Shown in pieces: positions 1 to 64,000 of a stretch of 64,000 bases of DNA. The DNA is from an uncultured Clostridia bacterium (GTDB lineage Bacteria > Bacillota > Clostridia > Christensenellales > Borkfalkiaceae), in contig CANPZW010000006.1 in assembly GCA_947589385.1 (NCBI GenBank), positions 1-64,000 of the forward strand, in the 5' to 3' direction. A program made the translations under genes and the position numbers. Positions within the stretch are counted from its first letter, which is position 1; each line of letters begins with the position of its first letter. The notes beneath the pieces were generated by a model. It was not told where the DNA came from. It did not search any database and was given only the letters and a program-made list of their open reading frames with translations.

Positions 1-6
1 ATTGAA

Positions 7-38
7 AACGAGGAGAGGTACATGTACCTCTCCTCGTT
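7..38. repeat. Perfect 32-bp palindrome next to integrase gene
   Basis: Two 16-base arms (aacgaggagaggtaca and its exact complement) meet with no spacer, followed by a short T run (ccctttttctct). It lies about 85 bases downstream of the integrase stop. It could be a bidirectional terminator for the integrase or part of an attachment region, because tyrosine integrases of Tn916-like elements often sit beside their att site. A second small dyad, gtgaac/gttcac at 54-73, follows. The function is inferred from position only. Confidence 0.6.
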
Positions 39-121
39 AGCCCTTTTTCTCTTGTGAACTAAACGGGGTTCACTTCAAAGATTGCCGCCTTTTTTTTATT
101 TATCCGGTTGATTTTAAAACT

Positions 122-1033
122 TCATCCGAGCAACCGACCGACCTTGTTCATCATCTCCGCTTTATGCTCTATAAGGGAGTGCGCGTACCGCCGAAGCGTT
201 ATCGACGGGTCCTGATGCCCCAAAATTTCCGAAAGTGTTTTAACGTCCATTCCGACCTCCAAAGACCTGGTCGCAAACGTATGCCGCAACGCGTGAAAGC
301 CCCTGTGTTCGATATGAAGTTTTCTCAGGACTATGTCGAACGTACGCTGATAGGAACGGATTTCCGCGCCGTATTCGCTTTTACCGACCACGACAAACCG
401 CGCGCCCGTCTGCCTGCGTATGAATTTCATATACCCCACTATCTGCCGAGGCAAGGGTATAACACGCTCCGAGCTTTGGGTTTTAGTTGTATCGAATACC
501 TTGACGTAGCGGTTTCCCACCCAACTGTCGTGGCAGGATTTCGTTACGAGCACAGTGCCTTTTTGTAAATCCACGTCCTCCCAAGTCAAAGCAAGCAATT
601 CGCCTATGCGCAGTCCGGAATAAAGACTGAGCAAGATTCCGAACAAAAACGGCTGGCGGCTTTCGAGAATATAGTTCTCGATTTTCTTCTGCTCTGTTTT
701 CGAAAAACACGTTATTTTGTTCATTCTGATTTTTGGGCGCACGATAAAGTCAGAATACTGCCTGTCTATAATCCCGACCGCGACGCCTTTTCTCAGCGAA
801 GCCCTTAAAACCGCGACGATGAAATTAACGCTGTTCGGGGCAAGCCCGCGCTCCGACAGCAACATTGAAAATTTTTGCAATTCCACCGCCGTAAGTTGGC
901 TTACTTCATACTCGCCTAACGCAGGTAGGAGATATTTTTCCGCCTGCTGACGGTATTTCCTGTAAGTCCTATCCTTCGCAGAAGCCTTGATATAAAGCTC
1001 CAACCATTCGTTCAACCATTCTTTATACTGCAT
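122..1033 (-). CDS. Tyrosine recombinase / site-specific integrase
   Basis: Catalyses strand exchange through a tyrosine nucleophile, probably for integration or excision of a mobile element. The N-terminal part (about residues 1-100) looks like a core-binding SAM-like domain. The C-terminal part carries the full catalytic set: Arg in SGLRIGELLAL, Lys in DTTKTQSSERV, HxxR in HALRHTFATR, the late His in LGHQD, and the nucleophile Tyr in LRRYAH. The 303-residue length suits a phage or Tn916-type integrase lacking the longest N-terminal arm-binding domain. An AAAGGAG ribosome site precedes the ATG. No excisionase, relaxase or phage gene lies to its right, so any element it serves would extend left of the window, or the gene is a remnant with an intact active site. 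Confidence 0.92.
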   Translation of the reverse strand: MQYKEWLNEWLELYIKASAKDRTYRKYRQQAEKYLLPALGEYEVSQLTAVELQKFSMLLSERGLAPNSVNFIVAVLRASLRKGVAVGIIDRQYSDFIVRPKIRMNKITCFSKTEQKKIENYILESRQPFLFGILLSLYSGLRIGELLALTWEDVDLQKGTVLVTKSCHDSWVGNRYVKVFDTTKTQSSERVIPLPRQIVGYMKFIRRQTGARFVVVGKSEYGAEIRSYQRTFDIVLRKLHIEHRGFHALRHTFATRSLEVGMDVKTLSEILGHQDPSITLRRYAHSLIEHKAEMMNKVGRLLG

Positions 1034-1406
1034 TTTTTACTCCTTTCGTTCGATTTTCGGCGCGAGCGCCTTAAATATGGTAAATCATTTTTCTTTGTTT
1101 TTCCCATTTTCGGAATAAAAATAGCCGTTTGATTTTTTAATGTTTTGAACAATTTAAGGCGTTGTTTGAGCAACCTCTGTACAAGGGCGGAAAGGTTTGA
1201 TTTTGTAATCAAATCCGTCTTTTCTTATGCAACGCTGAGAGCGTGGGAAGATAAAACTTTGTCGTTATGTTTATCATTCGTTGCCACAAAAAAGAGCAGA
1301 AGCTTGTACTTCTACTCTCATTTTGAACTTGCCGTTGCGTTAATTTTTCAATTATTTAATTTATCCCAAGGATATTACGATGTGATAAACCTTAACTGTC
1401 ACCGTA
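1034..1406. other. Intergenic region between integrase and phosphatase
   Basis: About 370 bases without a credible gene; the short ORFs here lack ribosome sites and family features. It holds the integrase ribosome site at its left end and, near 1289-1319, a hairpin (gagcagaag / cttctactc with one mismatch). Read on the minus strand, that hairpin is followed by six T's, so it can act as terminator of the phosphatase gene ending at 1407. Confidence 0.5.
1289..1319 (-). terminator. Terminator of the PrpE-like phosphatase gene
   Basis: On the minus strand an imperfect stem (gagtagaag / cttctgctc) with a 6-base loop is followed by cttttttg. It is about 90 bases downstream of the phosphatase stop and is oriented to end that transcript. 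Confidence 0.5.
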
Positions 1407-2102
1407 TTATCTTTTAACGTAATACGCATTGCAGTTTTCAATGCAAAAACAGCCCAAAACGCCGTCTATCCACGTGCCCGTATCAAGGTGGATTTTGTAA
1501 AAATCGGTTATCTTATAGCTGTCTTTTTGCGCCTCTTTTCGGCGATAGGCGATTATTTTGCTTGCGCCGTCGGGCAGAAGATAGCTTGTGGGCGTATGCC
1601 CGAAGAAAACGCACTTGCTGTCCTTTACTTCGATATGCGGGTCTTTGAAATTTCTGTCATAGACAAGCTGTTCGCGCGTGGCTTTTTCGGGCGGGATTAT
1701 GCGCCCGTTTTCGTCAAGCGGGATTCCCGCATGCACGCACAAAAAGTCCTTTCCCTCTATGTAAAAGGGCAAGCTTTCAACCCAATCTATTGTATCCCAA
1801 TCCAAAAGGGCGCCGTCGTCGGGGAAATACTCTTGCAGTTTTTTAAGGACGTAATCGAAATTATCGGGCGACTCGCGCATCAATCCCCAATAGTACTTTA
1901 AAAACGTATATTCGTGATTGCCGTTTATGCAGCGGGCGTTAGGCATATTTTTTATGAATTTCAAAAGCCGCACCGAGTCCTTGCCCTTGTCGATAATGTC
2001 GCCGCAGGATATGAGCGTATCGCCGTCCGAAAATTTAATATATTCGAGCAACCGCCTGTACAAATCGTATTGCGCGTGTATATCCGAAACTACGTATGTC
2101 AT
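1407..2102 (-). CDS. Calcineurin-type metallophosphoesterase (PrpE / serine-threonine phosphatase-like)
   Basis: A dinuclear-metal phosphoesterase of the PPP / diadenosine tetraphosphatase group. The metal-binding motifs appear in order: SDIHAQYD near residue 6 (DxH), SCGDIIDKGKDS (GDxxDxG), NGNHEYT (GNHE), CVHAGIP and FFGHTPTSYL (GHT). The 231-residue length fits PrpE or bacterial protein phosphatase PrpA. The substrate (phosphoprotein, Ap4A or other dinucleotide) cannot be told from sequence. No clear ribosome site lies before the ATG. The upstream unknown gene on the same strand is 70 bases away, so the two may be cotranscribed from the promoter near 2720-2748. Confidence 0.85.
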   Translation of the reverse strand: MTYVVSDIHAQYDLYRRLLEYIKFSDGDTLISCGDIIDKGKDSVRLLKFIKNMPNARCINGNHEYTFLKYYWGLMRESPDNFDYVLKKLQEYFPDDGALLDWDTIDWVESLPFYIEGKDFLCVHAGIPLDENGRIIPPEKATREQLVYDRNFKDPHIEVKDSKCVFFGHTPTSYLLPDGASKIIAYRRKEAQKDSYKITDFYKIHLDTGTWIDGVLGCFCIENCNAYYVKR

Positions 2103-2172
2103 AAGTTTGATTTTGTTTTAAAAATGCCCCATTCGCCTTTTCTGTATTTTGACTGCAATGAAATAGGCACTC

Positions 2173-2691
2173 TTATGTGTTTACAATGGAATGACGACGC
2201 GGAGGCGGCAAAAGCCCCAAGAGAACCAGAGTATAGGTTCTATTGTAAACGTCCTTGTTAATACGGCACATAGCCTCGTCATTGAAAATCCAATGAAGGG
2301 TACATCCTTCTCGGAACGCGCCTTCGAGAAGAAACTTTGCCTTATCTTTGGAAGGCTTTCTTTCCATAAAAACGGGGGCGTTCCAATTCAAGCCCGGCTT
2401 GAATGAGCAGTAATTTGAAAACATCTGAGCGTATTTCAAAAATTCCATAGCGCGCGTGGGATACATGGATTCTAAGGTAGAGTCGAGCTCTTCCAGCTTT
2501 ACTGAAATAAGCAAGTTGTGATTGCGTGCGATTTTCAGAAGATTTGACGACACGATACGATATACGGATGCAAAAAGAGTATCATCCATGAGCACAGCTT
2601 TGCTATGATAATCCTCAACATCGGTGTCGCGATAGACGTAATGGGCAAAGATTTTAGCGAGTTCCTCGTCGGAAAGACCATTTACAATCAT
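2173..2691 (-). CDS. Hypothetical protein, 172 residues
   Basis: I do not recognise a family. The protein is mostly helical in look, soluble, with no signal peptide or membrane segment. It contains His, Cys and Trp residues but no familiar motif. It has a very strong ribosome site (AAAGGAGGAG) and a near-consensus sigma-A promoter just upstream, so it is very likely expressed. It is followed after 70 bases by the PrpE-like phosphatase in the same direction. It may be cargo linked to the nearby integrase, but nothing in the sequence proves that. Confidence 0.7.
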   Translation of the reverse strand: MIVNGLSDEELAKIFAHYVYRDTDVEDYHSKAVLMDDTLFASVYRIVSSNLLKIARNHNLLISVKLEELDSTLESMYPTRAMEFLKYAQMFSNYCSFKPGLNWNAPVFMERKPSKDKAKFLLEGAFREGCTLHWIFNDEAMCRINKDVYNRTYTLVLLGLLPPPRRHSIVNT

Positions 2692-2719
2692 GCGGAACTC
2701 CTCCTTTAAACTTTAAAAT

Positions 2720-2748
2720 ATAATAGCACATCAGCCGAGATTTTTCAA
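2720..2748 (-). promoter_or_regulatory. Sigma-A promoter for the 172-residue hypothetical gene
   Basis: On the minus strand, TTGAAA, a 17-base spacer and TATTAT lie just upstream of the AAAGGAGG ribosome site of the gene starting at 2691. Confidence 0.6.
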
Positions 2749-2838
2749 CGATTTATGATTAGAATACAGGCGGTAAGACTTGCTCCCACCCGTAACGATT
2801 TTAGGACATTGTCGCGGCAGCAGTGAACGTATTACTAT

Positions 2839-2868
2839 AAAAGCCCTTCCGAAAGGAAAGGCTTTATA
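2839..2868 (-). terminator. Terminator of iorAB
   Basis: Inverted repeat aaagccctt / gaaaggcttt with a short loop, just past the iorB stop at 2877. It is followed on the minus strand by a U-rich tract (ttttatagt). Confidence 0.65.
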
Positions 2869-2876
2869 ATTTTTGT

Positions 2877-3452
2877 TTATTTGGAAAGCTCTATGCCGCG
2901 CCTGATTGCGGCTTTGTTCATCTCTAAAAACTGAGGCTTGACGTTTTCCGTTAATATCAAATCCCAGTCGATATGTTCAAGTTTCATCGAGCCGATTATT
3001 GTGCCCAGCAAAATCATATTCATTACCTTGGGGCTGCCGATAGCTTCCGCCTCCCTGTTGGCGTCGATAACCGTTGTATCCGCTACCCTTTTAAGCTCTT
3101 CTATTATCCCCGACGGATATTCCGTTTGCCCCGATGTTATCGGCATGCCCGGAATTTCGAAGTCGTTGACAAATACTTTGCCGCCCTTTTTAAGATAATC
3201 GAGATAACGCAATGCCTCCATTTTTTCGAAAGCGACAATTACGTCAGCCTGCCCTATCTCTATTACGGGGGAATAAACCTTTTGTTCAGAATATCTTATA
3301 TGCGATGTTACCGAACCGCCGCGCTGGCTCATCCCGTGAATTTCGCTCATTTTTACGTCGTAATTTGCTTTTTGAAGCCCGAGGGTCAGTATCTTGCTGG
3401 CAAGAATCGTGCCCTGACCGCCGACGCCTACGAGCAGTATATTTTTCGTCAT
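2877..3452 (-). CDS. iorB: Indolepyruvate:ferredoxin oxidoreductase, beta subunit
   Basis: Small subunit of IOR, which oxidatively decarboxylates aryl-2-keto acids made from aromatic amino acids to aryl-acetyl-CoA with reduction of ferredoxin, in the cytoplasm. It belongs to the gamma-type domain family of 2-oxoacid:ferredoxin oxidoreductases: GVGGQGTILASKIL near the N-terminus, then SEIHGMSQRGGSVTSHIR, the typical signature. The ORF track begins at 3518, but the ATG at 3452 (MTKNILLVG) follows a GGAGGAGGA ribosome site and gives the usual length of about 190 residues. It starts 11 bases after the iorA stop, so the two form an operon, with a terminator right after iorB. Confidence 0.93.
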   Translation of the reverse strand: MTKNILLVGVGGQGTILASKILTLGLQKANYDVKMSEIHGMSQRGGSVTSHIRYSEQKVYSPVIEIGQADVIVAFEKMEALRYLDYLKKGGKVFVNDFEIPGMPITSGQTEYPSGIIEELKRVADTTVIDANREAEAIGSPKVMNMILLGTIIGSMKLEHIDWDLILTENVKPQFLEMNKAAIRRGIELSK

Positions 3453-3463
3453 ATTCCTCCTCC

Positions 3464-5257
3464 TTAATTTATTGCCGCCTTGGGGCAGATTTGCTTGCAT
3501 ACCGTGCAACCTACGCACATCGTGTCGTCGATAACGGCTTTTTTGTTCTTAACCGAAATCGCAGGGCAACCGCTTTTAAGGCAAGCTTTGCAACCGATAC
3601 ATTTTTCGGTATCCACTTTGCACTTTACTTTATAAGCTTCGGGCCATTCGTTCTTATCGTATTGGCTCATCTTTTTAAGCACGCAAGGGTAACGGGTAAT
3701 GATTACGCTGGGCTCTTTGAGGGAAACCGCCCAATCCAGCGTTTCGCGGACAAGTTTCAAATCATTGGGGTCGATAACTCTGATGTGCTTGATACCTATC
3801 GCCTTGACGATTCCTTCTATATCCACAATTTGCGTAGGCTCGCCCTGAGCCGTAAAGCCCGTCCCCGGGTTCTGCTGGTGACCCGTCATGCCTGTGATTC
3901 GGTTGTCCAGAATTACGGTTATGCAGTTGCCCCTGTTATAAACTATATCGAGAAGGGAGGTCATTCCGCTATGGAAGAAAGTCGAATCGCCGAGAACTCC
4001 CACTACGCGTTTAGTGTTGCCCTCCACCATGTCGAGCACCTTTTGAATACCGTTTGCACCGCTCACCGAAGCGCCCATGCAGCAGTTGCAATCCATAGCA
4101 TTATAGGGCGCGGCAAAGCCCAAAGTATAGCAGCCTATGTCTCCCGATACAATAACGTCCTTGCGCTTGCCGAGCTCATAGAAGAAACCTCTATGCGGGC
4201 AGCCTGCGCAGAGCGCGGGCGGACGGCCTATTACCTTACTGCGGTCGTAGGAAAGAACTTCTGCCTCTTTACCGCAAACGCATTTGCGGACGACGTCGGA
4301 AGTCAGCTCTCCGAAAGCAGGCAAAAATCTTTTGCCGTCGGGCGCAAATTTTCCGTAACAGATATTTTTATAACCCAGCATCTTAACGGCGTCTTCGATA
4401 TACTCGTCGTTTTCCTCAATTACGTAAACTCTTTCCAGCCCTTTCAGGAAAGAATCCATAAGTTTCATGGGCAAGGGATATGTAAAGCCGAGTTTTAGAT
4501 AGTTTGCATCGTCACCGAAAACTTCTTTTGCGTAGTTTATCGCCATACCGCTTGCGATAACGCCTGTTTTCTTACCGTTGTCCTCTATGTTGTTCCATTC
4601 GCAGTTGCTTGAATATTCTTTTAAGATATCCAAACGCTTTTCGACTTCGGCGCGGCGCACCCTCGCATTAGCGGGAACGCAAACATATTTAGAAGCATTC
4701 TTGACATAGGGAACGATAGGCTTTTCCTGCCTCGGTTCAAGCTCTACAAGACTTTTTGAATGGCAAACGCGGGTCGTGACCCTTATAAGCACGGGAGTTT
4801 CGTACTTTTCACTGAGTTCAAAGGCAAATTTAGCCATAGCTTTACATTCCTTTGAATCGGAAGGTTCCAACATGGGAACCTTTGCGTGACGCGCATAATT
4901 ACGGTTATCCTGCTCGTTCTGAGAAGAATGTTGACCGGGTTCGTCAGCCGTAACTACTACAAGTCCGGCATTGCCGCCCGTGTAAGCGATTGTAAAAAAC
5001 GGGTCTGCCGCCACGTTTAAACCCACGTGTTTCATACTTGCAAAGCTGCGTGCGCCGCCTAACGAAGCGCCGTAAGCTACCTCTAAGGCAACCTTTTCGT
5101 TGGGAGACCACTGGGCGGAAATTTCTTTATATGTAGCAATATTTTCAAGAATTTCCGTGCTGGGCGTACCGGGATAAGCGGCCGCAAAGCGAACGCCGGC
5201 TTCATAAACGCCGCGCGCAATGGCCTCGTTTCCGGTCATAAGTTGTTGTTTTGCCAT
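3464..5257 (-). CDS. iorA: Indolepyruvate:ferredoxin oxidoreductase, alpha subunit
   Basis: Large TPP- and iron-sulfur-containing subunit of IOR. The N-terminal pyrimidine-binding domain begins with a typical GNEAIARGVYEAGV. The TPP-binding domain contains GDIGCYTLGFAAPYNAMD and the later GDSTFFHSGMTSLLDIVYN. The C-terminal 60 residues hold an 8Fe ferredoxin domain (CIGCKACLKSGCP and CVGCTVCKQICPKAAI). At 597 residues it is full length. It is first in a two-gene operon with iorB and has a sigma-A promoter within 60 bases of its ATG and a GGAGG ribosome site. With gdhA and the aminotransferase elsewhere in the window, it fits amino-acid fermentation feeding ferredoxin. Confidence 0.96.
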   Translation of the reverse strand: MAKQQLMTGNEAIARGVYEAGVRFAAAYPGTPSTEILENIATYKEISAQWSPNEKVALEVAYGASLGGARSFASMKHVGLNVAADPFFTIAYTGGNAGLVVVTADEPGQHSSQNEQDNRNYARHAKVPMLEPSDSKECKAMAKFAFELSEKYETPVLIRVTTRVCHSKSLVELEPRQEKPIVPYVKNASKYVCVPANARVRRAEVEKRLDILKEYSSNCEWNNIEDNGKKTGVIASGMAINYAKEVFGDDANYLKLGFTYPLPMKLMDSFLKGLERVYVIEENDEYIEDAVKMLGYKNICYGKFAPDGKRFLPAFGELTSDVVRKCVCGKEAEVLSYDRSKVIGRPPALCAGCPHRGFFYELGKRKDVIVSGDIGCYTLGFAAPYNAMDCNCCMGASVSGANGIQKVLDMVEGNTKRVVGVLGDSTFFHSGMTSLLDIVYNRGNCITVILDNRITGMTGHQQNPGTGFTAQGEPTQIVDIEGIVKAIGIKHIRVIDPNDLKLVRETLDWAVSLKEPSVIITRYPCVLKKMSQYDKNEWPEAYKVKCKVDTEKCIGCKACLKSGCPAISVKNKKAVIDDTMCVGCTVCKQICPKAAIN

Positions 5258-5285
5258 TTAAACCTCCAATCAATTAGTATAATTT

Positions 5286-5314
5286 ATTTTACAGCATATA
5301 AAGTATTTTGTCAA
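5286..5314 (-). promoter_or_regulatory. Sigma-A promoter of iorAB
   Basis: Minus strand: TTGACA, 17-base spacer, TAAAAT, placed about 30 bases before the iorA ATG. The -35 box matches consensus exactly. Confidence 0.75.
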
Positions 5315-5454
5315 TTTATAATTATTAAGTAATAAAAATAGAAAATTTTGTAATTTATAAGCAAAACCTCTAAGCCATAATATTCGGCAAATTAGATAAG
5401 GTTAGAGAATTTTATCCCAAAGGCATAATATTCCCTAATCCGATGAAGCTTCAC

Positions 5455-5483
5455 AAAAAAATCTGGCGTTAGTTAACGCCAGA
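5455..5483 (-). terminator. Intrinsic terminator of the pectin operon
   Basis: A perfect 10-bp stem (tctggcgtta / taacgccaga) with a 2-base spacer is followed on the minus strand by seven T's. It lies about 175 bases downstream of the pectate lyase stop and is the only strong terminator after that gene. Confidence 0.8.
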
Positions 5484-5658
5484 CCCAAAAGTTTTATCTT
5501 CCAAAAACCATTTGATTTATTAAATTTCATTATTGCCAAACTGTAAAACTTGATTTGACAACTTACCCGGCTCAAATAGTATTCCTTATTCGATTTCTCT
5601 CAAATCTCAATGGAATATATCCCGTAAGAAGGTTGCTTTAAAAAATTTTACGTATCAA

Positions 5659-8600
5659 TCATTCTGCCGTATCTATGAAGTTCAAAGTAAGGTAAGGAGC
5701 TTTAAGCTCGGGACCGCTGCCGTCGAATACGTAAGACCACTTGGTTTCAAAGTCGAAGCCCGTTTTGTCTATCCAGTTGTCCGCCCCGCTGTCCTTCAAA
5801 GACTTGCCCAGCGAAAGCGCATATGCGGAATATACGTTCACGTCGTAATCCGTATTGTATTCCTCCATAAGCGATACGCAGTTTGCGATTTTAACGTCCC
5901 CGCTCGTCGAGAAACCGCCGATTGTAGGCGACTGGTTCTTTTGAGAAGTGGATATCAGAGCACCCTTGTAGTATTCCGTCTGAATACTTACGCAACCCGT
6001 AACGCGCAGAGGTCCTGCGCCGCTGTGATAGCCCAGCATGCCGCCGATTCGTCCCGTGCCCGTATCGACCAAAACTCCGGCGGATACGCAGTTTGTAATT
6101 TCCAGCATGAACTTATAGCCGCTTCTTTCCGCGTTGGTAAGCTGTCCGTTTTCGTCGTACTGCGCAACTATCGAGCTCACGCCCGAACCGCCGCAGGCTA
6201 TATACGAATTTACATAGCAGTCGGAAATGCGGATTTCAAGGTCGTCCGTAATGGGATTGTTTGTCTGGATATAGCCGATAATTCCGCCTACTCTGTTACC
6301 CGTAGAAGTTATATAATACTTTTCGCCTTCCGCGTCCGATTTTACAGAGCCGTCGGCGTTAAGCTCGGGTATGGGGTTGACAATGGATACCTGGCTTACT
6401 TCCGTTGCGGTTGCGCCCTCATATACCTGTCCGATAAGACCGCCCGTGCGTTGGTCGCTGCCGTTTATCATAAGGTTGGTTATGGCAATATTGTGGAAAT
6501 ATCCGCCATATACCCTGGACACAATAGCCGTTCTCTGTTTGCCCGAAAGATTTATATTATCGAACTTAATATTCATTATAGTGCCGCCCTTGACCTGCGA
6601 GAAAATACCCGTATTGTCATCTTTGGTGCTTCTCGTAATACCCGAAACGGTGTGTCCCTGTCCGTTGAGAAGTCCTGAGAACGCCGTCGTTCCCGCGCTC
6701 CAAGTCTTTCCGGAGAAATCAAGGTCTTTTTTAAGAAGATATATCGTCTTGGAAACGTCCTCGTTGTCCAGTTTGCCGCCCGTTATCTTCATGAAATTCT
6801 CTTCCGTGGAAATTTCGGCGGTCTTTATCTCATCATGATAAAGCTGCGAAGTAACCTTGCCGTCGGCATTTGCAAGAGCGTAGTAAACGTGATATCCCTT
6901 AGAGTTGGCGTTGGCGTAAGAGAAGCTTATAGAGGTAGCCTTGAAATCGTTGCGCAAAGCGCCCTCATACGTCTTTATACCCTCGGCGGTAAGTTCGCTG
7001 AGTTCGGTTTCGGAAGCCACGGTATAGAGAGTACCCGTTACGTTAGTAAGATTGCCCGCAATGATATAGCCGTCCCTGAAAACCGAAACGCTTGCCGCGC
7101 CGTCGAAGTCCACTTCCGCCGAAGTCGCGGCGACGAAAATCTGATAGGTCATACTTTCCGTCTTTGCAGGGTCGGAAACAAGCGTGACTTTGTGCGTAAT
7201 TCTGTAAACTCCCGAGTGGTTTACCATAAATCCGCTGACGGGGGTATAATCTTCCTTTGCGGAAGGAGCAAATTCATAAACCGTTTCCACTGTGTATTGG
7301 GAGTCGTCGAGAAGTTTGCCGTTGTAATATGCGCCGTTGGAAACTTCGAGGACGGGTTCGCCGTACTGCTTATAGGCGTCCATAATGACCTTGCCGCCGT
7401 CCTGATATACTTCGTCCGTTTCGGTGACCCTTACCACCAGCCCGCCTATGGAAGGCGAATCCTGTTTTACGGTAAGTGCGAACGTTTTGGTAACGCTGTA
7501 ATTGAGGTAGGAAATCGTAGCCGTAAGAACTGCCTTTTCGTCATTCGCGGGGCGTGTAACGCCTATCGTGATATATTCAGCGCCCGAAATCGAGGGGTCG
7601 GGCTGAACAAGCTTGCCTATTTTCAGAAGTTCGCTGTCAGAAGTCCAGTTTACGGTACAGCCCGTTATCATTGCAGGAACGTCGAAGTCCTGATAAACCG
7701 CGTCCTCGTCGCTGTTTATGGTAAGCGTTTCCTTAGCTTTCAGAAGTCTTGCATAAACGTTGCTTTCTACCCCTTCGAGAAGGTCGTCCTTCGTGAAATG
7801 AGTGTAATCTTCCCACTTGGTAAGGTTGAGTACGGAACCCGCTTTAACTCCCGCCCCGAAGTGTTCCGAAAAGTCGAAACCGCTCTTTACCGCAAGTATG
7901 TCGCCCATATTTATCGAATGGTCGGCGTTGCGGTATTTATTGTGAATCATTTCGGCAGCGGTATTGTCGCTGTCTTTAAGTCCCGATATATTGTAGGTGT
8001 AGGCGGTAGCTCCGTCGGCTGCCGTTGCAACTACGGGCAATTTTTCAAATACGTCCTCGGCATTAAGCGCGTCTATCTGCTGTGTATAAGTTTCTTTCGC
8101 CGCCTTGGTATCCGCGTCCAAAGAACCTTTTACCACGTTTGTTTTCGCGCCGGCGGTTAAAAGACTGTTCATAACCGAACCGCGGTAAGCGTCGTTGTCG
8201 AGAGATTTTGCAATGCCGCTCTTTACGGACAGAACGTTTTTAACCGTGTTGTAGCTGTAACTCTGCCGCGCGAGGTCAATATTCGAATGGGTATCGTGAT
8301 TTTGAATGGAAACTACTTGCCCGAACGTAGCGCTGTCGGGGTCGTTGTCGATTGCCGCGGAGTTATCGTATGCGGTAACGCCTTCCACCTTTATATAGCC
8401 GGGGTTGGAGTTATCAGTAACACCGTGCATCCTGTTCTGGAAAGAAAGGCAATTATAAAGCCTTACGTCGCCTTCCATAACCGAGCCGCCCAGCTTAAAA
8501 CCGTTGCCGTCGCCGTCGCGCGTCTTGTAGGAATTTGTTTCGGGCTCGTCGTACTGAGCGTTATAGTTGACCTTATCATGGTTTTCCGCCTGCGTGTATT

Positions 8601-9489
8601 CGAGATAGCCGTTCTCGAACGCGACGCTGTTGTAGATAATTACGCAACCTATATTGCCCGAATCGGACTTGGCGTATAAATCCCAGCCGTCGTCCGAATT
8701 ACGGTATGCTATACAGCCGTCGAATACGTTTCCGTAACCCACCGTAAGTTTTGCCGCAAAGCCGTCGGCGTTTTCGCCGTACGTTTCGTCGTCGTAATTG
8801 TTATGCGAAGTGCAGTTTTTAATGAGATTGTAGCTGGGCCACTGGTTGATAGAGTTATAGGAGCTTTCAGACCTGCCGAGTTGCAAGCCCGTGTCGCGGT
8901 TATTGTAAAATTCGCTGTATTCCACAGTGTTGTAACTGCCGCCTATATAAAGTCCGTTGTCGCCCGCGCCGCACACGTCTATGCCGTACCAATAGATATA
9001 ATTGCCGTAAATCTGCACGCCGCGGTTATTGCTGTCGAATTCCATTCCGCTGAAATCGAGCGTAACCTTTTTGTCTGTGCCCGTATAACCGCTGTCTTTA
9101 TCATAAGCGGCGTTGACTATCCTTATATTCGCGCCCGCCTTGCCGCTTGCCGAAACCAGAAGCCCGTAACCGTTCTTATCATGGGTTTTCCACGAAGCGG
9201 ACCATTCATAAGTGCCGGGAATAAGATATACCGTGTCGCCCGCCGCCAAATCCTCGGAATTAAGCAGGGTTATGCTTTGGGGATTATCGATGCTGAGCCC
9301 GTCGTTGGAACTGCTTCCGTTCGGCGCGACGAAATAGGTTTTGCCTTTATCGACGGGTTCTACGGGAGGAGTATTTTCGCCACCCTCATCTTTCGGAGTG
9401 CAAGCCGCAAATGCCGCAACGCCCGCCGTGCCCGTTACAGCAATAACTGCGATAGCCGACAATAATTTTTTACTGAATTTCTTTTTCAT
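5659..9489 (-). CDS. Secreted pectate lyase lipoprotein, PL9-type, with Ig-like and GLUG modules
   Basis: Predicted surface lipoprotein that cleaves polygalacturonate by beta-elimination. Residues 1-30 are a lipoprotein signal ending FAAC (Cys30). Residues about 50-400 form a right-handed beta-helix lyase resembling family PL9. Asp242 (ADGF) and Asp266, Asp267, Asp270 (NSDDGWDLY) reproduce the spacing of the calcium ligands known in Pel9A, and Lys332 in GNGFKLGGS is the expected catalytic base. Then come an atrophied Ig-like stretch near residues 600-690, a second Ig-like region, and GLUG-like repeats (GLLNGQGHTVSGI and on) in the last 300 residues, probably for wall or glycan contact. At 1276 residues it is far longer than single-domain PL9 enzymes. 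It is last in the minus-strand pectin cluster, 26 bases after another lipoprotein gene. Confidence 0.88.
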   Translation of the reverse strand: MKKKFSKKLLSAIAVIAVTGTAGVAAFAACTPKDEGGENTPPVEPVDKGKTYFVAPNGSSSNDGLSIDNPQSITLLNSEDLAAGDTVYLIPGTYEWSASWKTHDKNGYGLLVSASGKAGANIRIVNAAYDKDSGYTGTDKKVTLDFSGMEFDSNNRGVQIYGNYIYWYGIDVCGAGDNGLYIGGSYNTVEYSEFYNNRDTGLQLGRSESSYNSINQWPSYNLIKNCTSHNNYDDETYGENADGFAAKLTVGYGNVFDGCIAYRNSDDGWDLYAKSDSGNIGCVIIYNSVAFENGYLEYTQAENHDKVNYNAQYDEPETNSYKTRDGDGNGFKLGGSVMEGDVRLYNCLSFQNRMHGVTDNSNPGYIKVEGVTAYDNSAAIDNDPDSATFGQVVSIQNHDTHSNIDLARQSYSYNTVKNVLSVKSGIAKSLDNDAYRGSVMNSLLTAGAKTNVVKGSLDADTKAAKETYTQQIDALNAEDVFEKLPVVATAADGATAYTYNISGLKDSDNTAAEMIHNKYRNADHSINMGDILAVKSGFDFSEHFGAGVKAGSVLNLTKWEDYTHFTKDDLLEGVESNVYARLLKAKETLTINSDEDAVYQDFDVPAMITGCTVNWTSDSELLKIGKLVQPDPSISGAEYITIGVTRPANDEKAVLTATISYLNYSVTKTFALTVKQDSPSIGGLVVRVTETDEVYQDGGKVIMDAYKQYGEPVLEVSNGAYYNGKLLDDSQYTVETVYEFAPSAKEDYTPVSGFMVNHSGVYRITHKVTLVSDPAKTESMTYQIFVAATSAEVDFDGAASVSVFRDGYIIAGNLTNVTGTLYTVASETELSELTAEGIKTYEGALRNDFKATSISFSYANANSKGYHVYYALANADGKVTSQLYHDEIKTAEISTEENFMKITGGKLDNEDVSKTIYLLKKDLDFSGKTWSAGTTAFSGLLNGQGHTVSGITRSTKDDNTGIFSQVKGGTIMNIKFDNINLSGKQRTAIVSRVYGGYFHNIAITNLMINGSDQRTGGLIGQVYEGATATEVSQVSIVNPIPELNADGSVKSDAEGEKYYITSTGNRVGGIIGYIQTNNPITDDLEIRISDCYVNSYIACGGSGVSSIVAQYDENGQLTNAERSGYKFMLEITNCVSAGVLVDTGTGRIGGMLGYHSGAGPLRVTGCVSIQTEYYKGALISTSQKNQSPTIGGFSTSGDVKIANCVSLMEEYNTDYDVNVYSAYALSLGKSLKDSGADNWIDKTGFDFETKWSYVFDGSGPELKAPYLTLNFIDTAE

Positions 9490-9515
9490 AATCGTTCCTT
9501 ATTTACCTCCCCGCT

Positions 9516-11570
9516 TTAAGATACCACTTCTATAACGATATAATAAATATCTATATTTGCGCTTCCGCCGATATATAATGTGCCGCCGTTTGCGCTGAAA
9601 GTGTGTTTTGTGATAGAACCGTTACCAACCGCTTCCGAAACGTTAGTTAATGAACCGCTTTCACCGTTCAGATATGAAACGTATCTGCCGTCGCTTGAAG
9701 TTTTAGCCCATACGTTTACGCTGTACGTATGCGAGGGGTCAAGGGTAAGCTTTAAAATTCTTCTTGCTAACGTCGAGCTGCCCTGAGTAGAAAAAGCTTG
9801 TTTTACAGAATAGTTATTATCGCCGTCAGTAATTGTTTGTGAGGAACTTTTTATCGTCAGCTTATCACTTGTAGTATGAACTATCGTAATATCCTCTACA
9901 AAGCTGTTTTGAGGAATTTCAATAGAACCGATGGAATCCATATTCGCAGTGTCGCCCGACCCGTAATAATCGCCCGCTTTCAAAGAATCGAAGTTAAACG
10001 CAAAGGGCTCGGTGTTCTGCTGTCCGCCGCCCGAATTTTCAACGGTATAGACCACTTCAACAGCATAGATATGAACCGTAGCGTTACCGTAAACATAATA
10101 CTTTCCGGGAACGGCATTTTCAGCCGTTAAGATATAAAGAGTTCCGGATACGGTATTATTGCTATCGCCACCCATAGCAATACTGTCGATAATTCCTTCT
10201 GTCGGCGAATATTGATTTGTTCCAAGATAAGCAGTACGGTTACTACTTGACGTAGTATGCGAAACGTATGCCTTAATTGTAACGTTCGTTGCCCCCTCGC
10301 CTATGGTTATAATCATACTTTTAGCCGAAGCGTTCATTTCGGCATAATCCGTATATGTCTTGCCGTCCGAAGCGGTTTTTTCACTTGATTTCCAATTGTT
10401 TATACCGGAACCCTCTATCTTTACGGTATTGCCCAAATCTTCACCGGGGTCTTCCGAATATTCATTTACCCAGCTTGTCGAAGCTACATTCGCTTTACCT
10501 GTAATCGTATAGGTGACCGCGCCCGACACTTCTTTCGCCTTGATTGTATATGTGACGGAGCAGGTTACTTCGTGGGATACGCCTTTCGCGTCCTTTTCGG
10601 AATATGTCACGGTTGCCGTCTTGTCGTTGCCCGCCGTCTTAGTGTCGATATCTATTGTAAGCCCCTCGTCGCCCGTCTTTACCGTCTTTTCCGTGCCGTT
10701 CACGTATGTTACCGTGAACTGCCATGTCCCCGAAATTTCGTCCTTAGAGCCCGCAGTCTGTTCGAACACGCTTTCGTCCGATGTTTTCAAGGCTATTTCT
10801 TGTACGGGATTTACTATATATACGTTTATGAAGTCCTGCTTGGTTTCGTCCTCTTTAAGGGTCGCTACGAAAGAATATACTCCGTTTTCGGTTGCGGTGT
10901 TGTTTTCAATCCTTTGGGCGCCGAGATAAAGTTGGGCTTCATATAAATCGGCTGATAAAGGCTGTTCGCTCTTTTCGCCTTTTTCGTCAACGCTGTAAAC
11001 GGCGAGGATATCCTTGGGAACTTCCACCGAAGGAGCGTTTTGGGTAAGTGTGAAAGCGTCTTCCTTGCCCTCCGCAAGTTCTGCTATTATGCCGCCGTAT
11101 GCCGGCTCGGCAGGGTTTACGTTTACGGAATACGAAGCCGTGCGCGTAACTTTTGTACGGGTGAAACTTACGTAAATATTATAAGTTCCGACCCTCGAAG
11201 AAATAAATTCCGAGCTATCAACGCTGTAATCGCCCGAGGCGACAGTTTCGGTCCTTATATAGGTTTCGGAAACCGAAGCGTCGATATAGGTTGCTGTAAC
11301 CACTATTCCATCGGAAGTAAACGCTTCACCGAGTTCAAATTCCGTCTTATAGTCGCCGCTCAGCTTTATGCTCTGTAACGAAAGGTTATCGGAAGATGAG
11401 TCCGTTATCCCGAAATCTTCGGGCTTTTTGCCCCCCGACGGAGTTCCGCCGTTTCCGCCATTACCGCCGTTTCCGCCGTTATCCGGCATGCACGCCGCAA
11501 ATGAAAACGCAGAAACTGCCGCAAGAAGCAGCGCGGCGATTGCCGACAAAAGTGTTCTTGTTTTTTTCAT
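9516..11570 (-). CDS. Large Ig-like surface lipoprotein, putative pectin-binding partner
   Basis: Predicted lipoprotein of 684 residues; no catalytic domain is visible. The signal peptide ends at Cys27 (FSFAAC), followed by a Gly/Asn spacer. A bacterial Ig-like domain (Big_3 type: SGDYKTEFELGEAFTSDGIV) covers about residues 60-150. Further Ig-like beta-rich segments follow, then two related-looking modules of carbohydrate-binding appearance, one near 360-510 and one in the last 150 residues. I chose the ATG at 11570 rather than the longer track start because AGGAGG lies just before it. It sits between uxaC (40 bases upstream) and the pectate lyase (26 bases downstream), which suggests glycan capture or anchoring. 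The binding role is inferred from architecture and context. Confidence 0.75.
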   Translation of the reverse strand: MKKTRTLLSAIAALLLAAVSAFSFAACMPDNGGNGGNGGNGGTPSGGKKPEDFGITDSSSDNLSLQSIKLSGDYKTEFELGEAFTSDGIVVTATYIDASVSETYIRTETVASGDYSVDSSEFISSRVGTYNIYVSFTRTKVTRTASYSVNVNPAEPAYGGIIAELAEGKEDAFTLTQNAPSVEVPKDILAVYSVDEKGEKSEQPLSADLYEAQLYLGAQRIENNTATENGVYSFVATLKEDETKQDFINVYIVNPVQEIALKTSDESVFEQTAGSKDEISGTWQFTVTYVNGTEKTVKTGDEGLTIDIDTKTAGNDKTATVTYSEKDAKGVSHEVTCSVTYTIKAKEVSGAVTYTITGKANVASTSWVNEYSEDPGEDLGNTVKIEGSGINNWKSSEKTASDGKTYTDYAEMNASAKSMIITIGEGATNVTIKAYVSHTTSSSNRTAYLGTNQYSPTEGIIDSIAMGGDSNNTVSGTLYILTAENAVPGKYYVYGNATVHIYAVEVVYTVENSGGGQQNTEPFAFNFDSLKAGDYYGSGDTANMDSIGSIEIPQNSFVEDITIVHTTSDKLTIKSSSQTITDGDNNYSVKQAFSTQGSSTLARRILKLTLDPSHTYSVNVWAKTSSDGRYVSYLNGESGSLTNVSEAVGNGSITKHTFSANGGTLYIGGSANIDIYYIVIEVVS

Positions 11571-11610
11571 TTTATCCTCCATTATTTTTTTGTGCAATTT
11601 TAAAAATTTT

Positions 11611-13029
11611 TCATTCTCCGAAACCGAAGTATGCCGCGGCGTTATTGTAGCATATGTCCTCTACGATTTTGCCGAGGCGCGGCAGTTCCTCCGCGGGGTA
11701 TCTGCCGCTTTCCACAAGCTCCCCAAGCATTTGGCAGAGTATTCTTCTGTAATACTCGTGACGGGGATAAGCGAGGAAAGAACGGCTGTCCGTAAGCATT
11801 CCCACGGACTGGGAAACAAGCCCTACCTGCATAAGCGTTTCAAGGTTTTGGCGCATGCCGTCCTGCTGGTCCAAAAACCACCACGCCGTGCCTACCTGCA
11901 CCCTGCCCTTAACGCCCTCTTTCTGAAAGCAACCAGCAAGCACGGTAAGCGCGTAATTGTCGCGGGGGTTAAGGCAATAGAGAATGGTCTTCGGGAGTCC
12001 GCCGACCCTGTCCAGCTCACCCAAAAGCGCGGAAAGCTTTTCCATATATATTTCGTCCTCTATTGCGTCGAAACCCGTATCCGGACCTATTTTTTCAAGC
12101 ATACTCTTCGAATTGTTGCGGAGAGCGCCTATATGATATTGCTGTACCCAGCCGTATTTTGCATACTCTTTCCCGAGAAAAACGAGGACGTACCCCTTGT
12201 ATTTGTCCTGCTCTTCCGCTGAGACGGGCAAGCCCTTCATTCCCTTGCGGAACACAGCGTCCGCCTCCTCATAGGTCGCGGGGGCGTAGCGTACGACGTC
12301 GAGCGCGTGGTCGGAAAGCTTGCAGCCCATATCGTTGAAGAATTTTATCCTTTCCGCAAGCGCATAGAGCATATCGCTAAGATTTTCAATCGGCTTGCCC
12401 GCCGCTTCCGCAAGTTTATTTACCCAGCTTGCAAACCAGGATAACTCCACGTTGATTGCTTTATCGGGGCGGAATGCGGGGCGTACCTTTACTTTAAGCG
12501 TGCCGTCCGCATTCATCTTTTTGTGCCATTCCAGACTGTCGATAGGGTCGTCCGTGGTGCAGACGGTTTTTACGTTGAATTTATACATCATCTCGCGGGC
12601 GGTAAGGGTTTTTAAAACCTTATTCGCCTTTTCCCAAATTACGGGCGCGTTTTCGGCGTTGATAATTTCCTCTATCCCAAAATATCTTCTCATTTCGAGG
12701 TGCGACCAGTGATAAAGCGGATTGCCCACAAAGTACGGCATACTTTCGGCGAACTGCATAAATTTTTTGTAGTCGTCGCAGGGACCAGAAATAGAATCCT
12801 CGTCATACCCGCGTGCGCGCAAAGCCCGCCATTTGTAATGGTCGCCGTATCTGTCGCCCGCGCCCAGCCAGACTTCCGTCAGGTTGCGGAATTTCTTATC
12901 CTCGTAAATTTCTTTGGGTTGAAGGTGACAGTGATAGTCGATTATGGGCATCTTTTCGGCATGGTCGTGATAAAGTCTTTTAGCCGTTTCGGTGTCCAGA
13001 AGAAAGTCCTTATCCATAAAAGCTTTCAT
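11611..13029 (-). CDS. uxaC: Glucuronate/galacturonate isomerase
   Basis: Converts D-galacturonate to D-tagaturonate (and glucuronate to fructuronate), the first intracellular step of hexuronate breakdown. It is a metal-dependent TIM-barrel of the amidohydrolase superfamily: IIDYHCHLQPKEIYED near residues 29-44 gives the HxH metal site, and GLVSQSVGMLTDSRSFLAYPRHEYYRRILC near the C-terminus is typical of UxaC. Length 472 matches the family. The ATG shares one base with the uxaA stop (TAATG), pointing to translational coupling; a second in-frame Met four codons on is possible. Next gene downstream is the Ig-like lipoprotein. Confidence 0.95.
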   Translation of the reverse strand: MKAFMDKDFLLDTETAKRLYHDHAEKMPIIDYHCHLQPKEIYEDKKFRNLTEVWLGAGDRYGDHYKWRALRARGYDEDSISGPCDDYKKFMQFAESMPYFVGNPLYHWSHLEMRRYFGIEEIINAENAPVIWEKANKVLKTLTAREMMYKFNVKTVCTTDDPIDSLEWHKKMNADGTLKVKVRPAFRPDKAINVELSWFASWVNKLAEAAGKPIENLSDMLYALAERIKFFNDMGCKLSDHALDVVRYAPATYEEADAVFRKGMKGLPVSAEEQDKYKGYVLVFLGKEYAKYGWVQQYHIGALRNNSKSMLEKIGPDTGFDAIEDEIYMEKLSALLGELDRVGGLPKTILYCLNPRDNYALTVLAGCFQKEGVKGRVQVGTAWWFLDQQDGMRQNLETLMQVGLVSQSVGMLTDSRSFLAYPRHEYYRRILCQMLGELVESGRYPAEELPRLGKIVEDICYNNAAAYFGFGE

Positions 13030-14498
13030 TATAAAGTTACCCCCGTTTTGAATATTGCTATCTCCCTTGTGTTATTCAATTCGTTTTTTGCGGGCTTGCC
13101 GTTTGCCGTTTCCACGACAAGGCCGATAAGCTTTTCAAGCTGCGCGTCAAAACCGCTTTCAAGCACCTCGCCCGCATTGAAATCTATCCAATTCGCCTTG
13201 TTCTTCGCAAGGTCGGAATTGGTAGCGATTTTAAGCGTAGGCACGAATCCGCCGAACGGCGTGCCTCTGCCCGTTGTGAATAAAATCAGGTGGCAGCCCG
13301 CCGCCGCAATGTTGGTTACGGCGCACATATCGTTGCCGGGTCCGTTAAGCAAATTCAGTCCCTTGCGCGTGACAAAGCCGTCGTCGAACACGACGTCCTC
13401 TACGGGACCCGAGCCCGATTTCTGCGTACAGCCGAGCGATTTATCTTCAAGCGTGGTGATTCCGCCCGCCTTGTTGCCCGGCGAGGGATTTTCATACACT
13501 TCCTGACCGTTCTTTATGAAATATTCCTTAAATCCGTTAATAAGTTTGACGATTTTTTCAAAAGTGGGCTTATCCTTTGCCCTGTTCATAAGCAGTTGCT
13601 CGGCGCCGAACATTTCAGGCACTTCGGACAAAACCGTCGTACCGCCCGCCGCCACGATATAATCGCTGAACCTTCCGACAAGGGGATTTGCGGTTATCCC
13701 GGAAAGCCCGTCCGAACCGCCGCACTTCAAGCCGATTTTAAGGCAGGATATATCCCGCTCTTCCCGTCTGTCGGCCTTGATTACGTCCGCGATTTCCTTG
13801 ACAAGTTTCACGCCCTCTTCTATTTCATCCCCGACTTCCTGGCAGACGAGGAATTTTATTCTTTTATTATCAACTTCTCCGAGAGAGGCTTTAAACGCGG
13901 ACATCTGGTTGTTTTCACAGCCGAGCCCCAAAACAAGCACGCCGCCCGCGTTGGGATGGCAAACCATTTTACCGAGAATCAGTTTTGTCCTTTCGTGGTC
14001 CTCACCGAGCTGCGAACAGCCGTAGGGGTGGGTATATGCGAAAACGCCGTCAAAGCCCGCCGCGCCGTACCTTTCAAGAAAAGTTTGGGCAATCAGTTTC
14101 GCCTGTCCGTTCACGCAGCCCACGGTAGGAATTATCCAAAGCTCGTTTCTTATGCCCACGTCCCCGTTTTTTCGGGGATACACGTTGACCTTGCGCCCCT
14201 TTACCGCGGGGAGCGGGGTAGGGATTTTGTGATATGAATATTCCAGCTCGCCCTTTAAATTGGTGTGCGCGTTGTGGGTGTGAACGTGTTCGCCAGCCGC
14301 GATATCCGCCGAAGCATAGGCTATCGGGTTGCCGTATTTTATGATATGTTCTCCCTTCTTTATGGGTTTAAGCGCGAATTTATGCCCTTTTTCAACGTCG
14401 TCGAGCAGGATTACCCCCTCATACGTCTCGCCTTTTTTCAAATTTGATAGAGCTACGGCGACGTTATCCGAAGCGTTTATGATAATTGTCTTAACCAT
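13029..14498 (-). CDS. uxaA: Altronate dehydratase
   Basis: Dehydrates D-altronate to 2-keto-3-deoxygluconate, using iron in characterised enzymes. An N-terminal SAF domain (about residues 10-95, with IAAGEHVHTHNAH) is joined to the long UxaA catalytic part containing YGCSQLGEDHERTK and KCGGSDGLSGITANP. At 489 residues it is the complete fused form. It overlaps the 3' end of uxaB by 8 bases and hands over to uxaC through TAATG, so uxaB-uxaA-uxaC is a tightly coupled set. Confidence 0.95.
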   Translation of the reverse strand: MVKTIIINASDNVAVALSNLKKGETYEGVILLDDVEKGHKFALKPIKKGEHIIKYGNPIAYASADIAAGEHVHTHNAHTNLKGELEYSYHKIPTPLPAVKGRKVNVYPRKNGDVGIRNELWIIPTVGCVNGQAKLIAQTFLERYGAAGFDGVFAYTHPYGCSQLGEDHERTKLILGKMVCHPNAGGVLVLGLGCENNQMSAFKASLGEVDNKRIKFLVCQEVGDEIEEGVKLVKEIADVIKADRREERDISCLKIGLKCGGSDGLSGITANPLVGRFSDYIVAAGGTTVLSEVPEMFGAEQLLMNRAKDKPTFEKIVKLINGFKEYFIKNGQEVYENPSPGNKAGGITTLEDKSLGCTQKSGSGPVEDVVFDDGFVTRKGLNLLNGPGNDMCAVTNIAAAGCHLILFTTGRGTPFGGFVPTLKIATNSDLAKNKANWIDFNAGEVLESGFDAQLEKLIGLVVETANGKPAKNELNNTREIAIFKTGVTL

Positions 14499-15939
14499 TT
14501 ACAAATTCCTTTACGGCGTCCCTCATGCCCTTTGAAAGAATAGCTTCGAGGAATTTCGCCACCGTCGCCGTGATTTCGGGGTGAATATCGTTCATGTCCG
14601 TCTCCCACGCCTCTTTCAGACCGAGCGCGGCGCGCGCAAGTTTAAGGCAGTCGCCGTCGAAGTTATCCCAAAGCTCTTTCCACTTTGCAAGGAACGCGGG
14701 GTCGTCTTTCAAAGCGATATCTTCGTCCCCCCTTTTGCCTCTGTGGAATACGACAAGCGCCGCGAATGAAAACAGCAGATGTTCGGGAAGCGCACCCTTT
14801 ATCCTAACATAGTCCATAAGCGTGGGCAAAAGCCTTGTCCTGAATTTGGTGGTGGAATTTAAGGCGATAGACATAAGCTCGTGGCGGATAAAGGGATTGC
14901 GGAATCTCTCTATTACGCTCTCGGCAAACGACGTCATTTCGTCCTGCGGCAGATTTATTGTCGGATTGACTTCGTCGAACACGAAATCACGCACGAATTT
15001 GCCGATTACGGGGTCATCCACAGCCTCTCCCACGGTGTCTATGCCGCACAGATAGGCTACGGGCACCATTGCCGTGTGCGAGCCGTTCAGAATTTTAACC
15101 TTGCGCTGCTTATAGGGCTTTATATCGTCCGTAAAAATAACGTTCAGCCCCGTACTGTCCGCAGGCAGGTTTTTTTGTATATGCGGCTCTTTTTTCAGAA
15201 CCCAAAGATGAAATATTTCGCCCTTTACGACGTTGTTGTCTATATAGCCCGTCTCGTTGCGGATTTCCTCTATTTCGTTTTTCGGATATCCGGGAACTAT
15301 TCTATCTACAAGCGTCGAGGTGAAGTGATTGCAATTCCGCATCCAGCTTATAAACTTTTCGTCCATTCCGTTAATACGGGCAAGTTCGGTAAGGCATCTG
15401 TAAAGCTCGTCGCCGTTGTTGTCTATAAGCTCGCAGGGGATTATATCCAGCCCCTTATCCTCCGCGCCGCCGAAGCAATCGTACCTTCTTTTAAGCAGTG
15501 CGAGAAGCTTACCGGGGAAGCTTTTCGGACATACCGAAAAATCCGTATCCGAAGGGTCGAGCGATATCCCCGCTTCGGTGGTGTTGGAAATTATGATTTG
15601 CAAATCCTCGCTTTCGCCGTAGGAAAGAAATCTTTCATATTCCGTAAAAGGGTCAATACAGTCGCCTATTACGTCAATAACACGGCTGGATTTTACCTTT
15701 TGACCGCCTTCTATGCCCTCTAACCTGAGCGTATAAAGCCCGTCCTGTTCGGCAAGTTCCTTAACTCTGCCCGCGGGCATGGGCTGAACGACGGCGACGT
15801 TGGAATCTATCGCGCCCTTGTCGTTTAAATCCTGCAAAATCCAATCGATGAACGCGCGTAGAAAGTTGCCTTCTCCGAACTGCATTATCCTTATTTTTCT
15901 TTCGGGTTTTTTAAACAGTTTTTTACTTATAAGCTCCAT
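14491..15939 (-). CDS. uxaB: Tagaturonate reductase (altronate oxidoreductase)
   Basis: NADH-dependent reduction of D-tagaturonate to D-altronate. It belongs to the polyol-specific long-chain dehydrogenase family: the nucleotide-binding start is RIMQFGEGNFLRAFIDWI (residues 17-34), and the catalytic KVKILNGSHTAMVPVAYL near residue 285 supplies the conserved Lys, Asn and His. Length 482 is normal. It lies 14 bases after the ABC ATPase gene and overlaps uxaA. Fructuronate reductase (uxuB) is a related alternative, but uxaA next door favours the galacturonate branch. Confidence 0.93.
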   Translation of the reverse strand: MELISKKLFKKPERKIRIMQFGEGNFLRAFIDWILQDLNDKGAIDSNVAVVQPMPAGRVKELAEQDGLYTLRLEGIEGGQKVKSSRVIDVIGDCIDPFTEYERFLSYGESEDLQIIISNTTEAGISLDPSDTDFSVCPKSFPGKLLALLKRRYDCFGGAEDKGLDIIPCELIDNNGDELYRCLTELARINGMDEKFISWMRNCNHFTSTLVDRIVPGYPKNEIEEIRNETGYIDNNVVKGEIFHLWVLKKEPHIQKNLPADSTGLNVIFTDDIKPYKQRKVKILNGSHTAMVPVAYLCGIDTVGEAVDDPVIGKFVRDFVFDEVNPTINLPQDEMTSFAESVIERFRNPFIRHELMSIALNSTTKFRTRLLPTLMDYVRIKGALPEHLLFSFAALVVFHRGKRGDEDIALKDDPAFLAKWKELWDNFDGDCLKLARAALGLKEAWETDMNDIHPEITATVAKFLEAILSKGMRDAVKEFVNG

Positions 15940-15953
15940 TTTTTACTCTCCCG

Positions 15954-17048
15954 TCAGCGTCTCTCCACGTCGTTTTCCACAATCTGTTCGGTCTCGGCGT
16001 CGAATACGTAAGCCGCCTTGTGCGGAACGTAGAATTTGAAATCCGAGCCCATGGCGGGCGCTTTGTGCGGATTGACTTTCAAAATCATATTTATTTCACC
16101 CGTATTTGCATATACGTTGGTGGTATCGCCAAGCAGCTCGCATAATTCCACGCGGGAATCGATTTCATATGACAAGCCCTTGTTTTCGGTTTCTATCGCC
16201 TCCGGACGGAACGCAAATACGACTTTTCTTCCCTCCAAAGCATTTACGTCTTTAACAACGGGCGAAAGGTCGAAACGCATTTCCCCTGCGCTGAATATGC
16301 CGCCCGCCACCGTTCCGCGTATAAAGTTCATGGGCGGCTCGCCTATGAATCCCGCGACGAAAAGATTTTTGGGATAGAAATACAGTTCGAAAGGAGTACC
16401 CACCTGCTGTATCCTGCCCTTATCCATAACTACTATTCTGTCCGACATGGTCATGGCTTCGGTTTGGTCGTGGGTTACGTAAATTGTGGTTGCGCCGACA
16501 GAACGGTGTATCTGCTTGATTTCGGAACGCATAGTCACCCTCTGTTTTGCGTCGAGGTTGGACAAAGGTTCGTCCATCAAAAATATACGTACCTTTCTTA
16601 TAAGTGCGCGGCCTACGGCTACGCGCTGGCATTGCCCGCCCGAAAGGTTGCGGGGGAATCTGTCAAGATAATCGGTAAGACCGAGTATCTTGGCGGTAGC
16701 CTGCACTTTTTCGTCTATGATATCCGCGTCGATGCCTTCAAGCGTAAGTCCGAAACCGAGGTTTTCCGCAACGGTCAGGTGAGGATAAAGCGCATAGGAT
16801 TGGAATACCATGGCGATTCCCCTTTCGCGCGAGGACATCTGGTTGGCGAGTTTGCCGTCGATAAAAAATTCGCCCGCGGTGATGTCTTCAAGCCCCGCAA
16901 TCATTCTGAGCGTTGTGGATTTTCCGCAGCCGGACGAGCCGACAAGGCAGATAAATTCGCCGTCCTTGATTTCAAGGTTGAAATCGTGAACGGCATGGAA
17001 ACCGTTCGGATAAACCTTATTGATATTTTTCAATGTAAGCTGTGCCAT
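15954..17048 (-). CDS. Sugar ABC transporter ATPase, UgpC/MsmK/MalK type
   Basis: Energises carbohydrate ABC importers of the CUT1 type from the cytoplasmic side. Walker A GSSGCGKST, Q-loop FQSYALYPH, signature LSGGQCQRVA, Walker B IFLMDEP and the H-loop YVTHD are all present. The last 120 residues form the TOBE/regulatory domain (EPPMNFIRGTV onward). No permease or solute-binding gene accompanies it. In many Firmicutes one such ATPase serves several sugar importers; here its place between kduI and uxaB suggests uptake of pectin oligomers by importers encoded elsewhere. Confidence 0.93.
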   Translation of the reverse strand: MAQLTLKNINKVYPNGFHAVHDFNLEIKDGEFICLVGSSGCGKSTTLRMIAGLEDITAGEFFIDGKLANQMSSRERGIAMVFQSYALYPHLTVAENLGFGLTLEGIDADIIDEKVQATAKILGLTDYLDRFPRNLSGGQCQRVAVGRALIRKVRIFLMDEPLSNLDAKQRVTMRSEIKQIHRSVGATTIYVTHDQTEAMTMSDRIVVMDKGRIQQVGTPFELYFYPKNLFVAGFIGEPPMNFIRGTVAGGIFSAGEMRFDLSPVVKDVNALEGRKVVFAFRPEAIETENKGLSYEIDSRVELCELLGDTTNVYANTGEINMILKVNPHKAPAMGSDFKFYVPHKAAYVFDAETEQIVENDVERR

Positions 17049-17152
17049 TTTTCTTATTTTTCCCCTATTAAATTTAATTTCGATAATTTTTACTGATATT
17101 AACGCCGCTTAATAATACGCAAAAAAGCACTAAGCTTATGCGCGGACAAGCA

Positions 17153-18031
17153 TTATTTTAGGTCGCGGGTAGCTATATTGTCCATATCGTCGTAAGCCTG
17201 GTTTTCGCCGCACATACCCCATATAAAGGTGTAATTGTGCGTGCCTACTCCGCTGTGAATGGACCAGCTGGGAGAAATCACCGCCTGCTCGTTATGCATT
17301 ATTATGTGACGGGTTTCCTGCGGCTGACCCATAAGGTGGATAACCGCCTCGTTTTCGGGAAGTTCGAAGTACATATACACTTCCATTCTTCTTTCGTGGG
17401 TGTGGCTGGGCAGGGTATTCCACGCCGAACCGTCCGCAATTTCCGTCATGCCCATGGCAAGCTGGCAACTTTCGCATACCCCGCCGATTATGAATTGGTT
17501 TATCGTGCGCTTGTTTATCGAGGACGAATCCCCCAAATGCCGTTGTATGCAATATTTCGTGCCCTCGGGCGGCTGAACGCCTTCCACGGGCTTGGTTATT
17601 TTGACGGTGGGATACGCCTTGTGCGCTGGACATGAATTTATATAGAATTTCGCGGGATTTTTGCCGTCGGCTGATGAAAATTCAATCTCTTTCGTGCCGA
17701 GCCCTATATATATTCCCTCTTTATGACCTATTTCCCATTTTTTACCGTCAAGCGTTATTACGCCCGCCCCGCCTATATTTATTACGCCCATCTCCCGCCT
17801 TTCAAGGAAATATGCCGTGGCGAGTTCCTTGCACGTGCCGAGCGAAAGGGTGGATTTAACGGGCATGGCGCCGCCCGCGATTATTCTGTCCTGGTGGGAA
17901 TAAGTCAACAGTATCTCGTCCTTTTCGAACAGCTTTTCAATTAAATATTTTTCCCGAAGTTCTTCCGTGCCGTAGCGTTTGGAATCGTCGGGATGATTTG
18001 AATATCTTACGTCGAATTTCAATTCTTTCAT
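17153..18031 (-). CDS. kduI: 5-keto-4-deoxyuronate isomerase (DKI isomerase)
   Basis: Interconverts 4-deoxy-L-threo-5-hexosulose uronate, released from unsaturated pectin oligomers, and 3-deoxy-D-glycero-2,5-hexodiulosonate. It is a cupin enzyme; the zinc ligands are in [17 protein letters not shown] (two His and a Glu) and [12 protein letters not shown]. The [12 protein letters not shown] segment is also typical. Length 292 is slightly above the 278 of E. coli KduI. The ribosome site is AAGGAG. The enzyme's partner, kduD, lies 8 kb away on the other strand. Confidence 0.95.
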
Positions 18032-18145
18032 TTCAACCGTTCTCCTTGTCTGTTTTTGATTTTATGTTAAATTTATGTTAAAGCTTCGCGGCTTTCTAAT
18101 ATAATTTCGGAATTAAACGAATTTCGTTCGCGGACGGCGGAAAAA

Positions 18146-18985
18146 TTATACGCTCTCCCATTTTTCCCTTATAAACCGTGTGCACGGGATAATATCGTCC
18201 CCCGTAGTGCCTTCGAGGACGAGCACAGCGTTTTCGTCGTACTCCTTTATTCTGCCGAGAATTTTTCCGAAATCGAACATTCCTTTCCCGGGCGCGACCT
18301 GCTTCAATTTTCCGTCCCCGAAAACGCAGTCCTTTATGTGAAAAACTTCGATTTTACCCTCGAAAGTTCTCAAACCCTCGTCGAGAATTTCAAGGTAATT
18401 TTGGTAGTTGCCGCCGTCGAGTAAGTTGTATATATCGAAAATTATCCGCACGTTGTGCGAATTTACTCCGTCGTAAGCGCGTTTCAAGGTTTTCACGTCG
18501 TAGCAGACGTGCCCCGCCGCGCCTTCCATTCCGACAATCGAGCCCACGCTTTCGGCATATGCGGCGAGGTCGCGGAAAGTTTCTATTACGGCGTCAAGTG
18601 CGCTTTCGGTGCGGTTTAAGGGATTATACGTCCATTTGTCGTCGTTGAAACTGCCTGTTTCGGAACCGACCACCGAACAGCCCAAAACGCGCGCATATTT
18701 AAGATAATCTTTGAAAATCTCCTTACAGCGGAAAACTTTTTCCCTGTCTGAATGGACGGGGTTGAAATAAGCGCCCACAAGCGCTACGGAAATGCCGCCG
18801 TTTTTAAACGTTTCACCGATACGTCTTGCGTTTTTTTCGTCTATTCCCCCCGGAATGTATTTGATTTCGTCTATAAATTTATACGGAACGAGCTGCACTG
18901 CGGAAACGCCGCAGGCTTTCAGTTTTTCGACCGCCGCCTCCGCCCCCTTTACGCCGAGGTCGTGCGTCCGAAATGCGATTTTCAT
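18146..18985 (-). CDS. Sugar phosphate isomerase/epimerase-like TIM-barrel protein
   Basis: Xylose-isomerase-like TIM barrel (AP endonuclease 2 superfamily). Metal-ligand candidates are VGMEGAAGHVCYD, RIIFDIYNLLDGGNYQNY and VFHIKDCVFGDG, where the Glu, Asp and His residues usually bind a divalent metal, and a late Glu occurs in LVLEGTTGDD. Substrate unknown. The ATG at 18985 (MKIAFRTHD) is preferred over the longer track start because AAAAGGA lies just before it. It sits between kdgK and kduI, so a role in uronate or deacetylated sugar interconversion is likely but unproved. Confidence 0.8.
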   Translation of the reverse strand: MKIAFRTHDLGVKGAEAAVEKLKACGVSAVQLVPYKFIDEIKYIPGGIDEKNARRIGETFKNGGISVALVGAYFNPVHSDREKVFRCKEIFKDYLKYARVLGCSVVGSETGSFNDDKWTYNPLNRTESALDAVIETFRDLAAYAESVGSIVGMEGAAGHVCYDVKTLKRAYDGVNSHNVRIIFDIYNLLDGGNYQNYLEILDEGLRTFEGKIEVFHIKDCVFGDGKLKQVAPGKGMFDFGKILGRIKEYDENAVLVLEGTTGDDIIPCTRFIREKWESV

Positions 18986-18997
18986 AAAATATCCTTT

Positions 18998-19031
18998 TCG
19001 CAACAGCCGTGCGGCGGCGCGGCTGTTGCGA
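18998..19031. repeat. Perfect 12-bp hairpin between kdgK and the isomerase gene
   Basis: tcgcaacagccg and its exact complement are separated by a GC-rich 10-base loop. No T tract follows on the minus strand; the hairpin instead ends directly before the ribosome site of the next gene. It is therefore more likely an mRNA processing or stability element, or a translational switch, than a terminator. Confidence 0.6.
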
Positions 19032-19095
19032 GGCTCAATGTCTTAATAATGTCTTATTTCTTTTCCGGGCAAAAATCCCTTTCGATATTCCCTTA

Positions 19096-20127
19096 TTACC
19101 TTTGAACGCGGCCCGAACCGTCACCGCCCGCCAAAGCTTCAACCTCTTTCCTTGTAACGAGGTTGAAGTCGCCCGGAATGGTGTGTTTCAATGCCGAAGC
19201 GGCTACGCCGAATTCCAAAGCCGCTTTCCAATCCTTTCCGTCGAGGAAGCCGCAGATAGTACCGCCCGCGAAGCTGTCGCCGCCGCCCACGCGGTCAACG
19301 ATAGGGCTTATGCGGTAGCTTTTGGAGTGATAAAATTCGCCCGTGGCGCCGTTGTATATGCACCCCGACCAGCCGTTATCGGAAGCCGAATGTGAAACGC
19401 GCAGCGATGAAATCGCGTACTTGAAATTAAAATCGCGGGTCATCTGCTCGAAAATCGACTTGTATCCTTCAAGTTCCAGCTCGCCGCTGGTTACGTTGGT
19501 TTTGCCCGGCTTATATCCGAGGACAAGTTCCGCGTCCTCTTCGTTGCCGATACACACGTCAACGTATTTCATAAGGTTTTTCATAACTTTCTGCGCCTTT
19601 TCGCTCGACCACAGTTTTTTACGGAAATTCAGGTCGCAGGAAACGGTCACGCCGTGTTTCCTCGCCGCTTTCAGCGCCTCTTCGGTCAGTTCAGCGGCGG
19701 AATCAGAAATTGCGGGAGTTATCCCCGTAAAATGAAACCAATCGGCGTCCGAGAATATGCCGTCGAAGTCGAAATCGGCAGCCGTAGCCGTGGATATCGA
19801 GGAATGTGCCCTGTCATAGACGACTTTTGAGGGACGCATAGCCGCGCCCGTTTCAAGATAGTATATGCCCAGCCTTTCGCCGCACCTTGCGATATGACGG
19901 GTTTCCACGCCGTACTTGCGCAAAGCCGCAACGGCGCACTCGCCTATCTCGTTGTCGGGAACGGCAGTTACAAATTCCGCCCTGTGCCCGTAATTCGCCA
20001 AGGAAACGGCTACGTTAGCCTCGCCGCCGCCGTAGTTTATGTCGAACTCGTCTGCTTGTATGAATTTTTCGTTGTTCGGAGTAGAAAGACGAAGCATAAT
20101 TTCGCCCATGGTGACAATCTTTTTCAT
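19096..20127 (-). CDS. kdgK: 2-keto-3-deoxygluconate kinase
   Basis: PfkB-family kinase that phosphorylates KDG to KDPG, the meeting point of the uxa and kdu branches. The family signatures are YGGGEANVAVSLANYG near residue 32 and DRVGGGDSFAGG near residue 282, the latter with the catalytic Asp. Residues DLNFRKKLW and GNEEDAELVLG are also usual in sugar kinases of this group. Length 343 fits. It is the first gene of the minus-strand pectin cluster. A KDPG aldolase, expected next, is not in the window. Confidence 0.92.
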   Translation of the reverse strand: MKKIVTMGEIMLRLSTPNNEKFIQADEFDINYGGGEANVAVSLANYGHRAEFVTAVPDNEIGECAVAALRKYGVETRHIARCGERLGIYYLETGAAMRPSKVVYDRAHSSISTATAADFDFDGIFSDADWFHFTGITPAISDSAAELTEEALKAARKHGVTVSCDLNFRKKLWSSEKAQKVMKNLMKYVDVCIGNEEDAELVLGYKPGKTNVTSGELELEGYKSIFEQMTRDFNFKYAISSLRVSHSASDNGWSGCIYNGATGEFYHSKSYRISPIVDRVGGGDSFAGGTICGFLDGKDWKAALEFGVAASALKHTIPGDFNLVTRKEVEALAGGDGSGRVQR

Positions 20128-20172
20128 ATATATTCCTCACTATTATGATTTTTTCTGTATTTTCAGATACGC

Positions 20173-20190
20173 CGAAGTCTGCTAAACCGC
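20173..20190. repeat. Small dyad in the kdgK leader
   Basis: gtctgc / gcagac with a 6-base loop lies 46 bases before the kdgK start, in the presumed 5' leader. Together with the divergent ADH promoter it makes up the 300-base divergent region 20128-20426. It could be an operator or leader hairpin; no known motif fits. Confidence 0.35.
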
Positions 20191-20365
20191 AGACAAACAA
20201 TGTTATATCAAAATACATTATAAAATAAAAATCAAGCCGTTTCTATGCACAAAACGGATAGATTTATACAAAATTAGGCAGTATCTTAACTTGTGTATAA
20301 GTGCTTTCGTTGTCCTGACTCGGGCGGATTTGAAAAAATTTTTAAAAAAGGTTTGGAAAGCGATA

Positions 20366-20395
20366 TTGACAGAAGCAGTCGAAACATAGTATAAT
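20366..20395 (+). promoter_or_regulatory. Consensus sigma-A promoter for the alcohol dehydrogenase gene
   Basis: TTGACA and TATAAT, both perfect, are separated by 18 bases, about 30 bases before the ATG at 20427. Confidence 0.8.
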
Positions 20396-20426
20396 ATAGT
20401 CAAAATTTGGTATTTTGGAGGAAAAA

Positions 20427-21590
20427 ATGAACGGATTTATCTACAACATACCGACAAAAGTGTACTTCGGTGACCACCTTAATATGCTTGCGCCCGAATT
20501 GAAGAAGTTCGGCAAACGCGTTTTGCTTACTTACGGCGGCGGCTCGATAAAGCAATCAGGACTTTACAACAGAATAGTCGGAGAAATCAAAAAGGCGGGG
20601 CTCGAACTGCACGAACTATCGGGAATAGAGCCCAACCCCCGCATAGAAAGCGTGCGCAGGGGCGTAAATATGTGCAAGAAAAACGAAATTGACGTAATCC
20701 TCGCCGTGGGCGGCGGTTCGGTTCTCGACGCCTCCAAATTCATGGCGGCGGGCGCGAAAGTTGACTTCGACCCCTGGCTGTTCCTCTCCGAAAAAAGACC
20801 CGTCAAAAAGGCTTTGCCCCTTATTACCGTACTTACCCTTTCGGCAACAGGCTCAGAAATGGACGGCGGGGGAGTAATAACTAATCTGAAAACCAACGAA
20901 AAGCTGGGCAGGGCGGACGATTTGCTGCGCCCCAAAGTATCCTTCCTTGACCCCGCGCTGACATATACGGTATCCAGATTCCAGACGGCGGCGGGCGCGG
21001 CGGACATACTTTCGCACATTATGGAAGAATATTTCACCACCGAACCCGACCTTTACATGCTTGACGGAATTATGGAAACGCTTATGAAAACCGTCATAAA
21101 GTATGCGCCCGTGGCTTTGGACGACCCCGAAAACGAAGAAGCGCGCGCAAACCTTATGTGGGCTTCGAGCTGGGCTATAAACGGATTTATTACGGGCGGC
21201 AAAACGCACGAATGGAGCGTCCACCCTATGGAACACGAGCTTTCAGCTTTCTATGACATAACCCACGGGCTGGGGCTTGCCATTCTGACCCCGCGCTGGC
21301 TTAAATACTGCCTGAATAAGAATACTATGCCGAGAATTTGCCAATTCGGTATCAACGTTCTTGGGATAAGTTCGCAGCTTGCCCCCGCGCTTGTCGCTAA
21401 ACGCGCGATAGACCAGCTTTCCGACTTCCTGTTCAAGACATTGAAATTAGACAGAACGCTTACCGAAATAGGCATAGGCGACAAAGACTTCAAACAGATG
21501 GCGCAGAAAGCCACCCGCGGCGGAGTTATCGAAGGATTTATCCCCCTTAACGCGGACGACGTTGAAAAAATTTACGAAATGTGTCTTTGA
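20427..21590 (+). CDS. Iron-containing alcohol dehydrogenase (butanol dehydrogenase/YqhD group)
   Basis: Group III metal-dependent alcohol dehydrogenase reducing aldehydes with NAD(P)H. The nucleotide-binding region contains LLTYGGGSIKQSG and the conserved VGGGSVLDASK. Metal ligands are expected at Asp and His of AAGAADILSHIMEEYF and the His residues of HPMEHELSAFYDITHGLGLA. At 387 residues it is full length. The ATG at 20427 follows TTTGGAGG; the track start 12 bases earlier is a TTG inside the ribosome site. It is transcribed divergently from kdgK and ends in a strong hairpin. Its substrate in pectin or side-chain sugar catabolism is not evident; it may act on lactaldehyde or another fermentative aldehyde. 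Confidence 0.9.
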   Translation: MNGFIYNIPTKVYFGDHLNMLAPELKKFGKRVLLTYGGGSIKQSGLYNRIVGEIKKAGLELHELSGIEPNPRIESVRRGVNMCKKNEIDVILAVGGGSVLDASKFMAAGAKVDFDPWLFLSEKRPVKKALPLITVLTLSATGSEMDGGGVITNLKTNEKLGRADDLLRPKVSFLDPALTYTVSRFQTAAGAADILSHIMEEYFTTEPDLYMLDGIMETLMKTVIKYAPVALDDPENEEARANLMWASSWAINGFITGGKTHEWSVHPMEHELSAFYDITHGLGLAILTPRWLKYCLNKNTMPRICQFGINVLGISSQLAPALVAKRAIDQLSDFLFKTLKLDRTLTEIGIGDKDFKQMAQKATRGGVIEGFIPLNADDVEKIYEMCL

Positions 21591-21608
21591 TGTAATTCCA
21601 TCGGACAT

Positions 21609-21650
21609 AAGCCCCCGAAGCGCAAAAATTGCGCTTCGGGGGCTTTATAA
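21609..21650 (+). terminator. Terminator after the alcohol dehydrogenase gene
   Basis: A perfect 17-bp stem (aagcccccgaagcgcaa) with a 3-base loop sits 19 bases past the stop; the trailing U tract is short (ttataat). Confidence 0.8.
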
Positions 21651-21817
21651 TCCATACCTATTATAGGCTATATATAGACCTACTCTTTTTGAATTGCAAT
21701 GCAGGCTATTTTGTTCGGTCAAATTTTATAAAAGTATTGAAAAAAAGGTCGCAAGGTGATAAAATATTAGTCGGTGGCGGTTTTACGCCGATATACGAAA
21801 GAACTTTCAGGTGAACT

Positions 21818-23320
21818 ATGCAATACGAAAATCCCGTTTTATTTTCAGACTATTCCGACCCCGACGTAATCAGAGTGGGCGGCGACTTTTATATGGTGGC
21901 GTCCTCCTTCAACCATGTGCCGGGCGTGCCCGTCCTCCATTCGAAGAATCTTGTGGAATGGGAACTTATAAACTACGTATTGCCGCAAATACCCTTCGAA
22001 CGCTTCGATAAGGTCCGTCACGGCGAAGGCGCGTGGGCGCCTTCCCTGCGCTTTCACGACGGAAAATTCTACTGCCTTATACCCTTTCCCGACGAAGGCA
22101 TTTTCGTATCCGAAACGGACGACCCGTACGGGAAATGGTCGCTTATACGCCCGCTTCTCGTAGGCAAGGGCTTCGAAGACCCCTGCCCCATATGGGCGCA
22201 CGGCAAATGTTTTGTGGCGTTCGCTTTCGCCAAAAGCCGCATAGGCTTCAATTCGCGCATTGCCGTTTTCGAAACCGATTCCGAATTGAAAACTCCCGCT
22301 GACAAATACGCCTACGTGTATAACGGGCACGACCACAACCCCTGCATAGAAGGTCCGAAATTTTACAGACGGGGCAAATATTTTTACATTCTCGCGCCCG
22401 CGGGCGGCGTTTCTTCGGGCTGGCAGACTGCGCTGCGTTCGGAAAAAATTTACGGTCCTTACGAAAGCAAAATAATTATGACGCAGGGCGGAACGGATAT
22501 AAACGGTCCTCACCAGGGCGCGCTTATAGACCTCGACGACGACGGCAGAAAATGGGCGTTTATGCATTTTCGGGATATGGGCGCGTACGGCAGGACGACG
22601 TATTTACAGCCCGTGCAATGGATAAACGATTGGCCCCTTTGCGGCGAACTCGACGACGACAATTTGCCGGGGCATCCCGTGCGTTTCGGGGAATATCCCG
22701 TGAATTTACAGACGGGATATACGATAGACCCCAACGACGAATTTGAGGGCGACAGGCTTTCGCTTAAATGGCAGACGCCCGCCAACCCCGCGGAGGGCTG
22801 GTATTCCTTTAAAAAGGGCTTGAAATTGAACTGCGTTTATTATGACAAAAACGCCCTGTCCGACTTGCCGCAGCTTATAATGCAGAAGGTCTGTTACGCG
22901 AATTTTTCAATAAAATGCAAGTGCAGGCTTAATCTTTTAAACGACGGCGACGAAGTAGGACTGACCGTGTTCGGCAAGGAATATTCGTACATATGCGTAG
23001 TGCGCGCGGAAGGACAAAATTACCTTGAAATAAGAAAGGGCGAAATCGGCGGCGAAGAGGACGAAACGCTTTGCCGCAGCCAGCCCTACGACGACAGATA
23101 CGTAACATTCCAGATAACCGCGAAATTCGAGAACCCGTACAGCCTTGTAATAAAATACACCTTCGGCGGAAGCGCGTTCACGCGGAAATTTTATGCCGCC
23201 CCGGGGGTATGGACGGGCGCGAAACTCGGAATATACGCGCGTTCGGGCGTTCAGTCGGACGGATACGGAATATTTAAATTCTTCCGCGTCACATGCACCG
23301 ACAACAGGGTGAAGAAATAA
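21818..23320 (+). CDS. Glycoside hydrolase family 43 (beta-xylosidase / arabinofuranosidase)
   Basis: Five-bladed propeller glycosidase acting on arabinose- or xylose-containing side chains. The catalytic trio can be read: Asp in SDYSDPDVIRVG near the N-terminus, Asp in GFEDPCPIW as pKa modulator, and Glu in PCIEGPKFYRRG as acid. The C-terminal 190 residues form a beta-sandwich of the type joined to GH43 (MQKVCYANFSIKCKCRL region). No signal peptide, so it should process imported oligosaccharides in the cytoplasm. Length 500. The ribosome site is weak. It heads a four- or five-gene plus-strand group with MATE, deacetylase and kduD. Confidence 0.9.
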   Translation: MQYENPVLFSDYSDPDVIRVGGDFYMVASSFNHVPGVPVLHSKNLVEWELINYVLPQIPFERFDKVRHGEGAWAPSLRFHDGKFYCLIPFPDEGIFVSETDDPYGKWSLIRPLLVGKGFEDPCPIWAHGKCFVAFAFAKSRIGFNSRIAVFETDSELKTPADKYAYVYNGHDHNPCIEGPKFYRRGKYFYILAPAGGVSSGWQTALRSEKIYGPYESKIIMTQGGTDINGPHQGALIDLDDDGRKWAFMHFRDMGAYGRTTYLQPVQWINDWPLCGELDDDNLPGHPVRFGEYPVNLQTGYTIDPNDEFEGDRLSLKWQTPANPAEGWYSFKKGLKLNCVYYDKNALSDLPQLIMQKVCYANFSIKCKCRLNLLNDGDEVGLTVFGKEYSYICVVRAEGQNYLEIRKGEIGGEEDETLCRSQPYDDRYVTFQITAKFENPYSLVIKYTFGGSAFTRKFYAAPGVWTGAKLGIYARSGVQSDGYGIFKFFRVTCTDNRVKK

Positions 23321-23350
23321 GCGGCAAAGCCGCGTTTTAAAGGAGAAAAA

Positions 23351-24931
23351 TTGTCAACCGCAAAGGAACGGAAAGTTAAATATACCCTTTTTACGGGCAA
23401 AGCGCTGTTTTTGCTTATTGCTCCGATTGTGGCGGAGTCCGCTCTTTCCATGTCTTTGGGGCTTGTCGATTCCTTTATGGTAAAGGATATAGGCAACCTC
23501 GGCAAGGCGATGGGCGCGGTTTCAAACGTGGACCAAATTTCCAACCTGATAATTCAGCTTTTTACTGCGTTCGGCGCGGGCGGCGCGATACTTACTTCGC
23601 AATACCTCGGCGCGGGCAGAGAAGCCGACGCAAACAAATCGGCAAAACAACTTTTCGTGCTGATGCTTTCGCTGTCGCTTGCGGTTATGACGGTTTGCCT
23701 TGCGTTTAACCACGGTATTATAAACCTGTTTTTCGGGGATATGGACGGAGAATATCTGTCGCACGCATACACGTACTTTTATTTTATGGCGGCAAGCTAC
23801 CCCTTCCTCGCGATTTTCAACTCCTGCGCTGCGCTTCTCCGCGCACAGCGCAAAAGCATGAATACTATGCTTTCGGGCGCAATCAGCTTTCTTATCAATG
23901 TGGCGTTCAACTCCCTTTTCATCTATGTATTGAAATGGGGAATCGCAGGCGCTGCGGCGGCGACGCTTATTGCCCGTATCTTTCCCGCCGTGTTCTGCTT
24001 TATATTGCTTTCGAATAAAAAGAATACGGTCAGCATAAAACTGTTCGAAAAATTCCGCTTCAACGGCGGAATGTTGAAAAATATAGCTAAACTCGGCGTG
24101 CCGAGCGGCATAGAAAACAGTCTTTTCCAGCTTGGAAAACTTATGACGGCTTCTTTTATAGCCATTTCGGTATATAAGGTATTCCTTGACGGAAATCCCC
24201 TTAACACAGCCGACGTAAACATAACTAATTTCCACGTGACCGCCAACTCCATAGCGATGAATATCAACTCCATTTCATCTATCGTGGGCAACGGCATAAA
24301 CACTTCCATTTTAACTGTTATAGGGCAGGCTGTCGGGCGCGGCAACATAAATCAGGTAAAGTTTTACATAAGACGTATGCTGCTTATTTCCTATATAGGC
24401 AACGCGTGTTGCGTTGCGTTCGCCATGGGAATGTCGCCCGTACTGATAGGAGTTTTCGGCAGCAACATAACCCCTGAAACCGCGAGGATAGCGCAGAACT
24501 GCCTGTGGCTGTGCCTTACGGCGCAGTTTATAACCTACCCCCTTTCTTTCGGGCTACCCGCCGTTTTAAAGGCGACAAGCGACGTAAAATACGTTATGGT
24601 CGCGGCGATTATGTCCATGCTTATCTTCCGCGTAGGACTTTGTTTCGTACTGACGACCGACCGCCTTCCTTTTCAACTCGGGGCGTTGGGCTTATGGACG
24701 GGAATGGTCGCCGATTGGTGTGTGCGCTCCTTGTTGTTCGGCGGCAGGGTGCTTTCAGGCAGATGGAAAAAGTCTTCGGGTATGCTTGACGGGAAAGCAG
24801 TAAGAACGGACGAAACGTCGGGGATTACGGAAAATACACCACCGAACGAAGAAAGCAGTGACGAGCAATCCTGCGGCGTTGAAAACGCGCAAGAAAACGC
24901 GAAAAAAGAGAGTCCTGGCGAGGAGAATTGA
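23351..24931 (+). CDS. MATE-family efflux transporter
   Basis: Multidrug and toxin extrusion (NorM/DinF-like) antiporter with about 12 membrane helices, e.g. LFLLIAPIVAESALSMSLGL and FAMGMSPVLIGVFGSN. The start is TTG at 23351, set by the AAAGGAG eight bases upstream; no ATG fits. The last 55 residues form a hydrophilic, Glu/Ser/Asn-rich tail, unusual for MATE proteins, that is probably cytoplasmic. It lies 30 bases after GH43 and 2 bases before the deacetylase, so it is in one operon. Export of a toxic by-product or of a sugar is possible; the substrate is unknown. Confidence 0.88.
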   Translation: MSTAKERKVKYTLFTGKALFLLIAPIVAESALSMSLGLVDSFMVKDIGNLGKAMGAVSNVDQISNLIIQLFTAFGAGGAILTSQYLGAGREADANKSAKQLFVLMLSLSLAVMTVCLAFNHGIINLFFGDMDGEYLSHAYTYFYFMAASYPFLAIFNSCAALLRAQRKSMNTMLSGAISFLINVAFNSLFIYVLKWGIAGAAAATLIARIFPAVFCFILLSNKKNTVSIKLFEKFRFNGGMLKNIAKLGVPSGIENSLFQLGKLMTASFIAISVYKVFLDGNPLNTADVNITNFHVTANSIAMNINSISSIVGNGINTSILTVIGQAVGRGNINQVKFYIRRMLLISYIGNACCVAFAMGMSPVLIGVFGSNITPETARIAQNCLWLCLTAQFITYPLSFGLPAVLKATSDVKYVMVAAIMSMLIFRVGLCFVLTTDRLPFQLGALGLWTGMVADWCVRSLLFGGRVLSGRWKKSSGMLDGKAVRTDETSGITENTPPNEESSDEQSCGVENAQENAKKESPGEEN

Positions 24932-24933
24932 AT

Positions 24934-25785
24934 ATGTTTATGCAGATGTGCGAGGAAAAATATTTGCGCTTTCCCGAAGGAAAGTGCAAGGCGGTAACTT
25001 TCAGCTACGACGACGGGGTCAAAGCCGACGCGCGGCTTCTGGAAATTCTGAATAAATACGGCTTGAAGGGCACGTTCAACCTAAACAGCCTTTTGTTCGG
25101 CTGCGAATGGCGTCACAACCGTATGAGCGAGGAGCAGACGTACGAATTGTTTAAGGGGCAGCCGCACGAAATCGCCCTGCACGGCGCACGGCACGTCTTT
25201 TTAGACAAAATACCTCTGCCCGAAGCGGTCAACGAAATCGTGCAGAACCGCCTGTATCTTGAAAACAAATTCGGCAGGATAGTGCGCGGAATGGCTTATG
25301 CCTATAACGCATATACGGAGGAAATTATAAAGGTTTTGCCCGCGCTGGGGGTCGTATATGCGCGCACCACGGACGATACGCACGCCTTTACTCTTCCCTC
25401 GGACTTTTTAAAATGGAGACCTACCGTACACCACCGTTCGCCCGAATTTACGGAGCTTGCAAAACAATTTCTGTCGTCGAATCCCGAAAACCAGCTTAAA
25501 CACCGCGAAAGTCTTTTGTTTTATCTTTGGGGGCACAGCTACGAATTTGACGACGACGGAAATTGGAACGTAATTGAGGATTTCGCAAAGGCGGTATCGG
25601 CGGACGACGGCGTTTGGAGAGCGACGAATATGGAAATTTACGAATACGTAACCGCCTATCGCTCCCTTTCTTTTTCACTGGACGGCGAAAAAGTTTATAA
25701 CCCTTCCGCATTAACCGTATGGCTGGAACTCCGCGGGAAAACATATAAAATAGAACCCGCGCAAACGCTTCAATTCGACAAATAA
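24934..25785 (+). CDS. Polysaccharide deacetylase-like protein (CE4/NodB fold variant)
   Basis: Probably removes acetyl or N-acetyl groups from a carbohydrate. The NodB motif 1 is present as AVTFSYDDG (Asp-Asp for base and metal) and motif 2 as ALHGARHVF (His-x3-His, metal ligands). LWGHSYEF near residue 200 may supply the late His. The usual RxxPY motif 3 is replaced (RGMAYAYNAY). It has no signal peptide, so it would act inside the cell on imported, acetylated pectin fragments, an inference from the operon. The start at ATG 24934 leaves 8 bases after AGGAG; the TTG at 24928 is too close to it. The C-terminal 60 residues look like a small beta domain. Confidence 0.78.
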   Translation: MFMQMCEEKYLRFPEGKCKAVTFSYDDGVKADARLLEILNKYGLKGTFNLNSLLFGCEWRHNRMSEEQTYELFKGQPHEIALHGARHVFLDKIPLPEAVNEIVQNRLYLENKFGRIVRGMAYAYNAYTEEIIKVLPALGVVYARTTDDTHAFTLPSDFLKWRPTVHHRSPEFTELAKQFLSSNPENQLKHRESLLFYLWGHSYEFDDDGNWNVIEDFAKAVSADDGVWRATNMEIYEYVTAYRSLSFSLDGEKVYNPSALTVWLELRGKTYKIEPAQTLQFDK

Positions 25786-25799
25786 TTTGAATACCGCAC

Positions 25800-25828
25800 T
25801 TGAAAAAGCTTATTCAATGTGTTATTAT
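25800..25828 (+). promoter_or_regulatory. kduD promoter with overlapping palindrome
   Basis: TTGAAA, 17-base spacer, TATTAT, 25 bases before the kduD ATG. The near-palindrome ttgaaaaagcttattcaa at 25800-25817 covers the -35 box, which makes it a candidate operator for a uronate-responsive regulator. Confidence 0.6.
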
Positions 25829-25852
25829 TAAAAAAAATCGGAGGAAATAACT

Positions 25853-26605
25853 ATGATTCTTGATTTATTCAAGCTGGACGGCAAGGTGGCGATAGTCACG
25901 GGCAGCAACACAGGTTTGGGGCAGGGCGTTTGCAAAGCGTTCGCGGAAGCGGGCGCGTTCGTTGCGGGCGTTTCCCGCAGACCGAGCACCGAAACGGCGG
26001 AAATGCTGGGTGATAAATTTTATAATATTATAGCCGACCTTAGCTCTTGCGACGTCATTCCCCGCATTATCGACGAAACGCTTGCGAAATTCGGCAGAAT
26101 CGATATTCTTGTAAACAACGCGGGGATAATAAAAAGGCAGGACAGCATAGAATTTTCCGAAGAAAATTGGGATTCGGTTTTAAGCGTTAATTTAAAGACG
26201 GTTTTCTTCCTGACCCAAGCGGTCGCGCGGCAATTTATAAAACAGGGCGGCGGCGGAAAAATCATAAATATAGCTTCGATGCTGTCCTATCAAGGCGGCA
26301 TACGCGTGCCCTCTTACACGGCTTCGAAGTCGGCAATCAAGGGGATAACAATGACCCTTGCCAACGAATGGGCGAAGTACAATATCAACGTGAACGGTAT
26401 CGCGCCCGGATATATGGCGACTAACAACACTCAGGCTTTAAGGCAGGACGAAGAACGTTCCGCCGACATTCTTGCGCGGATTCCCGCAGGGCGCTGGGGC
26501 ACTCCCGCCGACCTCGAAGGCGCGGCTGTATTCCTCGCCTCCGCCGCGTCCGACTACGTAAACGGCTTCACGCTTGCCGTTGACGGCGGCTGGCTGGGCA
26601 GATAG
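25853..26605 (+). CDS. kduD: 2-deoxy-D-gluconate 3-dehydrogenase (DKII reductase)
   Basis: Short-chain dehydrogenase that reduces 2,5-diketo-3-deoxygluconate to KDG after KduI. The NAD-binding motif is TGSNTGLGQG (residues 17-26), with NNAG at LVNNAGIIKRQ. The catalytic Ser is in IASMLSYQGG and the Tyr/Lys in PSYTASKSAI. The segment FFLTQAVARQF and the final NGFTLAVDGGWLGR are typical of KduD. Length 250 is right. It has its own promoter and a GGAGG site, and is followed by two hairpins shared with the convergent gdhA. Confidence 0.93.
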   Translation: MILDLFKLDGKVAIVTGSNTGLGQGVCKAFAEAGAFVAGVSRRPSTETAEMLGDKFYNIIADLSSCDVIPRIIDETLAKFGRIDILVNNAGIIKRQDSIEFSEENWDSVLSVNLKTVFFLTQAVARQFIKQGGGGKIINIASMLSYQGGIRVPSYTASKSAIKGITMTLANEWAKYNINVNGIAPGYMATNNTQALRQDEERSADILARIPAGRWGTPADLEGAAVFLASAASDYVNGFTLAVDGGWLGR

Positions 26606-26663
26606 TGAATTTCCGCAATAGAATATTTTAATAACAGACATACTTAAAGCTTTATGGCGACAT

Positions 26664-26694
26664 AAAAAACACGACGAACACCGTCGTGTTTTTT
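26664..26694 (+). terminator. Intrinsic terminator of kduD
   Basis: 13-bp stem (aaaaaacacgacg / cgtcgtgtttttt) with a 5-base loop and T run. It is symmetrical enough to work in both directions. Confidence 0.85.
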
Positions 26695-26747
26695 ATTTAA
26701 GTTGGAATTTTTTCGTCTTGTAGTAATTATACGTTCCGATAATTATA

Positions 26748-26776
26748 CGTCCCGAAGGCTTAAAGCCTTCGGGACG
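26748..26776 (-). terminator. Hairpin downstream of gdhA
   Basis: Perfect 13-bp stem (cgtcccgaaggct) with a 3-base loop, 40 bases past the gdhA stop. The U tract is weak. A short direct repeat (taattatacgt, twice) lies just beside it. Confidence 0.7.
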
Positions 26777-26816
26777 CGGTAATTTATAGAAAGAAATTTA
26801 ATTACGTTACGGTCGA

Positions 26817-28163
26817 TTACCAAATGCCCTGAGCAAGCATAGCTTCCGCAACTTTCTTGAAGCCTGCGATGTTAGCGCCGGCTACAAGGTTGTAACCGAG
26901 ATTGTATTCTTCGCAAGCGTCAACGATTTGCTTATGGATGTTTGCCATAATGCCTTTAAGTTTTTCGTCAACTTCTGCTGCGGACCAGGAAAGTCTTTCG
27001 CTGTTCTGGCTCATTTCGAGACCGGAAACCGCAACGCCGCCTGCGTTTACAGCCTTGCTGGGAGCTACCAGCACGCCGTTCTTCTGCAAATATGCAAGAG
27101 CTTCGTTGGTGGTAGGCATGTTGGCAACTTCGTTGACAATCTTAATGCCCATCTTGACAATCTTTTCAGCGTCCTCGATGCGGATTTCGTTCTGGGTTGC
27201 GCAAGGCATATAAACGTCTGCCTTTACATTGCCCCAAGGCTTTTCGCCCTTGTGGAATTCCGCGCCGAACTTGTCTGCATAGTCCTGAACTCTGTTGCGG
27301 CACGAGCTTCTCATTTCAAGCATATAATCTATCTTCTCGCCGGAAATGCCGTCCTTATCGTAAACATAGCCGTCGGGACCGGAGATTGTAAGTACCTTGC
27401 CGCCGAGTTCGGTTATTTTGCTTGCCGCGCCCCATGCAACGTTGCCGAAGCCGGAAAGCGCGAAGGTCATACCCTTAATGTTCTTGCCGAGGTGCTTCAA
27501 TACTTCTACGAGGAAGTAGGTTGCGCCGTAGCCGGTAGCTTCGGGTCTTATAAGGCTGCCGCCGAAAGCAAGTCCCTTGCCTGTGAGCACGCCGTTTTCG
27601 TACATGCCCCTTATTCTCTTATACTGGCCAAACAGATAGCCTATCTCCCTGCCGCCTACGCCGATGTCGCCTGCGGGAACGTCGGTATCGGGACCGATGT
27701 GTCTGTAAAGTTCGGTCATGAACGCCTGGCAGAAACGCATAACTTCCGCGTCGGACTTGCCGGTCGGGTCGAAGTCGGAACCGCCCTTGCCGCCGCCCAT
27801 GGGAAGGCTGGTAAGGCTGTTCTTAAAGGTCTGCTCGAAGCCGAGGAACTTTATTATGCTGAGGTTTACGGAAGGGTGGAATCTGAGGCCGCCCTTGTAA
27901 GGTCCTATGGCGTTGTTGAACTGTACCCTGTAACCGGTGTTTACCTGGGGATTGCCTTTATCGTCAACCCAAGCTACTCTGAACATAATCTGACGGTCGG
28001 GATTGACCATTCTTTCAAGAATTGCATTCTTTCTGTAAAGGTCCTCGTGCTTGTTGATAACGGGTTCAAGCGAGGTAAGAACTTCTTTTACAGTTTGAAG
28101 AAATTCGGGCTGATTGGGGTTCTTTGTTTCAGTTGCGGAAATTACTTCCGATACGTATGACAT
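26817..28163 (-). CDS. gdhA: NADP-specific glutamate dehydrogenase
   Basis: Hexameric glutamate dehydrogenase assimilating ammonia (or deaminating glutamate). PYKGGLRFHPSVNLS and PMGGGKGGSDFDPTGKSD carry the catalytic Lys residues; DVPAGDIGVGGREIGYLFG and SGFGNVAWGAASKI form the coenzyme-binding part. The ATG at 28163 (MSYVSEV) is chosen over the longer track start because of TAGGAG upstream and because 448 residues is the normal length. A sigma-A promoter lies 35 bases before it. NADP specificity is inferred from overall likeness to GdhA. Confidence 0.95.
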   Translation of the reverse strand: MSYVSEVISATETKNPNQPEFLQTVKEVLTSLEPVINKHEDLYRKNAILERMVNPDRQIMFRVAWVDDKGNPQVNTGYRVQFNNAIGPYKGGLRFHPSVNLSIIKFLGFEQTFKNSLTSLPMGGGKGGSDFDPTGKSDAEVMRFCQAFMTELYRHIGPDTDVPAGDIGVGGREIGYLFGQYKRIRGMYENGVLTGKGLAFGGSLIRPEATGYGATYFLVEVLKHLGKNIKGMTFALSGFGNVAWGAASKITELGGKVLTISGPDGYVYDKDGISGEKIDYMLEMRSSCRNRVQDYADKFGAEFHKGEKPWGNVKADVYMPCATQNEIRIEDAEKIVKMGIKIVNEVANMPTTNEALAYLQKNGVLVAPSKAVNAGGVAVSGLEMSQNSERLSWSAAEVDEKLKGIMANIHKQIVDACEEYNLGYNLVAGANIAGFKKVAEAMLAQGIW

Positions 28164-28196
28164 TTCAATTTTGCTCCTATATTTATTTGTAATTCT

Positions 28197-28224
28197 ATTA
28201 TAGAACATAAAAAATAAAAGTCAA
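28197..28224 (-). promoter_or_regulatory. Sigma-A promoter of gdhA
   Basis: Minus strand TTGACT, 16-base spacer, TATAAT, 34 bases upstream of the gdhA ATG. Confidence 0.75.
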
Positions 28225-28275
28225 TTACTTTTTTAAAAAGTTTTAAAATATTATTTTTTTCACAATTCACAAAAC

Positions 28276-28304
28276 GCCGCGGCGGGCTTTCCGCCCGCCG
28301 CGGC
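28276..28304 (-). terminator. GC-rich hairpin ending the XRE gene pair
   Basis: Perfect 12-bp stem (gccgcggcgggc) with 5-base loop, followed on the minus strand by cgttttgtg. It separates the XRE genes from the gdhA promoter. Confidence 0.65.
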
Positions 28305-28338
28305 ATATATCCTTTTAATTATTTGGTAACTGAAATAC

Positions 28339-28367
28339 TTGACCGTTAGTTAAGTTTATTATATAAT
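28339..28367 (+). promoter_or_regulatory. Strong plus-strand sigma-A promoter running into XRE genes antisense
   Basis: TTGACC, 17-base spacer, TATAAT. No credible plus-strand gene follows within 600 bases; a transcript would be antisense to the frameshifted XRE gene at 28410-28641 and its neighbour. It may produce a regulatory RNA, or be a chance match in AT-rich DNA. Confidence 0.45.
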
Positions 28368-28409
28368 ATAGGTATAAAATAACTGAAAGACGCACGTCCG
28401 CTCTCACCG

Positions 28410-28641
28410 TCAATCCGTAACTTTATCAAACACAGGGTCGTCGAAAAATTCCTTTAAAGTTATGCCTAAGGTGGAAGTTATCTGGCAAAGCGTGTCGAGC
28501 TGTACGGATTTATTATGCCTGTCAAGTATAAGGTACAGCGTCGAACGCGGGATTCCGCCGTTCGCGCAGGCGGTATTTAGTCATTTTCTTTTCTTCGAGC
28601 AGCGCGCAGATTCTAAGCGCGACGGCTTCGTTCATTTCCAT
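28410..28641 (-). pseudogene. Frameshifted XRE-family regulator
   Basis: Reading from 28641, the frame gives MEMNEAVALRICALLEEKKM then TKYRLRE and soon a stop. The other frame resumes with NGGIPRSTLYLILDRHN and ends KEFFDDPVFDKVTD. Aligned with the intact neighbour (QYKLSVLSGVPRQT), about two bases are missing in the turn of the helix-turn-helix. The rest of the reading frame is well preserved, so the break is recent, or a sequencing error. The ORF track missed this gene. It lies 11 bases after the neighbour's stop. Confidence 0.8.
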
Positions 28642-28652
28642 ACAGCTAATCC

Positions 28653-28886
28653 TTAATCCGTGACCTTATCGAACACAGGGTCAGCGAAAAATTCTTCAAG
28701 CGACATATCCATTGTCGCCACAAGCTGATACAGTGTATCCACTTCCAAAGTATTGCGGAGCCGCCTCATAATAAGGTTTATTGTCTGCCTCGGAACGCCG
28801 CTCAACACGGAAAGCTTGTACTGCGACCACCCCCGCTCGTCAAGCAGCCCCTGCAACCTGATGCCGATTGCGTCAATAAGTTTCAT
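28653..28886 (-). CDS. XRE-family helix-turn-helix regulator
   Basis: Small DNA-binding protein of 77 residues, almost only an HTH_3 domain: LLDERGWSQYKLSVLSGVPRQTINLIMR covers helices 1-3, with a short tail EEFFADPVFDKVTD. GGTGGAAG serves as ribosome site. The next gene is a frameshifted paralogue with the same C-terminal end, so the pair arose by tandem duplication. No partner toxin is seen. It is divergent from the 149-residue unknown gene at 29006, a possible target. Confidence 0.85.
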   Translation of the reverse strand: MKLIDAIGIRLQGLLDERGWSQYKLSVLSGVPRQTINLIMRRLRNTLEVDTLYQLVATMDMSLEEFFADPVFDKVTD

Positions 28887-28962
28887 TCTTCCACCGTCTT
28901 TTATGGTTGACGTTATATGGAAAAATTATAACTTTCATATAAAAATATTTAGTCACTTTAAA

Positions 28963-28991
28963 TTGACAAATCTTGCCGCTTATGATAGACT
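28963..28991 (+). promoter_or_regulatory. Promoter of the 29006 hypothetical gene
   Basis: TTGACA (perfect), 17-base spacer, TAGACT. It would start transcription near 28998, downstream of the in-frame TTG at 28973 and the ATG at 28982, which argues for a start at 29006. Confidence 0.5.
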
Positions 28992-29005
28992 TACACTGTA
29001 AACTT

Positions 29006-29452
29006 ATGGAAAAAATTTGTTGTATTATAGATTATGTCAATAACCAGTATGAAATGGACTACGAAAACAGTCTGCACCCATTTTATAGGCGATACGTGCG
29101 AAAAACGGCGCAGGCCATTCACTTCCTTTTAAAAAGAGGATTCAGGCCTTATAACTCGACAGACGAAAACTTAAAAGAAATGATAGCCGAACGCACCGTT
29201 GTCTTTTGCTATCTCAACCCTATGTCAAAATCATCGGAAGATATCGGGCACATGAAAAAGCTTGTAGAATACTGCGACTTTGTATGTATGGTTTGCAATT
29301 TTGAAAACAAAAAGATTTTTGATATAATGAAACGTGCCCCTTACAGAACATATACGGACTACGCAGAATTTTTAAGTATTGCGACACGGCAAGGAATGTC
29401 GAGGCTTGCGGGCGAGGACGATAAACAAGAACTTACAAAACTTATAATTTAA
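29006..29452 (+). CDS. Hypothetical protein, about 149 residues
   Basis: I do not recognise it. It is soluble, with a charged N-terminal half (RRYVRKTAQAIHFLLKRGF) and a central part that looks like an alpha/beta unit (RTVVFCYLNPMSKSSED, then YCDFVCMVCNFENKKIFDIM). There are several Cys but no metal motif. The track start at 28973 lies inside the promoter; 29006 is the first Met after the likely transcription start, giving a very short leader with no ribosome site. A bidirectional terminator follows. It is divergent from the XRE pair, a common layout for a regulated accessory gene. Confidence 0.6.
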   Translation: MEKICCIIDYVNNQYEMDYENSLHPFYRRYVRKTAQAIHFLLKRGFRPYNSTDENLKEMIAERTVVFCYLNPMSKSSEDIGHMKKLVEYCDFVCMVCNFENKKIFDIMKRAPYRTYTDYAEFLSIATRQGMSRLAGEDDKQELTKLII

Positions 29453-29459
29453 GATTACA

Positions 29460-29493
29460 AAAACGTCGGCGCGAGGAATTGCGCCGACGTTTT
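29460..29493. terminator. Bidirectional terminator between hypothetical gene and feo operon
   Basis: Perfect 13-bp stem (aaaacgtcggcgc) with 8-base loop, with A and T runs on the two sides. It serves the plus-strand gene ending at 29452 and the minus-strand feo operon ending at 29528. Confidence 0.85.
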
Positions 29494-29527
29494 CGTGTAT
29501 TAAAAAATCAGAGAGTGATTGTGTAAG

Positions 29528-29710
29528 TTATTTTCCCGCAGTCTTTTGATTGCGGCAGTTTCCGTGACAGGCTCCGCAGGAAGGGCAGCCCTCACAGCCG
29601 CAGGAGCAGCCGCTTCCCTTATGCCGCACTTTGCGGTATATGCCCGCCCCCGCCACCGCGACAACGGCGGCGGAAATCAGGACTATTATTACTATGTCAA
29701 AAGGGCTCAT
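29528..29710 (-). CDS. FeoB-associated Cys-rich membrane protein
   Basis: 60-residue protein with one N-terminal membrane helix (FDIVIIVLISAAVVAVAGAGIY) and a Cys-rich tail, CSCGCEGCPSCGACHGNC. This small family is found after feoB in Firmicutes and may act in place of FeoC or hand iron to or from the transporter; the role is not established. Its ATG overlaps the feoB stop by four bases (ATGA), so the two are translationally coupled. Confidence 0.85.
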   Translation of the reverse strand: MSPFDIVIIVLISAAVVAVAGAGIYRKVRHKGSGCSCGCEGCPSCGACHGNCRNQKTAGK

Positions 29711-32046
29711 TTATTTGCTTTCCTTTTTTTGCGCCCGAATATCGAGCATATATCGAATTTGCCCGTGTTGCGCAGAACTATCAAAGTTACTACCGCCGCG
29801 GCAACCGCAAGCCAGATAAAGCAGGTCCACCACCAACTGCCGATGGTATAGAACGCGCACGCCGCTATGTAGCTTGTGCAAACCCAGAACAGAAGCGTCC
29901 ATTTGAACTTGCCTTCGGGCAGTTCGGCTCTCGCCGTAGCGCACGCCGCAAAACAGGGAATCGTCGTCATATTGAAGATTATGAATGCAAGTATTGCGGG
30001 AATGGATATGCCCGTGCCGGCTATCATTGCGGTAGCCGCGTCCACCGCGCCCGTCTCTGCTTCCCAATCTATATACTGCCCGGCGACGATTGCCGCCAAA
30101 GCGCCGAATGTCGCAACTACGTTTTCCTTTGCGACGAGACCCGTCAAAGCCGCCGCCGCGAAAACCCAGCCGAACGCCGTAAGCTGCGAGCCGAAGCCCA
30201 AAGGCGTAAACAGAGGCTGTACAAGCATACCTATGCCGCCGAGAATGGATTCGTTGGCGCGAACGTTCACAAGCCCTTCTATCCCTTCAAGCGAAGCCCA
30301 TTTTACGGGGTCTGACTCGAACAGCTCCTGCGCGTCCTGCAACAAAAACTCCCAATTCCAGCTGAACGACTGCAATATCCATATTATTACGGTAGAGGCG
30401 AAAATTATTGTGAACGCCTTTTTGACGAAATGTTTGGCTTTATCCCACAGGTGAATCATCAGATTTTTAAATCTGGGCCAATGGTACGTGGGAAGTTCCA
30501 TTATGAAGGGTGGCGTTTCTCCCTTTTGGGTAGTGTTGCGCATAAGCAAAACCGCCAAAATCGCGATACATACGCCCGAAATGTACATGGCAAAGGTTAT
30601 GGCGTCAACATTGCCCACGCCGAACACAGCCAGCAAACCGCCCGCCATAGCCGTTAAAATAGGCAGCTTCGCCCCGCACGAGAAGAAGGGAATTACCCTT
30701 ATCGTCGCCGTCCTCTCCCTGTCGTCGGCAAGAGTACGCGTGTTTATCGTCGCGGGAAGGGAACAGCCGAAACCCATTATCATAGGCATAAACGCTCTGC
30801 CCGAAAGTCCGAAACGGCGGAAAATTCTGTCGAGGACGAAAGCGACCCTCGCCATATATCCCGTATCTTCCAGAATTGAGAAGCCGAGGAACAAAAACAA
30901 TATCTGCGGCAGGAAGCCGAGAACGGCGAATATACCGCCCAAAACCGCGTCGCATACGAGGCTGTCCGCCCACGCCGCGCCCCCGCAAACTTCTATCAGC
31001 ATAGAAAAGCCGAGGGTGATGTTATCCGTTATAAGTCCCAAAATATTAGTCAGTATAACGCCGGGAGAAAATACTGCGCCGTCATAGAACAACCCGACGA
31101 ACATTGCGCCGACGTCGGAAAGCCCCAAATCGTCGAGCGCGGGCAGATTGCCGCCCGATATAGCGCCTATGTAGAACAAATCTTCGGAGAACGTCAAATG
31201 GAATATCGCAAAAAGTATCACTGCGAATATGGGAAGCGCCCAAACCCTGTGGGTCAGAACGCGGTCTATTTTATCGGACTTCGTCAGCACTTCGCGGCTT
31301 GCCTTGACCTTGGCGGAAGAAAGTTTTGCGGATATGTATTTGTATCTTTCGTCCGCAATGACGGCTTCCATATCCTCGCCGCCCGCCGCTTTTTCAAGCG
31401 CCGCCTTGGCGCCGTTGCGTTTCAGCTCTATTTCGTCGCTTTCCAAAAGTTTTATAGCGTGGAACAGAGGCGATGCCGCGCCGTCCGATTCGTAAAAGGC
31501 GCAGGCACTTTCTATCTGCTTATCCAGCGCGCCTCTCAAAACCGTTGCGCCCTTTCTTTCGGCGGGCATTGCAATCGCTTTGTCCATTAGCTGTTTTATA
31601 CCCGTGCCTTTTAACGCCGAAATGGGCACTACGGGCACTCCCAACTCTTTTTCAAGGGCTTTGGGGTCGATTTTGTCGCCCGCCTTCGCAACTTCGTCCA
31701 TCATGTTGAGGGCGATTATCACGGGCACGTCCATTTCGAGAATCTGTGTGGTCAAGTATAAATTTCTTTCAAGGTTGGTCGCGTCAACAATGTTGATTAT
31801 GCCAGAAGGCTTTTCGTCGAGGATAAAGTTTCTGGAAATGACTTCCTCGGGAGTGTATGGTGAAAGCGAATAGATACCGGGCAAATCCACGATTGCAACG
31901 TGCTCGCTGCCGCCCTTATATACTCCTTCCTTTTTATCCACGGTCACGCCCGGCCAGTTACCGACGTGCGCCGTCGCGCCCGTCAAAGCGTTGAAAAGCG
32001 TTGTTTTCCCGCAGTTGGGGTTGCCCGCAAGAGCAAAAGTTTTCAT
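29707..32046 (-). CDS. feoB: Ferrous iron transporter FeoB
   Basis: Membrane Fe(II) importer with an N-terminal GTPase domain. G1 is AGNPNCGKTTLFN (residues 7-19), G3 DLPGIYSLSPYT, G4 NMMDEV, and the G5 region is VPISALKGTG; a helical GDI part follows to about residue 270. The membrane part has paired Gate segments, such as GFLPQILFLFLGFSILEDTGYMAR and FSCGAKLPILTAMAG, the second with a conserved Cys. Length 779 is on the long side but normal. Overlaps with feoA (upstream) and the Cys-rich gene (downstream) show one operon. Confidence 0.96.
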   Translation of the reverse strand: MKTFALAGNPNCGKTTLFNALTGATAHVGNWPGVTVDKKEGVYKGGSEHVAIVDLPGIYSLSPYTPEEVISRNFILDEKPSGIINIVDATNLERNLYLTTQILEMDVPVIIALNMMDEVAKAGDKIDPKALEKELGVPVVPISALKGTGIKQLMDKAIAMPAERKGATVLRGALDKQIESACAFYESDGAASPLFHAIKLLESDEIELKRNGAKAALEKAAGGEDMEAVIADERYKYISAKLSSAKVKASREVLTKSDKIDRVLTHRVWALPIFAVILFAIFHLTFSEDLFYIGAISGGNLPALDDLGLSDVGAMFVGLFYDGAVFSPGVILTNILGLITDNITLGFSMLIEVCGGAAWADSLVCDAVLGGIFAVLGFLPQILFLFLGFSILEDTGYMARVAFVLDRIFRRFGLSGRAFMPMIMGFGCSLPATINTRTLADDRERTATIRVIPFFSCGAKLPILTAMAGGLLAVFGVGNVDAITFAMYISGVCIAILAVLLMRNTTQKGETPPFIMELPTYHWPRFKNLMIHLWDKAKHFVKKAFTIIFASTVIIWILQSFSWNWEFLLQDAQELFESDPVKWASLEGIEGLVNVRANESILGGIGMLVQPLFTPLGFGSQLTAFGWVFAAAALTGLVAKENVVATFGALAAIVAGQYIDWEAETGAVDAATAMIAGTGISIPAILAFIIFNMTTIPCFAACATARAELPEGKFKWTLLFWVCTSYIAACAFYTIGSWWWTCFIWLAVAAAVVTLIVLRNTGKFDICSIFGRKKRKANK

Positions 32047-32276
32047 TTAATATCCACCTCCACGCAGGCGGCTTCGACTTTACGCAAAGTGAGCTCGTAT
32101 CCGCGTATTGTAATTTCTATCGGGTCGCCCAAAGGGGCTTTCTTACGCATCGTCAGCTCGGCGCCGGGCGTCACGCCCATGTCGAACAGCCTGCGGCGGA
32201 TTTTCCCCTCGCCCGACACGTTCTTGATTCTGCCGCTTTCGCCTACGGCAAAATCGCTTAACATTTTTGTTGCCAT
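32043..32276 (-). CDS. feoA: FeoA domain protein (first copy)
   Basis: 77-residue SH3-like protein that supports FeoB. RRRLFDMGVTPGAELTMRKKAPLGDPIEITIRG is the FeoA core, ending in a beta strand. It overlaps feoB by four bases. A different, second FeoA lies 75 bases upstream, so the operon is feoA-feoA-feoB-Cys-rich. Confidence 0.93.
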   Translation of the reverse strand: MATKMLSDFAVGESGRIKNVSGEGKIRRRLFDMGVTPGAELTMRKKAPLGDPIEITIRGYELTLRKVEAACVEVDIK

Positions 32277-32309
32277 AAATTCTCCTTATACCGATAATAG
32301 TATATAAAT

Positions 32310-32325
32310 ATTAACCTTGGTTTAT
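32310..32325. promoter_or_regulatory. Possible metal-regulator half-palindrome between the two feoA genes
   Basis: attaaccttggtttat, with arms AACC/GGTT. A related sequence, aataaccaaagttta, lies at 32641-32655 near the operon promoter. This may be a DtxR/MntR- or Fur-like operator; neither consensus is matched well. Confidence 0.3.
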
Positions 32326-32351
32326 GTTTTGGGGCAAAAAAATTCAGGGGC

Positions 32352-32564
32352 TTACGCCACGAGAATTTTACCCGCCAAATTTTTATCGAGGCAAACCCTG
32401 CCTTCTTTGACGACGACAATAACGTTGCCGCCGGAAGAAGAGATAAGGGTTATTTTTCCGCCCTCGCATATTCCCATTTCGTGAAGATGCTTTTTAACTT
32501 TTTCCTCCGCCGCCACTTTGCGTACAAGCAGTTCCGAGCCGCACGGCGCAATCGCAATAGGCAT
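32352..32564 (-). CDS. FeoA domain protein (second copy)
   Basis: 70-residue FeoA-like protein: VKKHLHEMGICEGGKITLISSSGGNVIVVVKEG is the core, clearly different from the other copy. The ATG at 32564 follows GAGGTGG; the track's longer start runs through that ribosome site. It is first in the feo operon, with a promoter 40-70 bases upstream. Two FeoA paralogues per FeoB are common in Clostridia and may form a hetero-oligomer. Confidence 0.9.
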   Translation of the reverse strand: MPIAIAPCGSELLVRKVAAEEKVKKHLHEMGICEGGKITLISSSGGNVIVVVKEGRVCLDKNLAGKILVA

Positions 32565-32576
32565 ATACCACCTCAA

Positions 32577-32593
32577 AAACTAAATTTAGGTTT
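32577..32593. promoter_or_regulatory. Palindromic candidate operator in feo leader
   Basis: aaactaaatttaggttt contains the perfect palindrome ctaaatttag. It sits between the -10 box and the ribosome site of the first feo gene, a place fit for iron-dependent repression. Confidence 0.4.
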
Positions 32594-32606
32594 ATTTTCA
32601 ATATTT

Positions 32607-32634
32607 ATTATAGCACGAAAAACGGCAATGTCAA
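32607..32634 (-). promoter_or_regulatory. Sigma-A promoter of the feo operon
   Basis: Minus strand TTGACA, 16-base spacer, TATAAT, both boxes perfect, 43 bases before the first feoA ATG. Confidence 0.8.
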
Positions 32635-32980
32635 CTAAAAAATAACCAAAGTTTACTTTTTTTAAAAAATTTTTTTGCCGCCACCAGCCCGACCATGTAT
32701 TTTACCGAGTTTATATTTATAGGTTTTACCTTTGGCGAATACCGGCGTTCTTTTCCATTATTATTTATAAAGTTTTATTATAGCTGCTTAAAATTTTTAT
32801 GGCGCTCATGCAAGTTTGCCGCAGAAATTTCTTATTCGTGTCCGTGTGACCTTTTACCTTGATATGCCTCACTTTATAATAAATGACACAATTCAAGCCT
32901 TTTTCTCCCTAAACCACTTCCTCATGTCATACCGAGGGCGTAGCCCAGAAGTTTAAAAGCAATTCGCTCAAAATATGGCG

Positions 32981-33065
32981 TTAAATGTCGGATTTTAGCA
33001 AATTGCATAGTACTATGCTACGCATAATATAATACTATGTAATACAGAATCCGCCGTTTTTAAGA
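32981..33065. repeat. Dispersed hairpin repeat, copy 1
   Basis: Contains agtactatgctacgcataa, flanked by cggatt/aatccg and ending in ccgccgttttta. It resembles copy 2 at 34527-34627 in order and spacing of blocks. Confidence 0.5.
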
Positions 33066-33763
33066 AAAAAACAATGCTTTCGCTAAGCATTTAAAGCCAT
33101 TCTCTCCCCTTTTAATAGAAATACAAAAAATTAGCCGTTTTATATACAAATCATTATAATCTAATTAAAATTTATTAAAAAATCCAGCTTAATTTGCGAA
33201 ATATATTATTGCTCGCCAGCTATGTATTAAATACACATTGCCTTAGCTGGGTTTTCTGCATCCAAAGATACCTGTCAAGCGGCGGGTCCTTATAAAGCGC
33301 CGCAAAACTCGCTCGGGCATAGCCCTAATCGTTAGCAGCGAATAAGTGCCCAGAAAATTGACCTACTATCCCCGCATTGTGTTACTTCCTATAATGAGGC
33401 TGTTTGACCTGCCATTACCGAGCGGGAAAGCCGTAAACGAGATAATCTACGGGGATTGGTCGAGGTGAATTATGGCGTTTTCTTTTTCACCCAAGTAGAG
33501 CAATAGTTTTATTTAACCGTTATCCGGTAAAAGCTGCCCACTTGGGGATTTTCTTCATTCAATCGCCCGTTACTGCGGGTCTCATATCGTTTGAAATGAC
33601 AAGCCTTAATTTACACAGCTCGCCCAAAAACTATTTTAATAATATTACCGAATGTAGCCACTATCAACAGATATCTATCATTTTGCATTTATCGGCATTA
33701 GCCTTTTTACTACGCGTTAATCGGAGTGTTTTTATCATCTTTAACGGCATTAGCCTCTACTGA

Positions 33764-33784
33764 CCCCCCAGACTATCTGGGGGG
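33764..33784. repeat. C6/G-run dyad beside terminator
   Basis: ccccccag / ctgggggg with a 5-base loop; the G run extends to nine bases (33779-33787). It is a stable hairpin just before the terminator at 33798. Confidence 0.5.
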
Positions 33785-33797
33785 GGGTTCGATATAC

Positions 33798-33844
33798 AAA
33801 AAGCGCTTGATTTGAACTGTTTGAGCTCAAATCAAGCGCTTTTT
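33798..33844. terminator. Strong bidirectional terminator-like hairpin, 18-bp stem
   Basis: aaaaagcgcttgatttga and its exact complement flank an 11-base loop, with A and T runs on the two sides. No intact gene ends near it, so it probably belonged to a lost gene or to an unrecognised small RNA. Confidence 0.7.
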
Positions 33845-34526
33845 TATATTGAATTTAAAGCTATTCCGCTTTACCAAACTTTGCTTATATAAGTACTCCG
33901 GGACGGTTATCCATTTAGCGCCAAGTTATCAAAAAACGTACACGATAGATGAACATTTCAAGCGTCTCCATGCGCACCTCGATTCAATCAGACGACATCG
34001 AAATCCTTCTAATCGTATCGCGCAACACGGCATAGCTTTGCCTGCAATTATTGTCCATTCATAATTTTATTTTGCGTGTGCGTAGGGTCAAGTAGGCAAA
34101 GATTTAGATTAAGAAACAGTAGTCTGAACCATAAATTATAAACTTTACTTTCAATGCGCAGCATAGCGGATTGAACCATTTAAATTCATCTTAGGACTAG
34201 AATAAACGCACCTTAAATGCTATCAACTTAAAAGATGTATCTTATAAATAAACCGCAATTTTTTTGTGTTTCCCCTCCGATTTTATGGCATAGAAGTGAG
34301 CGTTATCGAGTGGACGGAAATATCGCGGACGTTCTGCCCGCGAATTGCAAGACCGTAATAATCATATACGTGTATTGTGTTCTTTTAATGTCTTTATATG
34401 CCTTCATTTCGCTTGGCGAGGACTATGTTTTACATGTGGGAAGGCGGCTTTACGAAGCGCTTTTGGTTTGGCTTTGAAATAAAATCTAAAATTCTTACCT
34501 ATATAATATAAAGTGGCGAAGAAACG

Positions 34527-34627
34527 AAAAAACCGCAAAAATATGCTTAAAATGTTGAATTTTTATCCTAAATTAAGTACTATGTGACGCATAATATAGT
34601 GTTTTTAGTCGAAAATTGCGGTTTTTT
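34527..34627. repeat. Dispersed hairpin repeat, copy 2 (12-bp terminal inverted repeats)
   Basis: aaaaaaccgcaa and its exact complement bound about 100 bases holding agtactatgtgacgcataat. The inner block matches copy 1. The size and inverted ends resemble a miniature inverted-repeat element or a structured RNA. Confidence 0.55.
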
Positions 34628-34897
34628 AGCTAAAATGACTCCTTTGTTAAACATATAGAACAATTTCTACTCCGCCTTTTAAAATCGCCCAAAAAACGCT
34701 TTCACCGCGTCATAAGCTTATAAAAATTGCTTTTACCCGTCCCTACCTTGCTCTCTTTCAAGGCTATCAATCTGACAATAAAATATCAACTTTTCCTCAA
34801 CGTGAACATTATTCTTCTCTCAATAAGCTTTTTATAAAATCATTTTAACTCGCCGCGCGTTAAGGTTACAGCTCCGTAATTTCATTGTTAAACTTTA

Positions 34898-35419
34898 TCA
34901 ATCTGCAATGTTTATCGATTCCACAAATATTTCAGCGATTTTATCAACTGACCCCTCGCACCCTTCGTCAAGCCAAGCCATGGAAACGTTGAAAATCATC
35001 CCCGCAAAAAGATATGGGCGATAAAGACTTTTATCGGGATATTCTTCTTTGAATGTATCTACCATTTTCTTATTGAGAAAATCAAGATATAGATATTCAA
35101 GGTGCGCCCGCCTTATCAGCTTAAAACATTCCTTATTCTTTTGGAATTTTGCAAATACATCGCGGGCGATTTTAATATAGTCTGCCTTGCACCGGGGATA
35201 ATACCGCTGTTCAAATAAAAACTCCTTTGTGTTGTGGGCGAAATAATACTCTATCACATCTTCCTTGCACTTAAAGTAGCGGTAAAAAGTCGCCCTGCCT
35301 ACTCCCGCCTTTTGTGTTATATCCGTAACGCTTATCTTGTCGTAAACGCGCTCGTTCATAAGTTTGAAAAGCGCTTGCACTATATAGTACCTTGAATATT
35401 CTTCCAGCGCATAGTCCAC
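34898..35419 (-). CDS. TetR/AcrR-family transcriptional regulator
   Basis: 173-residue repressor with N-terminal HTH: KISVTDITQKAGVGRATFYRYFKCKEDVI (residues about 27-55). The C-terminal part is helical and ligand-binding, unassigned. The start is GTG at 35419, ten bases after AGGAG. It is divergent from the membrane protein gene at 35603, whose promoter region carries inverted repeats; autoregulation and control of that gene are likely. Confidence 0.88.
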   Translation of the reverse strand: MDYALEEYSRYYIVQALFKLMNERVYDKISVTDITQKAGVGRATFYRYFKCKEDVIEYYFAHNTKEFLFEQRYYPRCKADYIKIARDVFAKFQKNKECFKLIRRAHLEYLYLDFLNKKMVDTFKEEYPDKSLYRPYLFAGMIFNVSMAWLDEGCEGSVDKIAEIFVESINIAD

Positions 35420-35493
35420 GATACAAATTCTCCTTTATTGTTTCATTTCGGGTGACGTTTTTCGGCTTAATGTCTAACTGTTCCGCAAGACGT

Positions 35494-35522
35494 TTGCCTT
35501 TGCACCGATTTTATCATATGAT
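35494..35522 (+). promoter_or_regulatory. Promoter of the TetR-linked membrane protein gene
   Basis: TTGCCT, 17-base spacer, TATGAT; transcription would begin near 35529, right at the left arm of the operator-like repeat. Confidence 0.55.
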
Positions 35523-35530
35523 ACACTTGT

Positions 35531-35576
35531 CTTACGGGAAAGTCAACCGTGACGCGCGTCGGTGAGTTACCGTAAG
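35531..35576. promoter_or_regulatory. Candidate TetR operator
   Basis: Outer arms cttacgg / ccgtaag enclose a perfect 10-bp palindrome, gacgcgcgtc (35551-35560), itself inside an imperfect dyad. It lies between the promoter start site and the ribosome site, where binding would block transcription. Confidence 0.55.
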
Positions 35577-35602
35577 TCAATTCATATTAAGGAGCGTTCA
35601 TA

Positions 35603-36139
35603 ATGCAAGAAAAAGATTTTAAATCATATGAATACAAGACGGTATCGGTGAAAGCGAAAAATCAAACGAGAGCAATGGATTTGTACGAGGCGTTCGGCTG
35701 GGAAATCACGGGGACTTCCGCTTCTGCGGTAGAAGGCGTTACGCTTTCCCTTAAACGCGACAGAAAGCAAAAGCACAAACAGGAACTCAATAAACTTGAA
35801 AGGCAAGCAGAGGAAACACTTAACGCGCTCAACGGTTTGCAGAAATCAAAAACAATCGGCGCAAGCGTATTTGCCTATCTCTTCGGTATCACGGCAACGC
35901 TTTTACTCGGAGGCGGAATGTGCCTTACGATGCTTATCCAAAACAATATTCCCGCGCTTATCGGCGGCGTCGTCCTCGGCATTGTCGGCTTGGCTTTATG
36001 CGGCGTAAATTATGTAATCTACTCAAAACTCGTCGCAAAGAAAACAAAGGAAGTTTTACCCGTCATAGACGACAACGAGGAAAAGCTTGCAAACATTCTT
36101 GAAAAAGGAAACGATTTACTGAAAGCCGACTTGATTTAA
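35603..36139 (+). CDS. Hypothetical membrane protein paired with TetR regulator
   Basis: 178 residues. The N-terminal 60 residues are a charged soluble part (YKTVSVKAKNQTRAMDLYEAF). A coiled-coil-like linker follows (QKHKQELNKLERQAEETLNAL), then two membrane helices (ASVFAYLFGITATLLLGGGM and IPALIGGVVLGIVGLALCGV) and a charged tail. An AAGGAG site precedes the ATG. I know no function; its pairing with a divergent TetR gene suggests an inducible envelope role. Confidence 0.75.
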   Translation: MQEKDFKSYEYKTVSVKAKNQTRAMDLYEAFGWEITGTSASAVEGVTLSLKRDRKQKHKQELNKLERQAEETLNALNGLQKSKTIGASVFAYLFGITATLLLGGGMCLTMLIQNNIPALIGGVVLGIVGLALCGVNYVIYSKLVAKKTKEVLPVIDDNEEKLANILEKGNDLLKADLI

Positions 36140-36243
36140 TCTCAACGCCATAAAGGCAGAGCTGAGCGTCAATTCAAAAAACGTTTCAAACCCATAAGGG
36201 TTTTCGTTAGAATTCTTCAACCGATAAAGACATGCAGTTATAT

Positions 36244-36278
36244 GCAGGCGGCGCTATTCGAAGAATATCGACGCCTGC
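36244..36278. repeat. Nested dyad
   Basis: gcaggcg / cgcctgc outer arms and tattc / gaata inner arms around gaa form a two-step hairpin. It lies in the 289-base gap 36140-36428, just before a terminator; no gene is seen in this gap. Confidence 0.5.
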
Positions 36279-36283
36279 CGATA

Positions 36284-36320
36284 AAAAGCGGGCTGTTGCT
36301 TCAAGCAACAGCCTGCTTTT
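36284..36320. terminator. Terminator hairpin in the 36.1-36.4 kb gap
   Basis: aaaagcgggctgttgct / agcaacagcctgctttt, with one G-U pair and a 5-base loop. It can end the membrane-protein transcript on the plus strand (tail ttttgcc) and the YugP-like gene on the minus strand. Confidence 0.7.
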
Positions 36321-36428
36321 GCCTTCGTTTCCGAACGTATTCATACCTAAATACTCATTGTGCATTTGTAATTGTTTTTGTAAATCCGACAAAATTATCG
36401 GACTCTGCAATCCCTAAACGTTAAAATT

Positions 36429-37163
36429 TTATCTGTCGTTCCTTCTGCCGAATATGGTTAAAACATAGACGAAAAAGCGCAGAAAATAGATTAGCGACGT
36501 AAGCAGTGACGCAAGATAAGTGAGCGCCGCGGCGGATAGAACTTCGCTTGCCCCGCCCACTTCTTCCGGGGTTAAAACGCCTTCGGATACAAGCATCTTT
36601 TTTGCCCTGCGGCTTGCATTGTATTCCACGGGCAGCGTTACAAGCGCGAATAAAAACGACCCGCCGTACAGCACAACGCCCGCAAGCGCTACATAAAAGC
36701 CTATATCGGGCTTTGCGGCGCCGACGACTAAATCTATAACCAACCCGATAATCACAAGCGGAAAGGCAAGATAAGAGCCGAAATTGACCGCCGGCACTAT
36801 CGCCGTGCGCAATTTGAAAAGAAAGTATCCGTCTTTCTTCTGCATGACGTGCCCCATTTCATGCGCGGCGACGGCGACCGCCGCAACGGAATTTCCCGAA
36901 TACGTTGCCTCCGACAAATTTACTATATGTTTGGACGGATTGTAATGGTCGGTAAGTTTTCCTCTTATTCTGCCTATGGAAATGCCGCTTACTCCGTTGG
37001 CGTTCATAAGCCTTACCGTTGCGTCATAACCCGTCATACCCGAACGGATTCCAATGTTGCTGTATTTGGCATAGGCGCGGCGGACCTTGGCGCTGGCGTA
37101 TATCGAAAACGCCATGCACAGCAAAATCGCGCCTAAAAACCAAAAATAATCTTGTAAATACAT
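36429..37163 (-). CDS. YugP-type membrane zinc metallopeptidase
   Basis: Integral membrane peptidase of unknown substrate. An N-terminal helix (FWFLGAILLCMAFSIYA) is followed by a soluble stretch; the HEMGH zinc motif sits in VAAHEMGHVMQKKDGY (near residue 100); two or three more helices follow. LPVEYNASRRAKKML is a conserved family segment. The ATG at 37163 is set by AGGAG six bases upstream. Length 244 is slightly above the B. subtilis YugP size. It may take part in membrane protein quality control, an inference from the fold only. Confidence 0.9.
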   Translation of the reverse strand: MYLQDYFWFLGAILLCMAFSIYASAKVRRAYAKYSNIGIRSGMTGYDATVRLMNANGVSGISIGRIRGKLTDHYNPSKHIVNLSEATYSGNSVAAVAVAAHEMGHVMQKKDGYFLFKLRTAIVPAVNFGSYLAFPLVIIGLVIDLVVGAAKPDIGFYVALAGVVLYGGSFLFALVTLPVEYNASRRAKKMLVSEGVLTPEEVGGASEVLSAAALTYLASLLTSLIYFLRFFVYVLTIFGRRNDR

Positions 37164-37236
37164 TTCCAACTCCTAACTAAATGCAATTCCGCCGTATCGG
37201 CGGAAAATCGCTTACGATTATTTGCTATGCAACACC

Positions 37237-37689
37237 TTATTTAAGCAATTTCTTTATCCATCTTTTTTCCGAAGTCGAAATTTTGCCGTCTATCGCGCAA
37301 ATCATCAGACACACAAGGACTATATCGTTTTTCAATTCCTCGGAAAGCTGCCCGAACGCGTCAACCATTTCGTTGACGTATTTAGTCAGTTGCTTGTTTT
37401 CGCGCCGCATCTTGCCAACAATGTAGTCACATTCCTCATGGCTTATTTCTTCACCGAAAAACGCCCTGAACAACGGATAAGTAAGTTCGAACTCTTCAAC
37501 GGACAGCTCGCCGTCCGAAACAACCGCGCCGACAATAAACGCAGCGAAAAGCGTTAATCCGTCAAGCCCGTTTTTGGTTATTTCGCATAGTGTCGGAATA
37601 ACGGCTTTCGCCTTTTCCGAAAGCACGACGGAATACGTCAGCGGGTCCATCTCCTCAAATTCATTGCAAAGCCTGTCAAATTCTTTCAT
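37237..37689 (-). CDS. TerB-like helical protein
   Basis: 150 residues, all-helical. Two acidic loops, VVSDGELSVEEFE and CAIDGKISTSEKRW, resemble the Asp/Gly metal-binding turns of the TerB/DnaJ-associated fold. No membrane segment. The ATG at 37689 follows GGGAGAAAATATT; the track start lies 120 bases upstream in non-coding sequence. Function unknown; TerB-like domains are linked to stress responses. Confidence 0.75.
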   Translation of the reverse strand: MKEFDRLCNEFEEMDPLTYSVVLSEKAKAVIPTLCEITKNGLDGLTLFAAFIVGAVVSDGELSVEEFELTYPLFRAFFGEEISHEECDYIVGKMRRENKQLTKYVNEMVDAFGQLSEELKNDIVLVCLMICAIDGKISTSEKRWIKKLLK

Positions 37690-37769
37690 AATATTTTCTC
37701 CCGACGTTTTATAATATTTTAATACACTCCCGCCAACCCTTCCAAACGCTTTTATTTGTGAATTTATTG

Positions 37770-37783
37770 TGAAAGCGCGTTCA
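37770..37783. promoter_or_regulatory. cre-like catabolite control site
   Basis: tgaaagcgcgttca fits the TGNAANCGNNNNCA pattern of CcpA sites and is part of a wider gtgaa...ttcac dyad. It lies about 80 bases upstream of the TerB-like gene. Confidence 0.4.
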
Positions 37784-37894
37784 CGGGAAAAATTAACGCC
37801 CCTATGCAAATTTGCTCCGTCTGCGGCGAAGCGGATTTGAAAGGTCTGCGGCGGGGAAAAGATAATTTATAGCTTGCGACGTTGCGCTGAATTT

Positions 37895-38293
37895 TTATTC
37901 TTTTACAACCTGTACCGAATAATTATCCGCTACGCCCTTTTGTTTAAGGAAGGCGTTAAATTCGGCGGAAAGCTTTTCGGCGCTCAAATCGGAAGGTGTG
38001 GTCACCGCTCCGTATTCGGCGATGACGGCGCGCGTTTCGGCTTTAATAGCGGCGATTTTCCGCGCTTCTTCCGAATCGGAAGTTTCCGAACTCGGCTTTA
38101 CGTTTTTTATAACTATGCGGCTTTCCGCCTCCGAAGTTTGCGGTTTGACCTGCGTACACTGCCCGCCGCCGTTTTCTAACGTCTGCCCGAACGTCACGTC
38201 AAATTCCGCCGAAATTCCCCTCTCATGACAAAAATCCTCGAACAGTCTGCCTATTTCTCCGCCATTTTCCCCGCTTGTCCTATAATTTTCCAT
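37895..38293 (-). CDS. Hypothetical protein, 132 residues
   Basis: Not recognised. It is soluble and Glu/Ala/Ser-rich, with no signal peptide. The centre (TQVKPQTSEAESRIVIKNVKPSSET) looks disordered, and the last 50 residues (LSAEKLSAEFNAFLKQKGVADNYSVQVV) may fold as a small helical domain. A good CAAGGAGT site precedes the ATG. It lies between the TerB-like gene and thiC, with gaps of more than 190 bases on both sides, so it is likely a single-gene unit. Confidence 0.65.
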   Translation of the reverse strand: MENYRTSGENGGEIGRLFEDFCHERGISAEFDVTFGQTLENGGGQCTQVKPQTSEAESRIVIKNVKPSSETSDSEEARKIAAIKAETRAVIAEYGAVTTPSDLSAEKLSAEFNAFLKQKGVADNYSVQVVKE

Positions 38294-38383
38294 AAAATTT
38301 TACTCCTTGACATAATTTCATAACTTTATTTTTGCCATACTTTCGCCTCTTAAACCGAAACCCGGAACGAAAGGCTCTTACAC

Positions 38384-38414
38384 AAAAAGTCCGACGTCTA
38401 AACGCCGGACTTTT
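38384..38414 (-). terminator. Terminator of the thiamine operon
   Basis: aaaagtccggcgt / acgtcggactttt (minus strand, one G-U pair, 4-base loop) followed by T's, 73 bases after the thiC stop. Confidence 0.8.
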
Positions 38415-38486
38415 ATGCTTTGAAAACTGTGAATTATTTGATTTGACCAACCGCCCTATGCGGTTTGAAAATACTTTCCGCTACGG

Positions 38487-39791
38487 TCACAGAATATCGA
38501 TATATTCGCCGTTTAAAGCTTTGTTCATGCTTCTTACGGCGCAGAATTTGCCGCACATGGAACAGCTGTCCTCCTGCTCGGGCGCGCGGTCTTTTCGTAT
38601 CGCCTTGGCGGTTTCGGGGTCGATTGCACATTCCCACTGCTTTTCCCAATCGAAAGTGCGCCGCGCTTCCGCCATTTTATCGTCCAAATCCCGCGCATGG
38701 GGTATCTTTTTGGCGATGTCCGCCGCGTGCGCAGCGATTTTAGAGGCTATTATGCCCTGTTTTACGTCCTCTACATTCGGCAGGGCAAGATGCTCGGCGG
38801 GCGTTACATAGCATAGGAAAGCCGCGCCGGAAGCCGCGGCAATGGCGCCGCCGATAGCCGAGGTTATATGGTCGTACCCGGGAGCTATATCCGTGACGAT
38901 GGGTCCCAGCACATAAAAGGGCGCACCCATGCAGAGGGTCTGCTGTATTTTCATATTGGCTGCAATCTGGTCCATAGGCATATGCCCCGGTCCTTCCACC
39001 ATTACCTGTACGTCCTTAGCCCAGGCGCGCTTCGTGAGTTCGCCGAGACGTACCAACTCTTCTATCTGGCATACGTCGCTGCCGTCTGCAAGACAGCCCG
39101 GGCGGCAGGCGTCGCCGAGGGAAATGGTTACGTCGTACTCGCGGCATATATCGAGAATTTCGTCAAAATATTCGTAGAACGGATTTTCCTCGCCCGTCAT
39201 GCACATCCAGGCAAAGACCAGCGAGCCGCCGCGCGACACTATGTTCATCTTTCTCTTGTGCTTTTTAATCTGCTCTATCGTCTTGCGGGTTATGCCGCAG
39301 TGAAGCGTTACGAAATCCACTCCGTCCTGCGCGTGAAGGCGGACGACGTCAATGAAATCCTTTGCGGTCAGGGTAGCAAGGTCCCTTCTGTAATGTATTA
39401 CGCTGTCATAAACGGGAACAGTGCCTATCATGGCGGGACATTCGCTTGTAAGCTTTTTGCGGAAGGGTTGGGTGTCGCCGTGCGAAGAAAGGTCCATTAT
39501 CGCTTCCGCGCCCATATCCACGGCAGCCATAACTTTTTTCATCTCCATATCGTAGTCTTTGCAATCGCGCGACACGCCGAGATTGACGTTGATTTTTGTG
39601 CGCAGCATCGAGCCAACGCCGTTGGGGTCTATGCAGGTATGCAGTTTGTTTGCGCAGATAGCCACCTTACCCTCTGCGACAAGCTGCCTTATTTCCTCTT
39701 CCGTGCGGTATTCCTTTTTCGCTACGGCTTTCATTTCGGGAGTTATGACGCCCTTTCTTGCGGCGTCCATTTGCGTTGTATAATTTCTCAT
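38487..39791 (-). CDS. thiC: Phosphomethylpyrimidine synthase
   Basis: Radical-SAM enzyme making HMP-phosphate from aminoimidazole ribotide. The C-terminal [11 protein letters not shown] supplies the cluster cysteines. [14 protein letters not shown] and [21 protein letters not shown] are family signatures. At 434 residues it is the short form without the N-terminal extension of the E. coli enzyme, usual in anaerobes. It is the last gene of the thi operon, 39 bases after thiD. Confidence 0.97.
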
Positions 39792-39830
39792 AATTTTAAA
39801 TTTCCTTTTTTAAGAAGATATATTTTGGGG

Positions 39831-40637
39831 TTATTCGGCTTCTTCTGCGAAAACGCCGTTTAAGTTGAAGTTGTGTTTGAGCGGACCCGAACCTTTGCCC
39901 AAATCGAGCATAGCCGAGAGCGCGCCGTTAATGTAAGATTTAGCCCGCCTTACGGACTCGGAAACATTGAAACCCTTTGCAAGGTTTGCCGCGATTGCGG
40001 ACGAGAGAGTGCATCCCGTGCCGTGGGCGTTAGGATTGTTTATCCGTTCGCCTTCGAACCACCGAAAGCGTCCGTCCGCGTACAAAAGGTCGTCCGCGCC
40101 GCCGTCAAGATGTCCGCCTTTGATAAGCACGGCGCACCCGCACATTGCGCCCAACCGCCTTGCCGCTTCAAGCATATCTTCCCTGCCGGAAACGGACATT
40201 CCGCACAATATTTCGGCTTCGGGGATGTTTGGCGTCACAAGCGTTGCAAGGGGCATTAGCTCCCCGATAAGCGCGGAAACCGCGCCGCTCTCCATAAGGC
40301 TCGAACCACTGCTCGCCGCCATTACGGGGTCTATCACTATGTTTTTTGCCCCGTAAAATTTCAGTCGCTCGGCAATAATCTTTATATGTTTCACCGAAGG
40401 GACCATTCCGATTTTGACCGCGTCGGGAAAGATATCCCCGAACACGGCGTCAATCTGCCTCTTTAAAAATTCCGGAGGCGACTCCGAAACCTCCAAAACG
40501 CCGGTAGTGTTCTGTGCGGTAAGCGCCGTTACGGCGCTCATCGCATAGACGCCATTCATCGTCATCGTTTTAATATCTGCCTGAATGCCGGCGCCTCCGC
40601 AGGAATCGCTCCCCGCGATTGATAATGCAGTTTTCAT
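39831..40637 (-). CDS. thiD: Hydroxymethylpyrimidine (phosphate) kinase
   Basis: Ribokinase-fold kinase giving HMP-PP, the pyrimidine half of thiamine. SIAGSDSCGGAGIQADIKTM at the N-terminus and NPNAHGTGCTLSSAIAANLA near residue 205 (anion hole and catalytic Cys) are diagnostic. Length 268 is normal. It lies between the HAD gene and thiC on one strand. Confidence 0.96.
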   Translation of the reverse strand: MKTALSIAGSDSCGGAGIQADIKTMTMNGVYAMSAVTALTAQNTTGVLEVSESPPEFLKRQIDAVFGDIFPDAVKIGMVPSVKHIKIIAERLKFYGAKNIVIDPVMAASSGSSLMESGAVSALIGELMPLATLVTPNIPEAEILCGMSVSGREDMLEAARRLGAMCGCAVLIKGGHLDGGADDLLYADGRFRWFEGERINNPNAHGTGCTLSSAIAANLAKGFNVSESVRRAKSYINGALSAMLDLGKGSGPLKHNFNLNGVFAEEAE

Positions 40638-40744
40638 TTTTACTCCTTTATTTTATTACATTATTTTTATATTGCGGCGAAAAGTGGTGCCCCCGGTCCG
40701 CCGCATAAATCACGCGAAAATTGCAGGCAATTTACGCGATAATT

Positions 40745-41395
40745 TCAAATAACTTTGAACTTGGAAAAATCTTCTATGTAAAAATCGGCAATATCTTTCA
40801 TTGCGCTTTGGTTTTCTTCGGACGGGTCGAATACCGCCGCTACGGTAAAACCGTCTTTTTTTGCCGTTTCGAGAGCATGAAGCGAATCCTCGAAAACGAC
40901 CGTCGCGCTTTTTTGCGTTCCCAGAAGTTTTAACGCCTCCCCGTAAATAAGCGGGTTTTCCTTGCCGCAACCCACGCGCGCGGCTGTAACGACGCCCGAA
41001 AAAACGCCTAAAACCCCACATCTTTCAAGCGCGGCTTCCGCAAGGCCGTAGTCCGTGACCGTAGCCACGCACATTTTAACGCCTGCCGAATGAAGTCTTT
41101 CCAAAAACTCCGCCGCGCCGCGTTTAAGTTTAACCTTATTGAAATAAAAGTCCCCGATAAAGGAATTTATTCCCTCTACTATTTCCCCGACGGACAGCTT
41201 GACCCCGTAATTGTCGCGATAATACCGCGCGGACTGTTCCACACTGAAAGTTTTGAATTTTTCGGTGAGATTTTCCTTAGGCTCTATTCCCAGCGAGCGC
41301 AGATAATCCGCCGCGACGGTATCCCATAAGGGCATAGAGTCAAGCAAAGTTCCGTCCAAATCGAATATCGCCCCTTTGATAGCAGAGAAATTCAT
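40745..41395 (-). CDS. HAD-superfamily phosphatase in the thiamine operon
   Basis: 217 residues. Motif I is GAIFDLDGTLLDSM (nucleophile and acid Asp, residues about 8-21), motif II VATVTDYG, a Lys around GCGKENP, and motif IV VFEDSLHALETA. Between motif I and II is a helical cap, as in beta-phosphoglucomutase-like HADs. The ATG at 41395 overlaps the thiE stop by four bases; the track's longer start runs back into thiE. Such coupling makes a thiamine-phosphate or HMP-phosphate phosphatase plausible, but the substrate is not shown by sequence. Confidence 0.85.
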   Translation of the reverse strand: MNFSAIKGAIFDLDGTLLDSMPLWDTVAADYLRSLGIEPKENLTEKFKTFSVEQSARYYRDNYGVKLSVGEIVEGINSFIGDFYFNKVKLKRGAAEFLERLHSAGVKMCVATVTDYGLAEAALERCGVLGVFSGVVTAARVGCGKENPLIYGEALKLLGTQKSATVVFEDSLHALETAKKDGFTVAAVFDPSEENQSAMKDIADFYIEDFSKFKVI

Positions 41396-42033
41396 TTTAA
41401 AAGGGCTTGCTCCGTTAATTTTTTCAATTCCGCCGTTGCCCCGCGGATATCTTTTGCCAAAAAGACAGCGCTTATCACCGCTACGCCGCATACGCCGCTG
41501 CCTTTAAGCTCCGCAACGTTCCGGGAATTTATCCCCCCTATCGCCACTACGGGAATTTTTACGGCTTCGCAAATTTTTTTAAGAGTATCACGGCTTATTT
41601 GCCGCGCGTCGGCTTTCGAGCCTGTGGAGAACACCGCGCCCACGCCGAGATAATCCGCGCCCGCCCTTTCGGCAAGAAGGGCTTGCTCCACGGTCTGAGC
41701 CGACACTCCCAAAATTTTATCTTTGCCAATCAACGCCCGCACGTCGCCCGCCGCCATATCGCGCTGACCTACGTGCACGCCGTCCGCACCCGATTTCAAG
41801 GCGATTTCCACGTTGTCGTCAATGACGAACGGCACGCGGAAATTTCGGCAAAGCTCCTTAATTTCCAAAGCCTCCTTTAAAAAACCGCCGAAATCCAGCT
41901 CCTTTTCCCTGAGCTGGACGAACGTCGCGCCGCCGAGCAGCGCCTCTTTTACCTGTTCGTACAGAGTACGCCCGTCGGAACGGTTACGGTCGGTTACCGC
42001 ATATAGCAATAAATCTTTTTTATCGAAATTCAT
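41392..42033 (-). CDS. thiE: Thiamine-phosphate synthase
   Basis: TIM barrel joining HMP-PP and thiazole phosphate to thiamine phosphate. TFVQLREKELDFGGF, FVIDDNVEIALKSGADGVHVGQRDM and VAIGGINSRNVAEL are the phosphate- and diphosphate-binding signatures. Length 213. It is first gene after the TPP riboswitch, with GAAGG as a modest ribosome site, and is coupled to the HAD gene. No thiazole genes (thiG/thiH/thiS or thiM) are in the window. Confidence 0.96.
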   Translation of the reverse strand: MNFDKKDLLLYAVTDRNRSDGRTLYEQVKEALLGGATFVQLREKELDFGGFLKEALEIKELCRNFRVPFVIDDNVEIALKSGADGVHVGQRDMAAGDVRALIGKDKILGVSAQTVEQALLAERAGADYLGVGAVFSTGSKADARQISRDTLKKICEAVKIPVVAIGGINSRNVAELKGSGVCGVAVISAVFLAKDIRGATAELKKLTEQALLK

Positions 42034-42055
42034 ACGGCTTTACCTTCTACGAACG

Positions 42056-42087
42056 AAAAACGGAAGCCACCGTTAAGATAACTTCCG
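42056..42087 (-). terminator. TPP riboswitch expression-platform terminator
   Basis: Minus strand cggaag / cttccg stem with an extended loop, followed by TTTTT, lies between the aptamer and thiE. With TPP bound, this terminator should form. Confidence 0.75.
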
Positions 42088-42101
42088 ACCCATAATATTC
42101 T

Positions 42102-42187
42102 ATCCCTACGTTGGCATTATCCAAATCAGGTTATAAGGGTCGAAGATTACACCTTCCTCTCAGTCTGTTTTACAAACTCCCCGTCTT
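42102..42187 (-). promoter_or_regulatory. TPP riboswitch (THI element)
   Basis: On the minus strand, the conserved pieces appear in order: gacggggagt, ctgagaggaag, acccttataacctgattt, ggataatgcc and aacgtaggga. These are the pyrimidine-sensing and pyrophosphate-sensing helices of the THI box. It lies 70 bases upstream of thiE and controls thiE-HAD-thiD-thiC. Confidence 0.95.
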
Positions 42188-42202
42188 TCGATTATCGATT
42201 AA

Positions 42203-42231
42203 ATTATAAAATAGTTTTTTAGAAAAAGCAA
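42203..42231 (-). promoter_or_regulatory. Sigma-A promoter of the thi operon
   Basis: Minus strand TTGCTT, 17-base spacer, TATAAT; transcription would start about 10 bases before the riboswitch. Confidence 0.7.
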
Positions 42232-42278
42232 CAGTTATAACGGTTAAATTTAATCAATGTTTAACCCGATAAACTTTT

Positions 42279-42305
42279 GCGGCGCGCAAGTTCTTTGCGC
42301 GCCGC
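42279..42305 (-). terminator. GC-rich hairpin after the collagen-like gene
   Basis: Perfect 11-bp stem gcggcgcgcaa with a 5-base loop, 25 bases past the stop at 42330. No good U tract follows. Confidence 0.55.
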
Positions 42306-42329
42306 CCGCCGTTTAAAAATAGAATTACT

Positions 42330-44498
42330 TTATTTCAGTTTGGGATATAGTCCTTGCGCAAAATTCAAAGACGACAAATCCCAGACCGCCTCGCTCCATT
42401 TAAGCATACCGGTATAAAAAGTTTTGTCGTTCAGATATTCTTCTGTAATTACCATACCGCCCGAAGTAGTTACATTGTAAGCGCGGTAGCACGAAGTTTG
42501 TTTTCCGTCGCCCGTGTTTGTCGCTATGGCGTCAATACATTCTACACTGGAGGAACCGCTTACACTGAAACTGCTTATAAATAAACAGTATTCCACAGTC
42601 CCCCCGTTTACACCCGCAATACCGCCAAGGTGGGTTTTTCCGTATCTTGACTTAGAAACATTAATAATGGAATTTACCAAACATTTGCCGACTGTGCCTG
42701 TATTTTCACCGGCAATACCCCCCATGTTTATATCTGCGTCACTATCATCATTTAAAATATTAGTTATTTTTGAAGAAACTTTCCCGGCGACTTCACAATC
42801 CAAAATATTGCCTTCGTTTTTGCCTGCTATTTCTCCTAAATAGAATTTATATCCTTCAGAGCGAGTCTTATCCGTAAAGCTTACGGTTGCGTTGCAATAA
42901 ACTTGTTTTATAGTTCCTTTATTGTTAGCGCATACCAGCCCTATATAGCGCTCAACCTTATTTGAATTAGTTACATTAAATGTAACGTTATCGAATTTTA
43001 CATTTGAAATTGTGCCTTCGTTCACGACAAACAGTCCATAATAATTTACAGTAGAGTCAGCATAAATAGAGAAGTTGGAAATTGTATGACCTTCGCCTAT
43101 AAATTCGCCTTTGAAGGGATTGCTTTCCGAACCGAAAGGACGCAATTCGTAATTCTTGCAATCTATATTTTGGGTAATAAGGTATTTACCGTTCATGTCG
43201 GTGATATTCTGCAACTGCACCACATCGCTGATTTTGGTATATTCATTGTAGGGGTCGTTATACTCCAACTTGCCGTAAATGTCGGTATTTTCATGCAGTA
43301 CAAACGGAAATTTCACTTCGGAAGTATAGCCCGCGTTATAATACCAGCCCTTAAAAGTGTAGTTTTCAACTTCGGGCGCAGTGAAATTTTGATACTGTGT
43401 GCCGCCCTTTGCCTTAATGGGTTCGGGCGCGACCCCCGCGTTGGTATGGAAAGTTATTGTATAAAATGATTCCTTCCAGCGCGCGTAAACTATTACACTT
43501 CCCGATAGCGTAAACGGATATTCCACGGGCTTTTCAAAACCTTGGTCATAGTACCAGCCCACGAAATCGTTATCTGTCTTTTGGGGGCGGGGAAGATTTT
43601 CTATCTTTTCGTCGGCGTAATATTCCACTGCGTCCATAGGTTCACCGTCGTTCGTATCAAACGAAACGCTGTATTTAGCGACGGATTTCCAGCGGGCGGA
43701 AAGCGTTAAATCTTTGGTGACCGGCATAACAGTAGTGAATTGCCCGTCGTTTACCGTATCGCCCGTAAACCAACCCAAGAATGTAAAGTTATTGCGCGTG
43801 GGAATGGGTAAATCAAGAATGTCCCCATAGTTTACAGTGATTTCCTTTTGAAAATCAGGGGGAAGTTCTCCGCCCTGCGCATCGAATTTTACAGTGTATT
43901 TTTCATTAGCATGAGGAGCGGAATCACCTTTTTCACCTTGTGGACCTTGTGCACCTGTATCACCTTTTTCACCCTGCGGTCCTTGCGCACCCGTGTCACC
44001 TTTTTCACCTTGTGGACCTTGCGCACCTGTATCACCTTTTTCACCTTGCGGTCCTTGCGCACCAGTATCACCTTTCTCGCCTTGTGGTCCTTGTGCACCT
44101 GTATCGCCTTTTTCACCTTGTGGTCCTTGTGCACCCGTGTCACCTTTTTCGCCTTGCGGTCCTTGTGCACCAGTATCGCCTTTCTCGCCCTGCGGTCCTT
44201 GTGCACCTGTATCGCCTTTCTCGCCCTGCGGTCCTTGTGCGCCCGTGTCGCCCTTTTCGCCCTGCGGTCCTTGCGCGCCCGTGTCGCCTTTCTCGCCTTG
44301 CGGTCCTTGCGCGCCTGTGTCGCCTTTTTCGCCCTGCGGTCCTTGCGCGCCCGTATCGCCCTTTTCGCCCTGCACGCCTTGTATTCCCTGAGCTCCTTGC
44401 GGTCCCTGTTTACCCTGCACAGTGCAGGCTGCCGTTACCGCAAGCAAAAGTGAAAACACTACGCATGCAAATAGAAAAATAATTCTTTTCTTTTTCAT
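42330..44498 (-). CDS. Collagen-like repeat lipoprotein with InlB-type and GLUG modules
   Basis: Predicted surface lipoprotein of 722 residues. The signal peptide ends at Cys25 (AVTAAC). Residues 29-192 are uninterrupted Gly-X-Y triplets: a short non-repeated start and twelve copies of [12 protein letters not shown], able to form a collagen-type triple helix. Next come three InlB/Flg_new-type beta repeats ([50 protein letters not shown]; about residues 200-430). GLUG-like repeats follow ([16 protein letters not shown], then several more). An adhesin or spacer on the cell surface is likely. Its promoter carries a dyad and is divergent from an XRE regulator. Confidence 0.9.
43924..44367 (-). 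repeat. 36-bp tandem coding repeat, 12 copies plus a partial one
   Basis: Equivalent positions at the two ends differ by 432 bases, exactly 12 x 36. All copies encode the same 12 residues, but synonymous codons change along the array. Copies near the N-terminal end use G/C in third positions (gcgcccgtgtcgccc type); those near the C-terminal end use A/T (gcacctgtatcacct type). Copy number changes by slippage are to be expected. Confidence 0.95.
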
Positions 44499-44532
44499 AA
44501 AATAGCCTCCTTAGTGCTTATTTGCGACACTT

Positions 44533-44562
44533 ATTATAACGTGATTACGTTATAATTGTCAA
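44533..44562 (-). promoter_or_regulatory. Promoter and operator of the collagen-like gene
   Basis: Minus strand TTGACA, 18-base spacer, TATAAT (both perfect). The dyad ttataacgt-gatt-acgttataa (44534-44555) fills the spacer and overlaps the -10 box, a classic repressor position. A further half site, ataacgta, lies at 44580-44587 before the XRE gene, the probable source of the repressor. Confidence 0.75.
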
Positions 44563-44620
44563 CGGTTTTGTTAAGTAAAAATAACGTAAATGCGCCATAA
44601 AATTATTATAGAGGTGCGTT

Positions 44621-44917
44621 ATGAATGTCATTAACAGAATAGAAAAACTGAGAGTAGAACGCGGCTGGACTAAATACAGGCTTGCGGAGGAATCGCTTTT
44701 AACCTACTCTACCTTATCGGCTATGTATATAAGAAACACTCCGCCGAAGCTGGATATTTTGGAGATGATTTGCACGGCTTTCGGAATTTCTTTGGCGCAG
44801 TTCTTTGCGGACGGGGAAGCGGAATATCTTACTTCGGACGAAAAAGAGCTTCTGAAAAAATACAGGCGGCTTTCCGACGAAAGGAAAAAGGCGCTTGGCA
44901 TATTGATAGAAAAATAA
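44621..44917 (+). CDS. XRE-family regulator divergent from the collagen-like gene
   Basis: 98-residue DNA-binding protein: HTH in RGWTKYRLAEESLLTYSTLSAMYIRN (residues about 14-40), then the LEMICTAFGISLAQFFADGE helix pair and a helical tail (SDEKELLKKYRRLSDERKKAL) seen in many phage-type and clostridial regulators. GAGGTG is the ribosome site. The shared 120-base divergent region with a dyad in the opposite promoter suggests that it represses the collagen-like lipoprotein and perhaps itself. Confidence 0.88.
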   Translation: MNVINRIEKLRVERGWTKYRLAEESLLTYSTLSAMYIRNTPPKLDILEMICTAFGISLAQFFADGEAEYLTSDEKELLKKYRRLSDERKKALGILIEK

Positions 44918-44920
44918 ACG

Positions 44921-44953
44921 CGGCGGGAGCTTTTTTGCAAAAAGCTCCCGCCG
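44921..44953 (+). terminator. Terminator of the XRE gene
   Basis: Perfect 15-bp stem cggcgggagcttttt with a 3-base loop, 4 bases past the stop codon. Confidence 0.8.
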
Positions 44954-44980
44954 CTATTTTAAAATACGTACTATATTTTT

Positions 44981-45014
44981 AAATGGGCGCGCAAACTTTT
45001 TTGCGCGCCCATTT
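44981..45014 (-). terminator. Terminator of the M42 peptidase transcript
   Basis: Perfect 14-bp stem aaatgggcgcgcaa with a 6-base loop, 26 bases past the M42 stop; tail A/T-rich but not a clean U run. Confidence 0.65.
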
Positions 45015-45039
45015 CCTTATCGAATTGAAGTAAAATTTA

Positions 45040-46098
45040 TTAAAAACTCTTTATTGTCTTTTCGTTCAGCTCCTTGCAGAGCGCAATGCCCAAATCGATA
45101 TTGGCGTTTACGTCTTCCATAGCCGCAACGCTGTGGAAAGTGTGGATATATCTTACGGGCACGCCCGCGACTATCACGGGAGTTCCGCCGTTTGCAAGCA
45201 CCAGATGCGCGCCGTTGTTTCCGCCGCCCCTTCTTACGGCAAACTGCACCTTAATTCCCTTTTCGTTCGCGACCTTTTCGGAGAGTGCCACAAAGCGGGG
45301 CGTACATATCACGCTGGAATCCATATGGCGTATCATTACGCCGCCCTTCAACTTATCCTGAATCATATACGGGGGAGCGGATACGTCGTCGGCGGGGCAG
45401 CCCTCGAAGCAGATAGCCGCGTCCGCTTTAACGTTGTGCGTTACCGCCTCAATACCCCTGTCGCCGACCTCTTCCTGCGAAGAAATAACGCCGACAATAT
45501 CCACGTCCAACTTCTCGTTTTTCAGTTTTCTCAACAATTCGAGAACGATTGCCACGCCCAACCTGTCGTCAAATGCCTTGCCGAACATAATGCCGTTGCG
45601 GTGTTCGAACTGCGAAAGGGGAACTACGGGCATACCTACTTTTGCGCCCATATTTTCCGCCTCTTCCGCACTCGTCGCGCCGATATCGATAGTAAGATTA
45701 TCATAGCTTACGGGCGCGTTGCGCTGTTCCACCGTCATCATATGGGGGGACATAGCAGCAATTACGCCCGAAACGGTGACGCCGTCCGTATTATACAACT
45801 GAACTTTGGAAGAAGGTAGCGCCTTTTCGTTCCAGCTTCCCAAAGGGATAAAACGGAGAGTGCCGTCCGGCTTGATTGCCTGCACCATAAAACCTACTTC
45901 GTCAGCGTGCGCGTCAAGCATTACAAGCGGGCGGTTGCCCTTGTTGTAATTCGGGTAGATATAAAGATTGCGCATGCTGTCTTCTTTGAACTCGGCGAAA
46001 TCCTTACAATAATCCCGCGCAATTTCCAGAACCTCGTCCTCGAAGCCGCTTACGCCCCTTGCGTTGCTCAATTTTTCAATTAACTTTAAAAATTCCAT
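45040..46098 (-). CDS. M42-family aminopeptidase
   Basis: Cytoplasmic dinuclear zinc aminopeptidase of the tetrahedral TET type (glutamyl aminopeptidase group). Zinc ligands and catalytic Glu can be read from LDAHADEVGFMV, GKAFDDRLGVA, ISSQEEVGDRG, CFEGCPADD and the C-terminal YIHTFHSVAAMED. Length 352 fits. It lies 23 bases after rsmI on the same strand and is the end of the housekeeping run. Confidence 0.93.
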   Translation of the reverse strand: MEFLKLIEKLSNARGVSGFEDEVLEIARDYCKDFAEFKEDSMRNLYIYPNYNKGNRPLVMLDAHADEVGFMVQAIKPDGTLRFIPLGSWNEKALPSSKVQLYNTDGVTVSGVIAAMSPHMMTVEQRNAPVSYDNLTIDIGATSAEEAENMGAKVGMPVVPLSQFEHRNGIMFGKAFDDRLGVAIVLELLRKLKNEKLDVDIVGVISSQEEVGDRGIEAVTHNVKADAAICFEGCPADDVSAPPYMIQDKLKGGVMIRHMDSSVICTPRFVALSEKVANEKGIKVQFAVRRGGGNNGAHLVLANGGTPVIVAGVPVRYIHTFHSVAAMEDVNANIDLGIALCKELNEKTIKSF

Positions 46099-46121
46099 AA
46101 ATGTACCTCTTTTTTTCCGGT

Positions 46122-46925
46122 TTAAATATCAAGTGAAAATTTATACATTTCGGATTTGGTTACGCCCCTGTCCTTGGCAGCCTGCTTCACCGCGTCCTTC
46201 TTGTCCATGCCCTGAGCCATATAGTGAAGAATATGCTCCCGCCCGCTAAGCGAATTTAAAGGATTTTCAACGTCTTTCGCGCCCTCCACTATAAGCACAT
46301 ATTCGCCGCGTTTTTCGCCTTCAAGCCCCTGCGAAAGCCAAAAACTTACGGCTTCCTCGTGAATTTTTGTTATCTCGCGCACGGCGCAAGCCCATCTTTC
46401 GCCCAAAACCTCATACAGGCATTTGATTTCACGGTCGATATCCTGCGGCGCGGCGTGAAAAATAAGCGTGCAGTCCAGATTTTTATACTGTTCCAAAAGC
46501 GACTTTTTTTCGCCCGACTTTTCGGGCAAAAATCCCAAAAACGCAAAACGTTGCGCGGGCATCGCCGAAAGCACAAGCGCGGAAAGCGCAGCGTTCGCGC
46601 CCGGCAGCACCGTGAAAGGCACGCCTGCTTTTTTGAGTTCGGCGCAGACAATATTCCCGGGGTCGGAAATTACGGGCATGCCCGCGTCCGATATAACGGC
46701 TACCTCTTTCCCCTCGCGCGCGGCGGCGACGATTTTTTCCGCCGCCTCTCTTTCGTTGAATTTATGACAGGAGAAAAGGGGTTTTTTTATGTCGTACGCG
46801 TTCAGAAGTTTTACGGAATGGCGGGTGTCCTCACAGAACACGGCGTCCGCCGCCCGCAACGCTTCCAGCGCGCGCAGGGTTATATCCTTTAAATTGCCTA
46901 TCGGCGTAGCTATAAAATATACCAT
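46122..46925 (-). CDS. rsmI: 16S rRNA (cytidine1402-2'-O)-methyltransferase
   Basis: Methylates C1402 of 16S rRNA in the decoding centre using SAM. It is a tetrapyrrole-methylase-fold enzyme: FIATPIGNLKDITLRALEAL at the N-terminus, CEDTRHSVKLL, ISDAGMPVISDPG and LPGANAALSALVLS. The C-terminal 35 residues form the family's small extra domain. Length 267. It lies in the conserved Bacillus-like cluster after trmN6. Confidence 0.95.
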   Translation of the reverse strand: MVYFIATPIGNLKDITLRALEALRAADAVFCEDTRHSVKLLNAYDIKKPLFSCHKFNEREAAEKIVAAAREGKEVAVISDAGMPVISDPGNIVCAELKKAGVPFTVLPGANAALSALVLSAMPAQRFAFLGFLPEKSGEKKSLLEQYKNLDCTLIFHAAPQDIDREIKCLYEVLGERWACAVREITKIHEEAVSFWLSQGLEGEKRGEYVLIVEGAKDVENPLNSLSGREHILHYMAQGMDKKDAVKQAAKDRGVTKSEMYKFSLDI

Positions 46926-46994
46926 AACAAAATTATTTTCAAGCGATTTTAAGCTGTAAAAAAGAAAATTTTAAGGCGTTTTTACGGCGTTTAA

Positions 46995-47663
46995 TTATTT
47001 GCCGTTTACAAGCGCAGGCAGAACTTCTATCCCTTCCCTGCCCCCTTTTACGGCTTCTGCCATAACGAGATAGGGCTTGGAATCCGCCGTGCCCGAAACG
47101 AATTGAAGGCGCTTGGGTTCGAGGTTTCTGCTTTTTAAAAGGAACAGCAGTTCGGCGGTTCGGTCGGCGCGGTTTAAAATTGCAAAACGCCCGCCGAATT
47201 TAAGTTTTCTGAACGCGGCTTCGATTATCTCGGGCAGGGTAAGGGTTATCTCCTTGCGGCAGACCGCCTTTTTGAAGTCCGCGTTTTCAAATCCCGAACG
47301 CTCATAGGGCGGGTTGCAGAGGATAAGCGAAAATTTATCGTCGAAATCGCGCGGTATGTCCTGCAATTTCGAGCATACTACCGTGCACGGAAAACCGTTT
47401 AGTTCTGCGGTGCGGCGGGACATATCGGCGAGTTCTTCCTGCATTTCGAAAAGGGTTAGCGACTTGATTTTGGGGTTAAGGCACATAAAGTGAAAGCCCA
47501 CCACTCCGCTTCCCGAACAGAAATCCGCCACGTCGTCGCCCGCTTTCGCCCTCGCAAACCGCGACAAAAGAATACTGTCCGAAGTGAAACGGTACAGCGA
47601 TACGTTCTGTATTATCTTTTTATCCCCGAAAAATTCTTCAAGGACCTCGTTTTCCTTCAACAT
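46995..47663 (-). CDS. trmN6: tRNA1(Val) (adenine37-N6)-methyltransferase-like
   Basis: Class I SAM methyltransferase. VADFCSGSGVVGFHFM is the SAM-binding loop and LILCNPPYERSGF the NPPY motif of N6-adenine methyltransferases. FTSDSILLSRFARAKAGDDV is a typical YfiC/YabB start. At 222 residues it is close to the B. subtilis YabB protein, which lies in the same place before rsmI. The exact target nucleotide is inferred. Confidence 0.88.
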   Translation of the reverse strand: MLKENEVLEEFFGDKKIIQNVSLYRFTSDSILLSRFARAKAGDDVADFCSGSGVVGFHFMCLNPKIKSLTLFEMQEELADMSRRTAELNGFPCTVVCSKLQDIPRDFDDKFSLILCNPPYERSGFENADFKKAVCRKEITLTLPEIIEAAFRKLKFGGRFAILNRADRTAELLFLLKSRNLEPKRLQFVSGTADSKPYLVMAEAVKGGREGIEVLPALVNGK

Positions 47664-47742
47664 ATCTTTACACGCCCGAAAATTTATAGAAAAACGCGGT
47701 ACATATTGCGTTTTTCGCGAATTAAGGATTTTGTTTCACAAT

Positions 47743-47780
47743 AAAAGGGCGGAGGGTGTAACTCTCCCTCCGCCCTTTTT
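47743..47780. terminator. Terminator of the ferredoxin gene
   Basis: Perfect 14-bp stem aaaagggcggaggg with a 9-base loop and T runs on both sides, 9 bases after the ferredoxin stop. Confidence 0.85.
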
Positions 47781-47788
47781 TGTCAATG

Positions 47789-47962
47789 TTATTCAGCGGG
47801 ATGAATCGCGCCTGTGGGGCATGTATCCTCGCAAGCTCCGCAGTCAATGCAAACATCGGGGTTGACAACGTACTTGTCAGCGCCCTCGGATATAGCCTCT
47901 ACGGGGCAGGTTGCCGCGCATGCGCCGCAGCTTACGCACTCATCGGATATAACGTGTGCCAT
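47789..47962 (-). CDS. 2[4Fe-4S] ferredoxin
   Basis: 57-residue clostridial-type ferredoxin, the low-potential electron carrier of the cell. Both clusters are complete: CVSCGACAATCPVEAI and CIDCGACEDTCPTGAI, with a pseudo-twofold repeat. The ATG at 47962 follows ATGGAGGAATTT; the four-codon longer track start includes that site. It can serve IorAB and HydABC. It lies in the gap where B. subtilis has yabA, between ricT and trmN6, with its own terminator. Confidence 0.96.
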   Translation of the reverse strand: MAHVISDECVSCGACAATCPVEAISEGADKYVVNPDVCIDCGACEDTCPTGAIHPAE

Positions 47963-48056
47963 AAATTCCTCCATAATTTTTTAATACATTCATTACGGGT
48001 ATTATATCACACAATTTTTTTACTGTAAAGGGGAAAACCGAAAATCTTTGAAAAAT

Positions 48057-48932
48057 TTAATCGAGAATTTCCTTTAAATCTTCGGGCACGTCATCGGTTT
48101 CCTTTTCGGGCTTATGCGACGCCTTGAATTTCAGTGCCGATACGGGGAAGTCGTGATATGTGAACAAATCCTTTTCCTTGTCGTCTATGCGGACGCGCAC
48201 TTCCATTTTAAGCATGTTTACGTTTGTGACCGTGCCCTTGCCTTCGGGCGTCATTACTTCCGCGCCGATTTTGGGAGTTTTTTTGCATGCGTCGGCGTAA
48301 TAATCGTTTTCATAAGAAAGACAGCACATCAGTCTGCCGCACAGCCCCGAAATTTTACCCGGGTTTAAGGAAAGCCCCTGGTTTTTAGCCATTTTTATGG
48401 ACACTTTTTTCAATTCCGGCATACAGCTTGCGCAGCAACATTCCCTTCCGCAGGGGGCAAGCCCTCCTATCATCTTGATTTCGTCGCGTATGCCAACCTG
48501 CCGCAACTCTATGCGCGTTTTGAAAATCTGCGAAAGTTCCTTTACAAGTTCGCGGAAGTCAACGCGCTGGGGCGCGGAATAATAGAATATCGCCTTTGCG
48601 CCGTCGAAAGTAAATTCGCAGTCGATAAGCTTCATATCAAGCCCGTGCTTTTCTATTTTTTCAGCCACGGTTTTAAGCGCCTCGTCCTTGCGTTCAAGGT
48701 TCTTGCGGTGAATCTCCTTATCCTTCTGCGTGGCGGTGCGGAGAATGGGTTTAAGGGGAGAAACAATCTTGTCGTCGGGTATTTCCGCATATGGAATTAC
48801 GACGGTGGCGTACTCCACCCCGCGCGCCGTTTCCACGATTACGCCCGCGCCCTCCTTGTATTTATCCTTCCCGGGCGCAAAGTAATATACCTTGCCGCCG
48901 TTTTTAAAGTTTACGCCTGTAATTTTTGCCAT
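48057..48932 (-). CDS. ricT: RicT (YaaT), PSP1-domain iron-sulfur protein
   Basis: In B. subtilis RicT forms the Y-complex with RicA and RicF, which binds [4Fe-4S] clusters and directs RNase Y processing. The PSP1 C-terminal domain is evident (RKNLERKDEALKTVAEKI..LIDCEFTFDGAKAIFYY). The Cys-rich APCGRECCCASCMPEL and SGLCGRLMCCLSYEN are the expected ligand regions. Length 291. It overlaps holB by 22 bases. A charged C-terminal tail follows the conserved part. Confidence 0.94.
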   Translation of the reverse strand: MAKITGVNFKNGGKVYYFAPGKDKYKEGAGVIVETARGVEYATVVIPYAEIPDDKIVSPLKPILRTATQKDKEIHRKNLERKDEALKTVAEKIEKHGLDMKLIDCEFTFDGAKAIFYYSAPQRVDFRELVKELSQIFKTRIELRQVGIRDEIKMIGGLAPCGRECCCASCMPELKKVSIKMAKNQGLSLNPGKISGLCGRLMCCLSYENDYYADACKKTPKIGAEVMTPEGKGTVTNVNMLKMEVRVRIDDKEKDLFTYHDFPVSALKFKASHKPEKETDDVPEDLKEILD

Positions 48933-49807
48933 TTGTCGTTCTCCTCTATGACTTCAAGCATGAAGTCGTATAACAGCCCCTGAAAAAACGCGTTGAATTT
49001 TAAATCCGCAAACGCCCGCGGAAGCCGTTCAAGGGCGAATATCAAAGCGTGTTCGGAAAGCCCGCCTTCTCCACCGTTTTTAAGACGGGAAAAATAGACG
49101 TTCTGCATTTCCGCTAAAAGCTGTTCCTTATATTTTGTATCGCCGTATTTTTTTACGGCGGGCGCTATCTGCGAAATTTTTACTGCGCCGCATATCTCTT
49201 CCGCCGCCCCGCGCACGGACTGATACCAACCGCCGCTTACCATTGCCTGCGCTTCGCCCAAAATCCCGCCGCAATCCGCCGCGGCGCGCGCGTTAAGGGG
49301 ATTTTCGCCCTGTCTTTGCAGGGCGGCGAATATTTCCCTTTCGGAAAATGGCGGAATCTCCAAAAGCTTCACGCGCGATTTTACCGTATCCAGAACCGTC
49401 GCCAGCGTGACCGCGCCCAAAAGAAAATATACGTCCGCGGGCGGTTCTTCAAGCGTCTTTAAAAGCTTATTCTGCACAAGCGCGGAAGCCGTGTCGAAGT
49501 CCGTTATGACGAACAGCTTTTTATCACCCTCTACGGGTCGTAGAGCGCTTTCCGCGATGATTGCAGAAACGCCTTCGACAGAAATCTTCCCGCCCTCTTT
49601 GGGATATACGGCAAAATCCGTAAAGCTTTCGTTTTTTATGCGCGCGGACAGCTCCGCGGGGAAAAAACCTGCGGCGAAGCCTTTAAGCGCGTTCCTCAGA
49701 TTCGCGCGGTCGGCAAGGTGCAGAAGATACGCATGCGAAAGCCTGCTGCTTTTTACGTCCTTGCTGAAAATTTTATATGCGGTTGTGCCTTTGATAAGCT
49801 TTTCCAC
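48911..49807 (-). CDS. holB: DNA polymerase III delta' subunit
   Basis: Clamp-loader subunit. QNKLLKTLEEPPADVYFLLGAV is the delta'/DnaX signature. The nucleotide-binding loop is degenerate: SHAYLLHLADRANLRNALK replaces the Gly-rich Walker A, as expected for a non-ATPase delta' but further from consensus than usual. KSRVKLLEIPPF stands where an SRC motif occurs in ATP-active relatives. Length 298. It is one base from tmk and overlaps ricT, matching the B. subtilis order. Confidence 0.88.
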   Translation of the reverse strand: MEKLIKGTTAYKIFSKDVKSSRLSHAYLLHLADRANLRNALKGFAAGFFPAELSARIKNESFTDFAVYPKEGGKISVEGVSAIIAESALRPVEGDKKLFVITDFDTASALVQNKLLKTLEEPPADVYFLLGAVTLATVLDTVKSRVKLLEIPPFSEREIFAALQRQGENPLNARAAADCGGILGEAQAMVSGGWYQSVRGAAEEICGAVKISQIAPAVKKYGDTKYKEQLLAEMQNVYFSRLKNGGEGGLSEHALIFALERLPRAFADLKFNAFFQGLLYDFMLEVIEENDKWQKLQA

Positions 49808-49808
49808 T

Positions 49809-50432
49809 TTACTTGATAATAGCTTTGTCTATTAGCAGATTTTTTATTATTTCCGCCGTTTCGAATTTTGTGCCGCCGCAGTCAACTGCGACTATGCGCG
49901 GAAATTTCGGAAGCAGTTTTTTATAGCCTTTATATACCTTTTCGTGAAATTCGAAGCCCAACGCTTCGATTCTGTCGTTTTGGTCCGCACCGTGCTTTCT
50001 TTCGAACGCCGCTTTCGGAGAAATATCCAAAAAAACAGTCAAATCGGGCGGATATTTTTCAAGCGCGTAACCGTTTATTTCCGCTATGAAATCCGCGCCG
50101 AGCCCGCGCGCTTCGCCCTGGTAGGCGAACGAGGAATCAACGTACCTGTCGCAGACGACCAGCCTCCCCGCGGCAAGGGCGGGTTCAACTATTTCTTTAA
50201 GGTGCTGGATACGCGCCGAGGCGTATAAAAGCGCCTCGCATTCGGGACACATTTCGGTGTAGGCGGGGTTTAAAATTATTTTGCGGATATCCTCGGCAAT
50301 AGCGCTGCCGCCCGGTTCTCTCGTCATCAGAAAATCGACGCCGCGCTGCGTCAGATACTCGCCCAATAGCCTTAACTGCGTACTCTTGCCCGAGCCCTCG
50401 CAGCCCTCGAATGTTATGAATTTACCCCTCAT
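49809..50432 (-). CDS. tmk: Thymidylate kinase
   Basis: dTMP to dTDP kinase. P-loop TFEGCEGSGKSTQ at residue 7, TREPGGSAIAEDIR, the DRY motif in VVCDRYVDSSFAYQGEARGLG, and a lid region near FERKHGADQNDR. Length 207. Its start overlaps the decarboxylase stop by 11 bases, and holB follows after one base. Confidence 0.96.
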   Translation of the reverse strand: MRGKFITFEGCEGSGKSTQLRLLGEYLTQRGVDFLMTREPGGSAIAEDIRKIILNPAYTEMCPECEALLYASARIQHLKEIVEPALAAGRLVVCDRYVDSSFAYQGEARGLGADFIAEINGYALEKYPPDLTVFLDISPKAAFERKHGADQNDRIEALGFEFHEKVYKGYKKLLPKFPRIVAVDCGGTKFETAEIIKNLLIDKAIIK

Positions 50433-51756
50433 AAACCACCTTTATCCTGTCGTTTGAAAGCCCGAACGTCTTACCCTGTGAAAGCGCTTTTACGCTCCTT
50501 TCCGTAATTTTTTCGCCCGCGGCGCATATGGGTATGCACGGAGGGGCGATACCTGCGTTCGCCCCGCACGTTCTGCCGACGGCGTCTTTAAGCTCCACCC
50601 ATTCGCTTGGGCTGCGCAGCGCGTCCAGAAAGCTGCGTCCGCACTCGGCGGAAATTTCAAACGTCCTTTTACGGTAGCTGCCGCCGAATTTTTTATCCGT
50701 CAGAACGGCTTTAAGCCTGTCGCTTAAAATACCGATATCCTCTTCTTGAACCATGGGCGAAAGATAGAACAAAACATACCTTCCGTCCGAAAATTCGCAA
50801 TATATACCCGACTTTTCCAGCTCTGCGGCTACTATGTCGGCGGAAATCCCGTACGGGCTGCAATCTATCGCAAGCTTCGCCCAATCGCCGCTTTCATAAA
50901 CGGTAAAAAACTTATCTTTGCGGATTACGAGCGCCGCTTTTTCCGCTTCCGATACAAGCGAAGGGTGATTTGCGAGAAATTTGACGCCGTATTCCACGGA
51001 AGCCATAATCGGATAGCTGGGCGAAGTGGTGCGGAAAATACCAAGCCCTTCTTCCACCTCGGGGACAAGCCCGCAGTTTACGTTAAGCACAGCGCCCTGT
51101 GTAAGCGTGCAAAGGGTTTTATGCGCGCCATCTACCCAAATGTCGGAATACGTCCCCGCATATTTTCCCCTTTCGCCGAAAGCAAGGTGCGCGCCGTGCG
51201 CGCCGTCGGTAACCAAAAGCCCGCCGCGCGGCTTAATTATACGGGAATATTCTTCAAGCGGCGCGATATTGCCGTAATAATCGGGGCTGACGGCGACCAT
51301 TCCCGCAATGCCGCCGTCCTCTTTAAATAACCTCTCTACCGCCGCGGGTTCGGGCGGAAGCATTATCCCGTCCTTGATTTTTCCCTGAACGATTATAGGC
51401 TCTACACCGAAAAGCCTGCACGCGTTCCACACGCTTTTGTGGCTTATGCGCGGCACTATTAACTTTTTTCCGCGCTTTGAGGCGGCGAAAATCATCGCCA
51501 TTATTCCCGAGGACGACCCGTCCGTAAGGAAATAGGATTTTTTTGCGCCGAGAATTTCCGCGACGTCCCTCTGCGCGGAGGCTATAACTCCGTCCGGGTC
51601 GGAAAGGTTGTCCGACCAGCTCAATTCGGTGACGTCCAGCTCGGCGGCGGGGAAAAATTCGGAAAATTCCCCCCTGCCCTTGTGCCCCGGCATATGAAAG
51701 GCTTTGCAGACCTTTGCATATTCTTTAAGGCGGCGGTATATATGATATTCGTACAT
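50422..51756 (-). CDS. Orn/Lys/Arg decarboxylase family protein (YaaO-like)
   Basis: PLP-dependent fold-type I decarboxylase of the short Gram-positive type. FHMPGHKGRGEF near residue 20, LTDGSSSGIMAMIFAA for phosphate binding, VSPDYYGNIAPLEEY, and the PLP Lys in DIWVDGAHKTLCTLTQGA with Asp in LLVTDGAHGAHLAFG. Length 444. In Bacillus the equivalent gene precedes tmk. The substrate (arginine, lysine or ornithine) cannot be assigned from sequence. It begins 19 bases after lysS. Confidence 0.9.
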   Translation of the reverse strand: MYEYHIYRRLKEYAKVCKAFHMPGHKGRGEFSEFFPAAELDVTELSWSDNLSDPDGVIASAQRDVAEILGAKKSYFLTDGSSSGIMAMIFAASKRGKKLIVPRISHKSVWNACRLFGVEPIIVQGKIKDGIMLPPEPAAVERLFKEDGGIAGMVAVSPDYYGNIAPLEEYSRIIKPRGGLLVTDGAHGAHLAFGERGKYAGTYSDIWVDGAHKTLCTLTQGAVLNVNCGLVPEVEEGLGIFRTTSPSYPIMASVEYGVKFLANHPSLVSEAEKAALVIRKDKFFTVYESGDWAKLAIDCSPYGISADIVAAELEKSGIYCEFSDGRYVLFYLSPMVQEEDIGILSDRLKAVLTDKKFGGSYRKRTFEISAECGRSFLDALRSPSEWVELKDAVGRTCGANAGIAPPCIPICAAGEKITERSVKALSQGKTFGLSNDRIKVVYEG

Positions 51757-51775
51757 TTTCTAATCCGCCCGCGCG

Positions 51776-53293
51776 TCAGCGGCGGGGCTTCATTGTGGGG
51801 AACAACAGCACGTCGCGGATTGTGGGGCTGTCCGTAAGCAGCATTACAAGCCTGTCAACGCCGAAGCCCAGCCCGCCCGTGGGGGGCATGCCGTATTCGA
51901 GAGCGGTGATAAATTCCTCGTCAACCTGCGCGTTGCAGTTGGGCTCCTGGCGTCTTTTTTCCTCTACCTGCTTTACAAAACGCTGTTTTTGGTCTATCGG
52001 GTCGTTTAATTCGGAAAAGGCGTTGCCAAATTCGTGGCCGCAGATGAAATATTCGAATCTTTGGGTAAACAGCGGTTCATTCTCCTTGCGCTTTGCAAGG
52101 GGAGAATTTTCCACGGGATAATCGTAAATGAAAGTGGGCTGGATAAGCTTTTCCTCCACAAACGCGTCGAACAGCGCCGCAAGCACGTGCCCGCGGGTAG
52201 CTTCCGCACCCTCTTTGACCTCCGCGTTAAGCGATTTCGCGCACGCACGCGCGTCCTCGTCGCTCTTCCACGAATCGTAATCCGCGCCGCAATATTTTTT
52301 GACGGCTTCCTTCATGGTAAGCCTTTGCCATTTGCCGCCGAAATCTATCTCCGTGCCCTGATAAACGATTTTTTCCGAGCCGCAGACATTCCGCGCAACC
52401 GTCTTGTACATATCCTCCACAAGGTCCATTACGTCAAAATAATCGGCGTAAGAACAATATGCCTCGATAGTCGTAAATTCGGGATTATGGAAAGCGTCCA
52501 TTCCCTCGTTGCGGAAAATTCTTCCCACTTCGTAAACACGTTCAAACCCGCCCACTATGCACCTTTTTAAGTACAGTTCGGTTTCGATGCGCAGATACAT
52601 GTCTATATCCAGCGCGTTATGGTGCGTTTTGAAAGGTCGCGCCGAAGCGCCTATTTCCAGAGTGTTGAGAACGGGCGTATCCACTTCGAGGAAACCCTTT
52701 CCGTCAAGGTAAGCCCGCAGTTCGCGCAGTATCTGCGAACGCTTTATAAACGCGCTCTTGACCTCGGGATTGACGATAAGGTCAAGGTCGCGCTGGCGGT
52801 AGCGGATATCTGGGTCTTTAAGCCCGTGCTGCTTTTCGGGCAGGGGCAAAAGACACTTGGAAAGCATCTCTATATGGCTGCAATGCACGGAAATTTCGCC
52901 CGTCTGGGTTTTGAAAACATAGCCTTTAAGCCCTAAAATATCGCCTAAATCGTAGTCCTTTTTGAACGCGGCATAATCGTCCTCGCCCACGTCGTCGCGG
53001 CGGACGTATATCTGGATTTGCCCCGCGCCGTCCTGTATGTGCGAGAATGAAGCCTTGCCCATAACCCTGCGGGACATAAGTCTGCCGGCAAGGCTGACTT
53101 CCTTGCCTTCCAGCTTTTCGAAGTTGTCGATAACCTCTTTTGAATTGTGGGTTACGCCGTATTTGACTTTTACGAAGGGGTCGTTGCCCTCCGAAACGAG
53201 TTTTTGAAGTTTTTCGCGGCGGATGACCGCCTGTTCGGCGAGGCGTTCCGCCTCTTCCGCTTCCGTAAGCGGTGTATCGTTGATTTCTGTCAT
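51776..53293 (-). CDS. lysS: Lysyl-tRNA synthetase, class II
   Basis: Charges tRNA-Lys. The N-terminal OB-fold anticodon domain (VSLAGRLMSRRVMGKASF) is followed by the class II core: motif 1 GFLEVDTPVLN, motif 2 FERVYEVGRIFRNEGMDAFHNPEFT, motif 3 GGLGFGVDRLVMLLTDSPTIRDVLLFP. A short charged N-terminal extension precedes the OB fold. Length 505 is normal. It lies 19 bases after greA, as in many Firmicutes. Confidence 0.97.
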   Translation of the reverse strand: MTEINDTPLTEAEEAERLAEQAVIRREKLQKLVSEGNDPFVKVKYGVTHNSKEVIDNFEKLEGKEVSLAGRLMSRRVMGKASFSHIQDGAGQIQIYVRRDDVGEDDYAAFKKDYDLGDILGLKGYVFKTQTGEISVHCSHIEMLSKCLLPLPEKQHGLKDPDIRYRQRDLDLIVNPEVKSAFIKRSQILRELRAYLDGKGFLEVDTPVLNTLEIGASARPFKTHHNALDIDMYLRIETELYLKRCIVGGFERVYEVGRIFRNEGMDAFHNPEFTTIEAYCSYADYFDVMDLVEDMYKTVARNVCGSEKIVYQGTEIDFGGKWQRLTMKEAVKKYCGADYDSWKSDEDARACAKSLNAEVKEGAEATRGHVLAALFDAFVEEKLIQPTFIYDYPVENSPLAKRKENEPLFTQRFEYFICGHEFGNAFSELNDPIDQKQRFVKQVEEKRRQEPNCNAQVDEEFITALEYGMPPTGGLGFGVDRLVMLLTDSPTIRDVLLFPTMKPRR

Positions 53294-53312
53294 AATTCGA
53301 TTCCGTAAAATG

Positions 53313-53783
53313 TTACTTTATTGCCTTGATTTTAAGAAAATATGAGCTGCCGTCGGGACATTTTACTTCTACCCTGTTGCCCACTTTCTTGCGCAAAAGC
53401 GCCGCGCCGACGGGGGATTCGACGGATATTTTGTTGTTGATGGCGTCAACTTCCGTGACAGAGGTTATGGTATAAACGTCCTCTTCGCCCAAACCCTCGT
53501 CGAAAACGGTTACCACGCTGCCGAGGTGCACGTAGCTGGTGTCCGCGACCTCTTCGCGGATATCGGCGTTCTTTATTTTATATTCAAGCTCTGCGATTTT
53601 GCCCTCGTTGGAGCGCTGTTCCTCGCGGGCGGCGTCGTATTCGGCGTTTTCGGAAAGGTCGCCGTGGCTTCTCGCTTCGGCAATTCTCTCTATAATCTCC
53701 TGACGCTTAACCTTGACAAGATAGTCAAGTTCCTTTTTCAAATCCTCGTAATTTTTTTGGGTCATTACAATAAGCTCTGACAT
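53313..53783 (-). CDS. greA: Transcription elongation factor GreA
   Basis: Stimulates transcript cleavage by stalled RNA polymerase. The N-terminal coiled coil (YEDLKKELDYLVKVKRQEIIERIAEARSHGDLSENAEYDAARE) carries the acidic DLSENAEYD tip; the C-terminal FKBP-like domain ends in NRVEVKCPDGSSYFLKIKAI. The ATG at 53783 follows AGAGGT and gives the usual length near 157; the track's longer start lies in the terminator region. Confidence 0.96.
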   Translation of the reverse strand: MSELIVMTQKNYEDLKKELDYLVKVKRQEIIERIAEARSHGDLSENAEYDAAREEQRSNEGKIAELEYKIKNADIREEVADTSYVHLGSVVTVFDEGLGEEDVYTITSVTEVDAINNKISVESPVGAALLRKKVGNRVEVKCPDGSSYFLKIKAIK

Positions 53784-53814
53784 GGTTTTACCTCTGAGAT
53801 AGAAATTGAATAAA

Positions 53815-53851
53815 CAAAAGTGATTCCGAGGCATACGGAATCACGCTTTTG
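53815..53851 (-). terminator. Terminator between aminotransferase gene and greA
   Basis: acaaaag-tgattccg / cggaatca-c-gcttttgt, 7-base loop, T-rich tail on the minus strand. It separates the lrp-aminotransferase unit from greA-lysS. Confidence 0.8.
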
Positions 53852-53931
53852 TCGTAACCTTATTATATGGTTTAAGTTTTTATTTGTCAACCCTTTGGCA
53901 TAGAATTTAACGCCGCGCGGCGGGCAAAAAT

Positions 53932-55095
53932 TTATTTTTTCAGAAATTCCCTTATCCTTTCGACCGCCTCGTTGAGCTGGCTCATCGAGGTTGCGTAACT
54001 GCACCTTATGAAATTTTTGCCCGCACTGCCGAACGCGCCGCCCGGAACGACGGCAAGCTTCTTTTCGTCGAGCAGGGCGCTCGCAAATGTTTCGCCGTCC
54101 ATTCCCGTGCTTTCCACCGAGGCGAAAATATAAAACGCGCCCTTGGGCATAAAGCAGGAAAGCCCCAGCGAATTAAGCGAATTGGCAAGGAATTTGCCCC
54201 GCCTTGAATACTCTTCCCGCATTTCTATAACGGAAGAAAAGTCGTCGGCAAAGCCCTCTTTCAACGCCGCAACCGCCGCCCTTTGGCTTACGTTGGGGGC
54301 GCAAAGGATTGTGTATTGATGGATTTTGAACATAGCTTCGTCTATTTCCCGCGGGGCGCAGACAAAACCGACGCGCCAGCCCGTCATAGCGAAAGCCTTG
54401 GAAAATCCGCCTATATATACGGTGCGCTCCGCCATTCCGGGCAACGAAGCTATGGAAAAATGCTTGCCCACATAGGTCAGTTCGGCGTAAATTTCGTCCG
54501 AAATAACCAACAGGTCGTGCTTCACTATTACGGGCACTATGGCTTCCAGCTGCTCTTTCGTCATAATTGCGCCCGTCGGGTTGTTGGGGAAGGGCAAAAT
54601 AAGCGCTTTCGTGCGGGGCGTTATGCATTTTTCAAGCATTTCGGGGGTCAGAATAAAGTCATTTTCCGCCGTACACTGCACGCCGACGGGAGTTCCGCCC
54701 GCAAGGGTCACCGTGGGAGAATAGGAAACGTACGAAGGCTCCGGCACGAGAATCTCATCCCCAACTTCGCAGATTGCGCGGAGAGTTAAATCTATCGCCT
54801 CGCTCGCGCCGACGGTCACAAGGATTCTGTCGGCGGGATATTCCACGGCAAAGCGTTCGCGCAGGTAGCGCGAAATAAGTTCGCGCAGTTCGGGAAGTCC
54901 GCGGTTGCCCGTGTATTGCGTATATCCGAGCTGTATGGAGCGAATTGCGGCGTCGCGCACGTTCCACGGAGTAATAAAGTCGGGCTCGCCCACGCCGAGG
55001 GAAATCGCCCCCTCCATTTTTGTGACTATATCGAAAAATTTTCTTATGCCGCTGGGTTGTAAAGCGCCCGCGCGGGAATTAACGAATTTTCTCAT
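53932..55095 (-). CDS. Class I/II pyridoxal-phosphate aminotransferase
   Basis: AspC/PatA-type aminotransferase of fold type I. SLGVGEPDFITPWNVRDAA near residue 32, Asn of LPFPNNPTGAIM, Asp and Tyr of VISDEIYAELTY, the PLP Lys of YIGGFSKAFAMTGWRVGF, and the carboxylate-binding Arg in FIRCSYATS. Length 387. It is 27 bases after an Lrp-type regulator gene. The amino donor and acceptor cannot be assigned; aromatic or branched-chain use would suit supply of iorAB. Confidence 0.92.
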   Translation of the reverse strand: MRKFVNSRAGALQPSGIRKFFDIVTKMEGAISLGVGEPDFITPWNVRDAAIRSIQLGYTQYTGNRGLPELRELISRYLRERFAVEYPADRILVTVGASEAIDLTLRAICEVGDEILVPEPSYVSYSPTVTLAGGTPVGVQCTAENDFILTPEMLEKCITPRTKALILPFPNNPTGAIMTKEQLEAIVPVIVKHDLLVISDEIYAELTYVGKHFSIASLPGMAERTVYIGGFSKAFAMTGWRVGFVCAPREIDEAMFKIHQYTILCAPNVSQRAAVAALKEGFADDFSSVIEMREEYSRRGKFLANSLNSLGLSCFMPKGAFYIFASVESTGMDGETFASALLDEKKLAVVPGGAFGSAGKNFIRCSYATSMSQLNEAVERIREFLKK

Positions 55096-55122
55096 AATAA
55101 TACCCGTATTCGGAACAAAACT

Positions 55123-55611
55123 TTACGCCTGCACGCTCAATCTGTCGTCGTCGCCGCTTTTTATCGTAGCGCCCTCTACCTTGTACTTCTTTAAAATGAA
55201 GTGCGTGGATGTGGAAATTACCGTGTTGCAAGTGCATATCTTTTCGGAAACGAAGCGCGAAACAGCGCCCATCGAGTTGCCGCGCACTATTACCACAAGG
55301 TCGTACCCGCCGCTGACGAGGTATAAATTTTTTACCTCGCTGTAAGCGACTATTTCCTGCGCAAGCTTCTGATAGCCGTGCCCACGCTGCAAGTCAACCT
55401 TGACTTCTATGAACGCTTCGACGGCGTTTTCGTCCAGCTCATCCGTGTTCAGGATAGTAGTATATCCCGCAATAATTCCGCTGTCTTCAAGGGCGCGTAT
55501 GCGGGTTTTTACCTCTTCAATGGTCATACCGACGGCTGCGGCAATTTTTTCCGGCGTGAGGCGGGAGTCCGCCCGCAGAACTTCGAGAATATCCTTATCT
55601 GTCTTCTTCAT
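55123..55611 (-). CDS. Lrp/AsnC-family transcriptional regulator
   Basis: N-terminal winged HTH (ILEVLRADSRLTPEKIAAAVGMTIEEVKTRIRALEDSGII) and C-terminal RAM domain (VKNLYLVSGGYDLVVIVRGNSMGAVSRFVSEKI). Length 162. AAAGGATGG precedes the ATG. Cotranscribed with the aminotransferase, it probably senses an amino acid and controls this unit. Confidence 0.93.
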   Translation of the reverse strand: MKKTDKDILEVLRADSRLTPEKIAAAVGMTIEEVKTRIRALEDSGIIAGYTTILNTDELDENAVEAFIEVKVDLQRGHGYQKLAQEIVAYSEVKNLYLVSGGYDLVVIVRGNSMGAVSRFVSEKICTCNTVISTSTHFILKKYKVEGATIKSGDDDRLSVQA

Positions 55612-55701
55612 AAAATACCATCCTTTATAATTAGGTGCGGAACAACCGCTGCATTTATTTTAACTTTTTAAAATATCGTTGTCAATATATTTGAAAAATA
55701 T

Positions 55702-55730
55702 TTGCGGTCCGCGGCGTATTTTTGTATAAT
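55702..55730 (+). promoter_or_regulatory. Promoter abutting the start of the 55737 gene
   Basis: TTGCGG, 17-base spacer, TATAAT. The expected start point is at or next to the ATG at 55737, so the mRNA may be leaderless. Confidence 0.55.
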
Positions 55731-55736
55731 TATGAT

Positions 55737-55997
55737 ATGTTTAAAATCTGGGCGAAAATAATTAAGGACGAAAAGATATTGAAACAGCTTACTTATGAGC
55801 GCGAGGGGAAGATAATATACTCGCAATTTTTCAACTATCTTACGGACATTTGCGAAGGGTTGGACATCGCCACCCCCGTGCTTTTGAAAACGCACATATT
55901 CAATTACGCCAAATTCGGCACGGTGCGTTTTCTGCCGCGCGATTTCACGGAAACGCCGGGCTTCGATAAACTTGTCCTCGACAATATAAAGCTTTGA
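55737..55997 (+). CDS. Small conserved-looking hypothetical protein
   Basis: 86 residues, soluble, basic-acidic mix (FKIWAKIIKDEKILKQLTYE), with FLPRDFTETPGFDKLVLDNI at the C-terminus. I recall similar unnamed proteins in Clostridia, but no function. No ribosome site is present. The track's TTG start is inside the -10 box, so the ATG at 55737 is preferred. A hairpin follows the stop after 26 bases. Confidence 0.7.
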   Translation: MFKIWAKIIKDEKILKQLTYEREGKIIYSQFFNYLTDICEGLDIATPVLLKTHIFNYAKFGTVRFLPRDFTETPGFDKLVLDNIKL

Positions 55998-56022
55998 CCT
56001 TAAAAAATGAATACATACCGCG

Positions 56023-56054
56023 TGAAAGCCCCATACTTGCAGTATGAGGCTTTC
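56023..56054 (+). terminator. Hairpin after the 55737 gene
   Basis: tgaaagcc / ggctttca with inner catac / gtatg arms and one mismatch. The U tract is poor, so its efficiency is doubtful. Confidence 0.5.
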
Positions 56055-56253
56055 ATGTAATTTATGTGTAATTATACTTGTATTCCTTGCGATATGCGGA
56101 GGAATTTTCGCCTTTTCGGGCTTTAATCTCCTGCTGTTTTTAAGCTTTTACAACTATGTTATTTACAGAAGCATTTTGGCAATAGGGCTTGTCGCGGCGC
56201 TGTTTACCGTGTATGCCCTGCTCGTTTTCAAACCGTTCAAAGGGCTTAAATAA
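56044..56253 (+). CDS. Possible small two-helix membrane protein
   Basis: Up to 69 residues, with two hydrophobic helices (VIILVFLAICGGIFAFSGFN and SILAIGLVAALFTVYALLVF). The pattern recalls the DUF378 small membrane proteins, but the match is loose. The ATG at 56044 falls inside a hairpin and has no ribosome site; the true start may lie further in. It is kept because of the long clean hydrophobic pattern and because nothing else fills this stretch. Confidence 0.4.
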   Translation: MRLSCNLCVIILVFLAICGGIFAFSGFNLLLFLSFYNYVIYRSILAIGLVAALFTVYALLVFKPFKGLK

Positions 56254-56301
56254 TTTTTTGCGTACTACCGTCTTTTGCGCTTTGCAGACGCGGAAAACGC
56301 G

Positions 56302-57288
56302 CTACGTATTCGATATTTTTACGCTTGCGCCCGTGTCGGCGTCCTGATACATCACCCAAAAGCCCTCCCCTTTGCCGCCTACGGGCAGGAAAGAAGCGAA
56401 GTTTTCCATGCTTTCGGGCGGGGCGGAGGCATTGTCGGAGGGCACTCCGTAACAGAGATACCGCGGCGTACCCGCCGAACGCAGTACGCCGAAAACGTAA
56501 AATTTTCCGTCGCCGTAGCCTATTTTTACCCATTCCGAACTTTCTATCGCGTTTTCGAGTTCGTTGCAGTGCGGATAAGCCGACAGCAGCCCCTCGACTT
56601 CGCGTTTCATTCGGTCGTAGAAACCGCCGCGGGCGAGTTCCGATGTTCCTTTTTCGACAGGGCAAGCACCCTTCTCATCCTTGAATAGTTCGCCCCCGTC
56701 TTCTTCTTTCGGCGCACCTTCGCATACAGGCTCACCGCTTTCATCAGTTTTGTCGAATTCATAATAGTTTGCCTCCGCTATCGCTTCGTCCTCATATTCC
56801 GTAGGAATGTTTTGCGGGGTATGTATTCCGTTATCCCCCCTTTCGGCCGGAGCGGAATTTTCGGCCTCTTCTATATCCGCTTTGACCGCGGAAGCCTCTC
56901 CCCCGCCGTATGCGGGCTTTATCATTTCGGCGCGTTCTATTTCGCTTTTAAGCCCGAAAACGGCGCTTTGGAAATTCCCGCAGACAGCGGAAGCCAAAAG
57001 CTGCACGCTTCCGTTCACATAACATACGACCGCGGCGAAACCCGCGCCCGTATCGAGGTCGGACTGACCTTCGAAAAATCCGTTTTCGATTATTTCAGAA
57101 TGTACGCCGTCCGAAATTGCGGCTACGTACCTGCCCTCGGTAAGCGGCGCAAAGTTGATAAGCTTTACTTCCACCCTTAAACTCCGGGAATACTTTTCCG
57201 CCTTAACAAGTCCCGAAAGCGCTCCGCCGTCCGCGGAAAAACCGTCTTTCAAGCCCTTTATCACGGCAATGCTTTTCGTATAGCTCAT
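56302..57288 (-). CDS. Hypothetical protein with acidic linker, conserved ends
   Basis: 328 residues, no signal peptide. Residues 1-130 are a beta-rich domain (VEVKLINFAPLTEGRYVAAIS). Residues 130-225 are an acidic, low-complexity linker. The last 100 residues (GFYDRMKREVEGLL..KIGYGDGKFYVFGVL..YLCYGVPSDNA..GEGFWVMYQDADTG) form a domain I have seen in many unnamed clostridial proteins. No ribosome site is clear. Function unknown; it could bind a partner through the ends with the linker as spacer. Confidence 0.8.
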   Translation of the reverse strand: MSYTKSIAVIKGLKDGFSADGGALSGLVKAEKYSRSLRVEVKLINFAPLTEGRYVAAISDGVHSEIIENGFFEGQSDLDTGAGFAAVVCYVNGSVQLLASAVCGNFQSAVFGLKSEIERAEMIKPAYGGGEASAVKADIEEAENSAPAERGDNGIHTPQNIPTEYEDEAIAEANYYEFDKTDESGEPVCEGAPKEEDGGELFKDEKGACPVEKGTSELARGGFYDRMKREVEGLLSAYPHCNELENAIESSEWVKIGYGDGKFYVFGVLRSAGTPRYLCYGVPSDNASAPPESMENFASFLPVGGKGEGFWVMYQDADTGASVKISNT

Positions 57289-57386
57289 ATCGGTTATATC
57301 ATATAATTGAAATTATCATAATTTATGACAAAAATTGTAAAATTAAATCTTTTTTTAAACTTTTTAAGTCAATTTTTTAAAGCCGA

Positions 57387-57415
57387 TTGCAATTTTTCTG
57401 CGGCGGAAATATAAT
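57387..57415 (+). promoter_or_regulatory. Sigma-A promoter of pckG
   Basis: TTGCAA, 17-base spacer, TATAAT, about 20 bases before the AAGGAGT ribosome site. Confidence 0.7.
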
Positions 57416-57450
57416 GTTAGCTGAACGCTGAGATATAAGGAGTAAAAAAA

Positions 57451-59262
57451 TTGAAACCTACCGAAAACAAAAAAGTTCTCGACTTTGTAGAAAAAAGCGC
57501 CGAACTTGCCCAGCCTGACGAAATCGTTTGGATTGACGGCAGCGAGGCACAAACCGCCGAACTTAAAGCCAAAGCGGTAAAAAGCGGAGAACTGATAAAG
57601 CTGAACGAAAAACTATTGCCCGACTGCTACCTTCACCGCACCAAGGTGAACGACGTGGCGAGGGTAGAGGACAGAACGTTTATCTGCACTAAAAAGCGGG
57701 AGGACGCCGGTCCCATAAACTATTGGATGGACCCCAAACAAGCTTACGAGCTGACAAGCGAGATTGCCCGCGGCAGCATGAAAGGCAAAACCATGTACGT
57801 CATTCCTTACTCTATGGGCGTAGTCGGCAGCGACTTCGCAAAGATAGGGATAGAGGTCACCGATTCGGTTTACGTGGTTCTCAACATGAACATAATGACG
57901 AGGGTCGGAAACGCCTGCCTGAAAGCTTTGGGAAAGGACGGCGACTTTATTAAGGGCTTCCACGCAAGCTGCGACATAGACGCCGAAAAGCGTTACATTA
58001 TGCACTTCCCCGAGGACAATACGATAATTTCCGTAAACTCTGCTTACGGCGGCAACGTGCTTTTAGGGAAAAAGTGCTTCGCACTGCGCATAGCGTCCTA
58101 TCTTGGGCGCACGGAGGGCTGGATGGCGGAGCATATGCTTATTCTGGGCGTAACCTTCCCCGACGGCGAAAAGAAATACGTGGCGGCGGCATTCCCCTCG
58201 GCTTGCGGAAAAACCAACCTTGCAATGCTTATCCCTCCCGAACACTACCTTAAAAAAGGCTATAAGGTGGAATGTGTGGGCGACGACATAGCTTGGATAC
58301 GCGTGGGCGCAGACGGCAGGCTTTGGGCTGTAAACCCCGAAAACGGCTTTTTCGGCGTAGCTCCCGGGACGAACGAACATTCAAATTACAACGCGTTGCA
58401 ATCCACAAAACGCGGCACGATTTTCACGAACGTCGCTTTGAATACCGACGATATGACGGTTTGGTGGGAAGGTTTGACGAAAGAACTTCCCCAACACGTC
58501 ATCGACTGGACGGGCAAACCTTGGAATCCCGAAAAATTCGATAAAAAGGATAAATCCACCTGCGCCGCCCATCCCAACAGCCGCTTTACCGCGCCGGCAA
58601 AGAACTGCCCTTGCGTTTCGCCCGACTTCGATTCGCTTACGGGCGTGCCCCTTTCCGCGATAATCTTCGGCGGCAGAAGAGCTTCCACTACCCCCCTCGT
58701 TTATCAGTCGCGCGATTGGAACCACGGCGTATTCGTAGGCTCGGCAATGTCGTCGGAAACGACTGCCGCGGCGGCGGGCGCGACTGGCGTTTTAAGGCAC
58801 GACCCCATGGCGATGAAGCCCTTTGCGGGCTACCATATGGGCGATTACTTCGCGCACTGGATAGAGATGGGAAAAAAGGTGAAAAACCCACCCAAAATTT
58901 TCAACGTAAACTGGTTCAGGCAGGATAAGGACGGCAATTTTATGTGGCCCGGGTTCGGCGACAATATGCGCGTCCTCGAATGGATATTAAAGCGGTGCGA
59001 CGGCAAGGTCGGGGCGGAAGAAACGGCTATCGGCTTCGTGCCCCGCGCAGAAGATATCGACCTTTCGGAAATGGACTACGAAATAAGCGCGGGTCATCCC
59101 TTCGGCATAGAGGACCTAAAAGAAATTCTTAAAGTCGATAAATCCCTTTGGGCTGACGAAGCGAAAGAAATTGAGGGATATTACAAGGGCACTATCAAAG
59201 ACAGGATTCCCGCCGAACTTTGGGATTGTCTTGAAACGCTTAAAAACAACTGCAAAAATTAA
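57451..59262 (+). CDS. pckG: Phosphoenolpyruvate carboxykinase (GTP)
   Basis: Interconverts oxaloacetate and PEP with GTP/GDP. The P-loop is AAFPSACGKTNLAMLIPPEH; metal-binding and catalytic segments include GDDIAWIRVGADGRLWAVNPENGFFGVAPGT and IIFGGRRASTTPLVYQSRDW. At 603 residues it is full length for the GTP type, which is less usual in Clostridia than the ATP type. The start is TTG at 57451, eight bases after AAGGAGT; there is no nearby in-frame ATG. In a pectin and amino-acid fermenter it may run toward oxaloacetate. A strong terminator follows. Confidence 0.96.
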   Translation: MKPTENKKVLDFVEKSAELAQPDEIVWIDGSEAQTAELKAKAVKSGELIKLNEKLLPDCYLHRTKVNDVARVEDRTFICTKKREDAGPINYWMDPKQAYELTSEIARGSMKGKTMYVIPYSMGVVGSDFAKIGIEVTDSVYVVLNMNIMTRVGNACLKALGKDGDFIKGFHASCDIDAEKRYIMHFPEDNTIISVNSAYGGNVLLGKKCFALRIASYLGRTEGWMAEHMLILGVTFPDGEKKYVAAAFPSACGKTNLAMLIPPEHYLKKGYKVECVGDDIAWIRVGADGRLWAVNPENGFFGVAPGTNEHSNYNALQSTKRGTIFTNVALNTDDMTVWWEGLTKELPQHVIDWTGKPWNPEKFDKKDKSTCAAHPNSRFTAPAKNCPCVSPDFDSLTGVPLSAIIFGGRRASTTPLVYQSRDWNHGVFVGSAMSSETTAAAAGATGVLRHDPMAMKPFAGYHMGDYFAHWIEMGKKVKNPPKIFNVNWFRQDKDGNFMWPGFGDNMRVLEWILKRCDGKVGAEETAIGFVPRAEDIDLSEMDYEISAGHPFGIEDLKEILKVDKSLWADEAKEIEGYYKGTIKDRIPAELWDCLETLKNNCKN

Positions 59263-59268
59263 CATTGT

Positions 59269-59304
59269 TTTTCCCCGCGGCTTCCGCCGCGGGGAAAATT
59301 TTTA
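59269..59304 (+). terminator. Intrinsic terminator of pckG
   Basis: Perfect 12-bp stem ttttccccgcgg with a 6-base loop followed by a T run, 7 bases past the stop. Confidence 0.88.
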
Positions 59305-59306
59305 AC

Positions 59307-59390
59307 CCGCCATTCCCGCGCCGCAAACGCAGCGAGGAAATTTTTATACCGCCTTTCCCGCGCCGCAAACGCCGCGGAGGAAAATTTTTT
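59307..59390. repeat. Two 42-bp direct repeats downstream of pckG
   Basis: Each unit has ccgccnttcccgcgccgcaa, then acgc, a variable piece and ggaaatttttat-like sequence. Two copies lie head to tail with period 42. They are non-coding and follow the terminator. Confidence 0.65.
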
Positions 59391-59406
59391 TAAATTCAGT
59401 AGATTT

Positions 59407-59434
59407 TTGTAAAAATTTATGATACACTTATAAT
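59407..59434 (+). promoter_or_regulatory. Promoter of the 59500 gene
   Basis: TTGTAA, 16-base spacer, TATAAT, 66 bases upstream of the ATG. Confidence 0.55.
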
Positions 59435-59499
59435 GAAATTGTGTGTCTCGGAAACGCATTTCCATACAGTTCCCAAAAGCATTTTTTCAAGGTATGATT

Positions 59500-59826
59500 A
59501 TGGACGGATTGATTTTTAACTGCACATCGCAGGAACTTAATTTAACCAGATTATTTTTGTGCGGGTCTTCTATGTATCTTATCGCGGAAAAGCGCATAAA
59601 AGCCGATTTCGAACGCAGTCAGGAGCTATTGGATATGTACATCGACCTGGTCACCGCCGACGAAGAAGGCTACATAAAAAAACTAAGGAAAAGCAAGACG
59701 AAAATCGCGGCGGAAGAATTGGAAATGCTTGAAGACTGTAAAAAGATAATGGATATTAAATATTGGAGAAATTACAGCTGGCTTCTTTCGCTGTGCAAGG
59801 ACCATATCAAACCCGACAAAAATTAA
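59500..59826 (+). CDS. Hypothetical helical protein, 108 residues
   Basis: Unrecognised. It is nearly all helix: MDGLIFNCTSQELNLTRLFL, then a charged long helix (LRKSKTKIAAEELEMLEDCKK) and an aromatic C-terminus (KYWRNYSWLLSLCKDHI). No signal peptide or membrane helix. The start at 59500 is 7 bases after AAGG; ATG 59494 is a close alternative, and the track start at 59443 has no site. It is a single-gene unit between pckG and the hydrogenase operon. Confidence 0.65.
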   Translation: MDGLIFNCTSQELNLTRLFLCGSSMYLIAEKRIKADFERSQELLDMYIDLVTADEEGYIKKLRKSKTKIAAEELEMLEDCKKIMDIKYWRNYSWLLSLCKDHIKPDKN

Positions 59827-59855
59827 AAACCTTTTAATTTATTTAAAATAAAAGA

Positions 59856-59880
59856 TACCCGCCGGTTGAACCGGCGGGTA
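59856..59880 (-). terminator. Terminator of the hydrogenase operon
   Basis: Perfect 10-bp stem tacccgccgg with a 5-base loop, followed on the minus strand by tcttttatttt, 28 bases past the hydA stop. It can also stop the plus-strand gene. Confidence 0.85.
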
Positions 59881-59908
59881 GTTATTTTATAAACGTTTCG
59901 GAAAGTTA

Positions 59909-61633
59909 TCAGTACTTATCCCTTTGATGATAGGTCGTGTGCAAAAGCTCGTGCGACTTGTGCGACAGAGGCTTGCCGAAATACTCCTTATACAGCATCT
60001 CTACCGCGGGAGTATCATGCGAGCAACGCAGTTTGTTCTTTTTGTCGTAATCGTAAAGCGCCTTTGCGCGGACAGCTTTAAGGTCAACCGTGTTGCGGAT
60101 TTCGTCGGGAACATAGGGCTGGCCGCCGCCGTTGATACAGCCGCCGGGGCACGCCATAATCTCTACGAAGGTGTAATCCTTTTCTCCGCTCTTTATCTGC
60201 TCGATAACCTTTCTCGCATTGCCGAGCCCGTTAGCAACGGCAACCTTAACTATCGTACCGCCTACGTTGTACTCGGCTTCCTTAACTCCTTCGGTGCCGC
60301 GGACTTCCTTAAACTCTATGGGAGCGCCCGCGCCGCCGAGCTTGTAAGCCGCAGTTCTCAAAGCCGCTTCCATTACGCCGCCCGTTGCGCCGAATATAGC
60401 GCCCGCGCCGCTGGCTTCGCCGAAAGGCGTATCGTATTCCGCGTCGGGAAGATTTACAAAATCTATGCCCGCTTCCTTAATCATTTTGGCAAGTTCGCGG
60501 GTGGTAAGCGCAATGTCGGTATAGTGGCCGAGCTCGTCGCGCGTAACCTCGAACTTCTTCGCCGTGCAGGGAATTACGGATACTATATACAGGTTTTCGG
60601 GTCTTATATTATTCTTTTCGCAGTAATACGTTTTAAGCACAGCCGAGAACATTTCCTGAGGAGACTTGCAGGTCGAAAGGTTAGGCAGAAGTTCGGGATA
60701 GTAATGTTCCGCAAACTTTACCCAGCCGGGGCAGCAGCTTGTGAACATAGGCGTTTTGCCGCCCTTCATAAGTCTTTCTATAAGTTCGTTCGCCTCTTCC
60801 ATAATGGTGAGGTCGGCGGTGATATCCATATTGAAGCACTTAACGTCGCCCAACTGTTTGATGGCTGCAACCATCTTGCCGTCAACGTTCTTGCCGGCGG
60901 GCATACCGAACGCTTCGCCCAAAGTAGCCTTTATGGAAGGCGCGGTGAAGAATACAACCTGCTTTTCGGGATCTTCGATTGCCTTCCAGACGTCTGCGGT
61001 GTTGCTCTTTTCGTACAGAGCGCCTACGGGGCAGGCAACAACGCACTGTCCGCAGTTTACGCAGGACGTTTCAGCCAAAGCTCTATCGAAAGGCGAGCCG
61101 ATAACCTTTGCATAGCCCCTCTTCTTGGGTCCGATTACGCCGATTGTCTGCTTGTTGCAGGCTGCAACGCAGCGCGTGCACATTACGCACTTGGAATTGT
61201 CGCGTACTACGGAAGGCGAAAGGTCGTCGATTGCAGCGTCCTTATAGTCCGTGCCGAATCTGTCCTCTTCCGCGCCGTATTCAAGCGCCAGCTTCTGCAA
61301 TTCGCAGTTGGTGGAGCGGACGCAGCTTAAACACTTCTTCTTATGTGTGGAAAGAATAAGCTCTATCGTAGTCTTTCTGGATTTTCTGACCTTGGGGGTA
61401 TTGGTTTTAACTTCCATGCCCTCGGAGACGGGATAAACGCATGCGGCTACAAGCCCTCTTGCACCGGTGGCCTCTACAAGGCACATACGGCAGGAGCCCA
61501 CGCACTGTACGTCCTTTAAATAGCACAGTGTGGGAATATTTATTTTGGCAAGACGCGCCGCGTCAAGAATCGTAGAACCTTCGGGTACGCTTACGGGAAT
61601 ACCGTTTATTTTAAGATTTATCATATTAGCCAT
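59909..61633 (-). CDS. hydA: [FeFe]-hydrogenase catalytic subunit (NADH-linked, HydA)
   Basis: Makes H2 from reduced ferredoxin and NADH as part of HydABC. N-terminal [2Fe-2S] domain (CYLKDVQCVGSCRMC); His-ligated [4Fe-4S] site HKKKCLSCVRSTNC; two ferredoxin clusters (CVMCTRCVAACN, CVNCGQCVVACP); then the H-domain with L1 TSCCPGWVKFAEHYYPE, L2 VIPCTAKKFEV and L3 IMACPGGCINGGGQP. The usual Met before PC in L2 is Ile here. Length 574 fits group A. The start ATG follows GAGGTG. It is 11 bases after hydB and last in the operon. Maturases (HydE/F/G) are not in the window. Confidence 0.96.
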   Translation of the reverse strand: MANMINLKINGIPVSVPEGSTILDAARLAKINIPTLCYLKDVQCVGSCRMCLVEATGARGLVAACVYPVSEGMEVKTNTPKVRKSRKTTIELILSTHKKKCLSCVRSTNCELQKLALEYGAEEDRFGTDYKDAAIDDLSPSVVRDNSKCVMCTRCVAACNKQTIGVIGPKKRGYAKVIGSPFDRALAETSCVNCGQCVVACPVGALYEKSNTADVWKAIEDPEKQVVFFTAPSIKATLGEAFGMPAGKNVDGKMVAAIKQLGDVKCFNMDITADLTIMEEANELIERLMKGGKTPMFTSCCPGWVKFAEHYYPELLPNLSTCKSPQEMFSAVLKTYYCEKNNIRPENLYIVSVIPCTAKKFEVTRDELGHYTDIALTTRELAKMIKEAGIDFVNLPDAEYDTPFGEASGAGAIFGATGGVMEAALRTAAYKLGGAGAPIEFKEVRGTEGVKEAEYNVGGTIVKVAVANGLGNARKVIEQIKSGEKDYTFVEIMACPGGCINGGGQPYVPDEIRNTVDLKAVRAKALYDYDKKNKLRCSHDTPAVEMLYKEYFGKPLSHKSHELLHTTYHQRDKY

Positions 61634-61644
61634 TTGTAGTCACC

Positions 61645-63558
61645 TCACTTTCTCTCAACTGCCTTAAACTTGCAGTTGCTCTGGCAAACGCCGCACTTGA
61701 CGCACTTCGTCGTATCGATAGTGTAGGAAGGAAGCTTATGCCCGGGCGCAACGTAATCCGTTTTGGTAATCGCAGAAGCGGGGCAATTCCTTGCGCAAAC
61801 GCCGCAACCCATGCACTTATCCTTGTCGATAGAATAATTGAGAAGGGACTTGCACACGCCCGAAGGACAACGCTTTTCGTAGATATGCGCCTCGTACTCG
61901 TCCATGAAGTGTTCCATGGCGGAAAGTACGGGGTTGGGCGCGGACTGTCCGAGAGCGCACAGCGAAGAACTCTTCATATGCTGAGCGATTTCCCTGATTT
62001 TCACAAGGTCCTCGGGTTCGCCCTTGCCCTGGGTTATCTTTGTAAGGATTTCCAAAAGGCGCTTCGTGCCGATACGGCAGGGCGTGCACTTGCCGCAACT
62101 TTCGTCCGCTGTAAATTCAAGATAGAACTTCGCGATATCGACCATACATGTATCTTCGTCCATTACGATAAGACCGCCGCTGCCCATCATCGAGCCGATG
62201 GAGATAAGGTTGTCGAAGTCCATGGGGATATCTATATATTTAGCGGGGATACAGCCGCCCGAAGGGCCGCCCGTCTGCGCGGCTTTGAACTTCTTGCCGT
62301 TGGGGATTCCGCCGCCGATTTCGTTTATTATCGTGCCGAGCTTAGTGCCCATAGGTACTTCGACAAGTCCGACGTTCTTGATTTTGCCGCCGACTGCGAA
62401 AACCTTCGTGCCCTTGCTCTTTTCCGTGCCGATAGACGAGAACCATTTGCTGCCCCTCATAATTATGGGGTTTACGTTCGCCCACGTTTCAACGTTGTTG
62501 AGGACAGTGGGTTTCTGGAACACGCCGCACTGTGCGGAGAAAGGAGGACGGGGTCTGGGCTCGCCGCGCTTGCCCTCGATAGAGGTCATAAGCGCCGTCT
62601 CTTCGCCGCAGACGAACGCGCCCGCGCCGAGACGTACGTGAATATCGAAGTTGAAGCCCGAACCTAAAATGTTCTTGCCGAGAAGCCCAAGCTCTCTCGC
62701 CTGCTTTATAGCGATGTTAAGCCTTTCAACGGCGATGGGGTATTCCGCACGGACGTATATGTAACCTTCGTCCGCGCCTACGGTGTAGCCCGCAATAGCC
62801 ATTGCTTCAAGCACGGTATGGGGGTCGCCTTCGAGTACCGAACGGTCCATAAACGCGCCGGGGTCGCCTTCGTCGGCGTTGCAGCAAACGTACTTTTTGT
62901 CGCCCTTTGCGTCGCGCGTGAACTGCCATTTAAGTCCGGTGGGGAAGCCCGCGCCGCCGCGGCCGCGCAAGCCCGATGCCTTCATTTCGGCAATTACGTC
63001 GTCGGGAGTCATTTCGGTGAGAACCTTTGCAAGGGCGGAATAATCGCCCGCAGCAATGGCTTCCGTGATATCTTCGGCTGCGATTACGCCGCAGTTACGC
63101 AGCGCTATACGCATTTGGTGCTTATAGAAAGGAATTTCCGCAAAGGGAATTACCGAGCCGTCCGAGTGAACGGTTTCGGCATAAAGAAGTTCCTTGACAA
63201 TCTGCCCGCCTTTAACAAGGTGCTTTTCGGCAACCGTCTTAGCGTGTTCGGGGGTCATCTGCGAATAGAACGCGCCCTCGGGATAAACAATCATTATGGG
63301 GCCGAGCGCGCACAGACCGAAACAGCCCGTCTTGACGATAAGAACGTCGTCGATGCCCAGCTCCTTAAAGCTTTTTTCAAGCTGTTCTATTACCTGCAAC
63401 GAATGCGAGGAAGTACAGCCAGTACCGCCGCAGACAAGCACCTGCTTTCTGTAACCGGTATTTACCGCCAGCTTTTCAGCCTGTTCGCGTACTATACGGC
63501 GGACGTTGATAAGGTCGGCCTTTGCGGCCGCAATTTTTCTTAATTCTTCACAAGTCAT
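61645..63558 (-). CDS. hydB: NADH-dependent hydrogenase, NuoF-like beta subunit (HydB)
   Basis: Flavin and NADH-binding subunit. N-terminal thioredoxin-like [2Fe-2S] part (VCGGTGCTSSHS..KTGCFGLCALGP); NADH/FMN region GLRGRGGAGFPTGLKW and YVCCNADEGDPGAFMDRS; [4Fe-4S] site ESCGKCTPCRIGTKRLLE; C-terminal 2[4Fe-4S] domain (CMGCGVCARNCPASAI, CVKCGVCQSNCKFKAV). Length 637 matches bifurcating hydrogenases. It lies 14 bases after hydC and 11 before hydA. Known relatives couple NADH and ferredoxin oxidation to H2; bifurcation here is inferred. Confidence 0.96.
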   Translation of the reverse strand: MTCEELRKIAAAKADLINVRRIVREQAEKLAVNTGYRKQVLVCGGTGCTSSHSLQVIEQLEKSFKELGIDDVLIVKTGCFGLCALGPIMIVYPEGAFYSQMTPEHAKTVAEKHLVKGGQIVKELLYAETVHSDGSVIPFAEIPFYKHQMRIALRNCGVIAAEDITEAIAAGDYSALAKVLTEMTPDDVIAEMKASGLRGRGGAGFPTGLKWQFTRDAKGDKKYVCCNADEGDPGAFMDRSVLEGDPHTVLEAMAIAGYTVGADEGYIYVRAEYPIAVERLNIAIKQARELGLLGKNILGSGFNFDIHVRLGAGAFVCGEETALMTSIEGKRGEPRPRPPFSAQCGVFQKPTVLNNVETWANVNPIIMRGSKWFSSIGTEKSKGTKVFAVGGKIKNVGLVEVPMGTKLGTIINEIGGGIPNGKKFKAAQTGGPSGGCIPAKYIDIPMDFDNLISIGSMMGSGGLIVMDEDTCMVDIAKFYLEFTADESCGKCTPCRIGTKRLLEILTKITQGKGEPEDLVKIREIAQHMKSSSLCALGQSAPNPVLSAMEHFMDEYEAHIYEKRCPSGVCKSLLNYSIDKDKCMGCGVCARNCPASAITKTDYVAPGHKLPSYTIDTTKCVKCGVCQSNCKFKAVERK

Positions 63559-63572
63559 ATTTCGGCCTCCAC

Positions 63573-64000
63573 TTAATCCTTCATGTATGTTTCCAGAATA
63601 CCCGGAACGTCTTTTGCGTTAAGCTTGCCGTAAACCTCGCCGTCAACGATCATTACGGGAGCAAGACCGCACGCGCCTACGCAACGGCAGCTTTCGATAG
63701 AGAACTTTCTGTCGGGCGTACATTCCCCGCAGGAAATCCCCAACTGCTTTTCAACGGCTTCAAGAATTTTATCCGAGCCCTTAACGTAGCAAGCTGTGCC
63801 GAGGCAAACGCTGATTTTGTGTTTGCCCTTGGGTTTCAACGAAAATTGCGAATAGAAGGTCGCAACTCCGAACACTTCTGCGAGAGGCAGATTAAGCCCT
63901 TCTGCTATTTGCGTCTGTACCTCGACGGGGAGGTAGCCGTAGATAGCCTGGGCTTCCTGCAAAACGGGCATAAGTGCGCCCTTTTCTCCGCGGTGTCCGT
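63573..64000 (-). CDS. hydC: NuoE-like hydrogenase gamma subunit (HydC), 5' end cut by window edge
   Basis: Thioredoxin-like [2Fe-2S] subunit. The Met at 63971 used by the track is internal: the open frame continues to the window edge as GHRGEKGALMPVLQEAQ, matching the usual NuoE start region. About 20-25 residues are missing. Cluster ligands are in CLGTACYVKGS and SCRCVGACGLAPVMIV; GVATFYSQFSLKPKGKH is the family signature. It lies 14 bases before hydB in the operon hydC-hydB-hydA. Confidence 0.94.
   Translation of the reverse strand, partial: GHRGEKGALMPVLQEAQAIYGYLPVEVQTQIAEGLNLPLAEVFGVATFYSQFSLKPKGKHKISVCLGTACYVKGSDKILEAVEKQLGISCGECTPDRKFSIESCRCVGACGLAPVMIVDGEVYGKLNAKDVPGILETYMKD

Follow-up and report, generated by a model that had tools for sequence, protein, structure and literature searches.

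A conserved lipoprotein encoded directly upstream of a PL9 pectate lyase in gut bacteria is a likely pectin-binding partner of the enzyme

The DNA analysed here (the window) is a stretch of 64,000 nucleotides from an uncultured Clostridia bacterium of the family Borkfalkiaceae. A gene at 9516..11570 on the minus strand, reading from 11570 to 9516, encodes a protein of 684 amino acids, and 26 bp downstream on the same strand lies the gene of a 1276-amino-acid pectate lyase of family PL9 (5659..9489). We refer to the protein, and to its counterparts next to related lyases, as partners. The partner starts at the ATG at 11570, which is directly preceded by GGAGG; in-frame starts further upstream are part of the ribosome-binding site, and the pattern MEEKMKK at the protein start recurs in homologues. 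The signal peptide and lipobox occupy 11490..11570 and are followed by a Gly/Asn-rich linker (11391..11489). Judging from the lipobox SFAAC, processing should leave Cys27, lipid-modified, as the first residue of the mature protein; this cysteine is invariant in 18 of 18 homologues and a lipobox is seen in partner lipoproteins with an intact N-terminus. Located 40 bp upstream of the partner, also on the minus strand, are uxaB, uxaA and uxaC (11611..15939), assigned by family matches to tagaturonate reductase, the altronate dehydratase family and uronate isomerase, respectively. The match of uxaC to UxaC (5e-196) and that of the lyase to 1RU4 (9e-30), together with the reading frame and Cys27, bear out the original prediction of a 684-residue surface lipoprotein encoded between uxaC and a pectate lyase. 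A terminator-like hairpin with a 12-pair stem and a T tail follows the lyase (5459..5486, minus strand), and the hairpin scan detected none on the minus strand between partner and lyase, so the two genes are likely co-transcribed; uxaB, uxaA and uxaC probably share the transcript. Besides these genes of uronate catabolism, a gene for an ABC ATPase lies next door.

The catalytic domain of the lyase spans approximately residues 49–413, which align with the PL9 enzyme Pel9A (1RU4). Residues D242, D266, D267, D270 and K332 (the lysine of GFKLGG) pair with 1RU4 and are invariant in 15 lyases; given a signal-peptide offset of 25 residues, we take them to be the calcium-site aspartates D209, D233, D234 and D237 and the catalytic lysine K273 of Pel9A. 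The C-terminal half of the lyase (5659–7737, minus strand) comprises ~690 residues past the PL9 domain, with aBig_2 followed by a GLUG-like region, and is conserved in orthologues. Elsewhere in the window, a 722-residue surface-type protein (42330–44498, minus strand) contains collagen-like and Flg_new repeats; towards its C-terminus it resembles the lyase, with a match to the GLUG-like region in the lyase profile (2e-10).

A single-sequence search of Pfam and NCBIfam with the partner gave no match (for Pfam, none at E<=1) and single-sequence phmmer against the PDB gave nothing useful; a lone phmmer match to RRN9 (E 0.04) was taken as chance. All useful matches came from profiles built on relatives. 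The reading frame is not a chance one, since the closest relative, L002, encodes a full-length orthologue with 59% identity and the stalk profile is matched in 102 of 398 genomes of the family. Most matches within the genus cover much of the length and many of those outside it cover domain A only, full-length matches being almost confined to the same genus and two genomes of another genus in the family. The genome to which the window belongs (1.53 Mb in 30 contigs) has one copy of the lipoprotein.

Following the anchor, the protein consists of three Ig-like domains (residues 61–346), which we call the stalk, and two beta-rich modules of ~165 residues, C (348–511) and D (513–684). The original prediction had recognized both binding-like modules and undercounted the stalk, which contains three beta domains. 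Domain A (residues 61–152; 11115..11390, minus strand) is Big_3-like: Big_3 (PF07523) is matched by 14 of the 18 homologues (best 9e-13), so the label Big_3-type applies by homology only, while the protein itself has no match at E<=1. Domains B1 (residues ~153–254; 10809..11114, minus strand) and B2 (residues ~255–346; 10533..10808, minus strand) are Ig-like, belong to no Pfam family, and were delimited from conservation in profiles A2 and A5 and from the structural model. The model of residues 61–346 (pLDDT 96, pTM 0.68) consists of tandem beta-sandwich domains, which we read as three, and its pTM fits flexible joints between them. The stalk profile had no significant match in the PDB, and a fold search with the model returned only generic Ig-type matches of low TM, including S-layer proteins and cadherins, so we read no function from the stalk. 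The anchor and domains A and B1 are common to the homologues, and most have B2 as well. The number of modules at the C-terminal end varies, mostly between one and three, and three homologues have additional Flg_new repeats in front.

Modules C (10038..10529, minus strand) and D (9519..10034, minus strand) are putative pectinase-associated binding modules of one family, of which C is a divergent member. The iterated profile had absorbed sequences from the window, and it was therefore re-tested against circularity with the window and orthologue rows removed; C still scored 27.5 bits (E 4e-6, Z=20000) and D gave a leave-orthologues-out E of 1e-16. By profiles built from partner C-terminal regions, this one family accounts for 72 of the 74 partners with a delimitable C-terminus. 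Profile A4, built from 91 modules, matches 8X8H (1e-24) and 8WC1 (9e-24) in the PDB; both entries date from 2024 and bear the title "A carbohydrate binding domain of a putative pectate lyase". Structure prediction and fold search of module D, which bear on the binding role originally proposed for this region, point the same way: in a Foldseek search of the PDB with the AlphaFold2 model (pLDDT 93.4, pTM 0.89), 8X8H and 8WC1 ranked first and second (TM 0.60–0.70, identity 14–22%). The search with module D also returned hits on a binary-toxin pore protein, which were set aside, as TM by target was below 0.2 and they reflect a shared beta-sandwich. By profile, C and D fall in the family of 8X8H and 8WC1, from which they are divergent, and for D the predicted model indicates the same fold. 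The most conserved charged position of the family is the arginine of S-x(n)-R (69% Arg), which is R445 in C and R629 in D. No Pfam model covers the family, and in this respect the suggestion of a new carbohydrate-binding family holds; its fold and context are already represented by the two PDB entries, on neither of which did our literature search find a paper. In 8X8H and 8WC1 the chains are named as parts of a pectate lyase, whereas here two copies reside on a separate lipoprotein that has no catalytic domain. The pectin-binding family CBM77 (5FU5, PF18283) is matched weakly by profile A4 (0.0046) and by fold (TM 0.45/0.63), and its modules are ~110 residues long compared to ~165 here. Module D has no match to PF18283 and only one of the 91 modules matches it (5e-4), so the present family is not a member of CBM77 by Pfam.

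The pairing of lipoprotein and lyase is highly conserved. Of 57 neighbourhood loci, 51 have the arrangement of the window, with the lyase as the next gene after the lipoprotein and in the same orientation; in the other six the contig ends first. A lyase scan of 84,980 species genomes yielded 80 loci, including loci from Anaeroplasmataceae and Acholeplasmatales, and nearly every lyase had a partner upstream. After deduplication, 88 lyases had an upstream ORF on the same strand; next door to 83 of them is a partner that matches the stalk profile, in 77 cases at a gap of at most 27 bp. Five had no partner match. L166, L175 and L178 are contig-truncated ends where the module is present, and the partner of L206 is one ORF further off because the lyase ORF is split. 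L202 has an upstream lipoprotein of 252 amino acids that does not match the stalk profile. In genome G121 (L150) there is no partner, and the upstream neighbour is a gene of an asparaginyl-tRNA-synthetase-like family on the other strand; the lyase there opens with MEGKMKK, a start typical of the partner, as if by deletion. L150 and L202 are consequently the only clear exceptions. The pairing spans Coproplasma-type Clostridia (the records of L171 and L178 are named Candidatus Coproplasma, a genus of Clostridia) and Acholeplasmatales-type Bacilli, that is, two bacterial classes. The flanks of the pair vary, the commonest family being present at 18 of 72 loci upstream and 8 of 69 downstream. A family of 748-residue lipoproteins (L209:6169–8415, L214:6027–8273) frequently adjoins the cassette at loci of Acholeplasmatales type, being encoded upstream at 13 of 72 and downstream at 5 of 69, and some of its members carry the module with no recognised enzyme domain. 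The original prediction had missed the two-gene cassette and the fact that it is conserved in two classes. The pair appears to be undescribed so far; we found no paper on it in a search of the open-licence literature.

The module also occurs in other proteins. In the window's own genome the only copies are C and D. When 399 genomes were sampled evenly across the phylum, the module was present in just two others. In the first, all three module proteins are PL9 lyases that bear it in cis; in the second, it is located on a lipoprotein in a gene run with a PL9-type lipoprotein. In one distant genome (L228:7667–12977) a run of three lipoprotein genes encodes a PL9-type protein, another protein resembling a lyase and a carrier of the module that lacks the Ig stalk, possibly a case of independent recruitment. 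In the families studied, the module is fused to CE8 pectinesterases (L038, L196, L198, L203, L210, L213, L262, L268) and to GDSL-type esterases (L213, L263, L272), and a single protein, the PL1 protein of L271, carries both the module and CBM77. Altogether, 15 of the 23 non-partner carriers examined have a pectin-active or likely pectin-active domain, with GDSL counted as likely, and eight do not. At two loci (L196:4333–8925, L198:4468–9009) the partner is short and module-free and the CE8 pectinesterase encoded just upstream bears the module, which seems able to move between genes of an operon.

We consider it likely that the lipoprotein binds pectin at the cell surface and cooperates with the PL9 lyase whose gene follows its own. 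The strict operonic pairing with PL9, the sharing of modules with PL9, PL1, CE8 and GDSL enzymes, and the match to 8X8H and 8WC1 all support the glycan capture proposed in the original prediction, which as an inference is well supported. The weak match of the module profile to CBM77, the correlated partner and lyase distances and the co-occurrence of module and lyase within the genus (both given below) also favour this reading; the partners that lack a module, the module carriers with no recognised pectin enzyme and the divergence of C and D from the solved structures count against it. The best reading is that the partner acts in trans, in place of a module that other lyases bear in cis. Under this interpretation Cys27 would tether the lipoprotein in the membrane, the three Ig-like domains would serve as a stalk, and the two C-terminal modules would bind pectin in its de-esterified form (homogalacturonan) or the products of its breakdown, keeping substrate close to the lyase, which is itself either secreted or lipid-anchored. 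Enzymes encoded at the same locus (KduI, UxaB, UxaA, UxaC and KDG kinase) could then catabolise the uronates released. The anchor signal, the domain architecture, the module family and the conserved pairing are computational results; binding to pectin, the ligand and cooperation with the lyase are what we infer from here on. In these small-genome gut bacteria the lipoprotein would probably keep pectin on the cell surface for the PL9 lyase to act on.

A different role is suggested by the partners that have no detectable module, at least 7 of the 83 (L025, L035, L101, L102, L105, L196, L198). The partner of L025 stops after B2 and those of L035, L102 and L105 stop after B1, so that anchor and stalk are the invariant part of the partner, and the protein could be mainly a scaffold. 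Its stalk would then bind the lyase, for example at the C-terminal half with aBig_2 and the GLUG-like region, and attach the enzyme to the cell, and the modules would be optional. By a simple rule, 62 of the 88 lyases have a lipobox of their own; none was recognised in the remaining 26, which include a few truncated ones and which nonetheless keep the partner. Partner and lyase sequence distances also co-vary, with a Spearman correlation of 0.71 (maximum 0.22 in 1000 permutations), a figure in which shared ancestry remains; within the family alone it is 0.43. We nevertheless regard a mainly scaffolding role as rather unlikely, because most lyases have a lipobox of their own and still keep the partner and because the pectinase-linked module is matched by nearly all partners with a delimitable C-terminus. 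Docking of the lyase on the stalk in addition to pectin binding is possible and is favoured by the short partners, and the C-terminal half of the lyase is a candidate site.

Another possibility is that the lipoprotein serves in adhesion generally, to mucin of the host, to other cells or to plant glycans other than pectin, with adjacency to the lyase incidental. Ig-like and Flg_new repeats are common among adhesins, the fold matches of the stalk are unspecific, and at L261, L264, L267, L209, L214 and L164 the module occurs with no recognised pectin enzyme. Against this, the strict pairing with PL9 persists in two classes while other neighbours change, and module presence tracks the lyase gene: among 35 genomes of the genus, modules are found in 14 of 15 lyase-positive genomes versus 1 of 20 lyase-negative genomes (Fisher 9e-8, a test that ignores genome relatedness). 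We consider this explanation very improbable. Least probable of all is that the lipoprotein captures not polymer for the lyase but oligogalacturonides already released, on behalf of an ABC importer or a sensor, which the uronate catabolism genes and the ABC ATPase next door would suit, since the lipoprotein matches no solute-binding-protein family and its conserved neighbour is the lyase and not a transporter. Two proteins with two modules each, of 1065 and 1143 residues and membrane-anchored in appearance, are encoded at L261:3206–6400 and L269:2966–6394; the former, with no recognised pectin enzyme domain, is an exception to the pectinase link.

The pectin-binding reading invites comparison with surface glycan-binding proteins of Bacteroidota. 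SusD is a surface lipoprotein thought to capture glycan, as proposed here, and the SusD-like function originally suggested is valid as a loose functional analogy. SusD has an alpha-helical (TPR) fold and pairs with SusC, whereas the present lipoprotein pairs with a lyase and the models of its stalk and module D are all-beta, so it is not a SusD homologue; no SusC-like neighbour was present among the genes examined at the locus. The all-beta-sandwich prediction makes SusE/SusF or SGBP-B the better analogy. These proteins share with the partner a lipid anchor, tandem Ig-like spacers, a C-terminal domain of glycan-binding type and pairing with glycan-degradation genes, a likeness of architecture only. 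The SGBP-B of B. ovatus (6E57) is among the weak fold matches of the stalk, but we found no sequence relation, and the present system has no outer membrane, no SusC and a binding domain of another family. DUF1735 lipoproteins, which are encoded in polysaccharide loci, similarly have an N-terminal Ig-like domain as a spacer and C-terminal domains that can be exchanged, and are reported only in Bacteroidota (PMC11216935); DUF1735 is absent from the Pfam families found in homologues of the lipoprotein. For Gram-positive bacteria, the loci published so far were delimited by their transporters and enzymes, and SusD homologues are reported to be absent from them (PMC5320581).

A more far-reaching version, which we offer tentatively, is a two-component surface pectin machine in which the Ig-stalk lipoprotein both captures homogalacturonan and docks the PL9 lyase, with modules C and D forming a new pectin-binding subfamily. 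Such a machine would be a Gram-positive counterpart, possibly wall-less in Acholeplasmatales-type relatives, of the complexes of glycan-binding protein and enzyme in Bacteroidota. The means by which bacteria that have no outer membrane retain insoluble plant glycans on their surface are poorly described. Some 80 diverse proteins and 90 modules are now available to annotate a pectin-linked module that is absent from Pfam. The finding is a specific, previously unannotated partner of one lyase family that occurs in gut and rumen bacteria of two classes and whose proposed ligand can be tested.
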